A stretch of 64,000 nucleotides of DNA. Source: Methanolobus psychrophilus R15. Its GTDB lineage: Archaea; Halobacteriota; Methanosarcinia; Methanosarcinales; Methanosarcinaceae. Location of the stretch: assembly GCA_000306725.1 (NCBI GenBank), contig CP003083.1:2902042-2966041 (forward strand), written 5' to 3'. A program made the position numbers and the translations under genes. Positions 1-64,000 of the stretch are shown in pieces (position 1 is the first letter of the stretch; the number at the start of each line of letters is the position of its first letter). A model generated the notes under the pieces. It did no database searches, was not told the origin of the DNA, and saw only the letters and a program-made list of their open reading frames with translations.

Positions 1-1322
1 ATGGTTTCAGCACTTCATTGCTGCATTTGATAGAAAATCCGCAGGAGTGCAACCAGATGCGCAGGAAAGCCTATGATTTTGGCAGGCAGATGATATGGAA
101 GAACGTAGGCAAAGAATACGTCAGTTTATTTAAGCAGACACTTGAAAAGAATCCTCAACCTGCTGTTGAGACCATGACTGATTTCTCCATACCTTCCAAC
201 TTACCCAAAACGAATCTTGAATATCTTATCTCGATGACAGATGATGTCGGCATTTTCCAGCATGCAACCATGGGAGTGCCAAGCCGAAGACACGGTTACA
301 GTACTGATGATGTAGGGAGGGGACTTGTCGCGCTGACAAAGGCGACATCTGCAGACAATTCACAGGCAGGGGAGATAAAAAGACTTGTTACTGTTTACCT
401 CAGCTATCTGGACCATGCGCAGACCGAGAGCGGACATTTCCATAATTTCATGAGTTACGACCGGAAATTCCTTGATGATAAAGGCAGTGATGACACATTC
501 GGGCGTGCATTATACGGGCTGGGGCATGTATGTGCCTCCTCACACCTGCCTCAAAACCTGCGCAACCACGCGCTTGAGATTGTTCGCAGGTCCGGGCCCG
601 TTATGGAAGATATCCATGCACCCAGGGCAAAAGCTTACACCATGTGCGGTTTGTATGAGATGCTGGATAAGGGAATAGATAAGGCCACATTCCTTCCGGT
701 GTTTATAAAATATGCTGATTTCCTTGTCAGCTTATACGATAATAACATGCAGGACAAATGGGAATGGTTCGAAACTGAAGTGACCTATGGAAATGCCAAG
801 ATGTGCGAAGCCCTTATGCTGGCATATAACATTACCGGGAATCCAAGGTACAAGGAAGTAGGGATAAAAGCCCTGGATTTCCTTACGGAAATACAGTGGA
901 ACGGGGATTTCTTCGATATTATAGGGAATGAAGGCTGGTACAAACAGAAAGGCGATAAGGCGATATTTGGACAACAGCCTATTGATGCCGCTTATCTTAC
1001 GGAGGCTTATGTCACTGCCTATGAGGTTACGCAGGATGAAAAATATCTCCAGCTTGCAAACCGTTCTTTCGAATATTTCCTTGGAAGGAACAGGCTAAAA
1101 GCTATCATGTACGACCACTCCAACGGAGCGGTATGTGACGGACTTGACCTGAAAGGAATGAACCCTAACCAGGGAGCTGAATCGGTCGTGTGCTTCATTA
1201 TGGCTTTAGAGATGCTGGCAAGGTATTCCGACAATATCGCTGTTGATCAACAACATGAAACTGGTAAAGGATTGATGGGAATCTACGAGAAGAGAGAGTT
1301 CTCCTCAAACGGCCTGAGTTAA
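1..1322 (+). CDS. Glycosyltransferase C-terminus fused to helical glycosidase-like domain (5' partial)
   Basis: The frame is open from base 3, so the gene begins before the window and the first methionine at base 18 is internal. The first 50 residues (GFSTSLLHLIENP..., then NVGKEYVSLFKQTLEK) read like the last helix of a GT4-type glycosyltransferase. About 370 residues follow, rich in Trp, His and Tyr with repeated helical pairs (DDVGRGLVAL, DTFGRALYGLG, DAAYLTEAYV), like an alpha/alpha toroid. This fusion is familiar from methanogen sugar clusters. The next gene, a GH130 protein, starts 25 bases after the stop on the same strand, and a GT4-PMI fusion follows, so the three probably form one operon building or recycling a mannose-containing glycan or solute. 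The substrate cannot be read from the sequence. Confidence 0.75.
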   Translation, partial: GFSTSLLHLIENPQECNQMRRKAYDFGRQMIWKNVGKEYVSLFKQTLEKNPQPAVETMTDFSIPSNLPKTNLEYLISMTDDVGIFQHATMGVPSRRHGYSTDDVGRGLVALTKATSADNSQAGEIKRLVTVYLSYLDHAQTESGHFHNFMSYDRKFLDDKGSDDTFGRALYGLGHVCASSHLPQNLRNHALEIVRRSGPVMEDIHAPRAKAYTMCGLYEMLDKGIDKATFLPVFIKYADFLVSLYDNNMQDKWEWFETEVTYGNAKMCEALMLAYNITGNPRYKEVGIKALDFLTEIQWNGDFFDIIGNEGWYKQKGDKAIFGQQPIDAAYLTEAYVTAYEVTQDEKYLQLANRSFEYFLGRNRLKAIMYDHSNGAVCDGLDLKGMNPNQGAESVVCFIMALEMLARYSDNIAVDQQHETGKGLMGIYEKREFSSNGLS

Positions 1323-1347
1323 GTGAAGTCTGTAAGGGGGAGTTATT

Positions 1348-2298
1348 ATGGAATGGGAAGACCGCGGAGAACTCTTCAAGCGTTATGATGGGAATCCTAT
1401 ACTTAAAGCAGAAGACTGGCCCTATCCGGCCAATTCTGTGTTCAATCCGGCAGCTGTATTGGTGAACGGGGAAACACTACTGATGGTCAGGGTCGAGGAC
1501 CACAGGGGTTTCTCACATCTTACAGTAGCCAGAAGCAGGAACGGTTACGATGACTGGAAGATAGATGACCATCCGACATTCCCGGCTGACCCGGAGAGAT
1601 ATCCTGAAGAGCAGTATGGTATAGAGGACCCACGTATAACCCATATCGAAGAACAGGGTTTGTGGGCTGTGGCATACACGGCTTATTCAGAGTCCGGCCC
1701 TCTGACAGCACTGGCAATGACAAAAGATTTTCAAACATTTGACAGGATAGGAGCCACACTGCCTCCTGAGAACAAGGATGCGGCACTGTTCCCTGTCAGG
1801 TTCAATGGCAGATGGGCGATGCTCCACAGGCCTGTTTCCAGCATATCCAATGCTAAATCCAATATATGGATATCATTCTCTCCGGACATGAGATACTGGG
1901 GAGAACACCAGGTTCTCCTGAATGCCCGTGAAGGTGGCTGGTGGGATGCAAATAAGATCGGTCTCTCTCCTCAGCCAATTCGCACAGATGACGGATGGCT
2001 GATCATGTATCATGGAGTACGCGCCACTACATCAAAGATAAGTTATCGCCTTGGGCTGGCGCTGTTGGATATTGAGGATCCGAGAAAGGTCATCTGCAGA
2101 TCGGAGGGGTGGATATTCGGACCCCGCGAACTTTATGAGAGAACAGGCGACGTCAATGACGTTGTATTTCCGTGCGGATGGATTCTTGATAAGGGAGAAG
2201 TGCGCCTCTACTACGGAAGCGCGGATACGTATGTATCTGTAGCAACTGCTAGGTTATCCGATCTGCTGGACTACATGAGTACAAGTCCAAAATATTAA
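1348..2298 (+). CDS. GH130 family beta-mannoside phosphorylase-like protein
   Basis: 316 residues, close to the usual GH130 length of 300-340. It shows the five-bladed propeller signatures of the family: NSVFNPAAV, MVRVEDHRG, the catalytic-loop motif GIEDPRIT (its Asp is the proton donor in characterised members), then DAALFPVRFNGRWAMLHRP and YHGVRA. Family members phosphorolyse or hydrolyse beta-linked mannosides, so this enzyme probably acts in the cytoplasm on a mannose oligosaccharide. AAGGGGGAG lies a few bases before the ATG. It sits between the partial glycosyltransferase and the GT4-PMI fusion, which supports a joint role in mannose metabolism. Whether it is a phosphorylase or a hydrolase is not decidable here. 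Confidence 0.85.
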   Translation: MEWEDRGELFKRYDGNPILKAEDWPYPANSVFNPAAVLVNGETLLMVRVEDHRGFSHLTVARSRNGYDDWKIDDHPTFPADPERYPEEQYGIEDPRITHIEEQGLWAVAYTAYSESGPLTALAMTKDFQTFDRIGATLPPENKDAALFPVRFNGRWAMLHRPVSSISNAKSNIWISFSPDMRYWGEHQVLLNAREGGWWDANKIGLSPQPIRTDDGWLIMYHGVRATTSKISYRLGLALLDIEDPRKVICRSEGWIFGPRELYERTGDVNDVVFPCGWILDKGEVRLYYGSADTYVSVATARLSDLLDYMSTSPKY

Positions 2299-2341
2299 TG
2301 ACAATCTGATTGATCTTTTATTAGTGGGGAGGGGAATTCTA

Positions 2342-3694
2342 ATGAGAGTAGCGATGTTATCGCCGATAGCATGGAGCACACCGCCTAAAAAATATGGTCC
2401 GTGGGAATATATTGTGTCCTTGCTGACGGAGAATCTGATAAAGAAAGGTATCGATGTCACCCTGTTCGCAACAGGGGATTCAAGCACTTCAGGAAAGTTA
2501 CATTCTGTCTACCCGAGACCTTACGAGGAAGACAAAGAGATGAATGTGAAGGTCTATGAGAGTCTCCATATATCCGAGGTTTTCGAAAGGGCGGATGAAT
2601 TCGATATAATCCACAACCATTTTGATTTCCTGCCGCTTACATACAGCGGGCTTGTGGACACACCGGTTGTCACGACAATACATGGATTTTCTTCAAGGTC
2701 TATCCTGCCGGTATACAAAAAGTATAACAAAAAGACGTTCTACGTGTCCATCAGTGACTCGCACAGATGCCCTGAACTGGACTATGTGGGTACGGTACTT
2801 CATGGTATCGAGGTGGAGAGCTTCCCGTTCAATGAAAAGCCACAGGACTACATCCTGTTTTTATCGCGGCTTGATAAGTTCAAGGGTATAAAGGATGCTA
2901 TAGAGATAGCAAAAAAATCCGGAATGAAACTCAGGATAGCGGGCTTTATCCCTGATATGCAATATTTCGAGAAAGAGGTCAAAAATCTGATTGACAATGA
3001 GCAGATAATCTATGAAGGTCACGTCGACACCGAATTTAAAAGAGAGCTGCTTTCAAATGCCTATGCTTTGATTCATCCGGTCCATTTTGATGAGCCTTTC
3101 GGCCTGGGAATAGTCGAGGCATTCGCCTGTGGTACACCGGTTATAGCCTACAATCGCGGATCAATGCCTGAACTTATACATAATGGAGAGAACGGATTTG
3201 TGGTCAATGATATTAATGAGGCTGTGGATGCACTGAAAAAGATAAGCTCTGTTTCCCGCAAAAGATGCCGTGAGATTGCTATGAAGCATTATTCAGCAGA
3301 GAGGATGGCAGAAGAGTACATCAAGATCTACAAAGCAATACTGGAAAAACGCAAAACGGAGGAAAAGAGGCCCTGGGGATATTATAAAGTGCTATCTGAC
3401 GACCCGGGCTTCAAGGTCAAGACCATTACCGTCATGCCGGGGGAAAAAATATCCCTCCAGAGACATTCCCACAGGAGTGAACACTGGTTTGTGGTTGAAG
3501 GTAAAGGGATAGTTGATGAAGACAAACAGCGCTTCAAAGTGGAAGATGGGGATTCAGTAGACATACCTATGAATGCTGTTCACCGTATCATGAATACGGG
3601 AGACGAGAATCTTACCTTCGTTGAAATAGCAAAGGGGGATAAAATAGAAGAGGAAGATATTGAAAGGCTTGAGGATGAGTACGGGAGAGTGTGA
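2342..3694 (+). CDS. GT4 glycosyltransferase fused to type II mannose-6-phosphate isomerase cupin
   Basis: The ATG at 2342 is preferred over the in-frame GTG at 2324 because GGGGAGGGG (2327-2335) precedes it at proper spacing. Residues 1-340 form a GT-B fold glycosyltransferase: MRVAMLSPIAWSTPP at the N-terminus, LSRLDKFKGIKDAI at the start of the donor domain, and the HFDEPFGLGIVEAFACGTPV donor-binding loop. Residues 345-450 are a cupin like the C-terminal domain of type II mannose-6-phosphate isomerase (RPWGYYKVL, then HSHRSEHWFVVEGKG with metal-ligand histidines and glutamate). One polypeptide could thus supply and transfer mannose. It is the last gene of the sugar operon. Confidence 0.85.
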   Translation: MRVAMLSPIAWSTPPKKYGPWEYIVSLLTENLIKKGIDVTLFATGDSSTSGKLHSVYPRPYEEDKEMNVKVYESLHISEVFERADEFDIIHNHFDFLPLTYSGLVDTPVVTTIHGFSSRSILPVYKKYNKKTFYVSISDSHRCPELDYVGTVLHGIEVESFPFNEKPQDYILFLSRLDKFKGIKDAIEIAKKSGMKLRIAGFIPDMQYFEKEVKNLIDNEQIIYEGHVDTEFKRELLSNAYALIHPVHFDEPFGLGIVEAFACGTPVIAYNRGSMPELIHNGENGFVVNDINEAVDALKKISSVSRKRCREIAMKHYSAERMAEEYIKIYKAILEKRKTEEKRPWGYYKVLSDDPGFKVKTITVMPGEKISLQRHSHRSEHWFVVEGKGIVDEDKQRFKVEDGDSVDIPMNAVHRIMNTGDENLTFVEIAKGDKIEEEDIERLEDEYGRV

Positions 3695-3752
3695 TGAGGG
3701 CGTGGGAGCAGGTATCAGAATTCCCTGCCAGCCCGACGCCTCCGCCCAGGCT

Positions 3753-4076
3753 TCAAACCTCATTGAACTCTATACTTACTCTTTCATTCTTTTTGGATAG
3801 GGATTTTGACAGCATTCCGGTTTCCATCCTGCACACATGCAGTACGCCGGAGGGTACAAGGCATATGGGAGTGCACTGGGCTTTCTGTGCCCTGTCCATC
3901 ACGTAGTTGTCCTTGATGTCCATTGTTTCCATCATGGGTATCTCCATGTGGGACATGCTCTTAATCTTGCCACATGGGGATTCAATATCGACAACTATAT
4001 TCTTGCCTTCGAGTTTCCCCGTTATCCTGTGGGTAAAACCGCAGATGGATGAGTTTACAGTAACTGTTGTTGGCAT
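3753..4076 (-). CDS. Conserved small archaeal protein, function unknown
   Basis: 107 residues with four cysteines spread along the chain (SICGF, SPCGK, AQCTPICLVPSG). It resembles small conserved methanogen proteins of unknown function; I recognise no catalytic domain. The cysteines could bind a metal or cluster, but that is inference. AAAAGAGGAATATCAC directly precedes the ATG, a good ribosome site. The promoter region holds a perfect inverted repeat (4097-4125) next to a TATA-like stretch. It converges with the sugar operon, the two stops being 58 bases apart. Confidence 0.7.
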   Translation of the reverse strand: MPTTVTVNSSICGFTHRITGKLEGKNIVVDIESPCGKIKSMSHMEIPMMETMDIKDNYVMDRAQKAQCTPICLVPSGVLHVCRMETGMLSKSLSKKNERVSIEFNEV

Positions 4077-4096
4077 GTGATATTCCTCTTTTATTA

Positions 4097-4125
4097 TGTC
4101 ACCAGAAATGATAACAAAGGTGACA
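4097..4125 (-). promoter_or_regulatory. Inverted repeat TGTCACC...GGTGACA in promoter of the 4076 gene
   Basis: A perfect 7-base inverted repeat with a 15-base spacer lies between a TATA-like stretch (TATATA, near 4130-4136) and the ribosome site of the minus-strand gene starting at 4076. That position fits a repressor operator. No regulator is linked to it by the sequence. Confidence 0.45.
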
Positions 4126-4246
4126 GGTATTATATAGATTCATAGATTGCCGCATATATAAAACAATTGAGTGGAGGCCACACAATTGCCTGCATGTGCA
4201 TTTAAGCAGAGATACCTTAGTCAGCGGTGTCCTCGCTTATATAACC

Positions 4247-4582
4247 TTACTTGTCTTCATCCCCTGCACAGCAGCAGGAAACATTGCCCTTTAGTATCTC
4301 TTTCCATTCCCCTATGACATCATGAGTCCAGCAGTCATCGGCTCCTGCCGCTTCCCTCATGGTCAGCGCGAGGATGTAGGTAAGCTCCTTGACCGTTGCA
4401 CCGGCTTCCAGTGCGCCTTTGAAGTGCTTCAGGACGCATGGCTTTGACCTTGCCTTGATGGAAAGTGCAAAACAGAGGAATTGGTACGTCTTCTCATCAA
4501 CAGGTCTTTTCTCTGCATAGATCTTGTCGATCTCGTCAAGCTTTTCTGTAAATTCGGGGAAGAACTCTTCAAGCATTCTCAT
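4247..4582 (-). CDS. Carboxymuconolactone decarboxylase / AhpD-like protein
   Basis: 111 residues with the CMD-domain helical core: FALSIKARSKPCVLKHFKGAL, then GATVKELTYILALTMREAAG. AhpD-type members carry C-x2-C-x3-H; here the first Cys is replaced by Ser (S-K-P-C-V-L-K-H), leaving one Cys plus His. A run of three cysteines near the C-terminus (SCCCAGDED) is unusual and might supply the second thiol or bind metal. The role is probably peroxide or thiol chemistry, without a defined substrate. A palindrome, TTAACGCCGTTAA, lies 25 bases upstream of the start and recurs upstream of the regulator at 33.0 kb. Confidence 0.75.
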   Translation of the reverse strand: MRMLEEFFPEFTEKLDEIDKIYAEKRPVDEKTYQFLCFALSIKARSKPCVLKHFKGALEAGATVKELTYILALTMREAAGADDCWTHDVIGEWKEILKGNVSCCCAGDEDK

Positions 4583-4606
4583 TTATGATGACTCCGCCAT
4601 AGTTTT

Positions 4607-4619
4607 TTAACGCCGTTAA
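4607..4619. promoter_or_regulatory. Palindromic operator candidate TTAACGCCGTTAA (copy 1)
   Basis: A 13-base odd-centred palindrome 25 bases upstream of the CMD gene. The identical 13 bases occur at 33082-33094 upstream of the Msr/FilR1-type regulator. Identity plus promoter placement in both cases suggests a shared transcription factor. Confidence 0.5.
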
Positions 4620-4726
4620 CATTGCAGTGCCATTTCAGTATCATAGCAAATAATGGCACTTCAAAACATGTTGAAGCACCTTATATTTAAGCCTAATTCC
4701 CCGGTATTGCCAGGCTCAAATATTGC

Positions 4727-5638
4727 CTAGACCTGCAACCTGAAAAGTTTCCCAAATTTCCTGTGGCTTTTCTCCAGGACTGCAACAGTCGCACCAAGCA
4801 GAATGAAGACACACCCAATTATCGTGCTCAGATACAGGGGTGTGTGCAGGATAGTATAGTCGAAGAAGATGCCACTGACAGGCTCGATCAATGCCAGGAT
4901 ACTGCCGGTCTGAGCTTTGATCTGGGATATGCCGCTGACATATAGCAGTGCCGCAAGTGCTGTGTTGATTACGCCAAAGAACACAAGCATGCCAAGATTA
5001 TCAAGCAGAACTGGCTGCGAGAGTTTTGCACCAAAGGGAAAGAGCAACACCACGCCAATAAGGGTGTACCAGAATAACTGCGCAACGCTGCTGTAATCGT
5101 CCTTAAGGTAGCGTATGACCATTATCTCACTGCCGAAGATAAATCCTGAAAGGATGCCCGCTGTTATTCCTATTATATACACCCCGCCGTTGCTGAAACC
5201 ATTGATTGCTGCCTGCAGGTCTACAATGAAGAGCAGTCCCGTAAGAGACATGACCAGTGCCACCACCCCTTTTCGGGTTATGGGCTCTTTCAGGATAAGG
5301 GGAGAGAGCAATGTAACGTACATGGGAGCCGTGTAGAGTAATAATATGGCGACAGAGAAACTAGTGTACCTGATGCAGACAAAATATGTGAGCAGGGTAG
5401 CTGTGTTAATAATTCCAAGCAATAGCAGGTATTTCTTTTTCCTGCGCGGCATTATAAGAGATATCTTGCCCGCAATTACAATGAATACCAATAAGGAAAG
5501 TACCCCGAAGAACTGTTTGTAGAAGATGAGCGAAAGAGTAGGGACGGCCTCAAGCCTGTCTACAAATAGCCCCAACATGCCGAATATCACCGAGCCTGCT
5601 ATCAGCTCCATATAGGCTTTTTTGGGTGCCATGCTCAT
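4727..5638 (-). CDS. EamA/DMT family membrane transporter
   Basis: 303 residues with about ten hydrophobic helices arranged as two EamA repeats (repeat 1 from ELIAGSVIFGMLGLFVDRL, repeat 2 from GGVYIIGITAGILSGFIFGSEIMV). This is the typical size of drug/metabolite exporters in the cytoplasmic membrane. The conserved GLLFI and the terminal GCVFILLGATVAVLEK fit the family. The substrate is not predictable. A start two codons downstream (5632) is equally possible. It is transcribed alone, divergent from nothing obvious. Confidence 0.85.
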   Translation of the reverse strand: MSMAPKKAYMELIAGSVIFGMLGLFVDRLEAVPTLSLIFYKQFFGVLSLLVFIVIAGKISLIMPRRKKKYLLLLGIINTATLLTYFVCIRYTSFSVAILLLYTAPMYVTLLSPLILKEPITRKGVVALVMSLTGLLFIVDLQAAINGFSNGGVYIIGITAGILSGFIFGSEIMVIRYLKDDYSSVAQLFWYTLIGVVLLFPFGAKLSQPVLLDNLGMLVFFGVINTALAALLYVSGISQIKAQTGSILALIEPVSGIFFDYTILHTPLYLSTIIGCVFILLGATVAVLEKSHRKFGKLFRLQV

Positions 5639-5704
5639 GTGGCGCAGAAGGGCGGATTTAGATAAATATGTTTGTCCAGGGCAGGCTCCAAATAAACTGC
5701 AAGG

Positions 5705-6766
5705 TCATGTCAACAGGTAGAATGTAGATGGCCGGGCTTCCACCCAGCCAAGGTCCTCCATCATCCTTACATCCCTTTGCCTTACTTGCAGAGTGTAATT
5801 GCATGTTTCACTGTCCAAGCGGTCGCTTTCAAAATTTGATATCTCGATGGAATAGATCTCGCCAAAATATGCAATGGCTATTTCTTCCTCGCGTGGTTCT
5901 GCGGGGAATTGAATATTACCCTCCTCATACCATTGTACCCACGGAGCCTCATCGCAAGGCATCGAGGATTCCATTACAACCAAATCTGATAACATTCTCT
6001 GGTACATCTCATCCCATAAGCCGTCTGTAATAGCAGATGTGACCTTTCCCCCGGCCACCCTTACGACAATTGTATGCTGTGTTATTACCTGGGCTGGCGC
6101 CTCACCGGACCTGTCTCCGTAACCTGCCTGTCGGCTCATGAACTCATAAGTCATTTCATGCTGCTCAGGGAAAGAGTCCAGGATCACGTGGTCAGTAAGG
6201 GTCAGGTTAGAGCCGTCATAGGCATAAGTTGGCGCATTGGTTATCCATTCCTCGGCTATGGCACGTGCCTCTTCAGCGGAGGTAGACATGGAATGCATCC
6301 TGAGCCTGACCAGTTCCCGGTCTATCTCACGCAGTTCCTGCGGCATGTAATCTTCGTAGTAGGGATCTACTTTGACAGTCTTGGTGAAGTTATCCTGTAT
6401 CAGGCTTATTTCCACCACACCTACATCAGCAACAATCGGCTGGCCTTCACGAGGCTCATAGGTTTCCTCCATCTCCAGGAACTGGTTGTCCCTGAAAAGC
6501 CTTAGAAGGTCGTTGCGTACGCTTTCGTTTATAGGCCGGACATACCTGCTGGTAAGTTCGCGATCACCACCATAGATGCTGAGATTAACAGCAGTCTCAT
6601 TCACAATAAGCTCCTGGATGGCCATTTCCGGAAGGGTGAAGGCACCGTATGTCAGGTGCACGATGACAGCATCGTCGGATATAGTCTGCACATCGTTATT
6701 CCTCTCAGCACAACCTGCACTGAGAAGTGCCAATAATAAAATTAATATAAGTGTTCTCCTGTTCAT
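5705..6766 (-). CDS. Predicted lipoprotein of unknown function
   Basis: 353 residues. The N-terminus MNRRTLILILLLALLSAGC is a lipoprotein signal with lipobox LSAGC, so the mature protein should be anchored outside the membrane by Cys19. The rest is soluble, acidic and Tyr/Glu-rich (PYYEDYMPQELREIDRELVRL; CDEAPWVQWYEEG), with several strands. I do not recognise a named domain. It is divergent from the Rsm22-like methyltransferase and shares the 70-base AT-rich region between them as promoter. Confidence 0.7.
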   Translation of the reverse strand: MNRRTLILILLLALLSAGCAERNNDVQTISDDAVIVHLTYGAFTLPEMAIQELIVNETAVNLSIYGGDRELTSRYVRPINESVRNDLLRLFRDNQFLEMEETYEPREGQPIVADVGVVEISLIQDNFTKTVKVDPYYEDYMPQELREIDRELVRLRMHSMSTSAEEARAIAEEWITNAPTYAYDGSNLTLTDHVILDSFPEQHEMTYEFMSRQAGYGDRSGEAPAQVITQHTIVVRVAGGKVTSAITDGLWDEMYQRMLSDLVVMESSMPCDEAPWVQWYEEGNIQFPAEPREEEIAIAYFGEIYSIEISNFESDRLDSETCNYTLQVRQRDVRMMEDLGWVEARPSTFYLLT

Positions 6767-6888
6767 AACAACCCCACATAATAATAAACTCTGGATACTC
6801 TGTCCTTCGATTATTTTAATGTTCTCTGCTCACAGTGCCCACAATTATATCACTAACTTTATCAGGAGTTGTGCCAATCAACCCATCA

Positions 6889-8379
6889 ATGACTGAGAAG
6901 GAAGTAATATCCGCACTGAAGTATGTTTCGCGCATGAAAGCTGAGTTCATGCTGTCCGATATGCGAAATCACATCAAGAGCGAGATGTCTGTGCAGGACA
7001 TTTACAGGGCAGTACATGCCTCATTCATGGACCTGGGGCTGGACGCCATCCCGGTGGAAGGGGATTTCAGGATAGTCCGGGCACCTAAAGGTAATATAGA
7101 ACTGACCGGTCCGGAGAAGGAAAAGAATGAAATGTTCTTCCAGTCTCCCGGTGTTTCCAGGAAACTTGAAAGGCTAGTGGAACAATACTTGGAGAAGAAG
7201 ACAGGGAAAAACTGGGACGACCCTATTATCATTGAAAGGATAAGAAGAGCAGTGCTCTCCCAGAAAGCAGATTACTGGAAGGAAGGCAAGTCCCGAAAAA
7301 TAACATATGATAAAGGCTACGATGTTGTTGGATACCTGGCATACCAGTTTCCTGTGTATTTCGTGCAGTTCCAGCACATCCTGTACAGGATGGCAAAAGA
7401 AGGTCTGCTCAAGACACGCATGAAGATACTGGATGTCGGAAGCGGGCCGGGAACAGTGCCGCTTGCTGTGACAGACCTCTACAACAGGCTGGACGACCAT
7501 ATGGCAAGCATCTATTCAGTGGAAATGTTCGATGAGAACCTGGAAGCCTACAGGTTTATCGTGCCCCAGTATGCTGCAATAAAATCAAGGATATTAGTGG
7601 AAGAGCCTATAAAGGCCGATATCAAGAAACTGGATATTGACCAAATACCTGACAAACTTGACCTGATAGTATTCTCAAACGTCCTTAATGAGATCAAGGG
7701 AATGACCATTGAGCAAAAAGCGGATGTTGTTAAGAAGTTATCCGAGAAACTTACACCTGAAGGTAACATAATCATCATCGAGCCTGCTGACAAAGTCAAC
7801 TCCACACAGGCACGAAAGCTGATCCTTGCTCTCAAAGGCATGGGCCTTAGCATCCACAGTCCCTGCTCTTTTATCTGGGGTAGCGGATGCAATCCGGAAG
7901 AATGCTGGAGCTTTGAGCAGCAGGGCGACATCATGCCTACCAGACTTATGAAAAAACTGGCTGAATGTGACGAGCCCTATCGCTATATAAATACCGACAT
8001 AAAATACACTTATGCCATCATGCGTAAGGACAAGCTTACAAGAATAAAGTTCAGGGTGCCCCCTAAAGCGAAATTTGCAAGACTGTCCAAGCTTGAAATT
8101 CATACAGGTAAGCGTATCAATGTGATCGCTTCCCTTATGTCCGGGGACCTTGGAGACGGAAAGTACAGCCTGTATAAGATCTGCGACGGTACTTCAGTAA
8201 AACAGGTATATGCAGTCATCCCGTTAAGCAGTCTGACCCTGGAGAATAAGCTGCTCAGGGAAACAAAGTACGGGTCTGTCCTTGCTATCGAGAACGTGCT
8301 TGTCAAATATAATGAGGCAAATGATTCTTACAACCTGCTGGTTGGAAAGGGAACTGTCGTGAGCCTGGTAGAAGAATAA
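6889..8379 (+). CDS. Rsm22-like SAM-dependent methyltransferase
   Basis: About 500 residues. The Rossmann motif I is MKILDVGSGPGTVPLAV near residue 185, followed by an acidic strand (YSVEMFDENLEA) and LIVFSNVLNEI. A cysteine cluster, SPCSFIWGSGCNPEECW near residue 330, resembles the metal/Fe-S cysteines of mitochondrial/bacterial Rsm22 proteins, which act on or with the small ribosomal subunit. The C-terminal 110 residues look like a small beta domain. The start is uncertain: ATG 6889 begins with MTEKEV, GTG 6871 lies right after AGGAG (6864-6868) but with only two bases between, and GTG 6835 is also open. Ribosomal association is inferred from the family. Confidence 0.75.
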   Translation: MTEKEVISALKYVSRMKAEFMLSDMRNHIKSEMSVQDIYRAVHASFMDLGLDAIPVEGDFRIVRAPKGNIELTGPEKEKNEMFFQSPGVSRKLERLVEQYLEKKTGKNWDDPIIIERIRRAVLSQKADYWKEGKSRKITYDKGYDVVGYLAYQFPVYFVQFQHILYRMAKEGLLKTRMKILDVGSGPGTVPLAVTDLYNRLDDHMASIYSVEMFDENLEAYRFIVPQYAAIKSRILVEEPIKADIKKLDIDQIPDKLDLIVFSNVLNEIKGMTIEQKADVVKKLSEKLTPEGNIIIIEPADKVNSTQARKLILALKGMGLSIHSPCSFIWGSGCNPEECWSFEQQGDIMPTRLMKKLAECDEPYRYINTDIKYTYAIMRKDKLTRIKFRVPPKAKFARLSKLEIHTGKRINVIASLMSGDLGDGKYSLYKICDGTSVKQVYAVIPLSSLTLENKLLRETKYGSVLAIENVLVKYNEANDSYNLLVGKGTVVSLVEE

Positions 8380-8545
8380 GTATTCTCTATCCATTTAGGC
8401 AGACACAAAGACCACGTATATGTGGCTGCAAAGTAACCGATGGTAAGGGTATCGAAGATAACTGTATATACTAGAAGATTTGATTTACCTACCTCTGAGT
8501 GTGCATCAGTAAGCACATGTACAGAAGGTTAAAAACGGTGCCTGT

Positions 8546-9310
8546 ATGCTTGAAATTGATCCCACTTCCATTCTGATCAGATATAACGTCAAACTTGAAA
8601 AGGAGATGTCACCCGACGACGTGGCAAGAGAGTTTTTTCCGGAAGATGAGCTGATCCGCGATATTGTTGAGGCTGTTTTTGAAGGAGATGAGGACGAGGT
8701 GCTTGTTGCCCTTCAGGAAGCCATGGACCAGGGGAAGGATGCGATTCAACTGATAGATGATGCCCTTATGGCAGGGATGGGCATCGTTTCAAAATTATAT
8801 GACGACGGATTGCTTTACCTGCCGGATGTCATGATATCGGCGCAGGCAATGACCGATGGAATAGAGTATTGCAAGCGTGCCTCCGACCGCAGCCATGAAT
8901 TCAAGGCAAAGGTAGTATCCTTTGTAGTGGAAGGAGATGTCCATGATATCGGCAAGAAGATACTGACAGTATTCCTGAAGTCCAACGGTTATGAGGTCAT
9001 AGACCTTGGAAGTGATGTCCCGGTAGATGAGGTCATCAGCGCGGTGATGGAGCACAGGCCCATCATGCTTACAGGCACAGCCCTTATGACAACTACCATG
9101 TATTCTTTCAGGGAGATCAAGGACCGCCTTCATGAGAATGGCATTGACATTCCCTTTATATGCGGTGGCGGTGCCGTGACCCAGGATTTTGTGACCCGCT
9201 ATGATATCGGGGTTTATTGCGATGACGCGGCAATAGTGCCAAAAATAGCCGATCAGGTGTTGAACAATGCAACTATCGAAGACCTCAGGGAACAGTTCCA
9301 CAGGAACTGA
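8546..9310 (+). CDS. mtaC: Methanol-specific corrinoid protein MtaC (orphan copy)
   Basis: 254 residues, the same length as the mtaC at 12928 and collinear with it. Residues 1-115 form the helical cap; the cobalamin-binding half has DVHDIGKK with the cobalt-ligand His133, the TGTALMTTTMY loop and CGGGAVTQDF. MtaC carries the methyl group from methanol (via MtaB) to coenzyme M (via MtaA). Unlike the usual mtaCB arrangement no mtaB follows; the next gene is a PAS/GAF protein. It may use the MtaB encoded at 13705 or a partner elsewhere. The 165-base upstream gap holds two small hairpins (CCAC/GTGG at 8412-8425 and TGTGC/GCACA near 8503) but no strong ribosome site. Several residues differ from the second copy, so it is a diverged isoform. 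Confidence 0.9.
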   Translation: MLEIDPTSILIRYNVKLEKEMSPDDVAREFFPEDELIRDIVEAVFEGDEDEVLVALQEAMDQGKDAIQLIDDALMAGMGIVSKLYDDGLLYLPDVMISAQAMTDGIEYCKRASDRSHEFKAKVVSFVVEGDVHDIGKKILTVFLKSNGYEVIDLGSDVPVDEVISAVMEHRPIMLTGTALMTTTMYSFREIKDRLHENGIDIPFICGGGAVTQDFVTRYDIGVYCDDAAIVPKIADQVLNNATIEDLREQFHRN

Positions 9311-9330
9311 TCATCAAAGGTTACCAGGAC

Positions 9331-9418
9331 TTAATGTTGCTCACATCCAAAGACAGATCCTTGTGTGTGTAGATTGGATTGAAGGAAGCGTCCTATATTA
9401 GATGTGAGCAATTAACAT
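9331..9418. other. Long inverted repeat enclosing the leader-like RNA element
   Basis: TTGCTCACATC (9337-9347) and GATGTGAGCAA (9401-9411) are perfect 11-base complements separated by 53 bases. The enclosed segment holds the 17-base element also found in the mtaCB leader. Just outside the arms AATGTT and AACATT can extend the pairing imperfectly. As RNA this would be a long closing stem around an inner hairpin. Confidence 0.5.
9366..9394 (+). promoter_or_regulatory. Shared leader element plus hairpin, copy 1
   Basis: TGTGTAGATTGGATTGA (9366-9382) is followed directly by a small hairpin AGGA-AGCG-TCCT (9383-9394) and then TATTAGAT. The same 17 bases, a different hairpin and a similar TAATAGAT tail occur in the mtaCB leader at 12861. 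Here the element lies between the orphan mtaC and the PAS/GAF gene. Confidence 0.55.
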
Positions 9419-9537
9419 TTGTTTACCTAGTATTTAATCTCTCTTTTTGGCTAAAGATTTTTAATCTGGCCAGAAGGAAGAACTAAGAGAAAACAGTAAA
9501 AGGAGATGTCTCTATCAGTATCAAAAACAGTGCATAC

Positions 9538-12336
9538 ATGGAAACAGATGCATCTGGCAGGGACATGATTATAGGTGTAGCAGAACCAAGCCACCGGGAA
9601 AGCGACCTTATTGGCGGAGAAAACAGCTTTTTCAGGGATGTGTTTGACGCAATGCAGGAACCACTTGCTGTATTGGACAGCACTCTGTGTATCGTCTATG
9701 CAAATCAGTGTTTTTACACACTTTTCAAGGCAAGGCCAGATGAAATATTAGGAAAAGACCTATCTGATGTGAGAGGTGCCCGCTGGAACTTACAGGAGCT
9801 AAGGCCACTGCTGGAGGACATGTTAAAAAGTGGTGCTATCTGTGAAAACATCAGGATAGGCTGCAACCATCCTACTCAGAGTAGAGCATTTTTGCTCCAT
9901 GCCCGGAGTCTGCCAGCCAATGGGAAACCCATCCAGCGAATTCTTCTTAGGGTGGAAGAGGCTGCAGTACAGAATGACCGGCGTGAGCCTGGTCTATGTG
10001 ATATGAACTATTTTGACCTGGTGGAGCAGGGCAATGATGGCATTGTGATCCTTCAGGATGGCGTTTGCATATTTGCAAATTCCAGGTTCTCTGAACTTAC
10101 CGGCTACTCCGTGGAAGAAAACACTGGCAGACAATTCCTGGAATATTTGCCTGATACATATAAGCGGATGGTTTCCAAGAGGTTCCAGAAGGTTCTAAGG
10201 GACATGAAAAGTCCGGGCCGCAACAATGAGGTTGAACTGCTCACAAAAGCAGGCGACTCATTCTCTGTAGAGATGAGTTTCTCCTATATAGACTGCGAAG
10301 AAAAGCCCTCGATAATGCTCAATATAAGGGATATCAGAGAGCGTAAGGCATCTGAAGCCGAACTCAAGGCTTCCAGGGAGAAGTACTCCACACTTGTCGA
10401 GGAAAGCAATGACGGCATTATCATTATTCAGGAAGGGACACTCAAGTTCACAAATCGTAAGTTCTCTGAACTTACAGGTTATTCCAGGGAGGAACTTAGC
10501 AACCGGCAGTTGACAGAGTATGTTCCTGATATATATCGCCGGATGCTTTCCGGCAGACTCCGAAAAGTCCTCAGGGACATGCGCAGCCTTCGCCATAATA
10601 ATGAGGTAGAGTTTCTCACAAAAAACGGAGCCCTTCTGCCCGCTGAGATCGGGCTCTCGTTCATCAGCCACGAAGGACAGCCTTCGGTCATGATAAACAT
10701 CAGGGATATCTCCTATAGGAAACGTGCAGAAGCGGAGCTGAGAGATTCAGAGAAGAAGTACTCCACCCTTGTTGAGAAAGGTAATGACGGCATTATAATT
10801 GTGCAGGATGAAGTGCTGGTATTCTCAAATATGAAGTTCTGCGAAATAAGCGGTTTTTCAAAGGAAGAACTACTCAGGAGACCTTTTGAGGATTTCCTCC
10901 AGGCTGACTATAAGCGTGTGGTGATGAAGAGGTTCAGAAGGAGCCTGGAAAAGAACCGTGATGCTCCTATGAAATATGAAGTGGAGTTGCTTTCAAAGGA
11001 AGGTATCAACACCCCTGCTGAGATCAACTCTTCAGTAATAGAGCATGATGGAAAACCTGCTGTCATGGCTATCATCAGAGATATTACGCACCTTAAGAAT
11101 AAGGAAAAAAGGTTGCTTGAACTGATAGAAGTACAGAAGATAATGGAGTCTGTAATAAAGAGCAGTCCTGCCGTCATCTTCTTCTGGAAGCCCGAGGATG
11201 ACTGGCCAGTGGAGTTTGTATCAGAGAACATATCACAGTTTGGATACAATGCCGAGGACTTCATATCCGGTAAGCTGCAGTATGGTGATGTAGTTCACCC
11301 TTCGGACATAAGCAGGCTTTCCACCGAGACTGAACAATGGTCCCGGGACGTGGAGAATCTCTCCTATGAATACCGCATACTTACAAGATCGGGTGAAGTG
11401 CGATGGGTTGATGAAAGATCTGTTGTCAAGCGTGATCCGGACGGTAACGTGCAATATGTGCAAGGTATCGTGGTCGATATAACCGAGCGCAAGAACGTGA
11501 AGAACTTCATGCATATAGTATCTGATCCCAAAGAGATTTTCGCCCCGGTAGGAGATCCGGGAGATATGTTCAACCAGTTGCTTGAGTTCGCTACCCAGGT
11601 AGAAAATATGGATTCCGGAGCCTTGTATCTCATCGATGAAACCACTGATGATCTTAATCTTGTTGCACATAAAGGTTTCTCGCCGGATTTTATCAAAACC
11701 ATAAGACATCATCCGGCTGGTTCCATACATAAAAGAGTAATGATGACAGAGTATCCTCTCTATACCAGGTACTATGAACTCAATTCCATGATACCCGGCA
11801 ATAAGCCTATTAAAGAGAGACTGGAAGCCACGGCGATCATTCCCGTAAAACACAATGAAAAGCTGGTAGCCATATTGATGCTTGCATCCCACAGTTCTTT
11901 TGAGATTTCGTTCAATGCTCGCAGCACTCTTGAAATAATAGCTGCACAAGTCGGTCCTATGATTGGGCGTATGAGGGAGCAAGTGGACACCCATAAGGAT
12001 ATGAGGAATCTAAAGGTCATTTTTGAAATGATAGAAGAAATCTTATTTGTGATCGATAATAATGGCTGCATCCTCTATGCTAATCCGTTTGCATGCAAGT
12101 GCTTTGATTATGCAGAGGAAGAGCTGAAAGGTATGAATATTCTTAAATTGCATCCGCAGAACAAGCTACTTGAAACTGCCCCTGTTATTGCGGATCTGAT
12201 TGCAGGCAGGGTGTCTGTGCATAACATTCCTTTTGAGGCAAGATCTAAAAAGCTCATCCCTGCCGAAACACGGTGCACTCTGGGACAGTCGGATGATAAG
12301 AACATCGTAATTTGCCTTTCAAGGGTAGAAATGTAA
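9538..12336 (+). CDS. Multi-PAS/GAF signalling protein without kinase domain
   Basis: 932 residues. Order: one degenerate PAS (about 38-145), three closely similar PAS units of about 125 residues (beginning YFDLVEQGNDGIVIL, YSTLVEESNDGIIII, YSTLVEKGNDGIIIV; near 158, 282, 408), a PAS with a PAC tail (530-655, ending VVDITERK), a GAF domain (660-815) and a final PAS (825-932). No HisKA, HATPase or receiver domain is present and the protein ends inside the last PAS, so it must work through protein contacts or a partner. The three inner units are recent internal duplications. It lies between two mtaC genes and downstream of the shared leader element, which suggests a role in sensing for methanol gene control; that is inference. 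ATG 9538 is the first in-frame start after a stop at 9484, though no clear ribosome site precedes it. Confidence 0.8.
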   Translation: METDASGRDMIIGVAEPSHRESDLIGGENSFFRDVFDAMQEPLAVLDSTLCIVYANQCFYTLFKARPDEILGKDLSDVRGARWNLQELRPLLEDMLKSGAICENIRIGCNHPTQSRAFLLHARSLPANGKPIQRILLRVEEAAVQNDRREPGLCDMNYFDLVEQGNDGIVILQDGVCIFANSRFSELTGYSVEENTGRQFLEYLPDTYKRMVSKRFQKVLRDMKSPGRNNEVELLTKAGDSFSVEMSFSYIDCEEKPSIMLNIRDIRERKASEAELKASREKYSTLVEESNDGIIIIQEGTLKFTNRKFSELTGYSREELSNRQLTEYVPDIYRRMLSGRLRKVLRDMRSLRHNNEVEFLTKNGALLPAEIGLSFISHEGQPSVMINIRDISYRKRAEAELRDSEKKYSTLVEKGNDGIIIVQDEVLVFSNMKFCEISGFSKEELLRRPFEDFLQADYKRVVMKRFRRSLEKNRDAPMKYEVELLSKEGINTPAEINSSVIEHDGKPAVMAIIRDITHLKNKEKRLLELIEVQKIMESVIKSSPAVIFFWKPEDDWPVEFVSENISQFGYNAEDFISGKLQYGDVVHPSDISRLSTETEQWSRDVENLSYEYRILTRSGEVRWVDERSVVKRDPDGNVQYVQGIVVDITERKNVKNFMHIVSDPKEIFAPVGDPGDMFNQLLEFATQVENMDSGALYLIDETTDDLNLVAHKGFSPDFIKTIRHHPAGSIHKRVMMTEYPLYTRYYELNSMIPGNKPIKERLEATAIIPVKHNEKLVAILMLASHSSFEISFNARSTLEIIAAQVGPMIGRMREQVDTHKDMRNLKVIFEMIEEILFVIDNNGCILYANPFACKCFDYAEEELKGMNILKLHPQNKLLETAPVIADLIAGRVSVHNIPFEARSKKLIPAETRCTLGQSDDKNIVICLSRVEM

Positions 12337-12927
12337 AAGTTCAGATATCCTGTCTTTTTTGCTCACGTTAAGTCAACTCTGGTTTTTTACAAGAGTAAAT
12401 ACTTTTTCTTAGAATCTATATCACGGGTTTCCTAATATGAGTAAATTCTTTTTTGAGCTGGAAATGACTTTTCGAATTATATTATATAAATGTTTCTTTT
12501 GAAGTTGCTCCTATATTACACATAGAAATTACAATCTCCATCAAAACAGCATCATTGGACTGGCTGATTACTACGAGATAGTAAATTATATACAATAAGC
12601 AATACATTACTTTAAATAAGTCTACAAAATAATGCATCATTTATACATATATAAAAACATTTTCCTATCCTAAAAGTGAATTATTATACATGTAGAAAAA
12701 TAGTAATTCAAAAAAGCATACAATAGGATGTTTTCTAGATAAAATAATCATAATATACATATTTTATATGATGCATTACAGTTTTATATAGGCATTGACC
12801 TTCCGATACACTTATATATGAAAAAAAGATTTTGAGTAAGGAGGTTCGAGACGGACCTATTGTGTAGATTGGATTGAGCTTGTTTCAAGCTCAGCTAATA
12901 GATCAATAAATTGAAGGAGGTATAGAA
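12337..12927 (+). promoter_or_regulatory. Long AT-rich upstream region and leader of mtaCB
   Basis: 591 bases without a convincing gene. The most likely promoter is the TATA-like CTTATATATG at 12811-12820, which would place the transcript start near 12838-12845 and give a leader of about 85 bases. A second TATA-like stretch TTTTATATAG lies at 12782-12791. The leader contains AAGGAGG at 12838-12844, the shared 17-base element and a hairpin, then the mtaC ribosome site GAAGGAGGTA. Methanosarcina mtaCB operons are known to have regulated long leaders; the specific regulator here is not visible. Confidence 0.6.
12861..12892 (+). promoter_or_regulatory. Shared leader element plus hairpin, copy 2 (mtaCB leader)
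   Basis: TGTGTAGATTGGATTGA at 12861-12877 is identical to 9366-9382. It runs into a perfect hairpin GAGCTTG-TTT-CAAGCTC (12876-12892), then TAATAGAT and TCAAT. Stem sequence differs from copy 1 while the position is kept, as expected of a conserved RNA structure. It lies 36 bases before the TTG start of mtaC. Confidence 0.6.
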
Positions 12928-13692
12928 TTGTTAATAGTAGACAAAGAAGGTATCCTCATAAGATACAATGTTAAGATGGAAAAGTCAATGACCCCTGAAG
13001 ACGCAGCAGCGGAACTCTATCCAAAGGATGAGCTCAACCGTGCAATTGCAGAGGCAATATTTGAGGGTGAAGAGGATGATGTAATCGAGGGTCTCGAGGC
13101 AGCAATTGCAGCCGGGAAAGATCCGATATCCCTTATTGATGACTCACTGATGGTCGGTATGAAAGTCGTCACCGAACTGTACGATCAGGGTGTAATCTTC
13201 CTTCCAAACGTCATGATGTCCGCAGATGCAATGCTCGAAGGTATCGAGTTCTGTAAAGCAGAGGCAGGATCATCACCAAAGCCAAAAGGAAAGGTAGTTG
13301 TCCACGTTGCCGAGGGTGACGTTCACGACATCGGAAAATCAATCGTAGCAGCACTTCTCAGGGCAAACGGCTATGAAGTTGTCGACCTTGGACGTGACGT
13401 CCCGGTAGACGAGGTCATTGCATGCGTAAAGAAAGAAAGCCCAATGATGCTCACAGGTACAGCATTGATGACAACCACCATGTACGCATTCAAGGAAGTT
13501 AACGACAGACTCCTCGAAGCAGGCATAAGAATGCCATTCCAGTGTGGTGGCGGAGCAGTCAACCAGGACTTCGTTTCAACCTACGAACTCGGAGTATATG
13601 GTGAAGAAGCAGCAGACGCACCAAAGATGGCAGATGCAATACTGGCAGGAAAAGGCCTGGCAGAATTAAAAGCAACATTCCACAAACACTAA
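12928..13692 (+). CDS. mtaC: Methanol-specific corrinoid protein MtaC
   Basis: 254 residues. The start is TTG 12928, fixed by the strong GAAGGAGGTA ribosome site seven bases before it. Domains as in the family: helical cap (about 1-115) and B12-binding Rossmann half with DVHDIGKS (cobalt ligand His133), TGTALMTTTMYAF and CGGGAVNQDF. It accepts the methyl group of methanol from MtaB and passes it to coenzyme M through MtaA in the cytoplasm. mtaB follows after 12 bases, the standard mtaCB order. Codon use is strongly biased (frequent GCA, CTC, AAG), as in highly expressed methanogenesis genes. Confidence 0.96.
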   Translation: MLIVDKEGILIRYNVKMEKSMTPEDAAAELYPKDELNRAIAEAIFEGEEDDVIEGLEAAIAAGKDPISLIDDSLMVGMKVVTELYDQGVIFLPNVMMSADAMLEGIEFCKAEAGSSPKPKGKVVVHVAEGDVHDIGKSIVAALLRANGYEVVDLGRDVPVDEVIACVKKESPMMLTGTALMTTTMYAFKEVNDRLLEAGIRMPFQCGGGAVNQDFVSTYELGVYGEEAADAPKMADAILAGKGLAELKATFHKH

Positions 13693-13704
13693 GAGGTGAG
13701 CTAA

Positions 13705-15084
13705 ATGGCAGTCAAGAAATTCACAACAATGGCATACAGCAATGCTGATGAGATGGTATTCGGTCGTGCAAAGAGCCCTGTAAAGGCAGGTCTGGGTCTG
13801 GAGATCGGTGCAGGTTACACAACCGCCGAGGTTAACTACGCTCCAAGACCGGAAGCCGGAGAGACAAAAGAGAAACTCGTCAACGAGTACCAGAGGATTA
13901 CAAGGGACATCATGGCAAGGATGGTCCAGGTCGGTTTCCCATCAGTAGTACTTGAGACAGAGCACGTCCAGCAGATGACCAACAACCCAACATGGGGAGC
14001 AGAGGTCGCACACGCACAGAAGACCATCATGGAAGAATACCATGAGGAATACGGCATCAAGTGCGCACTCAGGCACACCCCTGGTGACGTCAGGGAAGAC
14101 AAGGACTTCCTCCAGCTCAGAGGCGACAAGTACAACGTCGTCATGGAATCATTCGAAGCAGTAGCAGATGCAGGCGCAGACCTCCTCTCCATTGAATCAA
14201 TGGGTGGTAAGGAAATCTTCGACTACGCTGTTCTCAGGAACGACATCCCAGGCATGCTTTACGCAATCGGCTGCCTCGGTAGCATGGACATGGAATTCCT
14301 CTGGCAGGGCATTGCAAAGGTTGCACAGCAGAAGAATGTGACCCCAGCAGGTGACACAGACTGTGCACAGGCAAACACTGCAATGTTCATTGCAGGTGGC
14401 CTCCTTGACAAGAACCTCGCACACACCCTCGCGATCATCGCAAGGTCACTCGCAGGTGCAAGGACACTCTCCGGATACGAAGCAGGCGCAACTGGTCCAG
14501 GAAAAGACTGTGGTTATGAGAACATCATAATCAAGGGAATCACCGGTATGCCAATGGCATTCGAAGGTAAGACCTCAACCTGTGCACACTCTGACGTTAT
14601 GGGTAACCTCATCATGCAGTGCTGTGACCTGTGGTCCAACGAGTCAGTCGAATACCACGCTGAGTTTGGTGGTACAACTGTACAGTGCTGGTCCGAGTCC
14701 CTCAGCTACGACTGTGCACTCATGAACACTGCACTCAAGTCCGGTAATGAGAAGATCCTCAGGGACCTCCTCATGGCATCCGACAGGTTCAGAGACCCAC
14801 AGTCCTACATCCTTGCATACGACAACGCATACAAGGTCGGCCAGGCAATCGTCAAGGACGGAAACGACATCTACCTCCGTGCAAAGAACGCTGCAACAGA
14901 ATGCTGCAACCTGCTAAAGGGCGCAGAGGGTCTTGAGATGACAAAGTTCGAGACCAATGCACTTAACAAGGCAGCCGCAGAACTTGCAGCTCTGACCTCA
15001 GACTCAGAGAAGTTCATGAGCGACTGCATGGAGAAGTACAAGGCAGAAGTAAAGGTATTCAAGCCAGAGAACTACGCTCTCTAA
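13705..15084 (+). CDS. mtaB: Methanol:corrinoid methyltransferase MtaB
   Basis: 459 residues, the family length. The three zinc ligands known from the Methanosarcina barkeri enzyme are present at the same numbers: Glu164 (LLSIESMGG), Cys220 (AGDTDCAQ) and Cys269 (GPGKDCGYE). It activates methanol at the zinc site and methylates the cobalt of MtaC, the first step of methanol methanogenesis. GAGGTGAGCTAA just before the ATG is a good ribosome site. The coding bias is strong, suggesting high expression. A UUCG-capped hairpin follows the stop as a likely transcript end. Confidence 0.97.
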   Translation: MAVKKFTTMAYSNADEMVFGRAKSPVKAGLGLEIGAGYTTAEVNYAPRPEAGETKEKLVNEYQRITRDIMARMVQVGFPSVVLETEHVQQMTNNPTWGAEVAHAQKTIMEEYHEEYGIKCALRHTPGDVREDKDFLQLRGDKYNVVMESFEAVADAGADLLSIESMGGKEIFDYAVLRNDIPGMLYAIGCLGSMDMEFLWQGIAKVAQQKNVTPAGDTDCAQANTAMFIAGGLLDKNLAHTLAIIARSLAGARTLSGYEAGATGPGKDCGYENIIIKGITGMPMAFEGKTSTCAHSDVMGNLIMQCCDLWSNESVEYHAEFGGTTVQCWSESLSYDCALMNTALKSGNEKILRDLLMASDRFRDPQSYILAYDNAYKVGQAIVKDGNDIYLRAKNAATECCNLLKGAEGLEMTKFETNALNKAAAELAALTSDSEKFMSDCMEKYKAEVKVFKPENYAL

Positions 15085-15100
15085 ATGTAGTAAGGACAGG

Positions 15101-15118
15101 AGTTTTCTTCGGAAAACT
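15101..15118 (+). terminator. Hairpin terminator after mtaB
   Basis: AGTTTTC-TTCG-GAAAACT is a perfect 7-bp stem with a stable UUCG tetraloop 16 bases after the mtaB stop, followed by pyrimidine-rich TTCTTCCTTTATATTT. The position fits the end of the mtaCB transcript. Confidence 0.65.
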
Positions 15119-15318
15119 TCTTCCTTTATATTTCATATCATATTTCACAACATAATCACAATTACGATATCACACTCATTGGCCTTGCAGGAAAAGGGTC
15201 ACATAGCCATCAATTCTACCTCCAACTCCACAATTACTATTAATGGCCTTGTGCAAGTATCAAGATTTCCTGTAGGGCCTTTGATAACTTATTCTACAAA
15301 ATATCAAATATCCATGTT

Positions 15319-16230
15319 TTAATCTACGAAGACATATTCCATTATGTCATCGAGATCACTGACATACTGTACTTCAATACCGATCTCTTCTTCAATGTAT
15401 GACTTGGCATCGACCATTTCACTTTCTCCTTCCGAGATGACAATACTTCCTACTCTGCGCTCGCTAACGCTGGAGATCTCAAGCAGCCTGTTCTCTTCCG
15501 GAACAAGGAAAAGCTCCTTCCCTGTTTCCTTTGAGATTTGCGCCTTCTCAACAATCCCGCCTACGGCACCCACATTCCCACGTTCATCAATTGTACCGGT
15601 TACCGTCACCAGAGGATTCAGCTGCTCGGAGTTGATGGAAGATATCATTATAACTGCCATTAAAGCACCGGCACTTGGCCCATCGACTCCGGGTATCTCT
15701 TCTGTTGCCATTATACTGAAGATGACATCATTTTGTGTAAGGTTGGCACCTGTACGCTCCTGTGCAAGGGAGACAGCTATATTTGCTGTGTCCTGGAACA
15801 TCACACCCATAAGCGGCACTGTCTGTACCAGCACCCTTCCTTTTCCAGGGACCATCTCTACGGACACATCAAGCATGGCTCCTTCTTCTGTGACTGTTTG
15901 CCTGACAAAAGGCCCTCTTTCGATAAGCTCGATCCTCTGGACGATGGCAGGTGCCTGCATAGTAGCATTGCCCAGGAATGTCAAAGGACATACATCAGAA
16001 CCATTTTCCATTTCCAGCATCCTGTTCCTGTAAAACTCAAGCTGGAGATCGCATGCCTGCAAAGACTGGTTACACTCTTCAAGCTGTTCCCTCAGTTCAC
16101 CATTTGTTTGCTGAGATGACTCATCCCCCTGCATTTCAAATCTCTCGGTTATCGTATCCGGTCCGAGAAAATACATATTGAAAGCCAGGGAAACAAGAAG
16201 TAAAAGCACAATACCCCTATTGCCCATCAT
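15319..16230 (-). CDS. Membrane-anchored Lon-like (S16) serine protease
   Basis: 303 residues. An N-terminal hydrophobic helix (residues 5-22) anchors the protein, a short coiled coil follows (35-75), and the S16 protease domain fills the C-terminal half. The Ser-Lys dyad is visible: Ser186 in DGPSAG and Lys229 in GIVEKA, with the conserved GTIDERGNVGAVGG between them. There is no AAA+ ATPase domain, so it is a Lon-like stand-alone protease, probably facing outside. Divergent methanogen genes of this type exist; substrates are unknown. It is transcribed towards mtaB's end. Confidence 0.85.
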   Translation of the reverse strand: MMGNRGIVLLLLVSLAFNMYFLGPDTITERFEMQGDESSQQTNGELREQLEECNQSLQACDLQLEFYRNRMLEMENGSDVCPLTFLGNATMQAPAIVQRIELIERGPFVRQTVTEEGAMLDVSVEMVPGKGRVLVQTVPLMGVMFQDTANIAVSLAQERTGANLTQNDVIFSIMATEEIPGVDGPSAGALMAVIMISSINSEQLNPLVTVTGTIDERGNVGAVGGIVEKAQISKETGKELFLVPEENRLLEISSVSERRVGSIVISEGESEMVDAKSYIEEEIGIEVQYVSDLDDIMEYVFVD

Positions 16231-16367
16231 ATGTAGATATGCATGTTTTAGTATTTACGATTTCTCTGCATATTTCTTTATACTGATTAAAAACAATCTA
16301 CGGGAACAGGCCATGACTTTCAAGAAATAATGGGAACCATTTAATGGGAGGGAGTTGATGTATTATT

Positions 16368-17111
16368 ATGGATGAATCTGCGATTTTTGAGATATTTGAT
16401 GGATTGCCGCGCCAGGGCCCCGGAAGCAATAAGTGTACCGAAAAAGCCTTCGACCTGCTCCAGCCTCTTCCTTCAGGTGCCAGGATACTGGATATCGGAT
16501 GTGGCACGGGAATGCAGACCCTTCACCTTGCGAGCATATGTGAGAACTGCCACATTACTGCAACTGATATTTACCAGCCCTATCTGGACAAACTATTGGA
16601 AAAAGCGGCAGAAAAAAGATTATCAGGCAGGATCTCTACGTTATGTGCCTCCATGGACGATTTACCGTTGGAAGATGGTGAGTTCGATGCGATCTGGTGC
16701 GAAGGAGCTATCTTTATCATAGGTTTTGAAAAAGGTCTTAACTACTGGAAACGTTTCCTGAAAGAAGGAGGATTCCTGGCATTGACAGAAGCAGCCTGGT
16801 TCACTGACACTCCAACAGAAGAGGCGTTGCAGTTCTGGCAGGAATGTTATCCTGCTATGAAGAGCATACCTGAAAATGAAAAAGTGATCAAGGCTGCTGG
16901 CTACACTATCATCGGCAGTTTCAGGTTGCCGGCATCTGCATGGTGGGATGATTATTATGTTTCCCTTGAGAGAAGGCTTGATTCGATAGAAGGAAAATTC
17001 AGAGGCTATAAAGATGCGGAGTCTGTAATTGACTTCTCAAGGAAAGAAATAGAAATTTTCAGGAAATATTCGGATGAATACGGGTATGTGTTCTTCATCA
17101 TGCAAAAATGA
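16368..17111 (+). CDS. Class I SAM-dependent methyltransferase
   Basis: 247 residues. Motif I is ARILDIGCGTGMQTLHLA (about 39-56), followed by the acidic TATDIYQPYLDKL and the motif DLPLEDGEFDAIWCEGA. These define a small-molecule type methyltransferase of the UbiE/arsenite-like superfamily. The substrate cannot be inferred. An upstream in-frame TGA (16356) forces the ATG at 16368; GGGAGGGAG lies 13 bases before it, a slightly long spacing. Confidence 0.85.
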   Translation: MDESAIFEIFDGLPRQGPGSNKCTEKAFDLLQPLPSGARILDIGCGTGMQTLHLASICENCHITATDIYQPYLDKLLEKAAEKRLSGRISTLCASMDDLPLEDGEFDAIWCEGAIFIIGFEKGLNYWKRFLKEGGFLALTEAAWFTDTPTEEALQFWQECYPAMKSIPENEKVIKAAGYTIIGSFRLPASAWWDDYYVSLERRLDSIEGKFRGYKDAESVIDFSRKEIEIFRKYSDEYGYVFFIMQK

Positions 17112-17140
17112 GAATAAGATAGTTTTGTTCTTTTTTCCGG

Positions 17141-17476
17141 TTATAATAGAACAGAAACCTTACCTTCTGACACCTGTGTCTCAAAGGTTTCTACCCGGGG
17201 GTCATCCATGTCGATATACTCTCCGGTATCCACGTTCTCACCTGTCCTTATATCAAAACCCCAGTTGTGGCATGGGCACTTAAGCACATACCCCTCAAGA
17301 GTGCCGTTCTTTAAAGGACATCCCATGTGAGGGCACAAATTCAAAAGCGCATATACAGTATTATCCTTTTTAATCAGAGCTATCTGTTTATCGGTTGTCT
17401 TGAAGACTTTTATTGACTCATCTTTCAGTTTATCCTCTTCAATTGCAAAGACCCAGTCGGACATGTTCCACCCCAT
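17141..17476 (-). CDS. Rieske-type [2Fe-2S] ferredoxin
   Basis: About 111 residues. The two cluster loops are CPHMGCPL and CPCHNWGFD, giving the C-x-H ... C-x2-H ligand set, with an FKTTDKQIALIKKDNTVYA beta core. Stand-alone proteins like this pass electrons to oxygenases or act in nitrite reductase-like systems; in methanogens the partner is not known. The start may be the ATG at 17464 (MSDWVFAIEED), which has GGGGTGG just upstream, rather than 17476. It converges with the methyltransferase at 16368. Confidence 0.85.
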   Translation of the reverse strand: MGWNMSDWVFAIEEDKLKDESIKVFKTTDKQIALIKKDNTVYALLNLCPHMGCPLKNGTLEGYVLKCPCHNWGFDIRTGENVDTGEYIDMDDPRVETFETQVSEGKVSVLL

Positions 17477-17953
17477 GGAAGGACGATCTTCCTGATAGCT
17501 GCTTTATCCTGTGTATGTATATTTTAAGTTGCATCTGCTGGCAAAGTTAATTTTAAGACCCCCTTCAGTATCCTGATAAGTGCAAACAGCACATAGCAAC
17601 TCACTCATAGAAGGCAAGTTTTAGAGCTATAAATACTTAATGTTGAACCGTCAATAAAAAGAAGCACTTTCTTTTAGATGAAGGTATATAGAACATGTTA
17701 GGAACCTTAAAATATTCATTAAGAGGGTCAATTTCAGAGGAACTTGCGATTGCTGAAAGCTTATTTTTCACCGACAGGCTTAATTCCTTTGCTGCTGTTA
17801 TAGGCGATATTGCTCTTTATTGTTTTGTTTCAACAAAGCAACTTGGAACATTGACTTTAAAAATGATATGCTGGCAGGTGAAAGATCCTTGAGGTCATCG
17901 CCTGGACGCTGCACTTTAAGGATTAGCACTTAACCACTAAAGGAATTTATGAA
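17477..17953 (+). promoter_or_regulatory. Upstream region and long leader of the DEAD-box helicase
   Basis: 477 bases. A TATA-like stretch (TATAAATACTTAA, near 17618-17630) would start a leader of about 300 bases. Near its 3' end GATCCTT (17884-17890) and AAGGATT (17918-17924) can pair around an inner AGG/CCT stem just before the AAAGGAATT ribosome site. A 65-codon frame at 17695-17892 lacks a good ribosome site and recognisable content. Long leaders on cold-induced deaD mRNAs are known from Methanococcoides burtonii; similarity in role is inference. Confidence 0.4.
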
Positions 17954-19249
17954 ATGGAATCTATAACATTTAGTCAACTTAATCTTTCACAAAGTATTAT
18001 AAATGCCATCAAGGATATCGGTTATGAAGAGCCGACTCCCATCCAGGCGCAGGCAATCCCATTAATAATGGAAGGCAAGGATGTGATCGGACAGGCACAG
18101 ACAGGGACTGGCAAGACAGCAGCCTTTGGTATCCCTGCCCTTGAGCTGGTAGATCCGGAATTCAATGATGTACAGGTCCTCGTGCTCTGCCCGACACGAG
18201 AACTGGCAAACCAGGTTGCAGACGAGCTGACCAAACTCTCAGCTTACCAGAAGCTTCGAATACTGCCTATATATGGCGGACAGAGTCTGGACAGACAGAT
18301 CAAGGCTCTGCGAAGAGGGGTCCACATCATCATAGGGACGCCCGGAAGGGTCATGGACCACATAGAGCGCAAGACACTGAACCTTGAGAACGTAGCAATG
18401 GTAGTTCTCGATGAGGCAGATGAGATGCTTGACATGGGTTTCAGGGAGGACATTGAGCTTATCCTGACAAAGGTGCCGGATGACAGGCAGACCATCCTGT
18501 TCTCAGCAACCATGCCTGCTCTTATAATGAAACTGACAAAAAGGTTCCAAAGGGACCCCCAGCTTGTCAAAACCATTCACAAGAAAGTCACAGTCCCCAA
18601 CGTGGAACAGTCTTACTTTGAAGTGAAGTTCCATACAAAACCGGAGGTACTCTGCAGGCTCATCGATATCTATGATGTCAAATCATCCCTGGTTTTCTGT
18701 AATACAAAAAGAGCTGTTGACGAACTGGTTGATACTCTTAAGACAAGAGGATACCTGGCAGACGGCCTGCATGGTGATATGAAGCAGCAGCAGAGAGAAA
18801 GAGTTATGGCCAGCTTCAGGAAAGGGGACATAGAGACTCTTGTTGCCACCGACGTGGCAGCCCGTGGAATAGATGTGGAGAACATAGAGGTTGTTTTCAA
18901 TTTTGACCTGCCCCAAGATGAGGAATCATATGTCCACCGCATAGGAAGGACCGGCAGGGCAGGAAGACAGGGACGTGCATTCACATTTGTTACCGGCAGG
19001 GAGCTTTACAAGATCAAAAGTATCCAGAAGTACACCAATGTGAAGATACTCAGCCAGAAAGTGCCAACAAGAAGCGATGCCGAGGAAATCAAGGCTAATA
19101 TGCTGGCACAGAAGGTCAAAGATACAATTGATTCGGGCCACATGGGCAAATATGTAAACTGGGTCGAGAGGATGACAGAAGAAGAGTACACATCTGTGGA
19201 TGTTGCCGCAGCACTTGTGAAGATGATGCTTGCTGAAGATAACAAGTGA
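17954..19249 (+). CDS. deaD: DEAD-box ATP-dependent RNA helicase
   Basis: 431 residues with the ordered helicase motifs: Q motif (PTPIQAQAIP), I (AQTGTGKTAA), Ia (PTRELANQ), II (DEAD), III (SAT), IV-VI (FCNTKR, ATDVAARGIDV, HRIGRTGRAG). The C-terminal extension is short (about 70 residues) and not strongly basic. It unwinds RNA, often in ribosome assembly or cold adaptation. Expression probably depends on the long leader before it. A GC-rich hairpin terminator follows the stop. Confidence 0.95.
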   Translation: MESITFSQLNLSQSIINAIKDIGYEEPTPIQAQAIPLIMEGKDVIGQAQTGTGKTAAFGIPALELVDPEFNDVQVLVLCPTRELANQVADELTKLSAYQKLRILPIYGGQSLDRQIKALRRGVHIIIGTPGRVMDHIERKTLNLENVAMVVLDEADEMLDMGFREDIELILTKVPDDRQTILFSATMPALIMKLTKRFQRDPQLVKTIHKKVTVPNVEQSYFEVKFHTKPEVLCRLIDIYDVKSSLVFCNTKRAVDELVDTLKTRGYLADGLHGDMKQQQRERVMASFRKGDIETLVATDVAARGIDVENIEVVFNFDLPQDEESYVHRIGRTGRAGRQGRAFTFVTGRELYKIKSIQKYTNVKILSQKVPTRSDAEEIKANMLAQKVKDTIDSGHMGKYVNWVERMTEEEYTSVDVAAALVKMMLAEDNK

Positions 19250-19261
19250 ACACTGCAATAG

Positions 19262-19288
19262 TGCCGGTTTTTACACCGGCATTTATTT
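19262..19288 (+). terminator. Hairpin terminator after the DEAD-box helicase
   Basis: TGCCGGT-TTTTAC-ACCGGCA (19262-19281), a perfect 7-bp stem, is followed by TTTATTT. It lies 13 bases after the helicase stop. Confidence 0.65.
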
Positions 19289-19472
19289 GGTCTTACGGTT
19301 CAAGTTATATATAGTGAACAACATAGATTGTTCAGACTTGAGAATAGAGTTTATTCGAATAGGATTTTTCAAGTGTTTTGCACCTTTTGTGTAACAGCAT
19401 TTCATTGAATATCCCTTTTTTAATAAAGAGCAAGCAAAACACGCACTAAGCAAATGACAATGAGGAATCAAT

Positions 19473-19814
19473 CTGGCTAATTATAACAGTAGGAAAAGAC
19501 AAAGTAACGTAAGCAGTGGAAAACCCGGGGATGCTCCTGAAGTTGTTCGTGTAAGAACACCACGTAAAGACAGGAATGAAGTGCTGGCTACGGTTTCCAG
19601 TATGCTGGGAGCAAGCAGGGTAAGATTACAGTGTATGGACGGCACTGTTCGCATGGGCAGGATCCCCGGTTCAAAGAAGAAGAGAATGTGGGTTCATGAA
19701 GGAGACATCGTAATAGTGACTCCATGGTCCTTTCAGGACGAAAAGGCTGACGTAGTATGGAAATACACCAGGCCACAGGTCAACTGGCTTGAGAACAAGG
19801 GATATCTTAAGTAA
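19473..19814 (+). CDS. Translation initiation factor aIF1A with apparent CTG start
   Basis: 113 residues when started at CTG 19473: a basic N-tail ([16 protein letters not shown]), then [18 protein letters not shown], the OB-fold [34 protein letters not shown] and the family ending [17 protein letters not shown]. aIF1A binds the ribosomal A site during initiation. The first conventional start (GTG 19581) would delete the first OB strand. Upstream of the CTG lie the in-frame stop TGA (19461-19463) and the ribosome site GAGGA (19463-19467), with AATC AAT as spacer and no ATG, GTG or TTG. The N-terminal sequence is family-like, so CTG is the best start. A TATA-like TTATATATAG near 19305 and an inverted repeat TGAACA/TGTTCA (19315-19334) precede it. 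Confidence 0.85.
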
Positions 19815-20098
19815 AGAGATGAACAATCATTTCTTACTTTTCTTAGTGATTTATAATCACTTTGATCTGTGTACTATGCATTGATCATGACATTTTGTCA
19901 TAATTTCATATCCTGTGATTTGCTGCACTCCCAGGAGTGATATGACTACATAGCAAAACATATAAACACGAGTGCATAACAGTCGCAGGTAAAGCTGCAA
20001 GGGAACATTGGTTCGAAAAAAAATACCTAAGCAGAAGAATAATTAAAAAAAGTGACTTTGAAGGATCATGTCCTTCACATCAGATCATTGTGCTGCAG
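19815..20098. other. Intergenic region between aIF1A and the TRAM gene
   Basis: 284 bases of AT-rich sequence between convergent genes. A TATA-like stretch (ACATATAAACACG near 19960) precedes a segment with GCAG/CTGC pairing (19985-20000), so a small RNA is possible, but nothing firm can be named. Confidence 0.25.
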
Positions 20099-20308
20099 TT
20101 ATTCTGCAACTTGGCCAAAAGCGAACTTGCGCATCACTTTTGTAACTGAGATGGTAACTTCGTCGCCAACCTTGGTGCCTGGGACAAAGATGACAAAGCC
20201 GCTTACTCTTGCGATTCCGTCGCCTTCTCTTGCAATGTCTTCAATTGTTACGTCGTACTTCTCGCCGGCTGTTACCGGTGCTGTGGTTTCTTCAGTTCTG
20301 TTGAACAT
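20099..20308 (-). CDS. TRAM-domain mini-protein (RNA-binding)
   Basis: 69 residues, almost entirely one TRAM domain: YDVTIEDIAREGDGIARV, FVIFVPGTKVGDEVTISV, KFAFGQV. Such free-standing TRAM proteins in methanogens bind RNA and behave like cold-shock chaperones. GGATGTGAAAT precedes the ATG and is nearly the same as GGACGTGAAAT before the paralogue at 39164, so the leader is conserved between copies. Confidence 0.9.
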   Translation of the reverse strand: MFNRTEETTAPVTAGEKYDVTIEDIAREGDGIARVSGFVIFVPGTKVGDEVTISVTKVMRKFAFGQVAE

Positions 20309-20513
20309 ATAATTTCACATCCATTTTGGGTATAAGCTTAAAAAGACCTAACTACACTTGAAAACATAACGGAAAAGACGTACTATTTAACCAAATACCT
20401 TCTAATGCCATACGTTTAACAAAACAGTCAATCTTAAAGCACACTTACTAGGCAATCGTCTTATATAAGCATTGCGCCATGCAGCCAAGGCAATTCAAAA
20501 ATAAGAGAAGACG

Positions 20514-21716
20514 TCATCCGTCAAGGCCTTTCCTTCCAAAAATGTAATTTGTAACTCTGAGGGCATCCCTGTCACCCGTCTCCTTTCCTTCATCGTCGCT
20601 CAATTTAACAACTGGAATGCCATCAATTGCATGCAGTTTGATGACCATGTTAAGAGGCGGACTTGTACTGAAGAATTCCGGGTTATTAGTGAGACTTGTG
20701 CCTATCCCGAAAGTACAATTTATCTTTTCCCTGCAGTGTTCCTTAATCCTCAAAGCATCCCTTGCATGCAGGGAATCACTGAACACAATTATCTTTTTAA
20801 GAGGATCTATACCCATTGCCCTGTAATGTTTTATCACGCGATCTGCAAACCTGATAGGGTCCCCGCTATCATGCCTTACCCCATCATACAGCTTTGAGAA
20901 CTTCATGTTGAAATTGGCAAAAAAGGCTTCTGAACCAAAAGTATCTGATAATGCGATCCCAAGTTCGCCTTTGTAAATCCCGGCCCAGTTCTCAAGGGCA
21001 AAGTGGTTTGCATTCCTCAGGCCGACAAGAGCAGAATTCCCCATGATCCATTCGTGTGCGACAGTACCGATAGGATGAACCCCATACCTCATTGCAAGAA
21101 AGACATTGCTGGTACCGGAGAATACTTTCAGATCTGCCAGGTTCTTTATAACCTGATCATGAAGTTCAAAGCTTCTGCGCCGCCGTGTCCCAAACTCTGA
21201 AAATGTACAGTTACCGGCTTCAAGTTCCCTGCCGATAGCCTTTATAAAAGAACCGTACCTGGTTACAACAGATTTTTCCGGCCGGGCACATGCACTATCC
21301 ATCCACTGCGTATCTACAGTAGTGAAATATAGTTCTGATATAGCAGCCATAAGCACGATCTCCCATAAGATAGACTTGTGCCATGGACCTTTTATCTTCA
21401 GATCAAGATCGTTGTCAGGGGTGAGAGCCACGCTGACCTCAAAAGGATCAAAGCGGTAATTCCTCAGGTATTCAAGATACATGGGATTAAAATAAGGGCA
21501 TTCTGCCTTAAGCCAGCGATACTCATCATCCGTAAGGATGAGTGAAGGGATATCCTCATCTATTACCCTCCTTAGTTCCCTTATAAAACCTTCTGTGAAG
21601 CGCTGGGTTCCCCTGCTGGTGAACCTGTACTCAGCATAAGCATCCGGAAAAATCCCCAGGACCGCCATCTGCATTGTAAACTTGTAAAGGTCGTTATCAA
21701 GGATAGAGCGAATCAT
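20514..21716 (-). CDS. pncB: Nicotinate phosphoribosyltransferase
   Basis: 400 residues from the ATG at 21716, chosen because AGGAAGGA lies four bases upstream and the protein then begins [16 protein letters not shown], the typical family start. A longer frame to 21821 adds an unlikely Ser/Thr/Gly-rich tail. Landmarks: [41 protein letters not shown] (its His is the phosphorylated/catalytic region), [15 protein letters not shown] and [10 protein letters not shown]. It makes nicotinate mononucleotide from nicotinate in NAD salvage. It is transcribed divergently from the winged-helix gene. Confidence 0.93.
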
Positions 21717-21901
21717 CAGATCCTTCCTGTATACCATGGTGCCTGAATCAGTATTACTTCCCGTATTACTTCCTTTGTATATACCTATTTGTGTTAAATA
21801 TCCGCCTGACCAGAAAAGCACCTATCACCCAAAAGACAATCGATACACATTAATATAGATTAATGTCATTAAAGTGTACAGAAAGAGCCCCAGGTGCATG
21901 C

Positions 21902-22678
21902 ATGAAAAGGAATGAAAATCAGACAAACCTGCAAGAAAACCATTATTCTGAGGAACTTGCAGGAATAAAAGCAGATATATCGTCCCTGAGTCAGGTTGTC
22001 GCCAGGGTGGTCGAGCAGGCGAATGATCAGCAACTTAACATAATGTTTTCGGAGCTGAAGAACGACATTTCAAAGCCGCTGATAAATTACATGATCCAGG
22101 ATAGCAAAAATGCCCTCAGCAGCAAGATGTGCACAGACTGTGACAAGAAAGAGATATGCAGAGCAGCTTTTGAGAAACTGCTCCAGGAAACTGCTTTGCT
22201 ACTTATGGATAATCAAGTTGGTGAAGAGATGATCGAACAATACGAAAAACGTTTTGAGGAACTCAGAGAATTGGCTACTACCGGGAATTGTGATTCATGC
22301 ACATCCCATGCCTCAGAAGTTTTCAGAAAGCAGCTGGATCTCATCCGCTCATTGAACGTCTCCGGCAAAAATAAGAGTGAAAGATTGGCCCCTGGAATAA
22401 GTGAACTCCCGGATGAAGTGGTCAGTTATATATGCGAACCACTTGCGAACAAACAAAGACTTCTGATGCTTCGGGCACTGAGTACAGGGTCAAAGAGTTT
22501 CTCTGAGCTTTCCAGGGTAACAGGTCTTCGGGGAGGAAACCTGTTGTTCCATCTCCAGAAACTGACCGATAGCAAGATAGTCAGCCAGAGAAACGAGCGT
22601 GGAGACTACTTTCTCACGCAAAGGGGCTACACAATCCTGCATGGACTTGCGGGGCTGTACAAAGGCCTGCAGGAATGA
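21902..22678 (+). CDS. Winged-helix regulator with cysteine-rich sensor-like half
   Basis: 258 residues. The C-terminal 80 residues form an ArsR-like winged helix (LANKQRLLMLRALSTGSKSFSELSRVTGL...LLFHLQKLTDSKIV). The N-terminal part is helical and holds CTDCDKKEIC (C-x2-C-x5-C) and CDSC, which could bind zinc or an Fe-S cluster and sense redox or metal; this is inference. The ATG at 21902 is chosen over 21863 because the TATA-like TTAATATAG at 21851-21859 is too close to 21863, and GGTG precedes 21902. It is divergent from pncB, so it might regulate NAD salvage. Confidence 0.7.
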   Translation: MKRNENQTNLQENHYSEELAGIKADISSLSQVVARVVEQANDQQLNIMFSELKNDISKPLINYMIQDSKNALSSKMCTDCDKKEICRAAFEKLLQETALLLMDNQVGEEMIEQYEKRFEELRELATTGNCDSCTSHASEVFRKQLDLIRSLNVSGKNKSERLAPGISELPDEVVSYICEPLANKQRLLMLRALSTGSKSFSELSRVTGLRGGNLLFHLQKLTDSKIVSQRNERGDYFLTQRGYTILHGLAGLYKGLQE

Positions 22679-22707
22679 AGAAATGGGAAGAATAAAATTG
22701 GAACGTT

Positions 22708-23085
22708 TTATTTCAGGCCAATTATGTTTCCTGGCGGGCACTCATGTCCTGCGAGATATATTCCCAGAAGCTCCTCTGCTGTCTCTGTTCCCAGTTTCTC
22801 CTCCACCATCCCGAGAAATACCTGGATATATTGAGGAGGCACGCAACCAAGGCTTTCCTCTCCGCTCCTGATGAGGGATACCAGATAGCCAAGCTCTCCT
22901 GCATCCAGGAGCGAGATGCGCATCCTGAAGTCCTCTTCGCTCCGGGAATAGTGATTGGAAAGAGGTGGCAGTATCGACCTGTAGGGTGCCCTTGAGCCAG
23001 AGCACATGAGACCTGCGCATTCCGGTGCAAGCTTTTTCAGCAATTCGATGTCCTTTTGGGATAGTTCACGTACCACTATGATCAC
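22708..23085 (-). CDS. Conserved methanogen protein, function unknown
   Basis: 125 residues, probably from GTG 23085 (VIIVVRELSQKDIELLKKL). It is mostly helical with a central CAGLMCSGS and a C-terminal GHECPPGN. I recognise no domain. It lies convergent with the winged-helix gene and 73 bases downstream of the coiled-coil gene on the same strand, possibly one transcript. Confidence 0.6.
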   Translation of the reverse strand: MIIVVRELSQKDIELLKKLAPECAGLMCSGSRAPYRSILPPLSNHYSRSEEDFRMRISLLDAGELGYLVSLIRSGEESLGCVPPQYIQVFLGMVEEKLGTETAEELLGIYLAGHECPPGNIIGLK

Positions 23086-23158
23086 CTGTAAATTAGATGA
23101 TGATTAGTTTAAGACCACAAGTAGTTAACCGGCCACGTGACACAGAGTCGCCTTTCCA

Positions 23159-24022
23159 TCAGACAAAAGGCTTGATGGATAACTGTTGCAAACACAAGTT
23201 ACGCTCAAGAAGCTTTGAACATATGGCCATCTCTTTCAAGTCAGCCATCGCTTTATCGAGTTTTTGGTTGAGCTCCTGAACCTCTTCTTCAAGGGTCCTG
23301 ATATACTCAGACTGCTGGTCCGTACGTGCATCGAGCTTACGGATATCCAGGTGCTGTCGGTGCATGGTTACATATTTGCCGATCTCCTCTTCGGTCTTTT
23401 GCCTGACCTGGACTAATTCACATTTGCGGGACTCCACTTCCATTTCATGGGCATTGAGTGTTTCTAAGAGGTGCTCCACATAAGTGCGTTTGCGTTCTAC
23501 TTTCTCATTCTCCACATCGATACCAATATCCATGGATACAAGTTCTGCCTTTCTGGCGGCAATCCTTTGCTCCCTGCGGTCAAGCCTTTTCTGTACTTTC
23601 TCAAGACGCTTCTGTTTTTCATGGATAGCAAGCTCTTGCTCCAACTGGGACCTCAGTATGCTGTAGTGTTCACTCTTACGTTTTTCAAGAGAATCAAAAT
23701 CAATATTATACCTGTCAACACGAGACTGGAGGTCCTTTTCCTTTCTGGAGAATTCTTCTCTCCGTTTCTCAAATTCTTTTTTAGAAAGCCGGAGTTCCTC
23801 ATTCTTGACCAGAAGCTCCTCATATTCCATTGAGATAAGCTTCTTAGCCTCCCGGATCTTGCCATACTCTTCTACTATAATGGATTCATCGGACTTGATC
23901 TCCTGTTTCAACATCGCGATCTCAGCCCGTTTCTTCTCGATCTCATCGAGCTGGCGGAAGTAGGTGTTCTTGGTATCCTCCAGAGCCTGGAGCTGGTTCA
24001 TATAGTAAAGTTCCTCACTCAT
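23159..24022 (-). CDS. Coiled-coil protein
   Basis: 287 residues, nearly all heptad-rich Glu/Lys/Arg/Leu helix from residue 8 to 265 (for example EIEKKRAEIAMLKQEIKSD, RKEKDLQSRVDRYNIDF, RTLEEEVQELNQKLDKAM). No globular domain, signal peptide or membrane helix is visible. A structural or scaffold role is likely but cannot be named. AAGGTGTCAAT before the ATG is a reasonable ribosome site. Confidence 0.7.
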   Translation of the reverse strand: MSEELYYMNQLQALEDTKNTYFRQLDEIEKKRAEIAMLKQEIKSDESIIVEEYGKIREAKKLISMEYEELLVKNEELRLSKKEFEKRREEFSRKEKDLQSRVDRYNIDFDSLEKRKSEHYSILRSQLEQELAIHEKQKRLEKVQKRLDRREQRIAARKAELVSMDIGIDVENEKVERKRTYVEHLLETLNAHEMEVESRKCELVQVRQKTEEEIGKYVTMHRQHLDIRKLDARTDQQSEYIRTLEEEVQELNQKLDKAMADLKEMAICSKLLERNLCLQQLSIKPFV

Positions 24023-24433
24023 ATTGACACCTTCTTGAAACCTTCACCCTTTTAATGGCCCTGTTAATGAAAACTGCGTTAATAAATGGTATCTAGCATC
24101 GATTATTATATACGATAAAAGATTGTTATGTCAAAATATAAAAATCCCATGTTCACAATTTAATGTAATAATCCTGTTTTAGGGACTTATCAACACATAA
24201 TGTGCACACAATATGCACATAGTACCCGTATAGAGAATTCAGGATATCGCTGAAAAAGAGAAGGCAGCAGTTCTTTCAAACCGGAGTCATGGTTACGGAA
24301 CCTGCAGGATTGTCAAAAAGCATGCCTGGCCATCCTATAAAGTTAATATTATCGAAGAGAGGCATTTATGAATAGAAAAAATATATATAATTATTGATAT
24401 AATCTATTGCGTAGTTATGAGGAAGAGGTAAAA
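24023..24433. promoter_or_regulatory. Divergent promoter region between coiled-coil and Cache-HAMP genes
   Basis: 411 bases with no gene. The plus-strand gene has a strong TATA-like AAATATATATAATT near 24379-24393, giving a short leader to the ATG at 24434. The middle is unremarkable. Confidence 0.35.
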
Positions 24434-25282
24434 ATGGTGAAATGGTATAACAGCCTGGAAACAAAACTGACTGTAAGCTTTATGGTACTGATTTTACTTG
24501 TGTCAATGAGTACCTTCGCCTTTACGGTCCATGAAGCAAAAACAGCTATAACCGACCAGATGAAAGAGGAATTATTCCTAACTGCAAAAATAATGTCAAG
24601 CCAGATCGACGGAGATCTTCTAAACCAGATCAATGTAAAAGAAGATACTGAGAACGAGGCATTCATGCAGGTATATCAGAAACTTGAGGATTTAAGAGGA
24701 GATAATACTGACATAATTACATATGTATATATAATGAGATTGGATGGAGAAGGGAATGCCAGATTCATTGTGGATGCTGATTACCTTGAAGATGGCATCA
24801 TAGATGTTTATGCTGACCAGCTTTATGAGGATGCCCCGATTGAAGATATAAACATGGGTATGTTAGAGCCATATGTTTCAGAAGAACCTTACACAGATGA
24901 GTGGGGCACATTCATGACGGGCTATTCTCCCATATATGATTCCAATGGCAATATTGCAGGTGTCCTTGGAGTCGATTTTGACATAGCTACTGTCAAAGAG
25001 AAGCAGGATTTCCTGAGTTCCCTGGTCTATTATATACTGATTGGCTCAATACTTGCTGCCAGCTCGGTAGTTATGTATTTCTCAAGGACGATCATTAAGG
25101 ATCTGAACAGTATCACCAAGGTTGCAAAAAGTATCTCAGACGGAGAATTGAATGTAGACCTCCCAACAATTAAATCCAAGTCAGAGATCTATGAATTAAA
25201 CGAAGGGATGAGAAGTGTGCTTGCGGTAGTTGAATTCCTTACAGACGAAGTTGATGGGAAATCAAAGGAAGGTGACCAGTAA
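24434..25282 (+). CDS. Cache-HAMP membrane sensor without output domain
   Basis: 282 residues from the ATG at 24434, which follows GAGGTAAAA. Transmembrane helix 1 (about 13-33) and helix 2 (about 195-215) flank an extracellular Cache-like domain (ITYVYIMRLDGEGNARFIVDADY; GYSPIYDSNGNIAGVLGVDFD). A HAMP linker follows (RTIIKDLNSITKVAKSISDGELNV) and the protein ends some 30 residues later, with no methyl-accepting, kinase or other output domain. The 55-residue gene starts on the very next base after the stop, so the two are translationally linked and the small protein may be the cytoplasmic partner. Confidence 0.8.
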   Translation: MVKWYNSLETKLTVSFMVLILLVSMSTFAFTVHEAKTAITDQMKEELFLTAKIMSSQIDGDLLNQINVKEDTENEAFMQVYQKLEDLRGDNTDIITYVYIMRLDGEGNARFIVDADYLEDGIIDVYADQLYEDAPIEDINMGMLEPYVSEEPYTDEWGTFMTGYSPIYDSNGNIAGVLGVDFDIATVKEKQDFLSSLVYYILIGSILAASSVVMYFSRTIIKDLNSITKVAKSISDGELNVDLPTIKSKSEIYELNEGMRSVLAVVEFLTDEVDGKSKEGDQ

Positions 25283-25450
25283 ATGGGTCAAAAATTACAG
25301 TCATATTTTGAAGTTGCAAAAGCAAAGGGCGGTCTTAGTGCGCAGATAAAACTTGCTGCAATAACCAAGATGAGCTCAGCAAAAGCAGCATCTCAAGAAG
25401 ACTCTCCTGCAAACATAGCATTATTTGAGAAAGCAATTTCCATGATTTAA
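25283..25450 (+). CDS. 55-residue companion of the Cache-HAMP sensor
   Basis: ATG 25283 begins immediately after the TAA of the sensor gene (25280-25282), with AAGGAAGGTGACCAG as an overlapping ribosome site inside the upstream gene. The product is short and helical, with YFEVAKAKGGLSAQIKLA, ITKMSSAKAAS and PANIALFEKAISMI. I have no firm family name. Because the sensor lacks an output module, a role as its signalling partner is plausible but inferred. Confidence 0.65.
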   Translation: MGQKLQSYFEVAKAKGGLSAQIKLAAITKMSSAKAASQEDSPANIALFEKAISMI

Positions 25451-25663
25451 TTTTTTGACTCTGCAGGAATAATCACAGATGCACATTTAATAATGCCAGC
25501 CACAAAGAACACAGACCTCACAAGAAATACTCATATTAGTTTCTGAGCTTTTGATGTTCTGTGTTTTCTGTGGACTTTTGCGGTTCAAATATAAATACAG
25601 GGTTTCTACAAAATCACTTTTATTGTATTCCTTATTGCCAATCCTTTTTAATACCGATAACTT

Positions 25664-25828
25664 TTACTCTTCTAAACTTCCTTCGATCTTGGAACCATCA
25701 TAAGTGCAGCGAGTATTGATCACTCCCTGAAGGATTGGCTTATAGCAGGCGTCGTCATCATTTGAGGCTGCAACAGGACCATCGTAATCAATATCACTTA
25801 TTTCTTCCCACGTCTTTAATGATTTCAT
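25664..25828 (-). CDS. Small acidic protein (54 residues), function unknown
   Basis: Starts at the ATG on 25828-25826 with a strong TAAGGGAGATAAT ribosome site, ends with TAA at 25664. The product is acidic with three Trp/Tyr-containing stretches (SLKTWEEISDIDYDGP, ACYKPILQGVINTR) and two cysteines. No family is recognised. The good ribosome site and balanced codon use argue that it is real. Confidence 0.5.
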   Translation of the reverse strand: MKSLKTWEEISDIDYDGPVAASNDDDACYKPILQGVINTRCTYDGSKIEGSLEE

Positions 25829-25858
25829 ATTATCTCCCTTAAACTTGCGAAAACTGGC

Positions 25859-26041
25859 TTACCTTCTCCAAAGGTACCAGACATCTCGAGAATAATCCAA
25901 TCCCTTATCACGAGCACCCCACTGCCAGCAAGACGTAGTAAGTGATTTTTGCATATAACCTAAACCGTTCTTAATATTACGAATGAAGTTATATTTAGCT
26001 TGCAGAATATGTTTCAATAACGTTATAATTTCAATGTCCAT
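25859..26041 (-). CDS. Possible 60-residue protein upstream of the small acidic gene
   Basis: The frame ends 30 bases before the small acidic gene on the same strand. The N-terminal half is helical (EIITLLKHILQAKYNF) and the C-terminus is rich in Trp and Arg (CWQWGARDKGLDYSRDVWYLWRR). No clear ribosome site is present, so it may be a gene fragment or chance frame. Confidence 0.3.
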   Translation of the reverse strand: MDIEIITLLKHILQAKYNFIRNIKNGLGYMQKSLTTSCWQWGARDKGLDYSRDVWYLWRR

Positions 26042-26245
26042 CTTAAAATAAGGAGTTTTGTTTGCTAGTAATGTTTTAAGGGAGCAAGAATTTAAATCGG
26101 ATACAAAAAATGGATGATAAAATAATGTTATATCAATCCTCTAATAAAAATGACAGATCCCATGTCAGTATAAGAGTCTGTCAACTATATTAAATAAGCG
26201 GGAGATGTATTTGCAATTGCACCCGCAATCAATATTTTAATTGAT

Positions 26246-26270
26246 TCAATCAATCAATCAATCAATCAAT
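26246..26270. repeat. TCAA tetranucleotide repeat
   Basis: Six and a quarter uninterrupted copies of a 4-base unit (TCAATCAATCAA...) directly downstream of the small gene ending at 26283. Such a tract can change length by slippage. Confidence 0.9.
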
Positions 26271-26282
26271 GTGTTAATTAAT

Positions 26283-26546
26283 TCAATCCTTCAGCGCTTC
26301 AAGGAGAGTATCAGCTTCCTGTTTTGATACAAAGACCCCTTCCCTGTTGTCACTGACATGCACTCCATTATCGTTGAAACTCATGCTGATGAATCCGAAT
26401 GTTGACATTGTACCGAGTGTATTGTCAGAGCCTATTCCTTCAAGTTCCATCTTGAGGATGGAAATGTAGTTTTTTGGAACAAATACTGCGTCACCGCTGG
26501 TATCCACAATAACTATACCGTTTTTATCAACTGAAAAACTGTTCAT
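26283..26546 (-). CDS. Small beta-rich protein, function unknown
   Basis: 87 residues with two similar halves: IVIVDTSGDAVFVPKNYISIL and VHVSDNREGVFVSKQEADTLL, suggesting an internal duplication. CGGAGAATTAGA precedes the ATG. No named domain is recognised. It ends at a TCAA repeat tract. Role unknown. Confidence 0.6.
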   Translation of the reverse strand: MNSFSVDKNGIVIVDTSGDAVFVPKNYISILKMELEGIGSDNTLGTMSTFGFISMSFNDNGVHVSDNREGVFVSKQEADTLLEALKD

Positions 26547-26885
26547 TCTAATTCTCCGTTTTTTAATAAGTCTGCTGTGTTAAATACAGACTATTCTCTA
26601 TATATTCCTCTTCAAATAAAAACCTAATTTCTAAATATAATTAAATAGTCAGTAAATAATCATTCCCTGCCTTTCCCACAGTCCTATCGTCTAACTCACA
26701 CATCGTAGAGCAGAAAACCTGAATGCATTATATTCGACATAGCTGATGCGTGTCAGAGAACCGGAGTATGAAATACATAGACAGAATAGGATTCAGTAAA
26801 GGAAATTGGAGGTGATTTTCTCATCTTTTCCTCATAAAACTGTTCTTTATCTCGACAGAACCCTATCAGCAAAAAAAAGAGGGGC
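26547..26885. other. Intergenic region
   Basis: 339 bases. It contains the promoter of the 26546 gene (a TATATATT stretch near 26597) and the untranslated tail of the Cache lipoprotein gene. Nothing else is recognisable. Confidence 0.3.
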
Positions 26886-28304
26886 TTATGCAGGAATTGA
26901 GGAGGATAAGAATGAATCCTCCCCCGTAATCTCGCTCAGATAGACTCCGGAACCTACCCACCAGGTATCATTTACCGGGAGGACATAGCCAATCTTCAGT
27001 TCTTCCCTATTCCCCTTATCCGGGTTAGGCCACACGAATACTACGTAACCGCCACCGGAACGTGCTGTATCCGCAAGCGCCCGGATATTTTCCATCCCGA
27101 ACGGGTCGCGCTTCTCTATAAGGCTGGATCCGATCATCTCCGGCAGGTAGGGGTGGGCGAGAAGCGTGCCGTTGTAGTCGTAGGCGTAGATATAGTGTCC
27201 TTCTGCATCGACAAACATTCCGGAGCGGTTCGATATTTCGGCAAATGCAAGAGCAGATCCTTGTTCTTTTCCATAGGCAGCACAGCGTTCAACGAGCCCG
27301 ACCATCTCCGATACCGTACCTGGGCATTCACCGGAGCCTTCGCAGGCCATATCCGTGAAGTACAGTCCCGAGCCGATCCAGAACTGCTTTCCGGCAGGGG
27401 AAACATAACCAATCTTTGGCTGGTAACTATCTATTGTTTTCTCGTCTATTGTTCCATTCTCAGGTGCAGGGTACAGGTATGCAATGAACCCACCGCCGTT
27501 GGAAGCTGTATGCGCACCAATCCTTGTCACCGGCAGTCCGCGAACATCGGTAGAATTTATCCGGTTCTTCCCGACCAGATCATTCTCATAGGGATGCGCA
27601 AGAAGCGTTCCTTTGTAATCATAGGCATAGGTGTAGATGTTGCCATGTGAAAATAGTCCTTCTGTTCTGGAAAACTCCGCAAGAGCAGCCTCTTCTCCGA
27701 CCGCATCCACATATGCAGAAGCATTCTGTACAAGTGCGGCCAGATCACTCGTTGTCATCTTCTGCTGTATGCCTGGGAAGTAGATGCCGGCTCCGATAAC
27801 CCAGTTCTGATCCACCATCATCACATAGCTGAGTTTTTGTTTGACTGTAAAATTATCTGCAGGGTCTGCATAGAGATATCGGGTGAATCCCCCGCCTGAC
27901 TGCGCGGTGGTGACAATATCCTGGATATATGCTGTGCCGTTTATGTCCGTGGTGTTCCACCGGGCAGTCCCGATTACCTCGGGCTGGAAGGGAAGAGCCA
28001 GTGTGGTGCCCTCGGAATCGTAGGCGAAGATATAGAGTTCACCGTCAATGAACTGGCCGTTTTGGTTATTGAACTCCCGCAGAGCCGCTTCCTTCCCGTG
28101 GACTTGCGCATATTCGTAAGCTGCCTCGACAAATATTACGAGCTTCTCCGAAGATACGGAGGAGCTGAGAACCGGCGCGGAGCCACTCAGGTCTGCAGAG
28201 GGATCTTCACTTTCCGAGAGGCATCCTGAAGCCAGAACCAGCGCTCCGGTGAGCGCCACAATAAGAAATAGATATTTATAACATATAGATCGCGACATAA
28301 GCAT
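26886..28304 (-). CDS. Lipoprotein with three tandem Cache domains
   Basis: 472 residues. The N-terminus is a lipoprotein signal ending LVLASGC (Cys28), so it should sit outside, tethered by lipid. Three repeats of about 135 residues follow (near 50, 185 and 320), each with the single-Cache layout: helix EKLVIFVEAAYEYAQVHG, IYAYDYNGTLLAHP-type strand, then SGGGF and a closing WVIGAGIYF / FWIGSGLYF / WWVGSGVYL. There is no membrane helix after the signal and no output domain, so it acts as an extracellular ligand-binding protein, perhaps presenting ligands to a sensor kinase. The start may be the third codon (28298). Confidence 0.85.
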   Translation of the reverse strand: MLMSRSICYKYLFLIVALTGALVLASGCLSESEDPSADLSGSAPVLSSSVSSEKLVIFVEAAYEYAQVHGKEAALREFNNQNGQFIDGELYIFAYDSEGTTLALPFQPEVIGTARWNTTDINGTAYIQDIVTTAQSGGGFTRYLYADPADNFTVKQKLSYVMMVDQNWVIGAGIYFPGIQQKMTTSDLAALVQNASAYVDAVGEEAALAEFSRTEGLFSHGNIYTYAYDYKGTLLAHPYENDLVGKNRINSTDVRGLPVTRIGAHTASNGGGFIAYLYPAPENGTIDEKTIDSYQPKIGYVSPAGKQFWIGSGLYFTDMACEGSGECPGTVSEMVGLVERCAAYGKEQGSALAFAEISNRSGMFVDAEGHYIYAYDYNGTLLAHPYLPEMIGSSLIEKRDPFGMENIRALADTARSGGGYVVFVWPNPDKGNREELKIGYVLPVNDTWWVGSGVYLSEITGEDSFLSSSIPA

Positions 28305-28437
28305 TATCTACTGTCACGATATAAATAAGTAGTTATTATTCTTATTATTTGCAGAGGAAAACATGTCGAATGATGCACATGCTGTAACTTGGAGTGCATA
28401 ATACCTCACAAAACCTTCCAGTCATGAAATTTCTAGA

Positions 28438-28989
28438 TTACCTATTTTTAATATATTTAGCTGGCACTCCACCTACTATTGTATAGGGCATTACATTTTT
28501 TGTTACCAATGTATTTGCCCCAATTATTGCTCCATCCCCGATTTCCACACCTGGCAATATAGTTGCCCTTGTCCCGATCCAAACATTTTTCCCAATTGTG
28601 ATAGGAGCGTCAAATTTACCCTGGACTTTTATTAAAACATCTTTCTGCGCACAATTATATGTACTTGTAATAAACAAAGATTCAAAACCGATGAGTGAAT
28701 CATCACCAATATTTATTGTTCCTCTCCCATCAAGCATCACATCCTGTGTGATAACAACATTATTTCCAAGGGAAATTCCCTGCGGATAATATATTTTGCA
28801 TCCGGAGTCAATTGTAGAATTATCACCTGTCTTATTGAGCAGTCTCATGAGTACAATAAGCCGAAGCTTGTTTCCAAGAAAATAAGATGGAATTTTGGAT
28901 AGCAAATGGGTATATAAAAGCCACATGATCAAATCTAGCAAACCATGACCATAATTATGCTGATAATTATGCTGGTAACCATGCCCCAT
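28438..28989 (-). CDS. Hexapeptide-repeat acyltransferase
   Basis: 183 residues. From residue 60 on the protein shows left-handed beta-helix hexapeptides ([55 protein letters not shown]) as in galactoside/maltose acetyltransferases and sugar O-acyltransferases, ending [13 protein letters not shown]. The N-terminal region starts with an odd repeated [13 protein letters not shown], which may bind metal. It probably transfers an acetyl group to a sugar. Confidence 0.85.
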
Positions 28990-29368
28990 ATTACTCCTTA
29001 TTGATGAACTGTTTTCATTATTATAAATAATCTCTCATACCCCAAGAATACTTAAATCAGCTTTTTTTTAAAAAATTAGCATCCAAATTACAACATATTT
29101 AATTTCTGATATTAATTTTACATTGGATAAGAGTGGAAACCCATAGAAACACTGTATTCTGCTATCATTCTTCTTCCTGACCAATCCTGAATAGGTGTTA
29201 TCGAAAAATTCAAAGGCATGTAATTTGGAACAAGCTATTGAATTTAAGAACGGTTTACCTTAAATAAAAACAGATGATTCATACCAAGTGTCAGGATGAA
29301 GTTCCCGGGGCATTCATATAACACGAATGGGGGACAACTATATTTCCTGATGTAAGTGGGGTACATAA
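28990..29368 (+). promoter_or_regulatory. Leader and promoter of the zinc-knuckle microprotein array
   Basis: 379 bases. CTTAAATAAA near 29258-29268 is the likely TATA box, so the transcript would start near 29285. The leader contains TCAGGATGA (about 29290) and TTCCTGA (about 29344), which can pair, then AAGTGGGG before the first TTG. The same motifs recur in front of the inverted decayed copies near 30990. The leader tail also resembles the end of microprotein gene 2, so it may include the remnant of a lost first copy. Confidence 0.45.
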
Positions 29369-29503
29369 TTGAAACAAATAAGAGAATGTCCTGAGTGCAA
29401 GCCACGCCTGCATGAAATGGATATAAAAATACAGCATCGTGAGATATGTGGATACCGGACCAGAAAAGGTATTTTTTGTAATACGTATGGGGTGAGTATT
29501 TGA
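29369..29503 (+). CDS. CCHC zinc-knuckle microprotein, copy 1
   Basis: 44 residues from TTG 29369. C7-P-E-C10 and H23-x3-C27 give C-x2-C-x12-H-x3-C, a plausible single zinc site, followed by GYRTRKG. AAGTGGGG lies about seven bases before the TTG. The stop overlaps the start of copy 2 (the TGA shares bases with a TTG), typical of translational coupling. The family is not recognised. Confidence 0.6.
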   Translation: MKQIRECPECKPRLHEMDIKIQHREICGYRTRKGIFCNTYGVSI

Positions 29504-29652
29504 AACAATTAGAGGTATGTCCGGAATGCAAGGCACTCCTTAACTACATGGATCACAAAATACAGCACCGTGAAATATGCGGATATTGGACCAGGAAAAG
29601 TGTATTTCCTGATACGAGTGGGCTTCTAATGCAAGTGGGGGTAAGTGATTGA
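29500..29652 (+). CDS. CCHC zinc-knuckle microprotein, copy 2
   Basis: 50 residues from TTG 29500, inside the stop region of copy 1. Ligands Cys7, Cys10, His23 and Cys27 occupy the same positions; the core KIQHREICGYWTRK is shared with copy 1. GGGGTGAG precedes the start. The C-terminal tail is longer and different, and its coding sequence resembles the leader of copy 1. Confidence 0.6.
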   Translation: MKQLEVCPECKALLNYMDHKIQHREICGYWTRKSVFPDTSGLLMQVGVSD

Positions 29653-29786
29653 AACATCTAAAAGAATGCCCGGAATGTAAGGCACGCCTTCATTGCATGG
29701 ACCAAAATATACAACATTGTGTGATTTGTGGATACTGGACGCAGAAGGGGACTGCCAGAATGGATTCGGTAATGGTATTTGCATGA
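29649..29786 (+). CDS. CCHC zinc-knuckle microprotein, copy 3
   Basis: 45 residues from TTG 29649, overlapping the stop of copy 2 in the same way. Cys7, Cys10, His23 and Cys27 are kept and two further cysteines are added (HC at 15-16 and QHC at 22-24). GGGGGTAAG precedes the start. Ten bases separate its stop from the 77-residue gene. Confidence 0.6.
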   Translation: MKHLKECPECKARLHCMDQNIQHCVICGYWTQKGTARMDSVMVFA

Positions 29787-29795
29787 GGTGAGAAC

Positions 29796-30029
29796 ATGAA
29801 AATACAAGAAATGACATTTTGTTCCAGATGTAAAGTCACACTTAAAAAGCAAAGGCGTGGCGCTGACATATTGTATTTCTGTTCTGGCTGCGGGAACCAT
29901 GTATCCTGCGAACATTCCAATGAGGGGTGGGATGTGTACAGGAGTATAAAATTAAGAACACTGCTCAGGAAACTCCAGGTTGAGCATTCAGCAATAAATC
30001 AGGAGGTTGATCCATGTGTTATTGGATAA
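29796..30029 (+). CDS. Two-knuckle zinc-ribbon protein of the same cluster
   Basis: 77 residues from ATG 29796 after GAGGTGAGAAC. It has a full zinc ribbon, FCSRCKVTL and FCSGCGNHVSC, i.e. C-x2-C plus C-x2-C, then a helical basic C-terminus (YRSIKLRTLLRKLQVEHS). This is a longer relative or partner of the three microproteins before it. Nucleic-acid or protein binding is likely; the function is unknown. Confidence 0.65.
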   Translation: MKIQEMTFCSRCKVTLKKQRRGADILYFCSGCGNHVSCEHSNEGWDVYRSIKLRTLLRKLQVEHSAINQEVDPCVIG

Positions 30030-30160
30030 AATTCTGGGAAGGCGAAAGTGAAAAGGTATTGAGAGAGGTGCCTGTTCATGCCGATACGACAGAGGAAGCC
30101 AAAGATATGTTCAAGCATGATTTCCCAGGGGTTAACAACTTTGAGTTAATCTCCCCTTAA
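30014..30160 (+). CDS. 48-residue protein ending the microprotein cluster
   Basis: ATG 30014 is preceded by AGGAGG (30001-30006) at ideal spacing and overlaps the end of the zinc-ribbon gene by 16 bases. The product begins MCYWIKFWEGE and contains a helix TTEEAKDMFKHDFPGV; the fold looks like a small alpha/beta protein. Overlap and ribosome site argue that it belongs to the same operon. Confidence 0.6.
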   Translation: MCYWIKFWEGESEKVLREVPVHADTTEEAKDMFKHDFPGVNNFELISP

Positions 30161-30733
30161 ATTTTATTTTTATTTATTGACCGAATGGGGAGGTCAATCC
30201 CTTTTTTAGTGGTAATCTGTCAGTAAGTACCTGAAGATTACTCGCCCGATCTAAGCGGGATGGAGCAGTGTTAGTGAAGCAGGCCAGAAAGGCTATAGAA
30301 AAATAGTGAGCATCTTTGATGTCATACTGCAAGGAACTTCAAGACCCTTAGCAAACACCTCCCTGTCCCTCCACATGAGGATACACATAAAATTGTATCT
30401 GATGTTGTGGGCAGAATGAATCTGCCCAAACTTTTGTCAAAATAGATTTTAAACGTTCAATCAGGTTCCAATTCCAGACAGCGCCCGCTATAAAGCGCTA
30501 GGAAAAAGATGACTCTGAATGTTACTGAATTGATTGCTACACAGCTCATACCTGAACTGTATTAATTGTACAAGGTTGTTAAATAGGATATACATTATCA
30601 ACTTCAACTTGCCACATGCTGATGGACTTTCTTTGTGTCCTTTGCTTTCTACAATAAAACACTGCTTAAAAAAAGAAAACCCCGGCAAGCCGGGGTGATA
30701 CTTGATGTCTGTTATCGTTACCTACAATAGTGC
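30161..30733. other. Intergenic region between forward and inverted microprotein genes
   Basis: 573 bases. No convincing gene: a 66-codon minus frame at 30488-30688 has no ribosome site or familiar content. The only clear signal is a strong hairpin at 30679-30696. Patchy protein-like stretches suggest old, unrecognisable remnants. Confidence 0.3.
30662..30696 (-). terminator. Strong intrinsic-type terminator, minus strand
   Basis: ACCCCGG-CAAG-CCGGGGT (30679-30696) is a perfect 7-bp GC stem. Read on the minus strand it is followed by TTTCTTTTTTT. It lies 38 bases past the last minus-strand microprotein remnant and would end that transcript. Confidence 0.7.
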
Positions 30734-30826
30734 TCAGGGAACTATCAATATCTTTTTGATTGAATTACAAATATAAAGGTTAGATAGGCGCACCTTACAT
30801 TCAAGACATTCTGTTAGCTCTTTCAT
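30734..30826 (-). pseudogene. Decayed zinc-knuckle microprotein copy, truncated
   Basis: 30 residues from ATG 30826, with GAGGTGAATAT as ribosome site. It keeps MKELTECLECKVRLSNL (C-x2-C) but then diverges and ends, so the His/Cys half is lost. Minus strand, opposite to the intact cluster. Confidence 0.5.
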
Positions 30827-30851
30827 ATATTCACCTCGCATGAGTTGCGAA

Positions 30852-30956
30852 TTATGACTTCCCTGATTCAATGTCCACATATTTCACGGTGCTGTATTTT
30901 TTGTCCATGTTGTGTAAGCGTGGCTCACACTCAGGACACTCATTTACCTGTTTCAA
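30852..30956 (-). pseudogene. Decayed zinc-knuckle microprotein copy, frameshifted
   Basis: Starts at TTG 30956 with LKQVNECPECEPRLHNMDKK, matching the intact copies. At the A6 run (30897-30902) the frame shifts; one extra A would restore IQHREICGH. The leader in front also matches that of copy 1. One base separates it from an intact ligand set, so decay is recent or the base call is wrong. Confidence 0.5.
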
Positions 30957-31067
30957 TTTAATACCCACTTCAGTCAGGAATGTATTTTATCTCATCCTGA
31001 CTTCTGACAAGCAACCATACATTTAAAATAAACCGTTTAAAAGTCCAAAAAGCTACATAAATATTAT

Positions 31068-31808
31068 GGCATTGGTAAGTATATATAGTTATATATTATG
31101 ATTGCCTACACATAAAGCGTGAATTGTCCCAAGTGCAATAGCTTTAATAACAAAAAGAACGGTAAAATCAATGGACTCCAACGCTATCAATGCCATGAAT
31201 GTAGATACAATTATACAGTAGAACTTAAGTCTACTGCCTCTCCTCCCTCCGTTAAAAGACAAGCTTTACAGCTATACCTCGAAGGATTGGGATTTCGTTC
31301 AATAGGACGTTTTTTAGGAGTAAGTCATGTTTCGGTTCAAAATTGGATAAAGACATTCGGACAGGAATTAGAGGATCTAAAAAGCGAAAACGAGATAGAG
31401 ATCGTTGAATTAGACGAAATGCATACTTATATTGGAAACAAAAAAAATATTGTTGGATCTGGATTGCTGTTGATAGAGCTGGGAAAAAATTCATCAACTG
31501 CTCTTTTGGTAGCAGGGGAACCAAAACAGGACAAAAGCTCTGGGAGAAACTAGAGAAGAAAGAGATAGGGAAAGTGATGACCGATAACTGGAAAGCATAT
31601 GCAGAGTTTCTTCCAGATGAGGTTCATACACGATCAAAAGCAGAAACCTATACAGTGGAAGGATATAACAGCATATTCAGGCACTTTCTGGCAAGATTAC
31701 GAAGAAAAACAAAATGTTATACTAAGAGTCTTGAAATGCTAAAATACTCTGTTCTTCTTTTGATGAAGTATAGAAATAATGAACTAACTATACTTAATTA
31801 ACAATGCC
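31068..31808 (+). mobile_element. IS1-family insertion sequence, copy 1
   Basis: 741 bases. The ends are inverted: GGCATTGGTAAGTATATATAG at the left and GGCATTGTTAATTAAG read inwards from the right. The 8-bp target duplication AATATTAT flanks it exactly (31060-31067 and 31809-31816). Size, duplication length and a frameshifted transposase fit IS1. Intact duplication means a fairly recent insertion. Confidence 0.9.
31119..31801 (+). CDS. IS1-family transposase (two frames joined by -1 frameshift)
   Basis: Frame 1 (31119-31553, GTG start) has a zinc ribbon, CPKCNSFNNKKNG...CHEC, a helix-turn-helix (GFRSIGRFLGVSHVSVQNWI) and the first catalytic Asp (VELDEMHTYIG). At the A8 run (31440-31447) a -1 shift leads to KYCWIWIAVDR and continues to frame 2 (31574-31801: TDNWKAYAEFL, EGYNSIFRHFLARLRRKT), giving a DDE enzyme of about 227 residues. 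IS1 elements are known for such programmed shifts on A runs. The second copy in this window has the same A8. Confidence 0.85.
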
Positions 31809-32012
31809 AATATTATTTTATACAATTTTCAATGCGAGGGAAATAGAATTCTCATCAAATAATTGAACGACCTTTTAATTAATAGCAGAATCGAGTTCAT
31901 AGATGCTAAATGAATATTGTTCTCTGTGCATACTTCAGTTGTGGAACTAAAATGAGTTGATGCTCACTATTAAAACCAGGTTAGGTTAAATAAAAAGATG
32001 ACTTACTAATTA

Positions 32013-32130
32013 TTGCGGGTCGTGGGGAAATGAACCGCAACACGGGAGTGGATTGATGAGAGATGTTGGGAACATCTCGGATTCGTTAGGAGAGAGGCGC
32101 CTTAAAGCGTGGTGGTTTCCAGGCGCCTCA
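32013..32130 (+). ncRNA. Candidate structured RNA with three consecutive hairpins
   Basis: No reading frame fits, yet three stems stand in a row: TTGCGG/CCGCAA (32013-32018 with 32035-32040), GAGATGTT-GGG-AACATCTC (32060-32078, perfect 8 bp) and GAGGCGCC/GGCGCCTC (32094-32101 with 32122-32129, perfect 8 bp, 20-base loop). A TATA-like TTAAATAAA at 31986-31994 lies about 26 bases before the first stem, where an archaeal start would fall. The GC content is far above the surrounding AT-rich sequence. It is not a tRNA. Convergent with the regulator ending at 32218. Confidence 0.5.
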
Positions 32131-32217
32131 TTCTACCTTCTCAACTGGTCGAAAATGGTTTTTCTAGTATAAGTAATTCTCACAATCGAAAATGTTTTCC
32201 TGCTGGGAATATTTTGA

Positions 32218-33024
32218 TTACAGTTCTGTGATTGGTGTTGAGTCTTTCAGATAATACTCAAAGAGTTCCTTTGACCAGTCAATGGCCTTCTGGTTATGAC
32301 ACCTGACAATATAATGATCAACCTCGCCATCCTTTGTCAGGGTACTGTAGATGGTGGAAAAGTCATTCGTTGCAAAGAAGAGAGTATTGACTGGTTTTGA
32401 ATAGACGAAAAAATTAACTTTGTCTGATTCTACAAGCTTTTTGAAGTTGGTATACTGGTTCTTTCTGAGGTTCTCAAAAAGCTCCTTTGAAATAATGGTA
32501 GATACTACTACTCCGTTATCTGTCAATCCTTCATACACACTTGGAAAGTTCGGGTGAAATACGGTGGTGAGCCCAAATACTACCTTTGATCTCTTGGATT
32601 CTTCTTCAAAATCCTGTGGCAGACTATATATTTCCGAAATAGAGGGATTTCTTATCTCACACTTTCCAAGCCTCCCCACCCTGCTTAAAAGATGAGGTGG
32701 AAGAAATTCAAGGTCATGGGTTCCCCAGTAATCAATATCAACGTCCAACACTTCAACAGTATTTAAAATAGGAATCATGTCATCCACTATGAGTTTTCCC
32801 ACAGTTGTCAATTCATAGGTATCCGCATAATGATTAATAAAATAGTGTTCTTCAAGTACTTTCATCTGAGGAAGTAGTGCCTGTCTATTAGTACCAAGAC
32901 ACTTGAGAAGATATTCCATTTCCTGCGGTTCGTCTTTCAATAATAAAAGAGTATTCTTTCTTTTTTCAGACATAAAAAGGACATCAAGTAATGGTTTCTT
33001 CATAACAACACTTTCAATACCCAA
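32218..33024 (-). CDS. Msr/FilR1-type winged-helix regulator
   Basis: 268 residues (from TTG 33024; ATG 33003, MKKPLLDVLF, is the alternative). The N-terminal 85 residues form a winged helix (FMSEKRKNTLLLLKDEPQEMEYLLKCLGTNRQALLPQMKVLEEHYFI), followed by the FilR1/DUF1724 middle domain (TVEVLDVDIDYWGTHDLEFLPPHLL, SKVVFGLTTVFHPNFP). Msr proteins of this architecture control methanol and methylsulfide methyltransferase genes in Methanosarcina. No methyltransferase lies next to it, so the target is unknown. A 13-bp palindrome in its promoter (33082) is shared with the gene at 4582. Confidence 0.85.
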   Translation of the reverse strand: MGIESVVMKKPLLDVLFMSEKRKNTLLLLKDEPQEMEYLLKCLGTNRQALLPQMKVLEEHYFINHYADTYELTTVGKLIVDDMIPILNTVEVLDVDIDYWGTHDLEFLPPHLLSRVGRLGKCEIRNPSISEIYSLPQDFEEESKRSKVVFGLTTVFHPNFPSVYEGLTDNGVVVSTIISKELFENLRKNQYTNFKKLVESDKVNFFVYSKPVNTLFFATNDFSTIYSTLTKDGEVDHYIVRCHNQKAIDWSKELFEYYLKDSTPITEL

Positions 33025-33081
33025 ACTACTTCCACATTATTATCTATGTTCATTGCAGTATTTATATTAAATCCCAAAAAG

Positions 33082-33094
33082 TTAACGCCGTTAA
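33082..33094. promoter_or_regulatory. Palindromic operator candidate TTAACGCCGTTAA (copy 2)
   Basis: Identical to 4607-4619, 58 bases upstream of the TTG start of the Msr/FilR1-type regulator. It could be the regulator's own site. Confidence 0.5.
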
Positions 33095-33284
33095 TTTGAT
33101 TATTGAATATATGATTAAAGAGTTAGATTTTCATTAAAAAATGTAGGAGCTTATCTGAAAAGGAAATTCCATAGTTACTAAGCAGGCACCTTGCATGCTC
33201 CCCATGATGAATTCTTATTGGTCATGCAGAATTTATGTAGCTTACATTGCAAACCTTCCAAAGGTCTTGTTCTTAGTGTTCTGA

Positions 33285-33992
33285 AGAGTTGCCTGGAAAT
33301 ACTGGAATGAGTTTGCAAAGGCTGTTCCTGTAGAATATGATTTCTGTTCAAAAATAGATCAATACAGGAGAGCAAAAGGAGGAGGATATAAAGTTAATGT
33401 TATGTTCAACTATGGCTATGCTCTCCTTGAAGCTGAATGCCTGGGATCTATATACACTGTTGGTCTTGATTCTCATGTTGGTTTCTTGCATGAAATGAAT
33501 CCAAGCAAAGACAGTTTGGCCTATGACCTGCAAGAACCTTTCAGATTCCTTGTAGATCTCTCTGTTATCAATCTGATTGAATCAGAGAAAATGGAGAATA
33601 AGGATTTTATTAGGACTGAGAGCTATTCTCTCAGGTTAAAGCCTTCAGGAGCTAAGAAAGTTACTGAAGAGTTTAATTTATGGATGAACAAGAAAGTTCC
33701 CTACAAGAAGCAGTCTGTAATGTGGAGTTATGCTTTATTGCTGAAAACCAGAGAGCTAGCTCAGTTCCTTGTTGAGAAAAAGCAGACTCTTGATTTTAGT
33801 AATCTTGAATCTATTATACAAAGGCATGATTCAGAGGATATAAGGCAAAAGATACTAAGCATCTCTTATACAGATTGGGAGAATATGGGATTCTCCAAAG
33901 GTACTCTCCATTACATGAAGAAGAATGCTGAAGTTGATAAGCCATTTACTCTTAATGCTCATGTTAAGGAAAGGTTGGAAGGGATGGAGTAA
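33285..33992 (+). pseudogene. cas1: Truncated orphan cas1 (C-terminal two thirds)
   Basis: From the in-frame stop at 33282 the frame runs WKYWNEFAKAVPVEYDF, then VNVMFNYGYALLEAECLG, GLDSHVGFLHEM and LAYDLQEPFRFLVD. These are Cas1 landmarks: the NYGYALL helix, the conserved His of GFLH, and the D-L-x-E-x-x-R motif. The N-terminal beta domain and the first catalytic Glu region (about 130 residues) are absent. The C-terminus carries WENMGFSKGTLHYMKKNA...KPFTLNAHVKERL, an extension seen in some archaeal Cas1. No repeat array, cas2 or other cas gene is visible in the window. The ATG at 33402 would give only 196 residues. It is probably a relic of a lost CRISPR locus or Cas1-containing mobile element. 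Confidence 0.75.
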
Positions 33993-34207
33993 GCATATGG
34001 TGGGATAAATTGTTAATTAATATGAAAAACTATAAACAAAATTCTGCGAGTGGTATTTTCATTATGAGTGTATTGAAGTTATTACTTATTCTGGAATTGA
34101 AAGTTTTTCCTCTTGTGATTCAGGAGAAAAATAAAGAACTTCCACGAGGCGTGCAGTGTGCTACACCGCTACTATTCGAAGCGAGCCACTTGAGTCCTGT
34201 ATGCTCC

Positions 34208-34993
34208 TTATTCTGGCATGAGGATTTCGGTAACTCCAGTTCCTTTTTTGAACATCGTACGCCGATTTAGAACAACGATGACCACTGCCGTGAGAGCGAT
34301 AAGGAGGCTATCCCAGGGTTGAGCATCGGGAAAGATGGGATTCATTATTTGAAAGTGGTACAGGTAAGCTATCAGCAGACTGCCGCGAGCGCTGTTGAAC
34401 ATGGGAGTAAGGATGACGGAGAGGGCGATAACACCGCCAAAGTATGGCACGGCTGACCACGCTTCATATTGAAGTCCGCTAATATAGAAAGCAGGGATGT
34501 GCCAGGCTGCCCAGATGATGCCCAAGATCAAACCCGCCCAGAAGGGGGAATATTTGCGCTGCAGTAGAGGCAAGGCGACTCCCCGCCATCCGAATTCCTC
34601 GTTCGTACCCAAGAGGAAAAAGGAAAGCGCCAGAGCTGAAAATACCTGATACCAGGGGGAAAAGGGAAAAGGATCGCTGATGGTTCCTTTCAGTGCGGCG
34701 CCAAGGTAAATAGTGGCAGGAAAGCCCACGAGCAAGTACAACCACCACTTCCGAGGCATCCGCCATAAGGTCAATCGTCGAAAGAAGCTACCCAACCCTT
34801 TCAATCCGTAATATCGCCAGACCAGAATTATGCCAACAATACCAGGCGAATAAACCGCAAGGAGAAATACGGGAGTGCTAAATGATACGAAAATCAGCAC
34901 TGCAGCGAGACCCCAAGTCAGGGTGAAGGTAAGTATGAGGAAAGGAACAAGCGTTTTTACTGTCATACCTTGAGTTTTCGGTTTTGTTTGCAT
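34208..34993 (-). CDS. CPBP-family intramembrane metalloprotease
   Basis: About 261 residues with 7-8 hydrophobic helices. The family motifs are EEFGWRG (residues about 131-137), W-x2-H in GIIWAAWHIPAF, and a late NSARGSLLIAYLYH. CPBP/Rce1-like proteases cleave in the membrane; bacterial relatives act in bacteriocin immunity or maturation. The ATG at 34993 has GGGGAGGTT at better spacing than 34996. It stands alone in the AT-rich accessory region, and higher GC than the flanks suggests acquisition from bacteria. Confidence 0.85.
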   Translation of the reverse strand: MQTKPKTQGMTVKTLVPFLILTFTLTWGLAAVLIFVSFSTPVFLLAVYSPGIVGIILVWRYYGLKGLGSFFRRLTLWRMPRKWWLYLLVGFPATIYLGAALKGTISDPFPFSPWYQVFSALALSFFLLGTNEEFGWRGVALPLLQRKYSPFWAGLILGIIWAAWHIPAFYISGLQYEAWSAVPYFGGVIALSVILTPMFNSARGSLLIAYLYHFQIMNPIFPDAQPWDSLLIALTAVVIVVLNRRTMFKKGTGVTEILMPE

Positions 34994-35537
34994 CATAACC
35001 TCCCCTTATATTCTTTTTCTATCGTATAGCAAGTATTTAGGTAGCACACTTGGCGGATAAATAAAATCTTATATAGGACACGTTTATGCCACATATTGTA
35101 CTTGTTTCTCGTATAATATACCGTTTTTATGACATAATTATTTTTTGATTTTATTTTTTTTACTCAGCGTGATTATCAGTATTCTCTTTTTAATTGAAGC
35201 GCGTGATTTTTTAAAACAAACCCGAAACCAAATAGAGTTATAAGAAGATTGAAAATATACAATTACTAACTTCAGAAGTTTGAAGCCTATAACATTGCCT
35301 CAATCAGGCAGTACTTCATTTTTGCGATTTCTAATAGTAATACTAATGATTGATTAAAAGTCCAGTGAACATTATACAAGTAAATCATCTGCATGTTTTA
35401 AAGCACTTGATGAAATGTCTGTAACTTTTTTTCTTCAAAAAGTTATAGAACATTGATTCAAAAACAAGAAGGTGTATCATCCCAATATATTACAATAAGC
35501 TTAATCAGCAAATTGAATATAAGTGGATGGTACATGA
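34994..35537. other. Intergenic region with a 9-bp hairpin
   Basis: 544 bases, no gene. TAACTTTTT (35422-35430) and AAAAAGTTA (35437-35445) form a perfect 9-bp AT stem about 95 bases before the propeller gene. TATA-like stretches serve both flanking genes. Nothing else stands out. Confidence 0.35.
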
Positions 35538-36647
35538 ATGAATATCAAGCAAGCGGGTTTAATTATTGGCATAGCCATTTTAATTATTATTGCAATAGCT
35601 GTGAATAATTCTACAGCCGATGCAGCTGTAGGAACAGAAACCAAGATATCTGATTCTATACATGCAACATCTCCTGTAGTTTATGGTAATTGGATTGTGT
35701 GGGTAGATGCAGTAGGTGTTCACGGAGATTTTGGAAAAATCTTTATGCGTAATGTTTCTTCTGGAGAGATACGGCAGTTAAAAACTCCATCTTATTCACA
35801 TTCAACAGAATATTATTCTCCTGCAATTCATGAAGATAGAGTAGTCTGGGTCGAGGAAACATTGAATGGTTCAATTATCTACTTCTATAATATTTCCACT
35901 AACGAGACTTCACCATTAGTTGAAACAAGCGTTAATCCTAATCCTGCTATCTATAATGATCTGTTAGTATGGCAAGATGATAGTAATGGTAGCTGGGACA
36001 TTTACATGTACAATATAGCGACTGGAGAAGAGCAACAGATAACCAAAGATAGCACATCTGATCAAATGAATCCTGTAATTTATGAGGACATAATAGTGTG
36101 GCAGGATGACCGTAATTACAACGAGGCCAGAAGCCATGAAAATGTAGAATATATATCTGAATTCTTTAGAATGCTCCAGAGAAGTGATTTTAGTCAAATG
36201 TGGGATATCTACATGTACAATATATCGACTGGAGAGGAGAAGCAGATTACCACACATGTTTCAAATCAGATAAATCCAGCAATCTATGGTGATACAGTAG
36301 TATGGCAGGATTACAGAAACTGGAACTGGGATATTTACATGTATAATCTGTCCTCCGAGGAAATGAGGCAGATAACAACAAATGAGTCTGTACAATGGGA
36401 ACCTGCAATATATAAAGACAAAATTGTCTGGGTTGATAATAACAGAACTGAATTCTACCTTTACCGTGAGATTTACATGTATAACATTTCGACAGAAGAA
36501 ATTATTCAAATAACTGATTGGGGAGCAGAGTTCGACTATCCTACTGAAACTTATTGGAGAGGACAACCTTCAATTTATGAAAACAAGATTGTGTGGTCTG
36601 ACGAACGTGGAGGAATGGAAACCCTCAAATCTTTATGTTCTCTCTAG
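35538..36647 (+). CDS. Beta-propeller surface protein, 5' part (frameshifted gene)
   Basis: 369 residues. A signal peptide (residues 7-28, hydrophobic, ending NNSTADAA) sends it outside. At least six TolB-like propeller repeats follow, each of the form PAIYGDTVVWQDYRN...WDIYMYNLSSEEMRQIT. Near 36612 one base appears missing: adding an A in GGAGGAATGG would carry the frame through NGNPQIFMFSLGEQ into the next frame. As written, the protein stops after KSLCSL. The two parts are almost certainly one gene, split by mutation or by a base-calling error. Confidence 0.75.
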   Translation: MNIKQAGLIIGIAILIIIAIAVNNSTADAAVGTETKISDSIHATSPVVYGNWIVWVDAVGVHGDFGKIFMRNVSSGEIRQLKTPSYSHSTEYYSPAIHEDRVVWVEETLNGSIIYFYNISTNETSPLVETSVNPNPAIYNDLLVWQDDSNGSWDIYMYNIATGEEQQITKDSTSDQMNPVIYEDIIVWQDDRNYNEARSHENVEYISEFFRMLQRSDFSQMWDIYMYNISTGEEKQITTHVSNQINPAIYGDTVVWQDYRNWNWDIYMYNLSSEEMRQITTNESVQWEPAIYKDKIVWVDNNRTEFYLYREIYMYNISTEEIIQITDWGAEFDYPTETYWRGQPSIYENKIVWSDERGGMETLKSLCSL

Positions 36648-38461
36648 GTGAACAGAGACCACCTGAATGGGAAGAACCTATGGAAGAGGAACGTACTAAT
36701 GATGTACCTGCTGAAGATGATGTAAATAAACCATCCGAACAACTCAAGAAACTTCAAGATCATATAAGTGGTCTGGATGGAGTGGACACAGGTACTAAAA
36801 GGTCTCTCTCAGCAAATCTAAATAATGCTATTACCATGGCTGAGAAAGAGGATAAGGAAAAAAGTATTGACAGATTAGAAAAATTAATCGAGTCAATTGA
36901 GAAACAGCTTTTGCCAAAGGAAAGATTATCTCCTGAACAGGCAGAGTATATCATCGGTGAGCTGGAGAGAATTATCGAACTGATAGATGATTCAGGAGTT
37001 GTAATACCTCCGAGTGACACACCAAAGATGGCTGAAGGTACGGAGATGCAGGTAACTGCAGATGAATTTGATCAAATAGCTCCTTCAATTTACGGATCTA
37101 AAATAGTATGGAGAGATGGACGCCATGTTCCCTTTTCAGATGACCATTCATATGAAATCTATTCATATGATTTAGTAACAGGAGAAGAGTCGCGTGTTAC
37201 TAAAGAAGATGCATTCGTCCTAGATTACCTTTCAATATACGATGACATAATTGTTTGGTTAGACCATCGTCACTATTCAATAGGCAGCCATTTTGATGAT
37301 GTCTATATGTTGAATCTTACTACAGGTCAAGAACAGCGTATAACAACAAGTGGTTTTGCTTGGTATCCTGTAATATTTGGTAGATGGATAGCATATAAGG
37401 ATGGCACTTACTCGGGAGACACTTATGTTTACGCATACAATGTAGATTCTGGTAAGACCGTGAATACAACAGAAACAGCTGGAATCAATATGTTTTCAGT
37501 TTATGATGAAAGATTGATTTGGCCATGTGGAGATGGTTTTTGCTTATATGACTTGTCTACTTCTACAAAAGACGTATATGCCAATGCCACACCTGATCGA
37601 CGCCTGTTTGCTAACGAACCTGGTTACATTATACTTCCAGAATGGGGTGGGCACTTGGCATTCTACGAGGACACAGTTGTATGGGTCGATTACAGAAACT
37701 CCAATTGGGATATCTACATGTACAATTTGTCTTCTTTAGAAGAAACTCAGCTTACTAGCAATGGGTCAAGTCAGATCCTTCCAGAAATATATGGAAATAA
37801 AGTAGTATGGCAGGATAATCGTAATGGGAACTGGGATATTTTCATGTATGATCTTACTTTAAAGGAAGAATTCCAGATCACTGAACATAGTGCTAATCAG
37901 ACACAACCTGCAATATACGAAAACAAAATAGTATGGCAGGATGATCGTAATGGAAACTATGATAGAGATATTTACATGTTTACTCTTGCAGAGCAGGGAT
38001 ATTCAGTTAATCAAGAGGATGTAAATAAATCAGTTGATGATATAACTCAAAAAGCTTCTGCGGAATCAGCAATATCTAATAAAACTACAGGAGCTAATGG
38101 AAATACAACCGCAGGGGCATCGATAAGTAATTCAACATCAGGAGTAGTCAAGAACAAGACAGCACAGCCTACTGAAGAATCAACTGGGAATACTTCTGAA
38201 AATACAATTGGAGAATCGACTGAAAAAGTGGATGAGGATGAGAATGCTTCCACTATAAAAGATGTCGAAAATACAGCAGGTGAGGAAAACGCGAATGTCA
38301 CTGACGAATCATCACCAGAATTACTCAATGGTCAAGTAGCTGAGAATACATCTGATGAATTTGAAGAAGAATCAACCTGGCAAGTTGTTGAAAATACTAC
38401 TGAGGAGAAATCAACGGAAGAAGTAATTGAAACTTCTACAGATGAGTCTTCTGAAGAATAA
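36635..38461 (+). CDS. Beta-propeller surface protein, 3' part (frameshifted gene)
   Basis: 608 residues in the +1 frame, overlapping the 5' part by 13 bases. It starts mid-protein (MFSLGEQRPPEWEEP), has a helical linker (EQLKKLQDHISGLDG to EYIIGELERIIELID), a second set of propeller repeats (VVWQDNRNGNWDIFMYDLTL) and a C-terminal Ser/Thr/Glu-rich stalk (about 145 residues) without an obvious membrane anchor. The complete protein would be about 970 residues and sit on the cell surface, probably in adhesion or binding. No ribosome site precedes 36635. Confidence 0.75.
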   Translation: MFSLGEQRPPEWEEPMEEERTNDVPAEDDVNKPSEQLKKLQDHISGLDGVDTGTKRSLSANLNNAITMAEKEDKEKSIDRLEKLIESIEKQLLPKERLSPEQAEYIIGELERIIELIDDSGVVIPPSDTPKMAEGTEMQVTADEFDQIAPSIYGSKIVWRDGRHVPFSDDHSYEIYSYDLVTGEESRVTKEDAFVLDYLSIYDDIIVWLDHRHYSIGSHFDDVYMLNLTTGQEQRITTSGFAWYPVIFGRWIAYKDGTYSGDTYVYAYNVDSGKTVNTTETAGINMFSVYDERLIWPCGDGFCLYDLSTSTKDVYANATPDRRLFANEPGYIILPEWGGHLAFYEDTVVWVDYRNSNWDIYMYNLSSLEETQLTSNGSSQILPEIYGNKVVWQDNRNGNWDIFMYDLTLKEEFQITEHSANQTQPAIYENKIVWQDDRNGNYDRDIYMFTLAEQGYSVNQEDVNKSVDDITQKASAESAISNKTTGANGNTTAGASISNSTSGVVKNKTAQPTEESTGNTSENTIGESTEKVDEDENASTIKDVENTAGEENANVTDESSPELLNGQVAENTSDEFEEESTWQVVENTTEEKSTEEVIETSTDESSEE

Positions 38462-38548
38462 ATGTTGGGTTTTGTATGAAAGGTATAATTTGATGAATAG
38501 CTTCAGTGCCAATCTCTAAAAAAACGTTTTTGACTTTATTTTAAGCCT

Positions 38549-38752
38549 CTAGAATTTACTTTTCCCTTTTAGCTTCCCGTCACTTGGCCTCTCATCATCA
38601 CCACGACTCTGCCAATAGGCATCATTGTTCGGATTGCCTTGGCTTGCATGGTTGTCTAAGTCTGATTGTTCTTTTCCACGGCTCTGCTGGTAAGCTTCAT
38701 TGTTAGGGTTAAGCTGATCTGCGCGGTTATCTTGATCTGACTTCTTGCTCAT
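38549..38752 (-). CDS. Small hydrophilic repeat protein
   Basis: 67 residues from the ATG at 38752, eight bases after AAGGAGGTGG. Two tandem repeats of about 24 residues are visible: DNRADQLNPNNEAYQQSRG and DNHASQGNPNNDAYWQSRG, followed by a basic tail KLKGKSKF. Very hydrophilic, probably disordered. Short NPNN-x-AY-x-SRG proteins also occur in bacteria, without a known role; a stress-type function would be guesswork. Confidence 0.7.
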   Translation of the reverse strand: MSKKSDQDNRADQLNPNNEAYQQSRGKEQSDLDNHASQGNPNNDAYWQSRGDDERPSDGKLKGKSKF

Positions 38753-39163
38753 CCTTTCCACCTCCTTTTAGCTTTAAAAAGACTATCTCGCTAAGCTTTA
38801 AATAAATACCTTTAAAAATAGTAGAGTAATGGGTTTTGTAGGAATCCTGTAAAGGTCAGGATCTATGGCCTATATTCAGTAAATACAACCAGCATCTAAG
38901 AGTAAATTGGAAAATACATGGTGGGCATGGACAGTTTGTTTGAGTATAGAAGATTTCTAAAGAGCCAAAATTATTAACAGTTAAATACTTCATATCTAGG
39001 AACAGCTATTTATAGAATCCTACCCTTGTAAAGCTGCTTTTAGAGTTTGATACTGATTTGCTGAATTATAGGTTTAGATAGTATTTTCACATTTACTGTT
39101 TTTCTTATTTTCAACCAAATGGTTGTATTTCTTTTTAAGCTAATCAAATAGGACGTGAAATAT
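38753..39163. promoter_or_regulatory. Promoter region between hydrophilic protein and TRAM genes
   Basis: 411 bases, AT-rich, divergent. It supplies both promoters; TTTTTAAGC near 39132 lies close to the TRAM start and GGACGTGAAAT is its likely ribosome site. No other feature is seen. Confidence 0.3.
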
Positions 39164-39367
39164 TTGTTTAGTAACATGCAGTCAAGTGCTCCAGTAGAAG
39201 CTGGACAGAATTATGAAGTGACAATTGAAGACATCGCAAGAGAAGGCGACGGAATCGCAAGAGTAAGCGGATTTGTTGTCTTTGTTCCCAACACCGAAGT
39301 TGGCGATGAAGTCACGATAAAGGTCAATAAGGTAATGAGTAAATTCGCTTTTGGCGAAGTTGCTTAA
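39164..39367 (+). CDS. TRAM-domain mini-protein, second copy
   Basis: 67 residues from TTG 39164, chosen because it aligns with the ATG of the paralogue at 20308 and because the leader GGACGTGAAATAT matches GGATGTGAAATTAT there. The TRAM domain is nearly identical (YEVTIEDIAREGDGIARVSG, FVPNTEVGDEVTIKVNKV, KFAFGEV). RNA binding, likely chaperone-like. GTG 39155 and ATG 39176 are alternative starts. Confidence 0.85.
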   Translation: MFSNMQSSAPVEAGQNYEVTIEDIAREGDGIARVSGFVVFVPNTEVGDEVTIKVNKVMSKFAFGEVA

Positions 39368-39458
39368 ATCTTACAATTGGTTAAACATTTAGTGGGAAAT
39401 CAACTATTTGTTTTTCCATCCTTCTTTTTTAATCTAATTTTATGTAAGTGTAAGTGGT

Positions 39459-39638
39459 TCATTCACTCTTCTTACAAAGGTTCCCTGCTAGAATAATACA
39501 CATTATTGCTCCTACACCATATATAGGAATTAATTGGATTAAATAATCTGATTCCCGCAGTATAAATGCAGATGCAAAAATAACCGCTGCCCATATTATG
39601 GCAATAGCAATGACGGTCCTACTACATTTTGTATCCAT
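39459..39638 (-). CDS. Small two-helix membrane protein
   Basis: 59 residues. Two hydrophobic helices (TVIAIAIIWAAVIFASAFIL, then LIQLIPIYGVGAIMCIIL) joined by a short charged turn RESDY, ending CKKSE. The pattern is typical of genuine small membrane proteins. The ribosome site is weak. It converges with the TRAM gene. Family unknown. Confidence 0.5.
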   Translation of the reverse strand: MDTKCSRTVIAIAIIWAAVIFASAFILRESDYLIQLIPIYGVGAIMCIILAGNLCKKSE

Positions 39639-40461
39639 ATATCATTCAACACTCTTACTCATTTAAGTATTTTATGTAACCCGTGTATGCTATGTAATGC
39701 ATGTATCCCATACAAGAGTTACAACACAAGTTACTTAATGCAGTCCTTCCAATCTTATATCTCAAATTTAAGATTGAGTATTGAATATATGCTTGATGAT
39801 CACAATATTTTGGCCATGTAGAAAACCGATTGAAATCACAATCTATAGGCAAACTTTTGTAAGAATAGTCTCCATTAAAGGTAACATGGCAAATTTTATT
39901 AGTGCTACATAATTGCTTGAATTTAGAGGTTTTCTACAGGGCCGTATCAAAGTGCATGTAAAAGACCAAATGCTAAATGCTGTTAAACGTAAGCAGCACT
40001 TTGGACTGACACCATACTTATTTGGTTCAATTGCTTGCTTTGTGAGGTTACGGAGTTATTGAAGTATCCATCCCTGGGTTACGCACTCAAGTCCTTTCAA
40101 GTATGAACTAGTTTTATCCGAACTAAACAGGACAGAATCTAACATATATGAAAGAGTTCCATTTTGTGACTTCTTGTACAGAAGAGACATATCTGTAGAT
40201 TTGTCTCGCTTGCTCTGCTAAAATTAGTTTTCTCCTTATTATTAGCTTGATTTACATGATCTAAAAGTTCAGATGATATAACTCAATTGAAGAGTTCGGG
40301 TGAAATATATAGGCTGAACATTCAGGATATTTCTATCAACTGAAAAGCTCAGCACATTTAATCCAATTGAACTCTCAGACACAAGATAAGTATGCATCGT
40401 CCATAATCTCGACCGAACCCTCTCAAGTTCGTTCCAGGGTAAAGATGTATTGTAGGCTGAT
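39639..40461. other. Gene-poor region with possible remnants
   Basis: 823 bases. A short coding-like stretch near 39944-40062 (plus strand: GRIKVHVKDQMLNAVKRKQ, then LTPYLFGSIACFVRL, stop) looks like the tail of a lost gene. A 65-codon minus frame at 39655-39852 is rich in Tyr and Cys and unconvincing. No RNA or repeat is seen. Confidence 0.3.
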
Positions 40462-41169
40462 TCATTTACCATAGATGAGTTCCATATTCGGTTGCTCCGT
40501 ACCGAAGTGATGAGCCCAGATGAACGCATGCTGGAATAACGCAATCACCAGTGCCAGATGTGATCCCAATAACAAAGCGATACTCCAGAGACCAAAAAAA
40601 GCGAAGGTATACGTAGCATTTGGTGTCCAGCTAAAAGCTCCCTCGGTTACAAGCGGCATCTCTCGATATCGTCGGCGAAAGTGATCGCCACCGACTGCAC
40701 GTTTGAATCCGAAATACTGCTTTACCGACCAACCAGTGTATAGTGCGGGGACTAACAACGCGAGTGCCATAGCGATTTGAATCCATCGAGGTAAGGCAAG
40801 CGTCAGTGGATTGGCCAAGCCCGCCGCGATAACGACAAGCGGGCGAGCAATCAACATCGGAGAAAAGAGGATGGAATGGACTGTAAGGTCATACCGTCCG
40901 AACAGTCTTGTGAAGAGCCCCCATCCCAGTTGCCCACGGAATACGACCCACACGTAGAACTGATGGAGAATAGTGAGTCCGACGGCGGCCCAGAACCAGC
41001 CAATATCGCTAATTCTGAGCCAGGACCCTTCGGTAAGGACTGGAGCAGCGAGAGCCCACGCGATGGCGGTGAGAATGACGGCTGCTGTTAAATGGAGGAA
41101 CTGACCACAGAACAGAAATCGAAGCGATTGGGCCTTGGAGATAGTTAGCGCATCATGGCGATTAGACAT
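40462..41169 (-). CDS. Membrane methyltransferase-like protein (isoprenylcysteine/phospholipid type)
   Basis: 235 residues with about six hydrophobic helices. The C-terminal part has RYREMPLVTEGAFSWTPNATYTFAFFGLW and AHHFGTEQPNMELIYGK, resembling the SAM-binding end of ICMT/PEMT-type membrane methyltransferases, where R-x-P-x2-V/G-x-N and E-x2-Y motifs occur. Substrate unknown. Base composition is GC-richer than neighbours, and codon use differs, suggesting horizontal acquisition. Confidence 0.7.
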   Translation of the reverse strand: MSNRHDALTISKAQSLRFLFCGQFLHLTAAVILTAIAWALAAPVLTEGSWLRISDIGWFWAAVGLTILHQFYVWVVFRGQLGWGLFTRLFGRYDLTVHSILFSPMLIARPLVVIAAGLANPLTLALPRWIQIAMALALLVPALYTGWSVKQYFGFKRAVGGDHFRRRYREMPLVTEGAFSWTPNATYTFAFFGLWSIALLLGSHLALVIALFQHAFIWAHHFGTEQPNMELIYGK

Positions 41170-41566
41170 ATTAACATCATGGTTGGCTTGCTACTAAAAA
41201 ATTGGGTATTGTTAACTAAATATATCTAATCTAGAGATAGATAAATAATTGTGAACTGCCCATTTCCTTTTATGAGTGGTTCACATGCGCAGAAAGATGG
41301 GCACGAACGTATTTTTATTTTAATTGCTCTATGCCTCTGGAACTTTTTCTGATAATGTCTTTGTTGTCACGGAAAAGTAGACGGTTGCAATTCCTTCTTT
41401 AATTCATAGAACTTGTTGGTATTAACAGTTATAATAAGCAAAAGTTGAAATATTATATAATATAATCAATAATAAACGTAAATAATCTATTTATAATATG
41501 GGCAGTTTGCATCATGGTCTGACCACACTAAAACAGTGCGCCAGAGGCAAAACAGAAGGGACAATA
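41170..41566 (+). promoter_or_regulatory. Divergent promoter region before the hybrid kinase
   Basis: 397 bases. TATA-like ATATTATATAATATAATC lies near 41450-41467 and TTTATAATATG at 41490-41500. The ATG at 41498 overlaps that TATA-like stretch, so the leader and true start are probably downstream. Confidence 0.35.
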
Positions 41567-44500
41567 ATGAAAAACGAAGAAAGTGTGGAACGGCTGTTTA
41601 AAATAAACAGCTGTCTGCTTGATTTGGGCGCCGACTATGAAGCCAATATTAACATCCTGACAGCGCTTTGCGGTGAACTCCTAAATGGTACATGTGCCCT
41701 ATACAACCGACTTAATGGTGACATGCTATATTCTGTTGGACAATGGCATACTCCTCCAGACTATATATCAGAGGATCAACCGCAAGGGCATATCTGCTAC
41801 GACCTGATCAAAGGCGATATCCCAGAACCTTACATTGTGCGCAATCTAGGCGAAAAAAACTATGCTAAGACAGACCCAAATGTTGCATTATATAATCTTC
41901 AGACTTATATCGGTCATCCAGTTATGTGTTGCAATGAGGTTGTCGGTTCTCTTTGTGTCGTGTATCAGAAAGAGATAGAACCCAGTGAGGATGACAAACA
42001 TATTATTGGACTCATCGCTTCAGCTATTGGCAGAGAGGAAGAACGTAAAAATGTAGAAGAGGAGCTGCATAGAAGCCAGCAGCAACTATCCAATGCATTA
42101 AATATCGGAAAGCTTGGCCACTGGGAACTTGATGTTGTCAAGGGTATATTTACTTTTTCGGATGAGTTTTACTCCATATTCCGCACGAATGCTAAGGAAA
42201 TGGGCGGCTACAGAATGCCAATCGAGGATTATGCCAGGCGTTTTGTACATCCAGATGATAGTCATATGGTCTCAGAGGAGATGCGCAAGGCATTGGACGC
42301 TGAATATACAGATTTCAGTGGTTACATTGAACATCGCATGCTCTATGCTGACGGGAGCACAGGTTACCTGGCAGTCAAATTCTTTATCGGAAAAAACAGT
42401 AAAGGTCAAACTGTCAAATCCTATGGTGTTAATCAAGACATTACTGATCGCAAGTTGTCAGAAAAATCTTTGATGCATTCTCACAACTTATTGAGCTATA
42501 TCGTAGAACACACAAGAAGTGCTGTTGCAGTACACGACCGCGATTTAAATTATATATATGTCAGCCAGCGGTACCTTGACGAGTACAAGGTCAAAATGAA
42601 GGATATCATAGGAAAACACCACTACGAAGTATTCCCAGATCTACCTCAAAAGTGGAGAGACATTCATCAAATGGCGCTTGCTGGTGAAGTTATAAGTGCT
42701 GAAGATGATCAATATATAAGGGAGGATGGCACTGTAGAGTGGGCTCGCTGGGAATGCCGTCCTTGGTACGAAATGGATGAATCGATCGGTGGAATTATTG
42801 TTTACACCGAGGTCATTACCGACCGCAAGCAGGCAGAGAAAAACCTGGAGGAAACTTCCAATATCCTGGAAGCCATGCTGGATCAACTACAGGACGGAGT
42901 AGCTTTCCAGAATACCGACTTTACAATTATGCGCTATAACAAAGCTGGTTATGAATTGTTAAACATGTCACCTGAAGATGTGGTAGGTAAGAAATGTTAT
43001 GAGTTGATCGGACGCCAAGATGTATGCCCAAATTGTCAGTCAAAAAAAGCTCTGGAAACAAAAAAGATCGAGACTGCAGAGAGATATGTGCCTGAACTTA
43101 ATAGATACATAAGGGCAACAAGTAATCCGATACTGGATGAAAATGGAGAGATTCTCTTCATAGTTGAACAGCTCCAGGACATCACTGAAAGCAAACAAAC
43201 AGAAGAAGAATTAAAGCGACGTGAAACACTCCTAAACAAGGTATTTGATATTCTACCTGTTGGACTATGGTTTGCTGACGCTAACGGAAAACTTCTGCGG
43301 GGAAATCCTGCTGGAAAGCTTATATGGGGTGCTGAACCGCTTGTTCCTCCTGAAGAATACAGTGTGTTTAAAGCATGGAGGTTTCCTACAGGTGAAGAAG
43401 TGCTTCCTGAAGATTGGGCACTGGCCCACACTATCAAAGAAGGTATAGCGGTAAAGGATGAGCTCCTGGAAATTGAGGCATTTGATAATAAAAGAAGGAT
43501 CATACTCAATTATACGGCTCCAGTACTAAGTGATGATGGAGAGACGTTGGGAGCAATAATAGTCAACAACGACATCACTGGACTCAAGGAGACAGAGATG
43601 GAACTAATAAAGGCTAAGGAGGCTGCAGAAGCTGCCAACATAGCCAAGTCTGAATTCCTTGCCACCATGAGCCATGAGATTCGCACACCTATGAATGCGA
43701 TAATGGGTTTTACCGATTTACTAATGGAAACCGAGATGAGCAATGCACAACGACATTATACTCAAATTGTGCAAAAAAGTGGGGGAACGCTCCTTAATCT
43801 TATAGAAGATGTACTTGATATATCAAAGATAGCTGCTGGTAAACTCGAACTTGAAAGACTGGACTTTGATCTGCTAGATCTTTTCAAAGACTTCATCGAC
43901 ACTATGGGCCTGCGTGCGCAGCTTAAGGGGCTGGAACTATCATACAGCCTTAAAGAGAATGTTCCCTTACTGCTTCATGGTGATCCAAGTCGTTTGACCC
44001 AGATACTTACCAATCTTACAGGAAATGCCATAAAATTCACTTCAGAAGGAAAAGTAATAATCCATGTTTCAGTAGAATCCCAGAACTGTGACAATGTTAT
44101 GCTGCGCTTCTCTGTGAGCGATACAGGCATTGGCATTCCTGAGGAAAAGATCGACCTGATCTTTGAAAAGTTCATCCAGGCAGATTCCTCTAACAGCCGC
44201 AGATTCGGTGGTACAGGTCTGGGACTTGCAATATCCAAGCAACTGGTAAAAATGATGGATGGAAACATTGGTGTTATCAGTAAAGTTGGAGAAGGATCGG
44301 AATTCTGGTTCACCGTATGGCTGGAAAAACAGTCCAAAGCAAAGTGTGTAGAAAAGTCTGAAAAAGAGAATTTGATTCAAACCAACAATAACGTACTGAA
44401 TATCCTGCTGGTCGAGGATGATATGCACAGTCAGGAAGTTGCTCAATCTATGCTAATTAACCTGGAATTCGATGTGGATACTGTTAACAATGGCGCAGAA

Positions 44501-44797
44501 GCTATAAAAGCTCTTGAGACACAACCATATGACTTGGTACTTATGGACATTCAAATGCCTGAGATAGACGGGCTAGAAGCGACAAAACTCATTCGAAGTC
44601 CAGAATCCAAGGTGATCAATAAGGATATACCTATAATTGCATTGACAGCACATGCCATCGAAGGTGACAGAGATAAGTTTTTTGAAGCGGGGATGAATGA
44701 CTATATCTCCAAGCCTATCTCATTAAAGGTAGTTAGGGAATTGCTAGACAAATGGAATAACATTATTCTTAAAAGCAGAGAATCTACTCAATTCTGA
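41567..44797 (+). CDS. Hybrid sensor histidine kinase (GAF-PAS4-HisKA-HATPase-REC)
   Basis: 1076 residues from ATG 41567, preceded by AGAAGGGACAATA; ATG 41498 (23 codons upstream) has no ribosome site. Order: GAF domain (about 10-160, with ICYDLI and YIGHPV), PAS units near 175, 305, 425 and 550, HisKA with MSHEIRTPMNAIMGF (phospho-His near 703), HATPase with NAIKFTSEG, DTGIGIPEEKIDLIF and [10 protein letters not shown], and a receiver domain with VEDDMHSQE and LMDIQMPEIDG (phospho-Asp near 993). It is soluble, with no membrane helix, and probably signals to an unlinked partner. The hybrid layout is bacterial in style, as is common in Methanosarcinales. Confidence 0.9.
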   Translation: MKNEESVERLFKINSCLLDLGADYEANINILTALCGELLNGTCALYNRLNGDMLYSVGQWHTPPDYISEDQPQGHICYDLIKGDIPEPYIVRNLGEKNYAKTDPNVALYNLQTYIGHPVMCCNEVVGSLCVVYQKEIEPSEDDKHIIGLIASAIGREEERKNVEEELHRSQQQLSNALNIGKLGHWELDVVKGIFTFSDEFYSIFRTNAKEMGGYRMPIEDYARRFVHPDDSHMVSEEMRKALDAEYTDFSGYIEHRMLYADGSTGYLAVKFFIGKNSKGQTVKSYGVNQDITDRKLSEKSLMHSHNLLSYIVEHTRSAVAVHDRDLNYIYVSQRYLDEYKVKMKDIIGKHHYEVFPDLPQKWRDIHQMALAGEVISAEDDQYIREDGTVEWARWECRPWYEMDESIGGIIVYTEVITDRKQAEKNLEETSNILEAMLDQLQDGVAFQNTDFTIMRYNKAGYELLNMSPEDVVGKKCYELIGRQDVCPNCQSKKALETKKIETAERYVPELNRYIRATSNPILDENGEILFIVEQLQDITESKQTEEELKRRETLLNKVFDILPVGLWFADANGKLLRGNPAGKLIWGAEPLVPPEEYSVFKAWRFPTGEEVLPEDWALAHTIKEGIAVKDELLEIEAFDNKRRIILNYTAPVLSDDGETLGAIIVNNDITGLKETEMELIKAKEAAEAANIAKSEFLATMSHEIRTPMNAIMGFTDLLMETEMSNAQRHYTQIVQKSGGTLLNLIEDVLDISKIAAGKLELERLDFDLLDLFKDFIDTMGLRAQLKGLELSYSLKENVPLLLHGDPSRLTQILTNLTGNAIKFTSEGKVIIHVSVESQNCDNVMLRFSVSDTGIGIPEEKIDLIFEKFIQADSSNSRRFGGTGLGLAISKQLVKMMDGNIGVISKVGEGSEFWFTVWLEKQSKAKCVEKSEKENLIQTNNNVLNILLVEDDMHSQEVAQSMLINLEFDVDTVNNGAEAIKALETQPYDLVLMDIQMPEIDGLEATKLIRSPESKVINKDIPIIALTAHAIEGDRDKFFEAGMNDYISKPISLKVVRELLDKWNNIILKSRESTQF

Positions 44798-45705
44798 TGC
44801 TCTGAATTTGATCGGATTCTCATGCAACTGTATACTTCATTCAGGCGAGTTCAACATATAGTGTTTATTATAATAGCATCGATTTTATCAAAGCGACTTT
44901 GCATTATATAACTATAGACTCCACCTATCTAGGTCAATACTAAATAAAGTCCTATTTCTTTGAAAAACAGCAAATAATTAATCTTAATTTATGATTATTG
45001 AGGATCCGCTGAGATGTTCGAAGGTTTCATATCAAGGATAGCATCTGCACAACTGTCGAAAGCACATATTATTTCAACAAAATTCACATCGAAAAGTAAC
45101 AATTGAAGATTGTGGGCAAAATTGTGATACAGGTAGTATGATTCTGAAATAATGTGAATAAAATGAAAGGTGCCCACACAGAATAAAATAAAAAACGGAG
45201 TATATATTGTACTGGAAGTACAGGGGTATAAATATTATAATATAATAAAAAGGCAGTCTGACACGTGGTTGTAAAATTGCTTGTGTGTTTTGCCAAGGGT
45301 TGTAATGAACCCATGACAAATATAATTCCACATATAGTATTAATTATATTTTCATGAATGGATTTATATATTATTCCTTATACAATCATATACGGGCATG
45401 TATCCTCATTGGTATACTTTACAGATATGGAATGAATTGAGATTGGTAATATCTCTGATTGTTAGCTATACTACATGTTTTTCAAAGAAATTGAGTTCGC
45501 GTAGATGGAAAAATAACATTCTAATGATCCTGAACATTCAAAAAAGGCATTTAATACCATTACTTCAATACTTTTTACAAATCTTGCACTTAATCAGTTT
45601 TCAATTCTATGGGATACAAGATACATGCCATGTTGCACATGGAAACAACAGATTTGTTGTGTATATTCAGGTGAAATTATTTCATATATATCTGGAGTAT
45701 GCTAG
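44798..45705. other. Intergenic region with inverted repeat
   Basis: 908 bases. TGTGGGCA (45111-45118) and TGCCCACA (45171-45178) are perfect complements 52 bases apart. A coding-like stretch near 45521-45640 (AFNTITSILFTNLALNQFSIL) may be a gene remnant. A 105-codon frame from 45398 lacks a ribosome site and is Ile/His/Leu-rich. Nothing certain. Confidence 0.35.
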
Positions 45706-46917
45706 ATGGATTTAAAAAAAATAAGTATTAGTCATAAAATATTGTTAATATCTTTGTTATTAACTATATTACCCGTAACTATTGTTGGTTTTTATGCTTA
45801 CGAGCAAACAGAAGCTGGTACTTGGTCTCAATTAGAAGAGCATTTGAATGACCAATCATTCCTTGAAAAAGTTTATATAGAGTCTACTTTTTCCCTTGCA
45901 CAAGATAAAGTAAATAGTGACTTAGGAGTTGCAAGGGCCGTTTTTTACTCTAACGGTAATCCTGAAATTGTTGATGGACAAATGATACTAGGAGGAGATT
46001 ATGTTGTCAACAATAATTTTGAGATTGTCGATAATGTCAAGAATATGGTAGGAGGGACTGCTACTATATTTCAGGTACTGGATGGAGAGGCTGTAAGAAT
46101 CTCTACTAACGTTATTATTGATGAGGGAGAAAGAGCAGTCGGTACCAAAGTGTCGCAACCAGTGTATGAGACAGTCGTCAACAAAGGTGAAACGTTCTAC
46201 GGAAGGGCATGGGTGGTCAATGCTTGGTATCTGACTGCATACGAACCGATCAGAAATAGTGCTGGTGAGATTATAGGTATTCTTTACGTTGGTGTTCTTG
46301 AAGATCCATTTATCAGTACGATAAAGAATCATATGGGTGGAATTGTTGTAGGTGAGACTGGATATGTCTATATAATGGATTCAGAAGGAAATCTTGTACT
46401 TCACCCTATTATGGAAGGTGAGAATATCTATGAGCATGACTTTGTAAAAGAGATTATCAATAACAAAGAAGGTATTATTAATTATGAGTGGCAAGGTCGC
46501 GAAAAAATTGCAGGCTACACGTATTATGAACCAAATGATTGGTATATAGTATCAAATACTTATTGTGAAGAGTTTGCAGGTCCTCTACTGGCAATTAGGA
46601 ACAGTTTAATAATAGCTGTTTTAGTCTTTGTAATTCTTGGTGTTTTAGCTTCATTCCTTCTAAGCAAATCTATTTCTGATGGAATTCAAAAAATAGTTAC
46701 TGAATTTGATGACATAACCAATGCTACTCTTCAGGGTAAACTAGACAGGAGAGCAAATATTGATGTAGGTATTGATTTAGAGGCGATACCCAGGGGTTTC
46801 AATCAGGTACTGGATGCTGTGAAAGAGAATGATGAAAAGCTCCAGGCATTCATAGACAATGTCCCTGTTGGGATGTTCCGTACTATAGTGTTCAACGCAA
46901 CTTACTACACGTATTAA
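45706..46917 (+). pseudogene. Cache-HAMP sensor, 5' part of an IS-disrupted kinase gene
   Basis: The first 393 codons are host sequence: transmembrane helix (about 14-32), a large extracellular double-Cache domain (VARAVFYSNGNPEIVDGQ; GRAWVVNAWYLTAYEPIRN; GETGYVYIMDSEGNLVLHP), a second helix (about 300-322) and HAMP, then the start of a PAS (AFIDNVPVGMFRT). At 46886 the IS630 begins and the last residues come from the element. The rest of the PAS and the kinase core appear after 48443. TCTGGAGTATGCTAG precedes the ATG. Confidence 0.8.
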
Positions 46918-47982
46918 TGTTTATCTTATCTTATGGCGGGGAAAGAACAAATTCTGATTGACCGAAAGGTAATTCTCGACGAGATTAACTATTTGATCAC
47001 ACACGAGAACAATTCAAGAGTGTTGAAAAGGCTCTATTTTGTTAAATTTAGATATTTAGGGGATTCTGTAGAAGAAGCTGCTACTAAAGTAGGAGTGACT
47101 AAGAAAACAGGATATTGCTGGCAAGAAAGTTGGAATAAAGGCGGCTATGCCGCCTTAATGCCAAATTTTGGCGGAGGTAGGAAATCCAAACTTACTGATG
47201 AACAAAAAAAGGAATTAAGAGCTTTGTTGGAAAATAAGGATTACTGGACTACAAGAGAAGTCTGGAAGTTAATAAAGGAAAAATATGGCGTAGAATATTC
47301 AGAGAAACAAGTAGGAGTTATACTTCACAGTTTTAACATGTATCACTCAAAGCCATATCCCCTTGACTACAGAAGACCTAAAAACGCTGAAGAGATCTTA
47401 AAAAAAACTTACCGAAGCAATTCCAAAAAATATTGGTCAAGATGAGCAGTATATCATAGGTTTTCTGGATGAATCTTCACCACAAACAAAAGCAAACACG
47501 CAAAGATTATGGTCATTTAAAAAACCGTTGATAATAAAAAATACGGATTACGTTAAAGCAAATGCATTTGCGTTTTATTCGATCAACGGGAACAGTATCA
47601 TTGATTTTATGAAAAGCTCAAAAACAGAAGATGTGTGTGAATTCCTGGAAAAAATTGTAGAGCAAAACCCAGGGAAAAGAATAATTCTTGTTCTCGATAA
47701 TGCAAGATCGCATCATGCAAAGAAAACGATAAGTAAAGCGAGAGATTTAAAAATAACACTTGTGTTCCTACCACCTTATTCACCTGATCTAAATCCAGTA
47801 GAATTTGTCTGGAAAACAATCAAAAGAGAAGTGTCAGTCAAATTTGTCAAATCAAAAGAACATTTGAGGAATATTATCAAAATGGAATTTATGAGGATAG
47901 AGAGCTCATTATCGTTTGCAAAAAAATGGATAGAAACATTTAATGCACAAATAAAAAGTGTGAATTGTTGAGTTAGGGACTA
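46886..47982 (+). mobile_element. IS630-family insertion sequence, copy 1
   Basis: 1097 bases from TAGTGTTCAACGCAAC to GTTGAGTTAGGGACTA. The ends are imperfect inverted repeats (right end inwards TAGTCCCTAACTCAAC) flanked by the TA target duplication (46884-46885 and 47983-47984). A near-identical 1097-base copy lies at 58535. It interrupts the sensor-kinase gene beginning at 45706. Confidence 0.9.
46933..47971 (+). CDS. IS630-family transposase in two frames
   Basis: Frame 1 (46933-47445) has the helix-turn-helix part (DSVEEAATKVGVTKKTGYCW) and the linker to YSEKQVGVILHSF. At the A8 run near 47400-47407 the downstream frame is +1 (or -2): LTEAIPKNIGQDEQY, FLDESSPQTKAN (first catalytic Asp), then frame 2 (from 47528) with VLDNARSHHAKK (second Asp) and PPYSPDLNPVEFVWK (Glu). 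The first Asp is read only if the shift occurs. Both copies in the window show the same run and shift, so it is a property of the element. About 345 residues when joined. Confidence 0.85.
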
Positions 47983-48168
47983 TAGTTTCACACGCTTGTT
48001 AGACGAGGTTGGCGAGCATTTAAAGCCAACTGAGTCTTGCAAGCGGGGCAAAATTTACACACGCCCCGTCCATTAGTCAAGAGGGCGAGCAAGCGAGCCA
48101 AAACGGCCTGAATTATGAGAATAATTGCCTTGAAAAGTGTTATTCCTCATAGGGAGGAATGCATTTTA

Positions 48169-48405
48169 TTATTTAAACTTTGCAGGGTAAAAACGAATAC
48201 CATGATCTATAGGGTAAGGCCTTCTGTGGTCATTGTCACCGTGCCAGATTTCTGCAGGGATACCATCGGGGAAAGCATCACGTGCGTTGACCCCTGAAAC
48301 TCGAATACCTATCCGTAGATGAATACATTTGCCACAAGTTGGGCTGATGATAACCTCTTCCAAGGAACGATTGTCGATTATCATTTGTGGTTCACTAACC
48401 GTCAT
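48169..48405 (-). CDS. Small protein of the AFPDGIP-EIW-DHGIRF family
   Basis: 78 residues. Motifs CGKCIHLRI, AFPDGIPAEIWHGDNDHRRPYP and DHGIRFYP match a widespread small cytoplasmic family found in bacteria, archaea and phages, without known function. The usual Cys before AFPDG is Asp here. It sits between the IS630 and the 3' half of the broken kinase gene, on the opposite strand, so it arrived as foreign material. A hairpin ATTCCTC/GAGGAAT (48142-48160) lies just beyond its stop. Confidence 0.65.
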   Translation of the reverse strand: MTVSEPQMIIDNRSLEEVIISPTCGKCIHLRIGIRVSGVNARDAFPDGIPAEIWHGDNDHRRPYPIDHGIRFYPAKFK

Positions 48406-48445
48406 TGTTCATCAATCCACGTATATTTATATCCAGGAATAATAT

Positions 48446-48694
48446 TTGATACTTTCTGCAAATGTTAATCCAGAACGTCGTGGCGAGCTTATCAATGTCC
48501 TTGCAAAACAGGGTCATGTTGAGAATTTTGAATTTGAGGCTTTACGTGCAGATGGTAAACATGCATGGTTAATGATCAATGCAAGAACAAATGTAAAATC
48601 AAAACCAGGCGACAATCCCTTTTTAATAGATGGTTTTGTCCTTGACATTACAGAACGTAAGAAAGCAGAAGAAGCACTGAAAAAACCGAATTGA
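48446..48694 (+). pseudogene. PAS fragment of the disrupted kinase gene
   Basis: The open stretch begins at 48443 with LSANVNPERRGELINVLAK, runs through a PAS/PAC end ([34 protein letters not shown]) and stops after KKPN. It probably continues the PAS that starts at 46850, with the middle lost. At the A6 run 48680-48685 one more A would join it to the next frame ([16 protein letters not shown]). Not an independent gene. Confidence 0.7.
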
Positions 48695-49815
48695 AATATA
48701 GGCAGGCACACAATATACTGCAAAAGGTCATTGAAAGCCCTAAAGATGTTGTCATATTTGCTCTTGATGAAGATTACCGCTACATTGCCTTCAATAAAAA
48801 TCACCAGATGACAATGGATCATATATGGAATGCCAAAATAGAAATTGGTGTCAATATGCTTGATTACATCAAATATCCTGCAGATGCGGAAAAAGCAAAA
48901 GTGAATTTTGATAGAGTACTTGCAGGAGAATCCTTCACGGTTGTTGAAGAATACGGTGATTCTTTACTCGAAAGAAAATGGTATGAGAATGTGTACAGTC
49001 CGCTTGAAGGCGATAAAGGAAATGTTATCGGACTTACTCTGTTCCTGACCGACATCACTGAACGTAAACAAGTTGAAATGGCACTTCTTCAAGCCAAGGC
49101 CCTGGCTGAAGAATCTAATAAGATAAAATCAGAGTTCATTGCGAACATGAGCCATGAACTTCGTACACCGCTCAATTCAATCCTTGGTTTTTCCCAGATA
49201 TTGAATGAAAAAATGTTTGGAGATCTGAATGAAAAACAAATGCGTTATGTCTCTAATATACTGAATAGTGGCACTCATCTGTTAGACTTAATCAATGATA
49301 TTCTTGATATTTCAAAAATAGAATCTGGCAATATGGAATATGCACCTGAGATAATTGATATCAAAGAAGTAATGGATGAAATCATAGTATTAACGGAACC
49401 TCTGGTAAAAGAGAAGAATATTGATTTTGAAGTCAGCAGTGAATTTGAAAGGCTGGAAATAAATGCAGACAAGATGAAAATCAAACAAATCATATTTAAT
49501 CTTCTTAGCAACGCAATCAAATTTACACCGAAAAACGGCAAAGTGTGGTTTGATTCTAAAATAATGACTGGAACTGTTCAGATCTCTATATCAGATAATG
49601 GTATTGGCATTCCACTAGAAGAACAAAAAGCTATATTTGAGCCATTTAAGCAAGTTAATTCATCCGCAAACCGCACTCATGGAGGAACTGGATTAGGACT
49701 TGCAATTGTTAAGTACTATGTAGAGATGCATTCAGGGGAGATACATGTTGAAAGTGAAGTTGGTAAGGGAAGTACATTCACATTTACAATACCGATTGGT
49801 TTGAGAAACAATTGA
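48691..49815 (+). CDS. PAS-histidine kinase, 3' part of the disrupted gene
   Basis: 374 residues. A PAS (about 8-125, [20 protein letters not shown]) is followed by HisKA with [19 protein letters not shown] (phospho-His near 154) and HATPase with [23 protein letters not shown] and [13 protein letters not shown]. The kinase core is complete and might be made from the TTG at 48691, but its sensor half (45706) is cut off by IS630, another gene and an A-run frameshift. Without the sensor it is probably inactive or deregulated. Confidence 0.75.
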
Positions 49816-50018
49816 TTATTGATCATAGAAATAACTTTGATTTAAACCCCGCCTCAGATAGGCACTCCTATTCCCCACAACACATCCCCACTACAAAAAC
49901 CAGTATCAACTGACACAGTAAATAATTGCAATTCAGAGGAAGCATAATCTGAACTATCATGTTGCAATGACGAAAAGGAGCTCTTTAAGCACTTAAAATC
50001 AGAAAAGAAGTATTGTGG

Positions 50019-50092
50019 TGGGCCCGAGGAGATTCGAACTCCTGACCCCCGCCGTGTAAAGGCGATGTCATAACCGGCTAGACCACGAGCCC
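50019..50092 (-). tRNA. tRNA-Val (anticodon UAC)
   Basis: The acceptor strands GGGCTCG and CGGGCCC pair (one G-U). The anticodon loop TTTACAC sits between CGCC and GGCG and gives UAC. The T loop is GTTCGAATC. The 3' end is followed by encoded CCA (50018-50016). A TATA-like stretch read as AATATATAC on the minus strand lies at 50152-50163, giving a leader of about 35 bases. Confidence 0.95.
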
Positions 50093-50337
50093 ATGTGTGC
50101 AAATTCAATGCCCGCAACAGGAAACTTACGAGCAACCCCTTAATGTAACTAGTTGTATATATTCCTTTTTGGTCAACTGACTGTGACTTTGATTCAGGGG
50201 GATCCTGTGACTGCATCCATTCCATTGACGGCAATGGCAGAAAGAGGGACGGGATAGACGGAAACAGGCTCATTAACCGGACTTCTTATAGGTCATCTAA
50301 TTATAGAGGATTCAGATTAACCTCTCTTTTTTAAGTA

Positions 50338-51436
50338 TCGGATAAATCTAAGTTGTTACTCGTCCCACTTCATCCAAGATTTTTATGTTTTTGTTCCTTT
50401 TCACCTTAATTTTAGGATAGCTTACGCTATCTTAGATAGTTCCCTTCCTTTTCAGTGTTCTCAATTGATGAAGATTAAAAGAAAAAGCTGTAATCAGCAT
50501 TTTTACATTCACCCTTTCCACATTTGTGACAAGCACTTTTCCTGCTTTGAACACTTCCTTTGCTACTGCATAGACTCTTTCACATGGAACTCGCTGTACA
50601 CTTATCCTTTCATTTCTGAGAACATCGTTTATTCCTAATGGATGTCCTCTTACCGCTCTTTGCATTGTTGCTGCAAAACCCTTTGCAACTGCTCCAAAGT
50701 ATCCTTTGTCACGGTAGACTACTTCACCCACTTCAGATAGATCTACCTGTGAATCATGTACTGATGCAGTTGTTGTTTCAAATCTTCTGATCAGTTCATA
50801 TTCCTTATCAATAATTGTATGAAGCTTGTAGCCAAAATGAGATTTGCCACCTTTTTTTGCCCAGGTTCCATCTTTGCTTCTAGCTGTTTTAGCATCCTTT
50901 CCACGAGGTTCATCAGCTTTAGCATGTCCAGGGTTGGAGTGGATGAATGTGGCATCCTGGATCATCCCTTTTTTGATCTTCAATCCAAGAGCATTAAGCT
51001 GTTTTTGCATCTCGTCCCATATTTCTTTCTCTTTTCCATTATCGCTAATTCTCTTTCTAAATGACCAGACAGTTTTACTGTCTGGAACATATTCAGGAAA
51101 CCCCAGAAATTTCCTAAAGGATATTCTGTCAATACACTGTCTTTCAAGTTCAGCATCAGAAAGACCATGCCACTGTTGTAGAACAAGCATTTTAAACATC
51201 ACAATAACATCAGCTTCAGGCCTGCCGCCTGAAGCTGTTCTGTTCTTGTACATTGATTCCAGAATTGGACGAAACGGTTTCCAATCAATAAGTGATTCTA
51301 TTTCTGCAAGCTTGTCTCCAACGGATTGAAGGCGTTTATATTCTTCATTAAGAGCAAAATCAGTCAAATCATCCATAATACTTAATTTGTTTATCTATTA
51401 TTTATATTTTAGTCTAATGTGGGTCTAGTTTATCGA
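50338..51436 (-). mobile_element. IS5-family insertion sequence (ends approximate)
   Basis: The transposase is flanked by imperfect inverted ends: TCGGATAAATCTA at 50339 on the left and TCGATAAACTAGA read inwards from 51436. No clear target duplication could be fixed by eye, so the ends are approximate. A T-rich hairpin (AGAGG/CCTCT, 50315-50325) lies outside the left end. Confidence 0.65.
50432..51376 (-). CDS. IS5-family transposase
   Basis: 314 residues in one intact frame. The N-terminal IS5-type domain (TASGGRPEADVIVMFKMLVLQQWHGLSDAELERQC) is followed by the DDE catalytic core: KGMIQDATFIHSNPG (first Asp), VVYRDKGYFG (second Asp) and VPCERVYAVAKEVF (Glu). No frameshift. Possibly active. 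Confidence 0.92.
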   Translation of the reverse strand: MDDLTDFALNEEYKRLQSVGDKLAEIESLIDWKPFRPILESMYKNRTASGGRPEADVIVMFKMLVLQQWHGLSDAELERQCIDRISFRKFLGFPEYVPDSKTVWSFRKRISDNGKEKEIWDEMQKQLNALGLKIKKGMIQDATFIHSNPGHAKADEPRGKDAKTARSKDGTWAKKGGKSHFGYKLHTIIDKEYELIRRFETTTASVHDSQVDLSEVGEVVYRDKGYFGAVAKGFAATMQRAVRGHPLGINDVLRNERISVQRVPCERVYAVAKEVFKAGKVLVTNVERVNVKMLITAFSFNLHQLRTLKRKGTI

Positions 51437-51619
51437 AATCCTCATTAGTTTTAATCGTTTTATTGATGGCAGGTTTCTCTGCCGAATGCATCGAAGAAGA
51501 ACAGCAGGTCCTAAACACCGGGGAACTTTACAAATCAAACATGTATTATGAAGCAATTGTAGCCTGAACTGCACCTGCCATACGGGAAATACTTGGTGCT
51601 CTCGACCTCAAGACCGCAC
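51437..51619 (+). pseudogene. Remnant coding segment beside the IS5 element
   Basis: The plus strand reads AGFSAECIEEEQQVLNTGEL, then YKSNMYYEAIVA, one TGA, then TAPAIREILGALDLKTALIF. Apart from the stop it looks like a protein tail. The family is not recognised. The IS5 insertion may have cut it off. Confidence 0.3.
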
Positions 51620-52051
51620 TCATCTTCGAGGCAGCGATTTAGGCAACTTCCCGTACTTGTTGTTGTAGACCTTTCCCTTCTTAGGACACGTCAGTTTCAA
51701 CCCCGACCAAGTCTCATTGATACTCAAAGCGACGCTCTCCACTAACCCGTGGCTATACGCGATTTGAATCACTTCCCCGAGCGAAAGATCGCTTCCTAGT
51801 TTCTTGCCCTTGGGCCAAGAGACCCAAAGCATTCCGGACGATTCGAGGTGAGACTTGAGCGTAGGCAATCGCGCGTCTAGCTCTGTCTGTTTCATCGAAA
51901 AAAAGTGTATGTAATCAAACGTACCAATAAGCTTGGCTCTGATGCGAAGGTCCGGCAAATTCAGATCCTTCCAAACGGAATCTGGAACATTCTCGAGATA
52001 GGCATGCATCCCTTCTCGAACACCCATCTTCTGTGATACCAATTTGGCCAT
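51620..52051 (-). CDS. DUF3052 family protein
   Basis: 143 residues. It shows the family features: KLIGTFDYIHFFSMKQTELDARLPTL, GMLWVSWPKGKKLGSDL and the C-terminal KVYNNKYGKLPKSLPRR. Function is unknown. Codon use (many CGA, TTC, GAT) is unlike nearby genes and the family is mainly bacterial, so acquisition is likely. It is a stand-alone minus-strand gene. Confidence 0.8.
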   Translation of the reverse strand: MAKLVSQKMGVREGMHAYLENVPDSVWKDLNLPDLRIRAKLIGTFDYIHFFSMKQTELDARLPTLKSHLESSGMLWVSWPKGKKLGSDLSLGEVIQIAYSHGLVESVALSINETWSGLKLTCPKKGKVYNNKYGKLPKSLPRR

Positions 52052-52159
52052 GGCATAAGTGTATAGTGACGCATAACTTTAGAACTCAACGGCAAAGACA
52101 CGTAAGGGCTGGAAAGAATGTGAAAAACGGCGTTTGCGACTGTCCACTGGACTGACTAG

Positions 52160-52570
52160 TCAACCCATGCTTTCCGGAGCAACTGCAACTGCATCCATCC
52201 CTATAAGAAAATCCAGATTAGCCAGTCCGACTACAAAAAGCACCGTGATCAGTGGTGGATTCGGACGGCTCCCCCATATACGCTGAAACTCTTCAAAACC
52301 AGCGCGTGAGGATTGTCCCTGCACAACATAGATATTCCACTTGATAATGTGTTCAATCCGTGCTCCTGCGGCCAAAAGTGCGATTTCGAGATTTTTGAAT
52401 ATCTGTCTGGCCTGAATACCCATATCCCCTTTTCCGATTATTTCGCCCGAGAGGTTGGCCGAGTTATGACCGCCGATATAGATTGTGCGTGCATTGGCAG
52501 GTACGACAGCTACCTGCGAGAAGGCCGGTTTCCTGTGCAGCCCTGCCGGGTTTATGTACTCAACGCTCAT
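52160..52570 (-). CDS. RidA/YjgF family protein
   Basis: 136 residues from the ATG at 52570 (MSVEYINPAGL); the longer frame to 52654 adds an unlikely basic tail. Family features: TIYIGGHNSA, GDMGIQARQIFKNLEIALLAAGA, IIKWNIYVVQG and the C-terminal NLDFLIGMDAVAVAP. RidA proteins hydrolyse reactive enamine/imine intermediates. The arginine typical of active RidA (in C-R-x-V) is not evident, so it may belong to a different subgroup. Confidence 0.85.
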   Translation of the reverse strand: MSVEYINPAGLHRKPAFSQVAVVPANARTIYIGGHNSANLSGEIIGKGDMGIQARQIFKNLEIALLAAGARIEHIIKWNIYVVQGQSSRAGFEEFQRIWGSRPNPPLITVLFVVGLANLDFLIGMDAVAVAPESMG

Positions 52571-53168
52571 TTCTGACACTTCTTTCTGGCTTTTCCTTGA
52601 CGGAGGATGGTTCATTTTCATATAGACGCCTCCAGTCTCAAGTTCGTCAAGCATTTGGTGAAGCCTCTTATCCTTTGTTTCCTGCAGTTTTGTGCCGTTT
52701 ATCTAGCCGATGTAATCGTTCTGCTGGTACACCGGGCGCTTAGAGTTGCTTAAAGTGGTCTTTTCTATGTTAACACATACCCAATTTAAATAAGAAGATT
52801 GATAAACTCGAACATAAAGAATAATAGCAGCAATATAATATGTAAGCTATAGTATTAATATACCTAAAAACTGTACTTACTATTTTATGTATAAAGAAAT
52901 AAGGAAAAAGAGTGTCATTTAGTATTGCCATGGAAAGAGCAGGCATATATTAGAGGAAATGTCTTTGTGCAAATACTGTGTTTGCAGGGCGATCGGTTAG
53001 AAACCATTCTTTTAAGCAAGTGTAAATATCAGAATCAACTTTGATCTTTTGATTCCCTCTGCGGGATTAGAGTTTTTTAATTGTTCCCCATTTTAAACGT
53101 TACCTACCTATATGCAGGTATGTATTTAACGTACGAGTATTATTCAAGTATTGTAAGAACAAGGAAAC
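52571..53168. other. Intergenic region upstream of tetR
   Basis: 598 bases without a gene. The right end holds the palindromic operator (53104-53122) and the tetR promoter. The left 80 bases are the RidA leader. Confidence 0.35.
53104..53122. promoter_or_regulatory. TetR operator candidate upstream
   Basis: CTACCTATATGCAGGTATG, part of a larger imperfect palindrome (TACCTACCTATATGCAGGTA at 53101-53120), about 47 bases before the tetR start. The same motif appears inverted after the gene at 53777. Confidence 0.6.
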
Positions 53169-53759
53169 ATGTGGATCTATATGACAGATATGAATCCTAC
53201 CAATCAACAGATACTCCATTCTGGAAGACACTTTTTGCAATGTAGGGGCTATAATGGATTCAGCTATAAGGATATTTCCCAGAAACTGGGAATAAAAAAT
53301 GCTTCAATACATCATTATTACCCTAGAAAAGAAGATCTTGTTGTTGCTTTGCTTGAAGAAAGAAGAAAGAACTTAGCCACGTCTATTGCACAAATGATGG
53401 AATCCGAAAGGTCTGCTCGTGAGCAGCTTCAATATTATTTTGATTATGCATTGCAGGAGTTTGATGAAGGCAAAAGTATCTGTCCTCCTGGCTCAGTGAT
53501 TATTGATTTTGAAGAACTCCCGGAGAAAGTTCAAAAGCAAGATATGTTGTTATTTGATGCTATACTTGACTGGCTTACCGATGTTCTCAGAACTGGTCTG
53601 GAACAAGAGGAATTTGATTTTTCAGATTCAGTCGAAGCACAAGCAGAAATGGTAGTTGAAACTTTAATGGGTGCCAGACTGTTATCTAGCATTAAAGGTA
53701 GAAAGACACTTGTCAGAGCAATTTCTTCAATCAAATCCTGTCTTGGGTGGAGGGATTGA
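53169..53759 (+). CDS. TetR/AcrR-family regulator
   Basis: 196 residues. The N-terminal 50 residues form the TetR helix-turn-helix (FSYKDISQKLGIKNASIHHYYPRKEDLVVALL), followed by a helical ligand domain. AAGGAAAC precedes the ATG at 53169; starts at 53181 and 53190 are possible. Matching palindromes lie before and after the gene, so it probably represses itself and the neighbouring DUF1638 gene. TetR proteins are uncommon in methanogens, which suggests acquisition together with its target. Confidence 0.88.
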   Translation: MWIYMTDMNPTNQQILHSGRHFLQCRGYNGFSYKDISQKLGIKNASIHHYYPRKEDLVVALLEERRKNLATSIAQMMESERSAREQLQYYFDYALQEFDEGKSICPPGSVIIDFEELPEKVQKQDMLLFDAILDWLTDVLRTGLEQEEFDFSDSVEAQAEMVVETLMGARLLSSIKGRKTLVRAISSIKSCLGWRD

Positions 53760-53776
53760 TTTTTTATTGTATATCT

Positions 53777-53796
53777 GCCTATCTGCATGTAGGTAG
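53777..53796. promoter_or_regulatory. TetR operator candidate downstream
   Basis: GCCTATCTGCATGTAGGTAG; its complement CTACCTACATGCAGATAGGC matches the upstream site at 17 of 19 positions. Without the IS1 insertion it would lie about 100 bases before the DUF1638 start. Confidence 0.6.
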
Positions 53797-53833
53797 ACAT
53801 GCCCTATTGTCATATTATTTTTGCTCTAAATAA

Positions 53834-54573
53834 GGCATTGTTAATTAAACATCGCTAGTTCTTTATTTCTGTACTTCATTAACAGGAGAACAGAGTATCT
53901 CAACATTTCAAGACTCTTTGAATAACATTTAGACTTTCTTCTCAATCTTGCCAGGAAATGCCTAAATATGCTGTTATATCCTTCTACGGTATATGTTTCA
54001 GCTTTGGATCGAGTATGAATAACCTCTGGAAGAAACTCTGCATATGCTTTCCAGTGATCGGTCATGACTTCTTTTATTTCCTTATCCTTTAGTATTTCCC
54101 AGAGTTGTCTTCCAGTTTCCGTGCCTCTGCTACCAAAAGAGCAGTTGATGAACTTTTTCCCAATCCTATCAACAGCAATCCAGATCCAGCAATATTTTTT
54201 TTGTTGCCTATATAAGTGTGCATTTCATCTAATTCAACAATCTCAATCTCATTTTCACTTTTTAGGTCCTCTAACTCCTGACCAAATTTCTTAATCCAAT
54301 TATAAACAGAAACATGACTTACTCCCAAAAATCTTCCGATCGAACGAAATCCTAATCCTTCAAGATAGAGTTGTAAAGCCTGCCTTTTAATGGAAGTAGA
54401 ACTCGCAGTCGATTTTATCTCGACTGTATAGTTATATCCGCAATCATAACATTTGTAGCGTTGACGTTCATCGACTTTCCCATTCTTTTTGTGGTTGGAA
54501 CTCTTACATTTAGGGCAGTTCATACTGAAGTATAGGCTTTCATCCTATATACCTCTATTTACTTAACAATGCC
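53834..54573 (-). mobile_element. IS1-family insertion sequence, copy 2
   Basis: 740 bases with GGCATTGTTAA at both ends (inverted) and an exact 8-bp target duplication CTAAATAA (53826-53833 and 54574-54581). Diverged from copy 1 but of the same type. It separates the downstream tetR operator from the DUF1638 gene. Confidence 0.9.
53841..54523 (-). CDS. IS1-family transposase, copy 2 (-1 frameshift)
   Basis: Frame 1 (54523-54089, ATG start) has CPKCKSSNHKKNG...CYDC, the helix-turn-helix GFRSIGRFLGVSHVSVYNWI and VELDEMHTYIG. A -1 shift at the A8 run (54185-54192) leads to KYCWIWIAVDRIGKKF and frame 2 ending at 53841 (TDHWKAYAEFL, EGYNSIFRHFLARLRRKS). The joined frame is open throughout, so the enzyme may be functional. 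It differs from copy 1 at many residues. Confidence 0.85.
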
Positions 54574-54620
54574 CTAAATAAATGAAACAAATAAAAGACA
54601 TAAAAATGGAGGAGATTGTG

Positions 54621-55475
54621 ATGTCCGTTATGAGTATAATCTCATGTAAGATAATGCAAGATGAAATTGTGTGGCTTTTTACTAATGATTCTGAAATTGA
54701 TAAGATCATAATCGTAGAAAGCAATAATATTTCAGAATTTAGAGAAAAACTGAATGAACAGCATGTCTCTTATGAGATAGTTCCTTTTGAAAAGATATCA
54801 GATCTTCTCGGGGATACGGATGAATATCAATCAATTGTAATAGTTAATATTCTGGAACTTGGACTTCATGCAGTACCAAAAACACTGAAAACCGAAGTAT
54901 ATCAGACTATTGAGGAAATGATTCCTTTCTCCGATGGCATACTCCTTTTTTACGGCCTTTGTGGTAATGTTTTGGGGAAAGTAGAAGAGGATTTCTGCCT
55001 TGAAAAAGATGGTTGCATCGTCCGAATACTCAGGGATGATGTGAGAATTGTGGATGACTGCATCGGAGCTACGGTTGGTGGCGGAGCTAATTATCTGAAG
55101 CTGCTTAAAACCCACAGTAAAGAACCTGCTTTTTTCTTCACACCCATGTATGCTAATTCATGGAGAGAACTTCTAAGCATTGATAAATATGCTCCAGATC
55201 CTGAAAAAGCGCTCAAGATGGCTAAAATGGTCAACGACATGGCAGGATATTCAAGGGTTGCAAAGGTCAATACTGGCCTGACATACGTAAAAGATATTGA
55301 TGCAAAGATTGAAGAATATGCAAATTTGTTCGGCTATACTACCTTTGAGGTAAGTGGTAATCAGGAAATATTCGAGAAATGCTACTTCTCAATAAAGGAT
55401 GAAATAAAGAACAAATCATGTAAAAAGAATTATGCCTCTTTTAAGTATAGTCGCCTGCGAAATGCTCGAAGATGA
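54621..55475 (+). CDS. DUF1638 family protein, full length
   Basis: 284 residues from the ATG at 54621, which follows GGAGGAG with five bases spacing; the frame opens earlier at 54582. Family features: SIISCKIMQDEIVWLF at the start, ILLFYGLCGNVLG near residue 115, DCIGATVGGGANYLKLL and ANSWRELL. DUF1638 proteins are common in methylotrophic methanogens and some occur near corrinoid methyltransferases; their function is unknown. It probably was controlled by the TetR upstream before IS1 inserted. The last residues overlap the start of a second DUF1638 gene. Confidence 0.8.
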   Translation: MSVMSIISCKIMQDEIVWLFTNDSEIDKIIIVESNNISEFREKLNEQHVSYEIVPFEKISDLLGDTDEYQSIVIVNILELGLHAVPKTLKTEVYQTIEEMIPFSDGILLFYGLCGNVLGKVEEDFCLEKDGCIVRILRDDVRIVDDCIGATVGGGANYLKLLKTHSKEPAFFFTPMYANSWRELLSIDKYAPDPEKALKMAKMVNDMAGYSRVAKVNTGLTYVKDIDAKIEEYANLFGYTTFEVSGNQEIFEKCYFSIKDEIKNKSCKKNYASFKYSRLRNARR

Positions 55476-55764
55476 ATTAGTTTATGTTCTCTCAACAGAC
55501 CTTGAAATTAAACATTTGTTTGTGGTAGAGAACATAAACAGTTTCAGATTTGTACAAAAACTTAGATCTGAGAATCTCAAGCCTTTTGTGTTTTCATCTG
55601 ACAGGTTATATTCTATGGTTTCTGAAAGTAATAGAAGTCCACCTGATGGTTTCACGAAAATGTTTTCGAGTATTCCGGTTTTAAAGCAAATGTACGATGC
55701 TTTAAATCGGAAGAAAAAGTCGGTCATTTTCTGGACACTTGTGGATATGCCGGGAAGTCTGTAG
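55432..55764 (+). pseudogene. Second DUF1638 gene, truncated
   Basis: The start, MPLLSIVACEMLEDELVYVL, aligns with the start of the preceding DUF1638 protein, and similarity runs for about 70 residues (to SRLYSMVSESN). The remaining 40 residues do not match, and the YGLCG region is missing. The frame ends where a minus-strand nucleotidyltransferase also loses its C-terminus, so a recombination joint lies between about 55640 and 55740. Confidence 0.6.
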
Positions 55765-56006
55765 GGCTTAAAGTCCCTATTTTCTCTCAGATGGTACATT
55801 ATGCTCTTGCGTATCCTGCTGCTTGTGATAAGGTCGATATCGATAGACCCAAACCAGGAGTTATAGGAATCGACTGCCCAGCCACCGATGAGCACGGTAT
55901 TTGAGTTTTTGATATCATCATTCTTTTCATGGAGATGCCGGATAATTTCATTTAATTCTTCCAGAGAAAGAGCAATTATCCTTTGCATGGGTTCATATTG
56001 TGGCAT
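55482..56006 (-). pseudogene. AbiEii-like nucleotidyltransferase toxin, truncated
   Basis: The first 90-100 residues are a nucleotidyltransferase: VLIGGWAVDSYNSWFGSIDIDLI holds the GG...D-x-D signature, followed by KPYRLPGISTSVQKM. Beyond roughly 55700 the frame runs antisense through the DUF1638 remnant and is not toxin-like. A full AbiEii toxin is about 250-300 residues, so this one lacks most of its body. Its start overlaps the stop of the AbiEi-like gene by 14 bases, the usual order of AbiE pairs. Confidence 0.6.
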
Positions 56007-57006
56007 AGACCGACACCAACTGCTTTGTCATATCCATTGCAGAGTAGCCCATTCCTGCCAGGTCGAGCAGTGTCTGGGAAGGAGATACTATCCTGATACC
56101 TTCCTTTTCACGGACATCCCGGAAAACGTCCCTGTCAATGCGGTATATGTATGCCATTACTCCCTTATCAGAATCGGACGCGAACAATTCCCTGAAGTAA
56201 CCGAGGTGTTCTTCCTGCATGTAGAGATATACGGCATCATGACGTACCCCATAACCTGTATACAGTGATGCGGCAGTATAGGATGTGAAGCCGAAGGGTA
56301 TGTCATTCTGGTTTTCAAAGGCTGATGTTATCTCTTTTGCGGCTGTCGTGGATTCTTTAAAATAGACTCGTATCTCATCGATCATAAGATTGGAGAACGG
56401 ACGTTCCCAGGCAATGCCATTCAGGAGCTTGTTGACATCGGAGATGCTGACATGACCGTTATCCTGACTGATGATGTTCTGCTGCATGAGTGCCCGGACG
56501 GTCTTGTGCGCCCAGCCGTAGGATACGTTTTCCATTAGAGAGAGTTGCCTTATTGATGTCTTTTTCTCCTTCAGCAGACGGGATACTATTTTCCAGGATT
56601 TCTCGGATGTTATCCTGTGTCCGGCAGATGTGTACTGTCCCCTGCTTTCAGAGATAAATGACCGGGGAAGCTTTATTGTGCTTATGCCCAGTTTTTCCAT
56701 TAGATCTTCTTCCATCTTCGGGATGTGTTTCGCAGCAACTACAAGTGAAACCTGTTTTCCACCCCCTTTCTCCCGTTGCCATAGCTCACGGAAGAGATTC
56801 AGCCGCGATATCACGTCAAACGTTGCTCTGGACTTTATTTCGATGACATAGAGCATGTCTCCTTTTTCCAGTATCAGATCGGGACTGAAAGGCAAATCGT
56901 TCAGGTAAGTTCCTGATCCAATGAATCCTGCACCCACAGGAATACCCAGATGGTCCATGATGTACGCACGGATATCGTTCTGTTCTTCTCCACTTTGTTG
57001 TGTCAT
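55993..57006 (-). CDS. PD-(D/E)XK-like nuclease domain fused to wHTH and AbiEi-like antitoxin
   Basis: 337 residues from the ATG at 57006 (GTG 57018 is possible). Residues 20-125 look like a restriction-type nuclease fold: FSPDLILEKGDMLYVIEIKSRATFD gives D-x(n)-E-x-K. A winged helix follows (about 145-195, KKTSIRQLSLMENVSYGWAHKTVRALM), then an AbiEi-like C-terminal half (FGFTSYTAASLYTGYGVRHDAVYLYM, IRIVSPSQTLLDLAGMG). AbiEi proteins are antitoxins and repressors of AbiEii nucleotidyltransferases; the next gene is such a nucleotidyltransferase, overlapping by 14 bases. The N-terminal nuclease-like addition is unusual. Palindromes at the promoter suggest autoregulation. Confidence 0.7.
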   Translation of the reverse strand: MTQQSGEEQNDIRAYIMDHLGIPVGAGFIGSGTYLNDLPFSPDLILEKGDMLYVIEIKSRATFDVISRLNLFRELWQREKGGGKQVSLVVAAKHIPKMEEDLMEKLGISTIKLPRSFISESRGQYTSAGHRITSEKSWKIVSRLLKEKKTSIRQLSLMENVSYGWAHKTVRALMQQNIISQDNGHVSISDVNKLLNGIAWERPFSNLMIDEIRVYFKESTTAAKEITSAFENQNDIPFGFTSYTAASLYTGYGVRHDAVYLYMQEEHLGYFRELFASDSDKGVMAYIYRIDRDVFRDVREKEGIRIVSPSQTLLDLAGMGYSAMDMTKQLVSVYATI

Positions 57007-57012
57007 TCTTGC

Positions 57013-57030
57013 TATCACTATATAGTGATA
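57013..57030. promoter_or_regulatory. Perfect 18-bp operator palindrome at the AbiEi-like promoter
   Basis: TATCACTATATAGTGATA, six bases upstream of the ATG at 57006 and just after the TATA-like TTATATATAG (57032-57041, minus strand). Position between TATA box and start is typical for archaeal repression. Confidence 0.7.
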
Positions 57031-57042
57031 ACTATATATAAG

Positions 57043-57096
57043 TATCAGTGATAGGTATCATTGGTTGATGATATGTAGATAAATTTATCAGTGATA
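57043..57096. repeat. Two further half-site repeats TATCAGTGATA
   Basis: The 11-mer occurs at 57043-57053 and 57086-57096. It shares both half-sites with the 18-bp palindrome. Together three sites within 84 bases suggest cooperative binding by the AbiEi-like protein. Confidence 0.55.
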
Positions 57097-57276
57097 ACTT
57101 TGAAGAGGCTGAGGGTGGATGTCAGGAGTGTACTCCATACTTCCGGCTGTCTGCTTAGTAATGCGCTCGTCGTCGCGGAAGAAATAGCTGGTTGCTGTAC
57201 CGTTGTCAATTTCGTAGAACTGGTTTGCGTCGTTGATGACAGGAGCGGTGATTATGCCTGGATTAATTTCATCCAC
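57088..57276 (-). pseudogene. Possible gene fragment after the two-helix membrane protein
   Basis: 62 codons starting with a GTG directly after the TGA at 57277. The sequence PGIITAPVINDANQFYEIDN, then ATSYFFRDDERITKQ, uses codons as a real gene does (GAC, CGC), but there is no recognised family and it may be the C-terminal end of a larger lost protein. Confidence 0.3.
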
Positions 57277-57858
57277 TCAATATCTCTCAGACAGCAATTC
57301 CTTCTCCTTTTTGCGAATGAATTCTTCAAAATCCGTTTTGTATCTCTCTGTGCTTGGATGTGAATTGATTTTCTTAATTGAGCGATTGAATGAATAGTAA
57401 GCCGGTAAAATCAAAATGAATATAAAAGCTGTTGCGAATAAAGCGGCACAATACTTGCGCCAAAAAGAATCAATGGGGCACATGTTCCAACCATAATATA
57501 TCGAAACAATAAAAGAAACTAAGACATACATTGCATATAGATGAAACACTCCATTTTTCATATCTACACCCCACATTATTTTAGTTTCAAATATCCCTTC
57601 TTTTATGGTTATTTGCACAGAACCAAATCCCAGTTCTCTCTGTTTATGCGTCACAACAACAATTCCTGAAACTTCGCCTGCGTTTTTAACTCCCTTCACC
57701 GGACTGTAATCTTCATAAGTTTTATCATCACCTGAGCCTCTAATTAATCTTACTGTTTTGTGACCCATAGCCCAATAGAACTCGCAGATAGCGGGCACCA
57801 GTTTCTCCTTTGGGATTTTAGTTATGAGTTCTAATTCTGTCAACTGTGTTATCTCCAT
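57277..57858 (-). CDS. Predicted membrane protein, function unknown
   Basis: 193 residues. A soluble N-terminal region (KEKLVPAICEFYWAMGHKTVRLI; GVKNAGEVSGIVVVTHKQRELGFG) of about 105 residues is followed by two membrane helices (YAMYVLVSFIVSIYYGW, LFATAFIFILILPAYY) and a basic coiled tail. No family is recognised. GGTGATCTGATGG near the start offers a plausible ribosome site. Confidence 0.6.
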   Translation of the reverse strand: MEITQLTELELITKIPKEKLVPAICEFYWAMGHKTVRLIRGSGDDKTYEDYSPVKGVKNAGEVSGIVVVTHKQRELGFGSVQITIKEGIFETKIMWGVDMKNGVFHLYAMYVLVSFIVSIYYGWNMCPIDSFWRKYCAALFATAFIFILILPAYYSFNRSIKKINSHPSTERYKTDFEEFIRKKEKELLSERY

Positions 57859-57938
57859 CAGATCACCTTAAAGTGTTCTACGATTCCGATTTATTGGTAG
57901 TTGCATGCTTACATCAATATGTATATCTGTTATCAATC

Positions 57939-58520
57939 TTACTTTCTTAATAAGCGGTTTATTGTGTTTCCGACTACAGCTTTAGCACTACTTACGGCGC
58001 TTGAAACTGAAGAGCTAACACTACTTGCAGCACTTGAAATTGAAGAGCTGATACTACTTGTGGCGCTTGAAATTGAAGTCTTGGTACTACTTGCAGCGTT
58101 TGAAATTGAAGTTTTGGTACTACTTGCAGCGTTTGAAACTGAAGCTTTGATACTGCTTGATGTATCACCCAGCCTTGTGCCTCCTGCAGTATTTTCTTCA
58201 ATTGTAGCTCCTATGCCCGAGCCTATATTATCGACTGCATATTTTCCTAATGCAAGTGGTCCATCTTTTGCAATGAACACAGCTACATCATCAAAAGTAG
58301 CAGGTATGCTTTTTCCAATCGCAGCAGCAACTCCAAATCGTTTATTCTCTTGGTATGCCTTGCTTAAACCTTGTATGTATTTTGTACCTCCAAATATTTT
58401 AAGAGATCCTCCTCCTATACAACCTATCCCATTAAATGCAGAGTTGGTTATCAATTCCTCAGTGCTTATCTCGTAGTTATTCCAAGCTTTTATATCACTC
58501 ACAATAGAAATGACCGACAT
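57939..58520 (-). CDS. Gly/Ser-repeat protein beside IS630
   Basis: About 193 residues from the ATG at 58520. The N-terminal half is helical with glycine-rich stretches (GIGCIGGGSLKIFGG); the C-terminal 75 residues are a repetitive Ser/Ala segment with a unit near SSTKTSISNAA, repeated with variations, ending in a basic tail. Codons of the repeats are similar, showing recent expansion. The IS630 lies 15 bases upstream of this ATG, so either the promoter or an N-terminal part was cut off. Possibly a holin- or colicin-like membrane protein, but nothing is certain. Confidence 0.5.
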   Translation of the reverse strand: MSVISIVSDIKAWNNYEISTEELITNSAFNGIGCIGGGSLKIFGGTKYIQGLSKAYQENKRFGVAAAIGKSIPATFDDVAVFIAKDGPLALGKYAVDNIGSGIGATIEENTAGGTRLGDTSSSIKASVSNAASSTKTSISNAASSTKTSISSATSSISSSISSAASSVSSSVSSAVSSAKAVVGNTINRLLRK

Positions 58521-58534
58521 TACTCTGGCAACTA

Positions 58535-59631
58535 TAGTGTTCAACGCAACTTACTACACGTATTAATGTTTATCTTATCTTATGGCGGGGAAAGAACAAA
58601 TTCTGATTGACCGAAAGGTAATTCTCGACGAGATTAACGATTTGATCACACACGAGAACAATTCAAGAGTGTTGAAAAGGCTCTATTTTGTTAAATTTAG
58701 ATATTTAGGGGATTCTGTAGAAGAAGCTGCTATTAAAGTAGGAGTGACTAAGAAAACAGGATATTGCTGGCAAGAAAGTTGGAATAAAGGCGGCTATGCC
58801 GCCTTAATGCCAAATTTTGGCGGAGGTAGGAAATCCAAACTTACTGATGAACAAAAAAAGGAATTAAGAGCTTTGTTGGAAAATAAGGATTACTGGACTA
58901 CAAGAGAAGTCTGGAAGTTAATAAAGGAAAAATATGGCGTAGAATATTCAGAGAAACAAGTAGGAGTTATACTTCACAGTTTTAACATGTATCACTCAAA
59001 GCCATATCCCCTTGACTACAGAAGACCTAAAAACGCTGAAGAGATCTTAAAAAAAACTAACCGAAGCAATTCCAAAAAATATTGGTCAAGATGAGCAGTA
59101 TATCATAGGTTTTCTGGATGAATCTTCACCACAAACAAAAGCAAACACGCAAAGATTATGGTCATTTAAAAAACCGTTGATAATAAAAAATACGGATTAC
59201 GTTAAAGCAAATGCATTTGCGTTTTATTCGATCAACGGGAACAGTATCATTGATTTTATGAAAAGCTCAAAAACAGAAGATGTGTGTGAATTCCTGGAAA
59301 AAATTGTAGAGCAAAACCCAGGGAAAAGAATAATTCTTGTTCTCGATAATGCAAGATCGCATCATGCAAAGAAAACGATAAGTAAAGCGAGAGATTTAAA
59401 AATAACACTTGTGTTCCTACCACCTTATTCACCTGATCTAAATCCAGTAGAATTTGTCTGGAAAACAATCAAAAGAGAAGTGTCAGTCAAATTTGTCAAA
59501 TCAAAAGAACATTTGAGGAATATTATCAAAATGGAATTTATGAGGATAGAGAGCTCATTATCGTTTGCAAAAAAATGGATAGAAACATTTAATGCACAAA
59601 TAAAAAGTGTGATTTGTTGAGTTAGGGACTA
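58535..59631 (+). mobile_element. IS630-family insertion sequence, copy 2
   Basis: 1097 bases, same ends as copy 1 and the same TA duplication (58533-58534, 59632-59633). Only a handful of base changes separate the copies, so transposition is recent. Confidence 0.9.
58582..59620 (+). CDS. IS630-family transposase in two frames, copy 2
   Basis: Same layout as the transposase at 46933: frame 1 58582-59094, A8 run near 59049-59056, frame 2 from 59177 to 59620. Differences from copy 1 are few (NDLITH for NYLITH, AAIK for AATK, TNRSN for TYRSN, SVIC for SVNC). The catalytic triad is complete only after the +1/-2 shift. Confidence 0.85.
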
Positions 59632-59657
59632 TAATTATCGTGAATTATTCACATGTG

Positions 59658-59703
59658 AACTACTCCTCCGTGCCAGACTTGGGCTGTCGAGGAAGAAGTA
59701 GTT
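59658..59703. repeat. REP-like palindromic hairpin, copy 1
   Basis: Arms AACTACTCCTCC and GGAAGAAGTAGTT surround a loop with TGTCGA. A related hairpin with the same outer arms and TGTCGAGGAAG core lies at 62649-62694, on the other side of the M1 peptidase gene. Confidence 0.6.
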
Positions 59704-59772
59704 CATCAAGCAAAAACATTGATATCTGACAGACCAGATAAAGACTGAATTTTAGTTTACCAAGGTGATTGG

Positions 59773-62604
59773 ATGGAAAGAGTATACAAATATTATCCGG
59801 AAGATTTTGGAGAATTAACTGTAAAAGTTGTACACATGGACCTACTTTTCGATATTTTTGCCGATCACACAAAGGTATCATCCCATCTTCAATTAAGAAC
59901 CCTTGACAATCCCATCAATGACCTGGAGCTGAATTGCAAGAACCTTGAGATTCTATCCATAAGTTGCAGGGAGTATGGTATTGATTATGAGTACCGGAAA
60001 AAAGAAGATATCCTCTTGATCAAATTTAACCAGGTAATACCTGAAAACACAGAGATCTTGATCACTACTAAGACTATCTGCAGACCTACTAATAATATAC
60101 TGGAAGGACTCTATTATGACGAAACTCCTGCAGGCGCTCCACCACAGCAGATTACCCAGTGTCAGCAATGGGGACTCCAAAGACTTGTGCCATGCATAGA
60201 CGACATGGAAGCAAAATGCACCTATACTACAACCATCATTGCCGATAAGAGATATACCAATCTCATAACCAACGGCGATATTAAGGAAACAAGGCATTCG
60301 GTTGGAAGTGAAAGAGACAGAATTGTATATGACAATTCAATCACCCCTATGTCTCCCTATCTTTTTTTCCTGGGTGTTGGGACCTATGATACATTCAAAA
60401 GGGAATTCGAGTATCCGGATGGACATACCTTTGACCTGGAACTGTTGGTGCCTCCTGGTTCTGGCACAGTGATAGCTCAGAGAGCTCTTGATGTTCTCTA
60501 CGATTCTGTTATGTGGATCCATCTTTTCACAGGTAGTCCTGAACAATACGATCAGTTTGAAAAGCGCAAAGAGATCATGGCCCTGGTTCGGGAAAGGGAC
60601 CGGCTTAAAAACAAGGCGAACAATGCTAATGGACAGATCGAAACGATCAGAGAGGACCTGAAGAAGGCAGCAGGATCGATACAAACCGGATACAGATATA
60701 CAGGTACCGTTTACAGGGAGATCGGAATGCAGAATTCCAATTTTGGCGGTATGGAAAATGTAGGAAATACAACTATTACCACCAATCGCATAATGCCCTT
60801 CCCTCTGATGACCGACGGTGCTTTTGAGTATATGATAAGGGTGAAGGTCCATGAATTCTACCACAACCTGAACGGCTCCGAGGTAACAGGAAAAAGTCCT
60901 TTTGAACTGTGGCTTAACGAGGCAGTTACCGTCCATATAGAAAGAAGATACCACGCATACCATTTTGGAGAAGCATACAGTCGTCTTGAGGAGGTCCTTG
61001 AGCTCCTGGCTCCCGGCTCCGGAACCTTTGCACTTGACAGAGGAGCAGCCTCCATGCCTATCATTCCAGATGGATTCAATGACCCTGATGATCTTATAAC
61101 TTCAGTGACCTATGTAAAAGCTCCGGAATTTGTGAGTATGATAGAAACCCTGATGGGGAAAGAAACATTTGCCAGGGCATTGAATGTCTATTATTCCAGA
61201 TATAAACACTCGAATGCTTCAAGCTGGGACTGGATCGAAGTAATGGAAGAGGTTTCGAGACAGGAATTTAAAGATATGGCAAAAACATGGCTTAAACAGA
61301 CACAGTTCCCGCTGCTCCATGTAAAGTCTTCTTATGATGAAAAAGAAAAAACTTTTACATTATTCTTAGAACAGGAAGTTCCAGCAAAAGGGACATTCTG
61401 GGATTTCCCGGTTTGTGCAGCCCTTGTAGATAAGGAAGGGAAGGATCTTGCCGAAGTTATGGAGTGGATGAAGGATAAGGAGAAAAAGATAGTTATCAAG
61501 AACGTGGACAAACCTGCTTTTTTATCTCTGAACCGAGGATATTCTTTTTTTGGCAAAGTGGTTCATGATGTGGATATTGATGAGCTGATCTTGCAGACCA
61601 AAAAAGATCGGGATCTAATAAACAGGTTCATTGCCTTCTTCAAAATAGTGGATATCGAAAAAATGAAACTTATTGAGGACACAAATCGTCTTCCCTCAAA
61701 AGAGTTCACAGACCTCTATCATGAGCTCATCAGGGATCATGACCTCATGAAGAAAGCAGGAGCTCAGTTCCTGACAATCTTTGAATCTGTGGAGGATGAG
61801 AAACTCGCACACAAGTATCAGTTGTTATTTGAGGTTAAGCAAAAACTTCTCAAAGCAATAGCAAGCAAACATGAAGATTCCTTAATATCACTCTATCGGA
61901 CTTACAACGAAAAGGATGATAAAAGCCAGGATTACCTAAATGAGCAGATAAATGCAATCAAGGATCGCCAGGTAAAGAACAAGTGTCTCTCTGTCCTTTC
62001 AACCCTCGATAATCCCACAGTTCACGATATGATCAGGAAACAGTTTGAGGCTGCCCGGAGTGCGACGGATAAATTAAGTGCTTTTGGTTATTATCTTGAC
62101 AGCTCGGCACCTGACAGAATTCATTTTATGCAAGCTTTCCAGAGAGAGGCTGAAAAACATCCGGTAAGTTGGGAGGCCTTCTTGAGGGTTATAGGAGGTA
62201 ATAGTAGCGAGGATGTAATTGATCTGGTAAGACAGGTTGAACAATGCAAGGCTTTTAGGATAGAACAGGCAAATGACCAGAGAGCTCTTTATGGAAGTTT
62301 TGCATCGAACCGAAAGAAATCTTTGCAAACCGAAGAGGGACGAAAACTGCTTGGGGATATAGTTCTCCGGCTGGCCAGAGTCAATGAGTACAATACCGTA
62401 CACATACTCAATGTCTTTGCCAATATTGATAAGATGGAAGACAAATATCACATACCTCTGGTGGGAATGCTGATTGATTTCCTGGATAAGCTTGATCCGG
62501 ATCTTACACCAAGCGTGTACAACCGCATCCGGAAGATACTGCTCAATACTCCAAAAGCCATGAATAAATATGAAGAGATCTATGGAAAAATCAACCTGGT
62601 GTGA
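59773..62604 (+). CDS. M1-family metallopeptidase (aminopeptidase-like)
   Basis: 943 residues. GGMEN (near 328-332) is the exopeptidase motif GxMEN; HEFYH (near 362-366) gives the first two zinc ligands and Glu, and LNEAVTVHIE the third ligand. Before the catalytic part a charged coiled insertion (about residues 255-305, KRKEIMALVRERDRLKNKANN) interrupts the usual fold. The N-terminal beta domain and the C-terminal helical domain (about 600-943) are present; there is no signal peptide, so it acts in the cytoplasm, probably trimming peptides. AAGGTGATTGG precedes the ATG. REP-like hairpins flank it on both sides. Confidence 0.85.
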   Translation: MERVYKYYPEDFGELTVKVVHMDLLFDIFADHTKVSSHLQLRTLDNPINDLELNCKNLEILSISCREYGIDYEYRKKEDILLIKFNQVIPENTEILITTKTICRPTNNILEGLYYDETPAGAPPQQITQCQQWGLQRLVPCIDDMEAKCTYTTTIIADKRYTNLITNGDIKETRHSVGSERDRIVYDNSITPMSPYLFFLGVGTYDTFKREFEYPDGHTFDLELLVPPGSGTVIAQRALDVLYDSVMWIHLFTGSPEQYDQFEKRKEIMALVRERDRLKNKANNANGQIETIREDLKKAAGSIQTGYRYTGTVYREIGMQNSNFGGMENVGNTTITTNRIMPFPLMTDGAFEYMIRVKVHEFYHNLNGSEVTGKSPFELWLNEAVTVHIERRYHAYHFGEAYSRLEEVLELLAPGSGTFALDRGAASMPIIPDGFNDPDDLITSVTYVKAPEFVSMIETLMGKETFARALNVYYSRYKHSNASSWDWIEVMEEVSRQEFKDMAKTWLKQTQFPLLHVKSSYDEKEKTFTLFLEQEVPAKGTFWDFPVCAALVDKEGKDLAEVMEWMKDKEKKIVIKNVDKPAFLSLNRGYSFFGKVVHDVDIDELILQTKKDRDLINRFIAFFKIVDIEKMKLIEDTNRLPSKEFTDLYHELIRDHDLMKKAGAQFLTIFESVEDEKLAHKYQLLFEVKQKLLKAIASKHEDSLISLYRTYNEKDDKSQDYLNEQINAIKDRQVKNKCLSVLSTLDNPTVHDMIRKQFEAARSATDKLSAFGYYLDSSAPDRIHFMQAFQREAEKHPVSWEAFLRVIGGNSSEDVIDLVRQVEQCKAFRIEQANDQRALYGSFASNRKKSLQTEEGRKLLGDIVLRLARVNEYNTVHILNVFANIDKMEDKYHIPLVGMLIDFLDKLDPDLTPSVYNRIRKILLNTPKAMNKYEEIYGKINLV

Positions 62605-62648
62605 ACTATCTACCCAAAAGGGAATGGAGTTCTGGTCAGGTTAACGTC

Positions 62649-62694
62649 AACTACTCTTTCCTGCAAGCCTTGAAATGTCGAGGAAGGAGTAGTT
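62649..62694. repeat. REP-like palindromic hairpin, copy 2
   Basis: Arms AACTACTCTTTCCT (62649-62662) and AGGAAGGAGTAGTT (62681-62694) pair at all 14 positions with one T-G, around an 18-base loop. Closely related to 59658-59703. Confidence 0.65.
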
Positions 62695-62752
62695 CAATTG
62701 ACCAAGTAGTTTTGCTAGTTTTTTCCATAGAAATCCTCAATAAAAAAGGTAA

Positions 62753-64000
62753 TCATATCTTACCTTTTAATGATCCTTTCTTTCTGTATATGATGCCAAG
62801 AATTCCGGCAAGGGCAAGCCCTGGTAACGTCTTTATTGCAGTGCCTTTCCAGTTGGCAGTGATGTCCTGGGCGTCCCTGTTCTGACCTGTGGCTTCAGGG
62901 TCATTGCCTACGATGCTGTCCGTTCCATACTCTTCTGTATCCGGGCTCATTGCATCTGCACAGATCATGAAAGGAGAGAAACCTGTCGTTATAGCTTCAA
63001 AATAGAGATGGTTCTCATCTTCACCTGTTATTGTTGTTGGTAGCTTGTTCCAGGCGCTGTTGGAAAAATGCTGCATGTGAATGCCGTACTTATCTACATT
63101 GTTGGAAGTTATCCACTCTTTTGAGACAGCAAATCCTATTGTTGCCTCACTTACTCCTGTGGCTGAGAATGTGCTATCTCCCAGAATAATGTCCATGAAC
63201 TGATAGGTATGGGCTGAAGAAGGCTCAGGCACATCATCAGGCAGTTCGTTCAAAAGGCTGACAGATGCCATGACATAACCCTGCGTCTTTTCTGCCTCAA
63301 ACCTTATGTCAGTCACAGGTGTGCTCCTGTCGGAAAAAACATACCTTACCTCAGCGTCCCTTCCTACAAAGCGGATATCCGAATCCACAGCAGCGATGTT
63401 TGCAGGAGGTTCAGTGCTGCTTGATATCCGGACGCGGACTCCGTTACCTGAGCTATGTGTGATCTCTTCTGCAGGCACTTCGGCCTGCTCCCTGTTCTTT
63501 GTCAGCGGAAGATAGTCTATATTGTTCCCATCACCATTTATCTCATGCAGCTGACAGAAGCCGTTCCCTAAGGAAGACTTTATCTGGCTCCAGCCTGTAC
63601 CGTCCGGCCTTGCCCAGAAGTTACCTCCAATGTAGGCCCCGTCGATGATATTGTTGTCACATGTCATTGTAGTGTTCCAGCGGTTGGACGATCCACCATA
63701 GATGAGGGCATTGTTGGTGTTGTTGAAATGATTGTTATATATGAGATTATTATGGGAATTCCTGAGCACAATACCACACATATTATGTTCCGCTAATACG
63801 GAATTCGAAATGTTTGTCTCTTCTGAATTGTAGAGATATATTCCATAAGAGTTGCCATATACGTAACAGTCACTTATATTGCATCCTTTTGAAACGCCAA
63901 TGATCATCCCCATGTCGCTGCCTGAGACATTGACGCCCGCTATTGTGATATTGTCTGCCCAGATCTCGACGGCATAACCGGACGGGCAAGGAGAGATAAT
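62753..64000 (-). CDS. Beta-helix surface protein with PGF-pre-PGF domain (5' partial)
   Basis: The frame is open to the window edge (AVEIWADNITIAGVNVSGSD precedes the methionine at 63913), so the N-terminus is missing. The visible part starts with NosD-type right-handed beta-helix repeats (NISDCYVYGNSYGIYLYNS, NLIYNNHFNNTNN), followed by a PGF-pre-PGF domain (TDIRFEAEKTQGYVMASV to TTGFSPFMICAD) and a C-terminal hydrophobic segment LPGLALAGILGIIYRKKG, like an archaeosortase-type sorting signal. It should be an anchored surface protein. Confidence 0.85.
   Translation of the reverse strand: MISPCPSGYAVEIWADNITIAGVNVSGSDMGMIIGVSKGCNISDCYVYGNSYGIYLYNSEETNISNSVLAEHNMCGIVLRNSHNNLIYNNHFNNTNNALIYGGSSNRWNTTMTCDNNIIDGAYIGGNFWARPDGTGWSQIKSSLGNGFCQLHEINGDGNNIDYLPLTKNREQAEVPAEEITHSSGNGVRVRISSSTEPPANIAAVDSDIRFVGRDAEVRYVFSDRSTPVTDIRFEAEKTQGYVMASVSLLNELPDDVPEPSSAHTYQFMDIILGDSTFSATGVSEATIGFAVSKEWITSNNVDKYGIHMQHFSNSAWNKLPTTITGEDENHLYFEAITTGFSPFMICADAMSPDTEEYGTDSIVGNDPEATGQNRDAQDITANWKGTAIKTLPGLALAGILGIIYRKKGSLKGKI

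Follow-up and report, generated by a model that had tools for sequence, protein, structure and literature searches.

Two structured RNA elements with a common sequence core at the methanol genes of Methanolobus psychrophilus and its relatives

Introduction

The methanol-gene region of Methanolobus psychrophilus R15 has the same 17 bases at two positions, one in the leader of mtaCB and the other between an orphan mtaC gene and a PAS/GAF sensor gene, and this raises the question of whether the repeat is accidental or belongs to a signal common to both sites. We analyzed it within a 64,000-nucleotide stretch of the genome (the window, to which all unprefixed coordinates refer; the genes and elements of the two sites are all on its + strand) and in the genomes of relatives. 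The explanation we favor, to which we give roughly an even chance (about 0.5), is that the methanol regulon has one RNA signal acting in cis, that the two sites represent two forms of it (class A and class B), and that a single trans-acting reader recognizes both. Such a signal, conserved in at least seven methanogen genera, situated on the Shine-Dalgarno sequence (SD) of a key gene in the path from methanol to methane and linked to one sensor gene, would if present provide post-transcriptional control of methanol use for methanogens outside Methanosarcina.

To our knowledge, few examples of structured RNAs with a cis-regulatory role have been described in Archaea. A search of the whole window with Rfam 15 gave nothing above the gathering threshold other than a tRNA (50019–50092), and a permissive search of 8200–13000 gave only three sub-threshold matches, one of them opposite class B, where the antisense strand matched the miRNA MIR4387 (20.9 bits versus 84). 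We found no description of the element in the titles and abstracts of the openly licensed PMC literature.

The 17-base repeat

The 17-mer TGTGTAGATTGGATTGA is present at 9366–9382 and at 12861–12877, exact in both places as a first-pass annotation of this DNA had reported, and the locations given there, the second copy being in the mtaCB leader and the first downstream of the orphan mtaC and upstream of the PAS/GAF gene, are also correct. These are the sole sites in the 64-kb window at up to three mismatches, and the only ones on either strand of the 3.07-Mb genome at up to two. Taken alone, the repeat is not above chance in 64 kb, a repeated 17-mer being present in 15 of 60 order-1 random windows matched in composition (mean 0.38); it is the comparison of sequences across genomes that makes it solid. 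Of the 27 Methanolobus genomes (G000 and G039–G064), 23 have both copies with order and orientation unchanged, 3.4–3.95 kb apart and with 0 or 1 mismatch. The four genomes without the pair are G051 and G052, in which no mtaC passes the cut-off, and G047 and G048, which have one mtaC. A simple recent duplication, which the annotation had named as an alternative, is contradicted by this retention in 23 of 27 genomes and by the presence of class B in seven genera (see below).

In most Methanolobus the two sites are identical at 17 of 17 positions, which would suit a small antisense RNA pairing with the 17-mer at both. There is a precedent for sRNA masking of a ribosome-binding site in a methanogen methyltransferase network, namely sRNA162 of Methanosarcina mazei, described as a trans-acting antisense RNA on the mRNA of an ArsR-type regulator (PMC3510493). 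The likeness is in RNA-level control of ribosome binding in the switch between methanol and methylamines, whereas here there are two cis elements with a common core. However, no further site on either strand of the genome has 15 or more of the 17 matches, so no long complementary RNA appears to be encoded, and we regard an antisense RNA as highly improbable.

Seven stretches of viral contigs contain the exact 17-mer; the flanks of four were compared, had no likeness to class A or class B, and the matches are taken as chance. Two-mismatch matches outside Methanolobus and Methanosalsum were rejected, the flanks examined having neither of the structures described below (P1 or H1/H2).

Class B and its enclosing helix

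The first copy of the 17-mer is part of a larger element (class B, 9337–9411) between the orphan mtaC (8546–9310) and the PAS/GAF gene (9538–12336), in which a helix of about 11 bp, P1, encloses two cores that are almost fused. The 5′ arm of P1, TTGCTCACATC (9337–9347), pairs with the 3′ arm GATGTGAGCAA (9401–9411). Core1, GATTGGAT (9372–9379), is inside the 17-mer and is near-invariant among 39 sequences from five genera, and core2, GAAGGAAG (9381–9388), follows it, with AAGGAA after core1 in all 39 alignment rows. The annotation had proposed a small AGGA/TCCT hairpin here, which is present in only three of the 39 homologous sequences and thus is not conserved; the string TATTAGAT that it placed after the hairpin belongs to the far larger P1, which it missed, and opens the 3′ arm of that helix.

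The 39 sequences were aligned by sequence alone and P1 was derived from the alignment with RNAalifold. Of the 390 P1 cells in the alignment, 94.1% are paired, and 38 show a change on both sides. Slid controls reach at most 42.8% paired and nine such cells, and shuffles average 84.7% and 12.8, with none of 500 reaching either real value. Examples of compensatory change are GCUC/GAGC versus GUUC/GAAC and CAUC/GAUG versus CACC/GGUG, and Methanohalobium builds P1 from different pairs (GGUUCCCAUCU/AGAUGGGAACC). The two arms are separated by 40–70 nt.

Within the 3′ arm (9402–9407 and its homologues) a start codon is followed immediately by a stop, as AUG-UGA or GUG-UGA, in 19 of the 39 sequences; 12 others have AUG-AGA, six have other pairs, and two have no start codon in the expected place. 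This start-stop pair after core2 may be a consequence of P1 rather than a translated feature. Class B has no conserved open reading frame at the usual SD distance.

A T-rich stretch or TATA-like box, TATTTAATCTCTCTTTTT (9431–9448), lies between class B and the PAS/GAF gene, and similar stretches follow class B in other Methanolobus and in Methanomethylovorans; judged by its letters, TATTTAATCTCTCTTTTT is either a candidate terminator of a short class B RNA or a candidate promoter of the PAS/GAF gene. In Methanomethylovorans there is a TATA-like box 30–38 nt before P1 in three of three cases, so the element may begin its own transcript there. Five of the nine class B elements examined have no such box just upstream.

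Class A in the mtaCB leader

The second copy of the 17-mer is in the leader of mtaC, which codes for the methanol corrinoid protein (12928–13692) and is followed by mtaB (13705–15084). The element here (class A, about 12842–12930) has, in order, a hairpin H1, core1 GAUUGGAU, a second hairpin H2, an A+U-rich stretch and core2 GAAGGARG, and core2 is the SD of mtaC. In the window H1 is AGGTTCG-aga-CGGACCT (12842–12858), core1 is again GATTGGAT (12867–12874, inside the 17-mer), H2 is GAGCTTG-ttt-CAAGCTC (12876–12892), and core2 is GAAGGAGG (12913–12920). AAGGARG is present in 30 of 31 alignment rows, with AGAGGAAG in the remaining one.

The GAGCTTG/CAAGCTC hairpin of the annotation is H2, and it is real: in 16 Methanolobus sequences all 112 cells are paired, and three of the seven pairs are changed on both sides, in eight cells. 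Sliding H2 by +1 comes near the real helix on the covariation score only (0.263 versus 0.280). H1 is seen in folding and in shuffle tests. In an alignment-free test of 41 distinct leaders, one of them an mtaA leader (L207), 25 score above 95% of shuffles for H1 and 32 for H2; the gapless score used forbids a mismatch, and several of the failures are single mismatches in a stem. Core1 itself is partly paired in many predicted folds. The annotation's claim of a conserved RNA structure with covarying stems before methyltransferase genes is supported.

A TATA-like box of mtaCB, CTTATATA, is at 12811–12818, and core1 is 53–57 nt downstream of such a box in nine of nine leaders examined, from which we infer that the mRNA begins near H1, the predicted transcript start being just upstream of it. 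There are two TATA-like boxes about 30 nt apart before this leader (12782–12790 and 12811–12818), and a second box 28–30 nt upstream of the first is seen in seven of nine leaders from several genera.

By eye, the 3′ strand of H1 can pair with the SD (CCUU with AAGG) in Methanolobus leaders. We rejected sequestration of the SD by this strand as a general mechanism; the pairing has no counterpart in the Methanococcoides and Methanohalophilus leaders examined, so a simple two-state switch is not conserved. In 14 class A leaders folded singly, no common alternative pairing of the SD was seen.

Class A and class B might alternatively be riboswitches whose core serves, in two scaffolds, as the direct binding site for a small molecule from methanol metabolism (methanol, a corrinoid or coenzyme M). 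A conserved and structured core does lie by the SD in the leader of a pathway gene, and such a mechanism would make a regulator protein unnecessary. However, the core is short, the scaffolds are wholly different (an enclosing helix and flanking hairpins), no conserved mutually exclusive structure was apparent in the singly folded leaders, and the constant neighbor of class B is a sensor protein; we think a riboswitch distinctly unlikely.

The class A element is absent from three of three other mtaC copies examined (L160, L161, and L162). A hairpin with core1 is present in mtaA leaders of Methanohalophilus (6/6) and Methanosalsum (2/2) and in none of six in Methanolobus. In Methanolobus, mtaA is instead preceded by another strongly conserved sequence, CCAATAGTTTTATATC ... 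GAGAAGGATTCATTATG (L288–L292 and L306), which lacks the class A core.

Distribution of the two classes

We searched 111 Methanosarcinaceae genomes with a covariance model for each class. The class B model (R1; 39 training rows, strong matches at E ≤ 5.8e-5) gives 53 sense matches in 51 genomes and seven genera: Methanolobus (23/27), Methanococcoides (11/11), Methanohalophilus (7/8), Methanomethylovorans (4/6), Methanosalsum (3/3), Methanohalobium (2/2) and a metagenome-assembled genome (MAG) of the family, g3 (1/1). Neither the two Methanohalobium genomes nor this MAG of another genus are represented in the training set. There are no strong R1 matches in the genus groups g13, g5, g6, and g14. 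When the search is widened to 185 genomes of the order (the family included), the only matches outside the family are weak ones in G122 (E 0.006 and 0.02, on both strands), and these are taken as chance.

The class A model (R2; 31 training rows, strong matches at E ≤ 1.1e-7) gives 47 strong matches in 45 of the 111 genomes; 31 of the matches are in its training set and 16 outside it. The covariance search that had been suggested thus yields further matches, and all 47 abut an mtaC start. The genomes are from Methanolobus (23), Methanococcoides (11), Methanohalophilus (7) and Methanomethylovorans (4); R2 gives no strong match in Methanohalobium or the g3 MAG, and the 30 g13 genomes, which we take to be Methanosarcina, have no strong match to either class. 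The next R2 matches begin at E 4.6e-4. One weak match (G073, E 0.002) is the mtaA leader of a Methanosalsum with a hairpin, core1 and AAAGGAAG. Two others (G065:C2:33725, E 0.004; G067:C36:3856, E 0.0005) are before a membrane-protein-like gene at loci where a PAS/GAF paralogue adjoins trimethylamine genes, do not have the AGATTGGA core, and were not counted; a third is in G100 (E 0.008).

The strong matches of each model occur in one context only and on the sense strand of the downstream gene. This is relevant to whether the two sites could be DNA operators for a transcription factor, such as one of the Msr type. Both belong to one regulon, and in class A the distance from core1 to the TATA-like box is near-fixed. 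An operator requires conserved sequence and has no need of compensatory stem changes, yet these are found in both P1 and H2; furthermore, 40–70 nt lie between the P1 arms, strong matches are always on the sense strand, the SD is inside the core, and the five class B elements noted above have no TATA-like box just upstream. An operator therefore seems very improbable. The Msr regulators that control mtaCB in Methanosarcina are described as transcription factors in PMC5112694. They resemble the present case in controlling methanol methyltransferase genes, and differ in that the signal here is in the transcript and that strong class A or class B matches are lacking from the 30 g13 genomes.

A shared core in two scaffolds

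What the two classes have in common is the core (GAUUGGAU ... GAAGGARG) and not a hairpin. The cores are on either side of H2 in class A and nearly fused inside P1 in class B. The idea that both copies have the same hairpin in the same place is not borne out, copy 1 having the enclosing P1 and copy 2 the flanking H1 and H2; the proposed pairing of CAAT with ATTG is likewise not generally found in the 25 leaders and elements that were folded. R2, which was not trained on class B, weakly picks class B in 11 of 23 Methanolobus genomes (E 0.03–0.46), indicating that the two share sequence.

Within a genus, the core variants mostly change in step in the two classes. In Methanohalophilus, six of six genomes compared (L153, L154, L155, L156, L243, and L250) have GATTGGAG both in class B and in the leader of their mtaC, Methanococcoides has GATTGGATC in both classes, and Methanolobus has GATTGGATT in both except for single class B sequences (GATTGGATA in L214 and GACTGGATT in L042). 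Three Methanomethylovorans genomes have GATTGGATC in both classes, and G069 differs, with GATTGGATA in class B and GATTGGATT in class A. Position 4582 of L153, called class B by a loose rule, has no class-B-type P1 and was dropped from this comparison; the same rule missed class B in L158, L198, L213, L217, L221, and L266, whose genomes have an R1 match. In-step change is what a shared reader would produce, and gene conversion between the sites could produce it too.

An element for transcript stability or processing, with 5′-terminal and intercistronic hairpins that govern how long mta transcripts last, for example in the cold, would need neither a core common to two scaffolds nor in-step changes in it. 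Nonetheless, with the TATA-like box 53–57 nt before core1, the transcript would open with H1, and class B lies between cistrons in operonic loci. PMC5378194, on differential RNA-seq of Methanolobus psychrophilus, cites work on another cold-adaptive methanogen in which long 5′ UTRs of mtaA and mtaC are reported to help stabilize the mRNA in the cold; these are leaders of the same genes, and the passages cited differ in describing no shared element, core or covariation. We consider stability or processing alone unlikely.

The PAS/GAF gene and gene order

The constant neighbor of class B is the gene for a multi-domain protein with several PAS domains and a GAF domain. No recognized output domain was found in the window protein or in the seven other PAS/GAF proteins scanned. 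Of the 51 class B genomes, 50 have an orthologue at E ≤ 6.2e-166 that shares contig and strand with class B, and no genome without class B reaches this value; the profile was built on nine of these proteins, and the threshold was chosen once the list was known. The exception is G069, where the contig, of 3.5 kb, ends close to class B.

The orphan mtaC precedes class B in Methanolobus, and the next gene on the downstream side is PAS/GAF. Outside Methanolobus the usual order is mtaA, a RamA-like gene, a G3E/CobW-like GTPase gene, class B, PAS/GAF and mtaC(B), class A being found at an additional mtaCB or at mtaA; the RamA-like and G3E/CobW-like names are presumptive and come from sequence resemblance. 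A PAS/GAF paralogue is also found near trimethylamine-methyltransferase-like genes in L342 (G000:C1:1655000-1668000), as it is in Methanomethylovorans (L338, L339, and L341). The 10-base words common to the regions upstream of the PAS and mttB genes at these paralogue loci are all A+T-rich, and thus the class A/B pair was not found at the trimethylamine loci.

A possible mechanism

Class B keeps core2 with no conserved open reading frame after it and the mtaC leader has core2 on its SD, and core2 is thus probably read by something other than the ribosome. Together with an mRNA start near H1, this favors a trans-acting reader that gates the SD of mtaC, and one regulator probably controls both the methanol genes and the sensor gene through the structured RNA signal. 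We envisage that a single factor, most likely an RNA-binding protein, would recognize core1 and core2. On the mtaCB leader it would compete with the ribosome at the SD or, less likely, recruit it. On class B it would bind without protein translation being started, and class B may then feed back on the PAS/GAF gene or, as a decoy, titrate the factor. The circuit's sensor would likely be the PAS/GAF protein, and this protein may also be the factor. The limit of this explanation is that the covariation of P1 and H2 fits control of translation, mRNA stability or processing alike. With two scaffolds and one core, a search for the reader is directly doable.

In bacteria, the CsrA/RsmE proteins are paired with the decoy RNAs CsrB/RsmY. 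The likeness is in a GGA motif over the SD with a second GGA upstream (AAGGARG in core2 and UUGGAU in core1 of the class A leader) and in a second RNA that could titrate the reader; it is a resemblance in how the parts would work only, and differs in that there is one class B site here and not many repeats. CsrA itself was rejected as the reader, PF02599 being found in none of 40 relatives (the own genome included) in a search whose control matched in three of 14 known genomes. By this analogy, an independently arisen archaeal counterpart in which a sensor-linked RNA-binding protein, perhaps the PAS/GAF protein, blocks the SD of mtaC through core1 and core2, with class B, whose single loop has both cores and no gene to translate, as decoy or autoregulatory site, is conceivable, and we regard it as an unlikely version of the shared-reader explanation.

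Other repeats in the window

Elsewhere in the window there are near-identical segments of about 1.1 kb at 46882–47984 and 58531–59633. Each has two consecutive open reading frames (46933–47445 and 47528–47971; 58582–59094 and 59177–59620), and the segments are probably two copies of one insertion sequence.

Follow-up and report, generated by a model that had tools for sequence, protein, structure and literature searches.

A zinc-ribbon microprotein family of the Methanosarcinaceae and its probable expansion in a Methanolobus operon with a covarying leader RNA

A five-gene operon of Methanolobus carries three tandem copies of a Cys-rich microprotein (A1, A2 and A3), followed by genes for a second ribbon protein (B) and for a 48-residue protein (C). 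By sequence comparison, families A and B are unnamed, and A is restricted to the Methanosarcinaceae and near-universal there. Taking the anatomy of the locus, its origin and its reading as a set of regulated zinc ribbons together, it is probable that the A-B-C locus represents a Methanolobus-lineage expansion of family A, transcribed from a dedicated promoter through a folded 5' leader together with its partner ribbon B and with C, which is specific to the genus.

Anatomy of the operon, its promoter and its leader

The window, meaning the whole 64,000-nt stretch of DNA analyzed (G000:C1:2902042-2966041), is part of a 3.07-Mb Methanolobus genome. The features of the operon, and of a relic of a second one that faces it, are listed below; A' denotes a subtype of family A.

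29239..29270, plus strand: dedicated BRE/TATA-like promoter element, TGAATTTAAGAACGGTTTACCTTAAATAAAAA, lying about 25 nt 5' of the leader
29288..29371, plus strand: structured 5' leader RNA, with P1 UCAGGA/UCCUGA, P2 GUUCCC/GGGGAC and P3 CAUUC/GAAUG
29369..29503, plus strand: A1, 44 aa, A' subtype, TTG start, candidate ligands Cys-Cys-His-Cys, R24
29500..29652, plus strand: A2, 50 aa, A' subtype, TTG start, tail SVFPDTSGLLMQVGVSD
29649..29786, plus strand: A3, 45 aa, canonical family-A Cys4 zinc-ribbon microprotein, TTG start
29796..30029, plus strand: B, 77-aa partner with a single Cys4 ribbon (C9, C12, C29, C32)
30014..30160, plus strand: C, 48 aa, found only in Methanolobus, with its own AGGAGG and a 16-nt overlap with B
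30177..30207, plus strand: terminator-like hairpin TTGACC...GGTCAA with a T run after it, read from the sequence
30734..31003, minus strand: relic A'-A operon, the second in the window and oriented toward the first
30954-31003, minus strand: relic leader, reduced to P1, which still pairs (GUCAGGA/UUCCUGAC)
30852-30968, minus strand: relic A', frameshifted
30734-30830, minus strand: relic A, truncated

The preliminary description had reported three ORFs of 44–50 codons, each started by TTG and joined at TTGA overlaps, and the coordinates agree, the ORFs having 44, 50 and 45 codons; the 48-aa ORF with its AGGAGG is also present as claimed. A1 and A2, and likewise A2 and A3, overlap by 4 nt at TTGA. 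The three genes form a tandem array of a 131-nt unit whose copies have diverged to DNA identities of 67–73%, and the hairpin downstream of C is likely the end of the operon. Because relatives recur in many genomes and are under purifying selection, the ORFs are genes and not chance occurrences, which bears out the proposal of an operon of real, diverged and selected Cys-rich microproteins.

Upstream of the operon lie two elements outside the coordinates of the preliminary description and not mentioned in it. The promoter pattern TGAATTTAA..ACGGTTTA..TTAAATAAAAA is common to 22 aligned A operons. Searched with up to three mismatches in eight genomes, it was found at 15 sites in six of them, all at A operons, while the reversed control gave zero sites in the eight. 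As judged from this pattern, the promoter is dedicated to A operons. Most A operons of about eight Methanolobus genomes carry both the promoter and a leader of about 75 nt.

At its 3' end the leader of the window operon has the Shine-Dalgarno sequence GUGGGGU, followed by the UUG start. The same layout is seen in 22 A operons, in which GUCAGGA...UUCCUGA, about 25 nt past the promoter pattern, surrounds one or two stems and is followed by a Shine-Dalgarno sequence and UUG or AUG. Covariation, computed over 17 pairs in a MAFFT alignment of 12 leaders, was 0.265 as compared to 0.180 when shuffled (0/500); sliding gave no value above 0.162. The 17 pairs were 91.4% paired, with both sides changed in five of them, and CG and UA pairs alternate among leaders in P3. 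Taken by itself, the leader of the window operon had a minimum free energy no better than that of shuffles (z 0.15); the case for a leader structure rests on covariation.

A covariance model of the leader, searched against 112 genomes, gave strong matches only at A operons, in eight Methanolobus genomes. A further match (G041:C40) falls at an A gene that has decayed but retains its promoter. Two others, at E 0.03–0.05, are at chance level for 112 genomes. No Rfam model matches the leader even at E 10, so a covarying archaeal leader RNA is added that Rfam does not contain. The leader was not found at stand-alone C genes, and two A-C operons (L063 and L068) have a leader remnant or a different leader. 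Outside the leader-bearing Methanolobus subclade, family A occurs without it, which indicates that A does not depend on this leader in its basic role. At Methanosarcina A-B loci (L111–L118), upstream regions have a different pattern, CUGUCAGG...CCUGAUCUUGCAG, which the covariance model does not reach and which may be, from its sequence, a distant version of the leader.

A simple Shine-Dalgarno-sequestering switch was not supported for the leader, as folding leaves the Shine-Dalgarno sequence mostly unpaired in most leaders. Feedback through the leader is likely: the leader would serve as a site setting operon output, most simply by being bound by the A protein itself.

Distribution, metal ligands and selection

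Among 112 Methanosarcinaceae genomes, family A was found in 95, representing 11 of 14 genera, family B in 80, and family C in 10, all of them Methanolobus. In a 393-genome sample of the phylum, 60 of the 62 genomes with family-A matches (1e-5) were Methanosarcinaceae, and the matches in the other two were marginal. B lies immediately 3' of A at most of 60 sampled loci, other genera included, a conserved pairing that the preliminary description had not noted. C occurs as A-B-C, as A-C or alone. Sequence searches of Pfam, NCBIfam, PADLOC, PHROGs and PDB gave no convincing family, in agreement with the earlier statement that no named system has this layout. These results define a near-universal, unnamed Methanosarcinaceae pair, A-B, with testable ligands.

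Cys24 is present in 57 of 64 aligned family-A members, A3 among them. In the canonical alignment of 43 sequences, C7, P8, C10, C24, C27, Y29, W30 and R37 are invariant; many relatives have Y, F, V or I at position 23. Because Cys24 is so widely kept, and is invariant in the canonical alignment, family A is read as a Cys4 ribbon. The preliminary description had seen Cys7, Cys10, His23 and Cys27 in all three copies, and all four are there, but the family's third ligand is Cys24 and not His23. Its CCHC zinc knuckle does not hold as a signature: the spacing is C-x2-C-x12-H-x3-C and not C-x2-C-x4-H-x4-C, C24 is conserved, and Pfam zf-CCHC does not match the A proteins. Similarly, the ORF of its 77-residue two-knuckle protein is real (B), but it encodes one CxxC...CxxC ribbon in which the four Cys are invariant. 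A3 and B would each bind one metal ion.

Within the window's three copies, only A1 and A2 are without C24, which is replaced by Arg. They belong to the A' subtype, for which seven members are known from five species, always 5' of a canonical A and with the sequence KIQHRE[IM]CG. C7, C10, H23 and C27 are kept in 7/7 A' members, and it is plausible from the alignments that A' has a CCHC site, as a derived state; A' would then bind metal via these four residues. Support for A' monophyly in a tree of A proteins was 32–55.

Codon models were fitted to a 32-codon core and compared to a null model in which omega was set to 1 and kappa to 2.5. Omega was 0.34 for A' (log-likelihood -387.5, as compared to -394.2 at omega 1) and 0.21 for canonical A (-843.2, as compared to -878.0). 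The preliminary description had named two outcomes that would speak against its proposal, a lack of conserved ligands in other genomes and a lack of purifying selection on the copies; instead, both conserved ligands and purifying selection were found.

Tandem copies and their TTGA junctions

Every A' gene stops at the TGA within TTGA, overlapping the next TTG by 4 nt (stop included) at 7/7 junctions in five species. The exact overlap in the preliminary description was thus upheld, but its TGA is partly automatic, since any TTG start whose second codon begins with A contains a TGA in the next frame, and the second codon starts with A in each of these genes. With the TGA itself coming free, the informative part is that the frame is kept through A' tails of unequal length (44, 50 and 51 aa in total). 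These overlaps would couple translation along the array.

The A2 tail DNA (29594-29622) is 79% identical to part of the leader (29332-29360), and an internal junction in another operon (L078, 3364-3422) gives a weak match to the leader model (E 0.008). From this tail-leader repeat and junction match we conclude, at the level of sequence, that the leader and A were duplicated, that the end of the first copy was lost and that the leader became a coding tail. A1 and A2 would then be tandem duplicates with C-termini replaced by translated leader, which makes each stop overlap the TTG of the following gene. The aligned genomes would thus show an untranslated leader turning into coding sequence, as the tail of a new gene, and giving rise to overlapping-gene junctions. 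In the case of L067 (G056), an A1 head is fused to an A2 tail, as expected from contraction of a tandem A array.

The loss of C24, together with loss of the conserved C-terminal TARLDSxMVFA, could also mean that A1 and A2 are decaying duplicates kept merely as translated spacers, acting as uORF-like couplers before a working A3-B-C. Birth and death are common nearby and in related loci, as seen in the minus-strand relic, an A-B copy that has lost its stop and is truncated (L064), a truncated B (L066) and a further relic (L145). However, the omega of the A' core argues against neutrality, and the seven copies of five species contain no stop or frameshift while keeping their candidate ligands. 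Decay is considered rather unlikely as the explanation of A1 and A2. The more specific proposal of an archaeal autoregulatory system, in which the zinc-ribbon microprotein binds its own mRNA at the new structured 5' leader and ligand-shifted CCHC paralogues, born from a translated duplicated leader, tune this binding, is itself offered only as a possibility, and a somewhat doubtful one.

An IS1-like transposase copy, split into two frames (31119-31801, plus strand), lies just 5' of the relic operon, and a second copy is present at 54089-54523 (minus strand). An element related to these copies is also found 5' of the same operon type in L066.

Possible roles and genomic surroundings

AlphaFold2 predicted a three-stranded ribbon for A (pLDDT 70) and a beta-beta-alpha-beta fold for C (pLDDT 84). 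The top match of A, both by profile (E 0.001) and by fold, was TFS4, which regulates archaeal RNA polymerase. For C, the top PDB fold match was T7 Gp2 (TM 0.74, prob 0.99, E 0.18, 22% identity). Foldseek gave no match with E < 0.001. Zinc ribbons look alike whatever their function, and neither the TFS4 nor the Gp2 match is significant alone.

The archaeal TFS4/RPB9-type N-terminal zinc ribbon resembles A in its CPxC...CxxCGY arrangement. A differs in being without the C-terminal TFIIS-type ribbon and in scoring at best 18.6 bits as compared to an NCBIfam cut-off of 120, and was rejected as a TFS/RPB9 transcription factor on these grounds. C shares the small beta-beta-alpha-beta fold, as predicted, with the T7 RNA polymerase inhibitor Gp2, although archaeal RNA polymerase is a different target. 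Assignment of C to RNA_pol_inhib (PF16857) was rejected, with 12.8 bits as compared to a Pfam gathering threshold of 27 and a fold similarity that is not significant. Matches of C in BFVD were numerous but none was significant, and membership in a viral family was also rejected. For the ribosome-bound SriA/SriB, one of the fold matches, a literature search gave nothing relevant. The A, B and C proteins would be small adaptors on a core machine. Transcription is the best guess for that machine because A is nearest to a TFS4/RPB9-type N-ribbon and C to T7 Gp2, but as a target suggested by models it is held tentatively, at less than even confidence.

The haloarchaeal C(P)XCG micro-proteins (Brz, HVO_2753, HVO_0758), which are shorter than 70 aa, have two Cys pairs and occur as many paralogues per genome (PMC2253796, PMC11241148), are the closest described kind. 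Like families A and B, they are small, archaeal, Cys-paired, multi-paralogue proteins missed by annotation. Unlike them, A and B are restricted to methanogens, with no sequence-family match above cut-off between the two kinds, and an A-B operon, tandem ligand-shifted copies and a structured leader were not found described for the C(P)XCG micro-proteins. A3 (CPECK, CVICG) is below 70 aa and has two C(P)XC(G)-like motifs under a loosened definition (PMC11241148), whereas A1 and A2, without a second Cys pair, fall short of two motifs. B has 77 aa in the window and 41 aa in some relatives. Most deletion mutants of haloarchaeal C(P)XCG micro-proteins show some phenotype (PMC11241148). Methanolobus and Methanosarcina relatives are culturable, and function is therefore directly testable.

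Other small Methanosarcinaceae proteins were also considered. MtrI consists of helices and ligates cobalt through its Cys40 (PMC12774963), and MtrR is reported only from Methanosarcina (PMC13370731); both were set aside as relatives. M. mazei sORF_06, a possible relative of A or B, has four clustered conserved Cys; when it is overexpressed under nitrogen limitation, stationary phase comes earlier (PMC11456600).

With four Cys per ~45 aa and several copies per genome, the proteins might instead be metal or thiol buffers, for storage or redox sensing, with a leader that responds to metal or to redox state. Metals other than zinc, or no metal, are found in some haloarchaeal C(P)XCG proteins (PMC11241148). 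The surroundings of stand-alone C genes (L065, L073, L077, L088 and L091) are alike in part, and the neighbors, read by eye, include flavodiiron-like, hemerythrin-like and GerW-like genes, a setting that fits such buffers and hints that C may be linked to oxygen or redox. However, the Cys density amounts to one structural site and not a metallothionein, the conserved non-ligand residues Y29, W30, T31 and R37 point to a binding surface, and the contexts of A and B are not those of metal transport. Buffering is an unlikely role for these proteins.

Small genes in series, near IS1-like and IS630-like elements and a Cas1 fragment, could also suggest a toxin-antitoxin, anti-defense or other mobile-element accessory operon, and the preliminary description had listed antitoxin or anti-defense roles. 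Against this, family A is near-universal in one archaeal family, no relative of the operon proteins was found in IMG/VR, phage or plasmid records, and no PADLOC or PHROG family rose above noise for them. A viral or plasmid origin was rejected on the same lack of relatives, and a role of this type is highly improbable.

A lone C-terminal part of Cas1 is encoded at 33402-33992 (plus strand; Pfam Cas_Cas1, 2.4e-27); no further cas gene was noticed in adjacent ORFs. Two near-identical IS630-like elements are present at 46933-47971 and 58582-59620 (plus strand), the first directly after an apparent truncated sensor gene (45706-46917). A FilR1/Msr-type regulator (PF08350), one of 34 such genes in the genome, is encoded at 32218-33024 (minus strand). 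Genes of this type lie within ~3 kb of several A operons and directly 5' of A in G041:C41 and G040:C2, which looks, from gene positions, like more than chance.
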